Positions 1-5,086 of a DNA stretch of 5,086 nucleotides are shown here, piece by piece. The position numbers and the translations under genes are program-made. The stretch covers positions 1 to 5,086 of the forward strand of contig JAEUJR010000803.1 in NCBI GenBank assembly GCA_016793585.1, given 5' to 3'. Below the pieces are notes generated by a model. It searched no databases. It was not told the origin of the DNA and worked only from the letters and a program-made list of their open reading frames with translations. The stretch comes from Archangium sp. (GTDB lineage: Bacteria > Myxococcota > Myxococcia > Myxococcales > Myxococcaceae). Every line of letters begins with the position of its first letter. The first letter of the stretch is position 1.

Positions 1-880
1 CGCCAGTCAGGCCCGCACCAGTCAGGAGCGACGTGACTCCGCTTGCCGGAGTGACGCCCACCCAACTGGAACCATCGAAGCCGAGCACCTGGCCACTCAC
101 AGGGGAGCCAACCCCAACCGGGACCCCGCCGATGGACGTCGCATTGCCGAACCGACTGTCGTTACCCGCAGCGACCGTGCCGGCAGTCGTCCCAACGCTG
201 ACGGAGACGACTGGCGCCGTGGCTCCATTCGTCACGGTGATGGGCGCCGTTCCCGAGACGCCCGAGATGCCTCCGCCCGTGCCGCTGACCGTCGCGCACT
301 GCCAGCTCGACCCATTCCATTGCAGCACCTGGCCGGTGTTGCACCCGCTCGAGTTCACCGAGATGGCGCGCGTGGTGCCGTCGATGCTGATGCCCGGGCC
401 AGCCGTGTACCCAGCAGCGGCGGTCAGCTTGCCGTTCGAGTCGATCACCTGCGTTCCATTGACCGAGACGCTCGTCGCATCGACCGTTCCGCCCTTCACG
501 CTGCGCGCGTTGAGCGCGAACGCGACCGACCCGACCCGCTGGCGCGGCGTCATCGTGCGAAACTGCGTGTCACCCGGCGCCTGCACCGAGACCTCGAGCC
601 ACAGCGTGCCCGTGTCGAAGAGCGTCGCGGGGAACGTCGTCATGCGCCCCAGGTACGTCGAGTAGTACCCCTGCGTGATGCTGACGGCCTGGGTCTCTTC
701 CCAGAGCGACGAGCCACCGGTCTCTGTACCGAACAGACCAAACCGCATCTGCGCGTTGCCAGACTCAGGCGTTCCATCGGTCTTCACCAGTCGCCCCTGA
801 TAGCCGAGCAACTGCGGCGCCTGGGCCAGCACCACCGCGGGACACATCATCAGCACTGCCACGAAGACTCTCTTCACCAT
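1..880 (-). CDS. Secreted repetitive fibre-like surface protein (3' end beyond the window)
   Basis: The frame is open from an ATG at 878-880 to the left edge, giving 293 codons with no stop, so the C-terminus is missing. AAGGAG (887-892) lies 6 bases before the ATG and fixes the start. Residues 1-19 form a signal peptide (MVKR, a hydrophobic core, then VLA) with likely cleavage before QAPQ. Residues 22-125 resemble a secreted N-terminal domain common in environmental bacteria: LGYQGRL, a loop ending LWEETQ, a turn GYYSTYLG, then PATLFD, LWLEV and a closing MTPRQR..SVAFALNARS. From about 130 on the chain is rich in Gly, Ser, Thr and Val. It carries GPGISIDGTTRAISV, GTTAGTVAAGNDSRFG and two GQVL-(W/F)-(N/D)GSSW units, as in phage tail fibres and bacterial adhesins. 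It is the last visible gene of the operon. A surface fibre or adhesin is inferred; the exact role is unknown. Confidence 0.85.
   Translation of the reverse strand, partial: MVKRVFVAVLMMCPAVVLAQAPQLLGYQGRLVKTDGTPESGNAQMRFGLFGTETGGSSLWEETQAVSITQGYYSTYLGRMTTFPATLFDTGTLWLEVSVQAPGDTQFRTMTPRQRVGSVAFALNARSVKGGTVDATSVSVNGTQVIDSNGKLTAAAGYTAGPGISIDGTTRAISVNSSGCNTGQVLQWNGSSWQCATVSGTGGGISGVSGTAPITVTNGATAPVVSVSVGTTAGTVAAGNDSRFGNATSIGGVPVGVGSPVSGQVLGFDGSSWVGVTPASGVTSLLTGAGLTG
38..334 (-). repeat. Two GQVL-x-(W/F)-(N/D)GSSW units in the fibre-like protein
   Basis: Residues 183-200 (DNA 281-334) read GQVLQWNGSSWQCATVSG. Residues 263-281 (DNA 38-94) read GQVLGFDGSSWVGVTPASG. The two units are 80 residues apart. 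After the second unit the chain enters a Gly-rich stretch (LLTGAGLTG), so further units probably follow beyond the left edge. Such repeats are typical of elongated fibres built from recurring segments. Confidence 0.65.
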
Positions 881-886
881 GCGGCG

Positions 887-892
887 CTCCTT
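887..892 (-). promoter_or_regulatory. Ribosome binding site of the fibre-like gene
   Basis: AAGGAG on the minus strand sits 6 bases upstream of the ATG at 880, inside the 30-base gap after the preceding lipoprotein gene. No promoter or terminator is visible in that gap, which supports co-transcription with the upstream genes. Confidence 0.7.
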
Positions 893-910
893 CTCGAGAG
901 ACAGACAAAC

Positions 911-1822
911 TCAGCGAACGTTCGAAACCTGACCGGGTTGATTCGTGTGGGTTCCACTCGACTGCGTCGACGGCTCCGACGGGGGCGTCGAGTCACCGAG
1001 CACCCCTTCGTTGCGATGCGTGCCGTTCGACATCGACGACGCGCCCAGCGTGCTTCCACTCCCCAGACCACCGAAAGGCGCTGCACCACCCGGCATCATC
1101 GGGTTGACGCAGGTGCCCCGAACGCAGGTACGCCCCGACGCGCAGGTGACGCCGCGGCACGCCACGTCGACGCACGTTCCCGACGCGCACGCCTGGCCCA
1201 TCGGGCACGGCGTGATGCCACAGGACTCGGGCTGACATGCCCCCGCGACGCAGACCCGCCCCATGGGGCACGAGACGCCGACACAGGGCCGCTCGGTGCA
1301 CGTCGTGCCCACACAGACCTGGGCCGAGCTGCACGTCGAATCGATGCACGTCGGCGGAAAGCACTGACCATTAAGGCAGACACTCCCACCGCTACAGTTG
1401 ACGCCTGAACACGCGACGTCGAGACACGCGCCATTCCTGCACACTGAGCCGGGAGCACACGTCACCTGGCCGCAATCACGCGTCTGACACTTTCCTTCGC
1501 TACACGTCTCGTTCGCGGCACACGTGATACCGACGCAGCTCTTCTGCTGACAGACAGAGGCGTTGGCGCAGACCTGATCCACACCGCAACTGGCCGACGA
1601 GCAGTTTCGTGGCAGGCATTGCCCCCCTGCGCAGGCCTCGGTCGAGGCGCACTTCTTGCCGCAGACGCCGCAGTTCGAGTCGTCGAGCTTCACGTCGACG
1701 CAGGTGCCCGAACAATCGGTCGCGCCCGTTCCACAGACGACGGGCGCCCCGCCATCGGTCGATACGGGTGGTGTCGGACACCCTGCGAGCGCACCGATGA
1801 GCACGAGTGAGAGTCGCTTCAT
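911..1822 (-). CDS. Cys-rich repeat lipoprotein, paralogue A
   Basis: This gene encodes 303 residues, with an ATG at 1820-1822 and GGAGG (1826-1830) 3 bases upstream. Residues 1-15 are a lipoprotein signal (MKR, a hydrophobic core, then ALAGC), so Cys15 should be lipidated. Residues 30-69 hold eight cysteines in a Stig1-like module (CxDxxxDDxNCGxCGxxC..xxC..GxC). Residues 74-238 hold eight units of C-x4-C-x5-C-x4-C-x4: seven of exactly 21 residues and a first one of 22. That gives 40 cysteines besides the lipid Cys, consistent with full pairing into disulfides outside the cytoplasm. Residues 254-303 are a Ser/Thr/Gly/Asn-rich tail with two GTHxN motifs. The gene follows its paralogue by 9 bases and precedes the fibre-like gene by 30. 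I recognise no named family for the 21-residue repeat. A structural or binding role at the cell surface is inferred. Confidence 0.9.
   Translation of the reverse strand: MKRLSLVLIGALAGCPTPPVSTDGGAPVVCGTGATDCSGTCVDVKLDDSNCGVCGKKCASTEACAGGQCLPRNCSSASCGVDQVCANASVCQQKSCVGITCAANETCSEGKCQTRDCGQVTCAPGSVCRNGACLDVACSGVNCSGGSVCLNGQCFPPTCIDSTCSSAQVCVGTTCTERPCVGVSCPMGRVCVAGACQPESCGITPCPMGQACASGTCVDVACRGVTCASGRTCVRGTCVNPMMPGGAAPFGGLGSGSTLGASSMSNGTHRNEGVLGDSTPPSEPSTQSSGTHTNQPGQVSNVR
914..1063 (-). other. Conserved 50-residue C-terminal tail of paralogue A
   Basis: Residues 254-303 have no Cys and are rich in Ser, Thr, Gly, Asn and Pro, with MSNGTHRN and SSGTHTN motifs and an end at QVSNVR. Predicted disorder is by composition only. 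The same tail closes paralogue B (DNA 1835-1984) with 40 of 50 residues identical. Confidence 0.8.
1109..1603 (-). repeat. Eight tandem 21-22-residue four-Cys units in paralogue A
   Basis: Cysteines at residues 96, 117, 138, 159, 180, 201 and 222 open seven units of exactly 21 residues (63 bases), each with the pattern C-x4-C-x5-C-x4-C-x4. A leading unit opens at residue 74 and is 22 residues long. Between the third and fourth Cys most units have a (V/A/E/R)(N/A/S/R)G(A/T/K/Q) turn. Confidence 0.9.
1616..1735 (-). other. Stig1-like Cys module of paralogue A
   Basis: Residues 30-69 contain eight cysteines and the core CVDVKLDDSNCGVCGKKC followed by CAGGQC. This matches the CxDxxxDxxNCGxCGxxC pattern of Stig1-like segments that recur in myxobacterial secreted proteins. 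The assignment rests on remembered family pattern, not on a search. Confidence 0.6.
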
Positions 1823-1831
1823 GTGCCTCCC

Positions 1832-2749
1832 TCAGCGAAGGTTCGAGATCTGTCCTGGCAGGTTCGTGTGCGTGCCGTTCGACTGTGACGGTGGCTCCGA
1901 CGGCGGGGTGGAGTCACCCAGCACGCCCTGGTTCTGATGCGTACCGTTCGACATCACCGACGCACCCAGGGTGCTGCCGCTCGAGAAGTCGCCGAACGGG
2001 CTGCCCATGGCCATGGGGTTCACGCACGCGCCACGCACGCAAACGCGGCCTGAAGGGCACGTGACGCCCTGGCAGTTCACGTCGGTACACACGCCCGACA
2101 CGCAGGCCTGCCCCATCGGGCATGGAGTCGCTCCGCACGACTCGGGCTTGCACGCTCCGGCCACGCAGACGGTCCCCATGGCGCACGAGATGCCCACGCA
2201 GGGCCGCTCGGTGCACGTCGTCATTCCGACACACACCTGGCTCGCGCTGCACGTCGCGTTCGGACACGTCGGCGGAAAACACGAACCATTCACACAGACG
2301 TTCGAGCCCTGGCACGTCACCCCTGCACACGTGACGTCGACGCAGCCGCCATTCTTGCACACGAAGCCAGCACCACAGGTCGTCGCTCCGCAGTCACGGG
2401 TGACGCACCGCCCGTCGGTGCACGTCTCATTCGCGCCGCAGGTCACCCCGACACACGCCTTCTGCTGACACACCATCGAGTTCGCGCACACCTGGTCGGT
2501 GGCACAGTTCGCCTCGCTGCAGTTCTTCGGCAGACAGCGGCCGCCGCCACACCCCTCGGTCGCGCCACACGCCTTGCCACACGCGCCGCAATTCTTGTCA
2601 TCGACGTTGGTGCTGACGCAGGCGTCACCGCACTGCGTGGTGCCCGTGCCACAGACGACCGTCGACCCCGCGTCGATGGGAAACCGGTTGATGGACTCCG
2701 CGCAGCCAAACGCTCCGACCGACACGAGCAGAACGAGGACTCGCTTCAT
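1832..2749 (-). CDS. Cys-rich repeat lipoprotein, paralogue B
   Basis: This gene encodes 305 residues. Its ATG (2747-2749) overlaps the stop codon of the OmpA-family gene as ATGA, so translation is probably coupled. GGAGG (2754-2758) sits 4 bases upstream, inside that gene. The signal MKRVLVLLVSVGAFGC is a lipoprotein signal with Cys16 at a slightly weak lipobox (AFGC). A Stig1-like eight-Cys module spans residues 33-72. Eight C-x4-C-x5-C-x4/5-C-x4 units span residues 77-242, with the one-residue-longer third gap in units 1 and 5. A 50-residue tail (256-305) closes the protein. Total cysteines are 41, the same as paralogue A, and the two align over their whole length at roughly two-thirds identity by eye. 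The tail is closer still, at 40 of 50 residues. A tandem duplication within the operon is the simplest origin. The molecular function is unknown. Confidence 0.9.
   Translation of the reverse strand: MKRVLVLLVSVGAFGCAESINRFPIDAGSTVVCGTGTTQCGDACVSTNVDDKNCGACGKACGATEGCGGGRCLPKNCSEANCATDQVCANSMVCQQKACVGVTCGANETCTDGRCVTRDCGATTCGAGFVCKNGGCVDVTCAGVTCQGSNVCVNGSCFPPTCPNATCSASQVCVGMTTCTERPCVGISCAMGTVCVAGACKPESCGATPCPMGQACVSGVCTDVNCQGVTCPSGRVCVRGACVNPMAMGSPFGDFSSGSTLGASVMSNGTHQNQGVLGDSTPPSEPPSQSNGTHTNLPGQISNLR
1835..1984 (-). other. Conserved 50-residue C-terminal tail of paralogue B
   Basis: Residues 256-305 carry MSNGTHQN, GVLGDSTPPSEP and SNGTHTN and end QISNLR. All ten differences from paralogue A are single substitutions without gaps. 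Confidence 0.8.
2024..2521 (-). repeat. Eight tandem 21-22-residue four-Cys units in paralogue B
   Basis: Units open at Cys 77, 99, 120, 141, 162, 184, 205 and 226. Unit 1 and unit 5 are 22 residues and the rest 21. The extra residue in unit 5 is one of two adjacent Thr (VGMTTC against VGTTC in paralogue A), a one-codon difference from the other copy. Confidence 0.9.
2534..2653 (-). other. Stig1-like Cys module of paralogue B
   Basis: Residues 33-72 have the same eight-Cys spacing as paralogue A, with the core NVDDKNCGACGKACGATEGC. The module lies between the lipidation site and the 21-residue repeats in both proteins. Confidence 0.6.
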
Positions 2750-4023
2750 TTGACCTCCGCGCAGGGGATGATCACGAACTCGACGCGCCGATTGTTCTCG
2801 CGGCCCTCGAGCGTTCCATTGGAGTCGATGGGCAGCGTGTCGGCGTAGCCCTTCGCCGTGAGCCGCGCCGAGTCGACGCCCGTGACGAGCAGGTAGTCGC
2901 GCACCGCGGCGGCGCGGCCTTCTGAGAGCGTCATGTTCTGCTCACGACTGCCCTTGTTGTCGGTGTGGCCCTCGACGCGCACGCAGATGCCCGCCCGGTC
3001 CTTGAGCGCCTGCGCCACCTCGTCGAGCAGCGGGTCGCTCTTCGGGAGGATCTTCGTGGTGCCGAACGCGAAGAAGATCTTCTGACCGATCTCGATCTTC
3101 TGCTCGGTGACCTTGATCTGTTTGTAGGTGGGGCAGCCCTTGTTCTCGACCTTGCCTGCGACCGTGGGGCACGCGTCGTCGGGGTCGGGCACCGAGTCGC
3201 CGTCCTGGTCGGGGCAGCCCTTCGTCTCTGCCTTGCCGGCGAGCTTCGGGCAGCCGTCTTTCGCGTCGGGCACGCCGTCGCCGTCGTCGTCGAGGTCAGG
3301 GCAGCCGTCATCGTCCTGGAAGCCGTCTTTGTCTTCCGCCTTGTCCGCGCAGCGATCGATGTCGTCTGGCACGCCGTCGCCATCGCTGTCGCCGCTCACG
3401 AGCGGTGGCGCGCTGGGCGGGCAGCCGTCGGGAGTCGCAGGGCCAGCCACCTCGGGGCACTTGTCTTCGTCGTCGACCACCCCGTCACCATCGCCATCGG
3501 GCGGCGCGGGTACGTGCAGGTACTCGAGCGACACCCCGAACGAGACGAGCGTGGCGTTGAACGACTCGAAGCCGGGCTCGGCGGCTGCCAGCGCGAACAC
3601 CTGCTGGAAGCGGCCGAACACCCCGACGAGAAAGCCCGTCGAGGTCGGCTTGAACGAGACGCCCGCCGTCACGGTGAGAGGAAAACGACCGCCGCCCGAG
3701 TTGCCGTAGTTCAACAACAGCTCGCCCCACGGAATGACCAGGTTGTGCTCGAGCGGCCGGCGAAGCCGCGCCCCCGCCCCGACGGTGAGCAGCGTTCCAT
3801 TGCCGGTGATGGGGGCGGCGCTCGTCGCGGGCAATGACAACCAACCGACCTGCGCTTCGAGATCGAGCACTGGCAAGAGCGCGAGCTCGGCCGTCACGGC
3901 GCCGCCGTACCCGACTCCAAAGTACGTGGCCTGCGGCTGACTGACAGGCACTTCGGCGCCGACGTCGAGACGCACTCCGAAGCCGGGCGCGCTGAGCACG
4001 CCTGCGACGAGCAGTGAGAGCAA
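2746..4023 (-). CDS. OmpA-family outer-membrane protein with TSP3-like calcium-binding linker
   Basis: From a TTG at 4021-4023 this gene encodes 425 residues. Domains follow, numbered in that form. Residues 1-16 are a hydrophobic signal-like start. Residues 17-171 alternate as short beta strands rich in Gly and aromatics, like a small outer-membrane barrel. Residues 176-298 hold four Asp-rich repeats (DGDGDGVVDDEDKCP..., each closing with GCP), as in thrombospondin type 3 calcium sites. Residues 309-418 form an OmpA C-terminal peptidoglycan-binding domain with EGHTDNKGS, LSEGRA and GRENNRRVEFVI. Asp355 and Arg370 match the pair that binds diaminopimelate in OmpA homologues. The frame stays open up to a GTG at 4135-4137 (463 residues). 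That start would leave 17 bases to the divergent gene, and it lacks the GGAGG (4028-4032) seen 4 bases before the TTG. The weak point of the TTG start is that its signal lacks a basic residue. Likely role: anchoring the outer membrane to the cell wall. Confidence 0.85.
   Translation of the reverse strand: MLSLLVAGVLSAPGFGVRLDVGAEVPVSQPQATYFGVGYGGAVTAELALLPVLDLEAQVGWLSLPATSAAPITGNGTLLTVGAGARLRRPLEHNLVIPWGELLLNYGNSGGGRFPLTVTAGVSFKPTSTGFLVGVFGRFQQVFALAAAEPGFESFNATLVSFGVSLEYLHVPAPPDGDGDGVVDDEDKCPEVAGPATPDGCPPSAPPLVSGDSDGDGVPDDIDRCADKAEDKDGFQDDDGCPDLDDDGDGVPDAKDGCPKLAGKAETKGCPDQDGDSVPDPDDACPTVAGKVENKGCPTYKQIKVTEQKIEIGQKIFFAFGTTKILPKSDPLLDEVAQALKDRAGICVRVEGHTDNKGSREQNMTLSEGRAAAVRDYLLVTGVDSARLTAKGYADTLPIDSNGTLEGRENNRRVEFVIIPCAEVK
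3130..3498 (-). repeat. Four Asp-rich TSP3-like calcium-binding repeats
   Basis: Four units start at DGDGDGVVDD, DSDGDGVPDD, DLDDDGDGVPD and DQDGDSVPD. Each has a mid CP or CA and closes with GCP. Two cysteines per unit probably pair. The second unit has an extra acidic stretch (AEDKDGFQDDDG). Such linkers join barrel and OmpA domains in many envelope proteins and are thought to stiffen with calcium. Confidence 0.85.
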
Positions 4024-4027
4024 CGAG

Positions 4028-4032
4028 CCTCC
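4028..4032 (-). promoter_or_regulatory. Ribosome binding site deciding the TTG start
   Basis: GGAGG lies 4 bases before the TTG at 4023. The same GGAGG with 3-4 base spacing precedes both lipoprotein genes downstream (1826-1830 and 2754-2758), so the arrangement fits local habit. No similar site precedes the GTG at 4137. Confidence 0.55.
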
Positions 4033-4051
4033 GGGAGGGAGAGACCGCGCG

Positions 4052-4057
4052 ATTGTA
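4052..4057 (-). promoter_or_regulatory. Candidate -10 box of the OmpA-lipoprotein-fibre operon
   Basis: TACAAT on the minus strand matches the sigma-70 -10 consensus at five of six bases and is one of few AT-rich hexamers here. A transcript starting about 7 bases downstream (near 4045) would have a leader of about 20 bases holding GGAGG and then the TTG at 4023. At 17-base spacing the -35 position reads CGGTTG, which is weak. The box lies inside the longer GTG-started reading frame, so it also bears on the start choice. Confidence 0.45.
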
Positions 4058-4154
4058 GAGGGCGAAGACGGCAGCAACCGAAAATTCCACCGCGCACACA
4101 CACCGCACACGTGGGACAGGGCGTTGGCGATCGTCACTGCTACGGTGCCGCGCC

Positions 4155-5086
4155 ATGCGCTCCTTGATGTTGCTCACGTCGATCGCGTTGCTGGGCTGCC
4201 CCGCCACCCATCGCTACCCGCAGCTCGTCAAACGTGAGAGCGCACCTGCGGCCGTCACCATCTTTCGCGACGTGCGGGTCTTCACCTCGACGGGCACCAC
4301 GGCGCTCGAGCATCAAGACGTGCGCGTCGACGACGGCCGCATCACCGCCATCGCGCCGACGGGCACCGACGTGACGGGAGCCCGCGTCATCGAAGGCGCG
4401 GGCAAGACGCTCATTCCCGGCTACGTCGACTTTCACGTTCACCTCACGGGCAGCCCGGCGCCGCCGTGGGCCGTCGCGTGGCCCGACGAAGCACACAACG
4501 CCCGCGCGCTGCTCGCCTCGGGCATCACCAGCGCGATGGACGCGGGCGGCGAGCTCGAGAAGCTCAAGGCGCTGTGGAAGTCGCAGGGAGAAGCGTCATG
4601 GCTGGGGCCGCGCTTCTGGTACTCGGGCCAGATCGTCTCACTCAAAGACGGCTACCCGACGTCGATGGTGAACATCCTCTACCCGTGGCCGGCGAACCTG
4701 GCGGCCGATCAGCGCTTCGCGGGGCCCATCTCGACCGAGGTCGAAGCCATCGCCGCCGTCGACTGGCGAATGCACAACGGCGCGCACCACATCAAGCTGG
4801 CCATCGCGAGCGTGCCCCTCAACGCGCAGACGATGCCGCCCGAGCTCGTGAAGGCGACGGTGACGCGCGCGCACGAGAAGGGCGCGAAAGCCGTCGCGCA
4901 CATCGACACGGCGGTGCACGCGCTGCGAGCCGCACGCGCCGGGGTCGACGCGCTCATGCACGGCATTCACCTCGGAGAGCTCAGCGCCACCGACGCCGCC
5001 GAGCTCAAGGCCGCGAACCTCGTCGTCTCGCCCACGCTCGTCGTCTTCGACCGCGCCGAGAAGCTGCTCGAGTTCCGCTTCGAGCC
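4155..5086 (+). CDS. Amidohydrolase-family lipoprotein, imidazolonepropionase-like (3' end beyond the window)
   Basis: The frame is open from an ATG at 4155-4157 to the right edge, giving 310 codons with no stop. Residues 1-15 (MRSLMLLTSIALLGC) form a lipoprotein signal with Cys15 as lipid site. Residues 35-90 are the small beta domain (IFRDVRVFTSTG, VRVDDGRITAIAP, ViEGAGKTLIPG). The metal-binding HxH is at His94 and His96 in YVDFHVHL. Further likely ligands are Lys214 (HHIKLAI, possibly carboxylated), His249 (AVAHID) and His269 (LMHGIH). The final Asp expected in this superfamily would lie beyond the window. The fold fits imidazolonepropionase- or prolidase-like amidohydrolases that hydrolyse amide or peptide bonds. 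Substrate is unknown. The lipid anchor places it in the periplasm or on the outer membrane, so nutrient or peptide processing is more likely than cytoplasmic histidine breakdown. There is no clear ribosome binding site; an ATG at 4167 is an alternative but would drop the Arg of the signal. Confidence 0.9.
   Translation, partial: MRSLMLLTSIALLGCPATHRYPQLVKRESAPAAVTIFRDVRVFTSTGTTALEHQDVRVDDGRITAIAPTGTDVTGARVIEGAGKTLIPGYVDFHVHLTGSPAPPWAVAWPDEAHNARALLASGITSAMDAGGELEKLKALWKSQGEASWLGPRFWYSGQIVSLKDGYPTSMVNILYPWPANLAADQRFAGPISTEVEAIAAVDWRMHNGAHHIKLAIASVPLNAQTMPPELVKATVTRAHEKGAKAVAHIDTAVHALRAARAGVDALMHGIHLGELSATDAAELKAANLVVSPTLVVFDRAEKLLEFRFE

Follow-up and report, generated by a model that had tools for sequence, protein, structure and literature searches.

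Two adjacent genes in the window, a stretch of 5,086 nucleotides from Archangium sp., code for Cys-rich putative lipoproteins, A and B, and from their sequences and their gene neighbours we conclude that they are probably outer-membrane adaptors, in which the rod would point towards an OmpA/TSP3 anchor and the tail would dock a phage-like, MAT-like fibre on the cell. The gene order in the window is OmpA/TSP3, B, A, and fibre. The OmpA/TSP3 gene, which encodes an OmpA-family protein with thrombospondin type 3 (TSP3) repeats, comes first in the cluster and shares 4 nt at its stop with the start of B; the start of the fibre gene is 30 nt beyond the stop of A (Table 1). A and B are both on the minus strand and, as described in the first-pass annotation, are an adjacent pair with a common layout of a lipobox-like Cys, a Stig1-like module, eight units of four Cys, and a Cys-free tail; the count of 41 Cys in each protein (1 lipobox-like, 8 Stig1-like, and 8 x 4) is also correct.

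Table 1. Features of the gene cluster in the window
Feature	Position	Strand	Evidence
OmpA/TSP3 protein gene	2746..4137	-	Pfam OmpA 80.8 bits, TSP_3 33.3 bits; true start uncertain
Cys-rich putative lipoprotein B, 305 aa, 41 Cys	1832..2749	-	ORF
Stig1-like eight-Cys module of B, residues 33-76	2522..2653	-	Pfam Stig1 17.9 bits, below cut-off of 24.1
Eight four-Cys units of B (two four-unit blocks), residues 77-246	2012..2521	-	
Cys-free tail of B, residues 247-305, two SNGTHxN motif copies	1835..2011	-	tail profile A3; internal repeat
Cys-rich putative lipoprotein A, 303 aa, 41 Cys, 66% identical to B	911..1822	-	ORF
Stig1-like eight-Cys module of A, residues 30-73	1604..1735	-	Pfam Stig1 26.1 bits, above cut-off of 24.1
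Eight four-Cys units of A (two four-unit blocks), residues 74-242	1097..1603	-	
Cys-free tail of A, residues 243-303, two-copy motif as in B	914..1096	-	tail profile A3; internal repeat
MAT-like adhesive fibre protein, N-terminal 293 aa; continues past window end	2..880	-	NCBIfam Bdello_MAT_N
MAT_N-like beta-sandwich domain of fibre, about residues 21-118; proposed tail receptor	527..820	-	

The tail is the most constrained segment of A and B. The two genes are under purifying selection with a dN/dS of about 0.20 overall, and the lowest value, 0.12, is in the tail core. The two-copy internal repeat was reached in 0 of 200 shuffles for the tail of A and in 1 of 200 for the tail of B, and the tail alone is predicted by AlphaFold2 to be disordered (pLDDT < 50 for the tail of B). 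The earlier annotation mentioned the tail just as being Cys-free; the tail, together with the OmpA/TSP3 and fibre neighbours, is the informative part.

Searching with the tail alone gave 18 tails outside the window. Of these, 14 lie immediately 5' of a fibre N terminus, one is followed by a second tail gene that is itself 5' of a fibre, and three (L095, L096, and L083) have no adjacent fibre. Among the 11 tails that were left out of model building, eight are directly 5' of a fibre, and in seven of these eight held-out cases the fibre is also picked out, at E <= 0.01 but below the cut-off, by NCBIfam MAT_N, which is an independent model. The single tail match in a separate sample of 235 genomes is a 151-aa Gly/Ala-rich lipoprotein-like ORF just ahead of a fibre N terminus (E 2.8e-32), and this is an out-of-sample success for the pairing of tail and fibre. 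There were 42 fibre N termini in 9 genomes (about 64 Mb), which makes them rare, and a tail match at E 1e-3 was absent beside 30 of the 42. Upstream inspection, which covered 20 of these 30 fibres, revealed weak HMM tails in two cases (L109 and L116), diverged two-repeat tails, recognized by eye, in five (L112, L113, L114, and L115 twice), and one doubtful tail (L120); the contig ends upstream of two (L111 and L117) and no tail was seen upstream of ten (L103-L108, L110 twice, L118, and L119). The distances between tails correlate with those between fibre N domains (Mantel r 0.46, p 0.0006, n=15, with shared ancestry left in). The stalks vary in length and kind while the tail persists, and the tail, not the rod, looks like the part that is associated with the fibre.

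It could be argued that the tail is a signal for export or assembly. It would then carry the lipoprotein, or else the fibre that is its partner, through the outer membrane, or would aid trimerisation of the fibre, and would have no part in retaining the mature fibre. As would be expected of an assembly factor too, the tail is short, is at the C terminus, is disordered when alone, and in most cases belongs to a separate gene immediately 5' of the fibre. However, a pure export signal would need no adjoining fibre gene, yet 14 of the 18 tails have one, and it would have no need of stalks of such unlike length and kind. We consider this explanation unlikely and prefer the one in which the tail docks the fibre.

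The fibre in the window matches NCBIfam Bdello_MAT_N at E 1.3e-8 with 34.8 of 60 bits, which is below the cut-off, and MAT_N was over the NCBIfam cut-off in none of the genomes of 12 relatives. The N domain of the fibre was predicted, as a single chain, with a pLDDT of about 90. In the relatives, the fibre tips over the Pfam cut-off are fibrinogen-like, glycoside-hydrolase-like, and Gly-rich, and those below it are C-type-lectin-like and H-lectin-like. The relatives have a conserved N terminus with exchangeable C-terminal adhesive tips; the tip of the window fibre is outside the window. The mosaic adhesive trimer (MAT) fibres of Bdellovibrio bacteriovorus (NF053851; PMC10769870) are similar in that the window fibre has a MAT_N-like N terminus and the relatives have swapped tips, but the window fibre is below the family cut-off and is paired with a tail-bearing lipoprotein. 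MAT fibres have been proposed to be the means by which a predatory bacterium recognises and handles prey. According to the Discussion of the paper that described them (PMC10769870), the cell-surface component to which their constant N terminus binds is still to be identified.

The rod is associated with the OmpA/TSP3 protein. In the loci named here, to which the parsing for a Stig1-like module plus 4n units was limited, OmpA/TSP3 is in the cluster in all eight that were parsed in this way. Relatives of the OmpA/TSP3 gene are in the clusters of L001, L002, L003, L033, L064, L065, and L066, with TSP_3 falling just short of the Pfam cut-off in L064 and L066. Seven of the eight loci counted went into the omp profile itself, although Pfam also finds the domains there. 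L067, which has Cys units at a contig start, may be a counterexample to this pairing because OmpA is absent within 8.3 kb. The order is OmpA, lipoprotein, lipoprotein, and fibre in L033, which is from a different Myxococcaceae genome, and lipoprotein, fibre, and OmpA in L002 and L065. If the rods were free-standing envelope or matrix proteins their neighbours would be there through operon history alone, and units similar to those of A and B do occur in unrelated myxobacterial proteins, without the tail or OmpA. On the other hand, among 17 other Cys-rich loci that served as controls, OmpA was found in 0 of 17, the tail in 0 of 17, and a fibre in 1 of 17 (L070), where it is near a Cys-rich protein carrying a different tail. 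Moreover, the associations turn up again beside unlike stalks and in other gene orders, such as that of L002 and L065, and we consider free-standing rods quite unlikely.

A Cys-rich protein beside an OmpA-domain protein is also found in the outer-membrane exchange proteins TraA/TraB of Myxococcus, and A and B could be the TraA stalk and receptor of such a cell-recognition pair with the OmpA/TSP3 protein as TraB. PMC3325183 describes a Cys-rich region in TraA and the overlap of traB with traA, and NCBIfam TraB is the top partial match of the OmpA protein. However, the score is 155 bits against a cut-off of 700, with the best stretch at residues 277-461 of the OmpA protein, and A and B are without PA14 (Pfam to E 10) and without MYXO-CTERM or TIGR04201 (NCBIfam to E 10). 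Instead they have a lipobox-like anchor and a fibre gene beside them, and a TraA/TraB-like pair is highly improbable.

The rod itself had been described as disulfide-held and under structural selection. A regular rod is supported by AlphaFold2, which predicts one beta-hairpin in every 21-residue unit, with 10-residue means of pLDDT from 61 to 90 over residues 31-240; the data do not show selection on Cys spacing alone. The spacing C-x4-C-x5-C-x4-C is strict in seven of the eight units of A and six of the eight of B but not in the rest; x5 lies between Cys 3 and 4 in unit 1 of A and of B and in unit 5 of B. Divergence of the residues between the Cys is true of neighbouring units within one protein (about 20% non-Cys identity) but not of A compared to B (66% identity overall and 62% non-Cys). 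The repeating block is four units and occurs once or twice across the proteins. Offset-4 unit similarity was greater than with permuted unit order in each of the six eight-unit proteins tested (p 0.0095-0.029), which are not independent because they are homologues; P0003, which is 97% identical to B, was excluded from this test.

The claim that the 21-residue unit is uncatalogued is supported at the curated Pfam and NCBIfam cut-offs. When full proteins were scanned, the unit was not matched above cut-off by any Pfam model, nor, among the matches with bit scores, by any NCBIfam model, the partial match of MXAN_6577-like (NF041328) over the Stig1-like module and first units being 23.0 and 24.9 of the required 100 bits for A and B. 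The Pfam matches of A and B to E 10 are Stig1 and DUF7107 only, the latter at 10.7 and 11.5 bits (cut-off 24.6). Isolated four-unit blocks, however, have weak profile similarity to DUF7107 (17 of 17 blocks, best E 7.1e-5), EB (13 of 17), Dickkopf_N (9 of 17), and DPY (6 of 17, best E 1.8e-5), the best block matches of DUF7107, EB, and DPY being given by E value and not by bits that could be set against the cut-off. Among the matches with bit scores the unit is below cut-off, DUF7107 reaching at most 19.9 bits. With similar units also present in unrelated myxobacterial proteins, we read the unit as a probable, diverged example of a common type of Cys-rich repeat. Stig1 (PF04885) is over the Pfam cut-off in the N-terminal eight-Cys module of A and below it in B and most relatives scanned; the match is limited to that module, and the units, anchor, and tail of A and B are foreign to Stig1. 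Judged by eye, the sequence before the first Cys is a hydrophobic stretch and then LAGC in A and AFGC in B, the latter not being a canonical lipobox.

We propose that each of A and B is anchored by a lipidated N-terminal Cys and that a stiff stalk, held by disulfides, is made up of the Stig1-like module and the four-unit blocks. This stalk would work with the co-encoded OmpA/TSP3 protein, which has a peptidoglycan-binding OmpA domain as well as TSP3 repeats. The tail, which is flexible, free of Cys, and equipped with two short strand-like motif copies, would then capture the N-terminal MAT_N-like beta-sandwich of the trimeric fibre that the adjoining gene encodes, and so the fibre would be held on the cell. 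Lipidation, surface location, trimerisation, and stoichiometry are presumed in this proposal, and the tail would bind the fibre directly, as the rod would OmpA/TSP3.

It is possible, and we put this forward tentatively, that the two-copy tail is a general MAT_N plug, that adaptor lipoproteins with interchangeable stalks display adhesive trimeric fibres across myxobacteria, the rod with OmpA/TSP3 being one stalk design of several, and that the surface partner still missing for the Bdellovibrio MAT fibres is a comparable peptide carried by a surface lipoprotein. If the tail is such a partner, then a short peptide and a small domain would make the question of the surface partner of MAT fibres testable. 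The tail would then also account for a set of myxobacterial lipoproteins that have unlike stalks and no name so far, and more of them could be sought by reading roughly the final 45 residues of whatever is encoded immediately 5' of a fibre gene.

The Cys-rich lipoproteins A and B are encoded on the minus strand between a gene for a protein with an OmpA domain and thrombospondin type 3 repeats (OmpA/TSP3) and a gene whose product resembles the MAT fibres of Bdellovibrio (the fibre). The predicted order of transcription is OmpA/TSP3, B, A and fibre, with 9 nt between B and A and 30 nt between A and the fibre gene. Because these gaps are short, it is likely that the four genes form one operon.

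Coordinates of genes in the window and at related loci from other genomes (L, locus; G:C, genome:contig)
Feature	Position	Strand	Remarks
Fibre gene, window	880-2	minus	incomplete, extends past window end
A	1822-911	minus	
B	2749-1832	minus	start overlapped 4 nt by OmpA/TSP3 stop
OmpA/TSP3, window	4137-2746	minus	
Amidohydrolase-family gene, window	4155-5086	plus	Pfam 46.3 bits; lipobox-like start (LLGC); divergent from cluster, treated as separate
L069, giant Cys-rich genes	4706-8605, 9302-13114		1,299 and 1,270 aa; 191 and 187 Cys
L070, fibre-like gene and 41-Cys protein	2712-3641, 4485-5489	opposite	two small genes away
L083 (G004:C8)	5414-5767		117-aa lipoprotein-like ORF
L095 (G157)	7090-8163		clear tail, Cys-rich protein
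L096 (G157)	3533-4702		clear tail, Cys-rich protein
L110 (G151:C82)	371-2070	same	two fibre N termini
L115 (G156:C34)	3285-7059	same	two fibre N termini
ORFs 5' of fibre genes (G156)			
L112	2428-3066		
L113	1932-2783		
L114	2248-2877		
L115	2873-3247, 6113-6643		

In both A (303 aa) and B (305 aa), a lipobox-like Cys is followed by an eight-Cys Stig1-like module, which exceeds the Pfam Stig1 cut-off in A and misses it in B, then by eight four-Cys units and finally by a tail that lacks Cys. Parsing confirmed the statement of the first-pass annotation that each has 41 Cys in identical order. The spacing C-x4-C-x5-C-x4-C, said to hold in all eight units, is strict in seven units of A and six of B but not in the remaining ones, and the claim that spacing is kept while residues drift is true between units within one protein but not between the genes, the products of which are 66% identical. 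The A/B dN/dS (Nei-Gojobori, custom script) was 0.41 for signal and linker, 0.23 for the Stig1-like module, 0.20 and 0.16 for the halves of the rod, 0.15 for the tail and 0.12 for the tail core, values that are only rough because dS is 1.0-1.4.

The repeating block of the rod is four units. In all six eight-unit proteins tested, unit i was closer to unit i+4 than under most permuted orders (p 0.0095-0.029), although these proteins are homologues and the tests are therefore not independent. The 13 family proteins parsed, P0003 and P0006 having been left out, comprise six with eight units, six with four and one, P0004, which breaks off at 204 residues, with six. In an alignment of 17 four-unit blocks, including one block each from L003, L064, L065 and L066, 21 columns are invariant, 16 of them being Cys. 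The regular repeating fold that had been proposed was supported by AlphaFold2, which predicted one hairpin per unit at residues 65-243 of B (11 sequences, mean pLDDT 64, <50 at residues 1-29 and 246-305); neither Foldseek nor VIA-align found a solved structural relative. The unit had also been called uncatalogued. It has no match over the curated Pfam and NCBIfam cut-offs in any full protein scanned, but isolated four-unit blocks are weakly similar to DUF7107 (17 of 17, best E 7.1e-5), EB (13/17), Dickkopf_N (9/17) and DPY (6/17, best E 1.8e-5). In this block scan bits were given for one block only, and the best DPY match may or may not exceed its own cut-off. We take the unit to be another diverged member of the EGF- or EB-type Cys repeats, which many secreted proteins of myxobacteria contain (P0011, P0012, P0014, P0018). 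The giant genes of L069, which are neighbours with nearly identical first residues, are another tandem Cys-rich pair.

The tail goes with the fibre. Genomes were searched with a tail profile, A3 (51 positions, from 14 tails), which gave 10 matches in 5 genomes of a 96-genome family sample (E <= 0.01), 17 matches, these 10 among them, in 9 genomes of a 195-genome phylum sample (E <= 0.001), and one match in a second, 235-genome sample, hence 18 tails outside the window. A fibre N terminus is the next downstream gene for 14 of the 18 (G001:C386, G002:C68, G004:C270 second gene, G004:C273, G004:C38, G004:C337, G048:C7, G054:C76, G151:C48, G151:C112, G151:C1, G156:C2, G158:C101 and G261:C18). The first gene of G004:C270 precedes another tail gene that is itself 5' of a fibre, and for three tails (G157:C388, G004:C8 and G157:C1265, whose contig stops 570 nt past the tail gene) the next gene is not a fibre. 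In 16 pairs, 7-162 nt separate the tail match from the fibre match; the fibre match of G001 has only 29.2 bits because of a break in the frame and the end of the contig at that point. Seven of the 18 tails were in the tail model, and the other 11 served as a guard against circularity: eight of these precede a fibre, and the fibre profile was built without any of those eight fibres. The NCBI MAT_N model marks the same ORF in seven of the eight (E <= 0.01, always below cut-off), the eighth genome being outside that search. Since fibre N termini number only 42 in nine genomes (~64 Mb; the profile included some of these fibres), we estimate the chance of a fibre following a random gene as ~7 in 10,000. 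In a blind test, the sole match of its sample (G261) fell on a Gly/Ala-rich ORF of 151 aa that begins with a lipobox-like sequence and is directly followed by a fibre gene (E 2.8e-32).

The converse association is weaker, as a tail match (E 1e-3) adjoins 12 of the 42 fibres. Upstream inspection of 20 of the other 30 found two weak HMM tails (L109, L116), five ORFs ending, by eye, in two strand-like repeats (L112, L113, L114, L115 twice), one doubtful tail (L120), two contig ends (L111, L117) and, in ten, no tail (L103-L108, L110 twice, L118, L119). The five ORFs, all from G156 and directly 5' of fibre genes, are mostly Ser/Gly/Thr-rich, their terminal repeats were missed by the tail profile, and they are likely to be diverged partners of the fibres. 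No fibre adjoins the tails of L095 and L096; G157 has eight fibre N-terminus matches elsewhere, one of which may be their partner. The L083 ORF ends in a two-copy tail-like motif and is followed by a 218-aa ORF and no fibre, so that this match is due to chance unless the tail also has partners other than fibres.

The halves of the tail are alike in 14 of the 19 tails compared, no more than 10 of 200 shuffles being equally similar, the near-copies P0008 and P0009 having been left out; P0031, P0032, L081, L082 and L094 failed this test, and in L097, one of the 14, the best half-pair is not the motif. The copies read approximately [QM][ST]N-x-[TS]-[HYF]-x-N-x-G, which we take to resemble the two-copy 'SSANYRL..GQP..SSANYRLxGGF' motif of other bacterial surface proteins. 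Across 15 loci, tail distances correlated with fibre N-domain distances (Mantel r 0.46, p 0.0006, shared ancestry not removed); L001 was excluded on account of its short fibre match. Unlike this test, correlations within a genome hold species history constant, and these were 0.93 in G151 (four loci, six pairs) and 0.52 in G004 (six pairs).

The N terminus of the fibre gene after A matches NCBIfam Bdello_MAT_N (E 1.3e-8) with 34.8 bits, under the cut-off of 60, and formal MAT membership therefore fails. Its first domain (~residues 21-118) is predicted to be a six-strand beta-sandwich (pLDDT ~90). Its database relatives and the fibres of related loci have a common N terminus and varied tips, which are fibrinogen-like, glycoside-hydrolase-like and Gly-rich over the Pfam cut-off and C-type-lectin-like and H-lectin-like below it. 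This variety is the mosaic logic of the Bdellovibrio MAT fibres, a constant N terminus with varied tips (PMC10769870), and the window fibre probably works like a MAT fibre despite its score. Fibre genes can occur in pairs, as in L110 and L115, where two N termini lie close by. The 41-Cys protein of L070 has a Cys-free tail quite different from the A/B kind.

The stalk that bears the tail is exchangeable. The tail is found on a Stig1-like module with four or eight units (window, L001, L002, L033, L064, L065), on other Cys-rich arrangements (L081, L092, L095, L096, L097; similar units also occur in L095 and L096, outside the parsed set), on long Cys-less stretches with a short Cys-rich end (L093, L094), on a Ser/Gly/Thr-rich stalk with a single Cys (L098), on a Gly/Ala-rich linker (L129) and on a short six-Cys ORF (L083); in L068 and L082 the start of the contig truncates the tail gene. 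An OmpA/TSP3 gene is in the cluster of all eight parsed loci with a Stig1-like module and 4n units (window, L001, L002, L003, L033, L064, L065, L066), and is present in L003 and L066 although tail and fibre are missing. The omp profile was made from seven of these eight and the Pfam scan is independent, with TSP_3 narrowly missing its cut-off in L064 and L066. No OmpA/TSP3 was found near L068, L081-L083, L092-L095, L097, L098, L109 and L129, although the sequence available at some of these loci is short. Divergent OmpA genes are present in L096 and L116, and a scan of the L096 gene found no TSP_3. In 17 other Cys-rich loci (L004-L017, L067, L069, L070), with flanks of varying length, OmpA and tail were found in 0/17 and a fibre in 1/17 (L070). 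Because the tail tracks the fibre over unlike stalks and the Stig1-like stalks with 4n units track OmpA/TSP3, genome context assigns a different partner to each half of the protein, OmpA/TSP3 to the rod and the fibre to the tail.

The most likely explanation is that the lipoprotein is an adaptor between envelope and fibre, a model in which the anatomy, context statistics and selection are observed and all contacts are inferred. The rod would be held by its lipid and OmpA/TSP3 and the tail by the fibre N domain, each motif copy perhaps contributing a strand to one of the trimer's sandwiches. Membership of TraAB fails since A and B have no match to PA14, MYXO-CTERM or TIGR04201, which are features of TraA (PMC3325183). 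No name for the unit, the tail or the pairing was found in the libraries and literature searched, in which subscription journals are thinly covered. According to PMC10769870, the constant N terminus of the Bdellovibrio MAT fibres binds a surface element that is yet to be identified. The tail-bearing lipoprotein is a candidate, in myxobacteria, for the surface partner of a MAT-type fibre.
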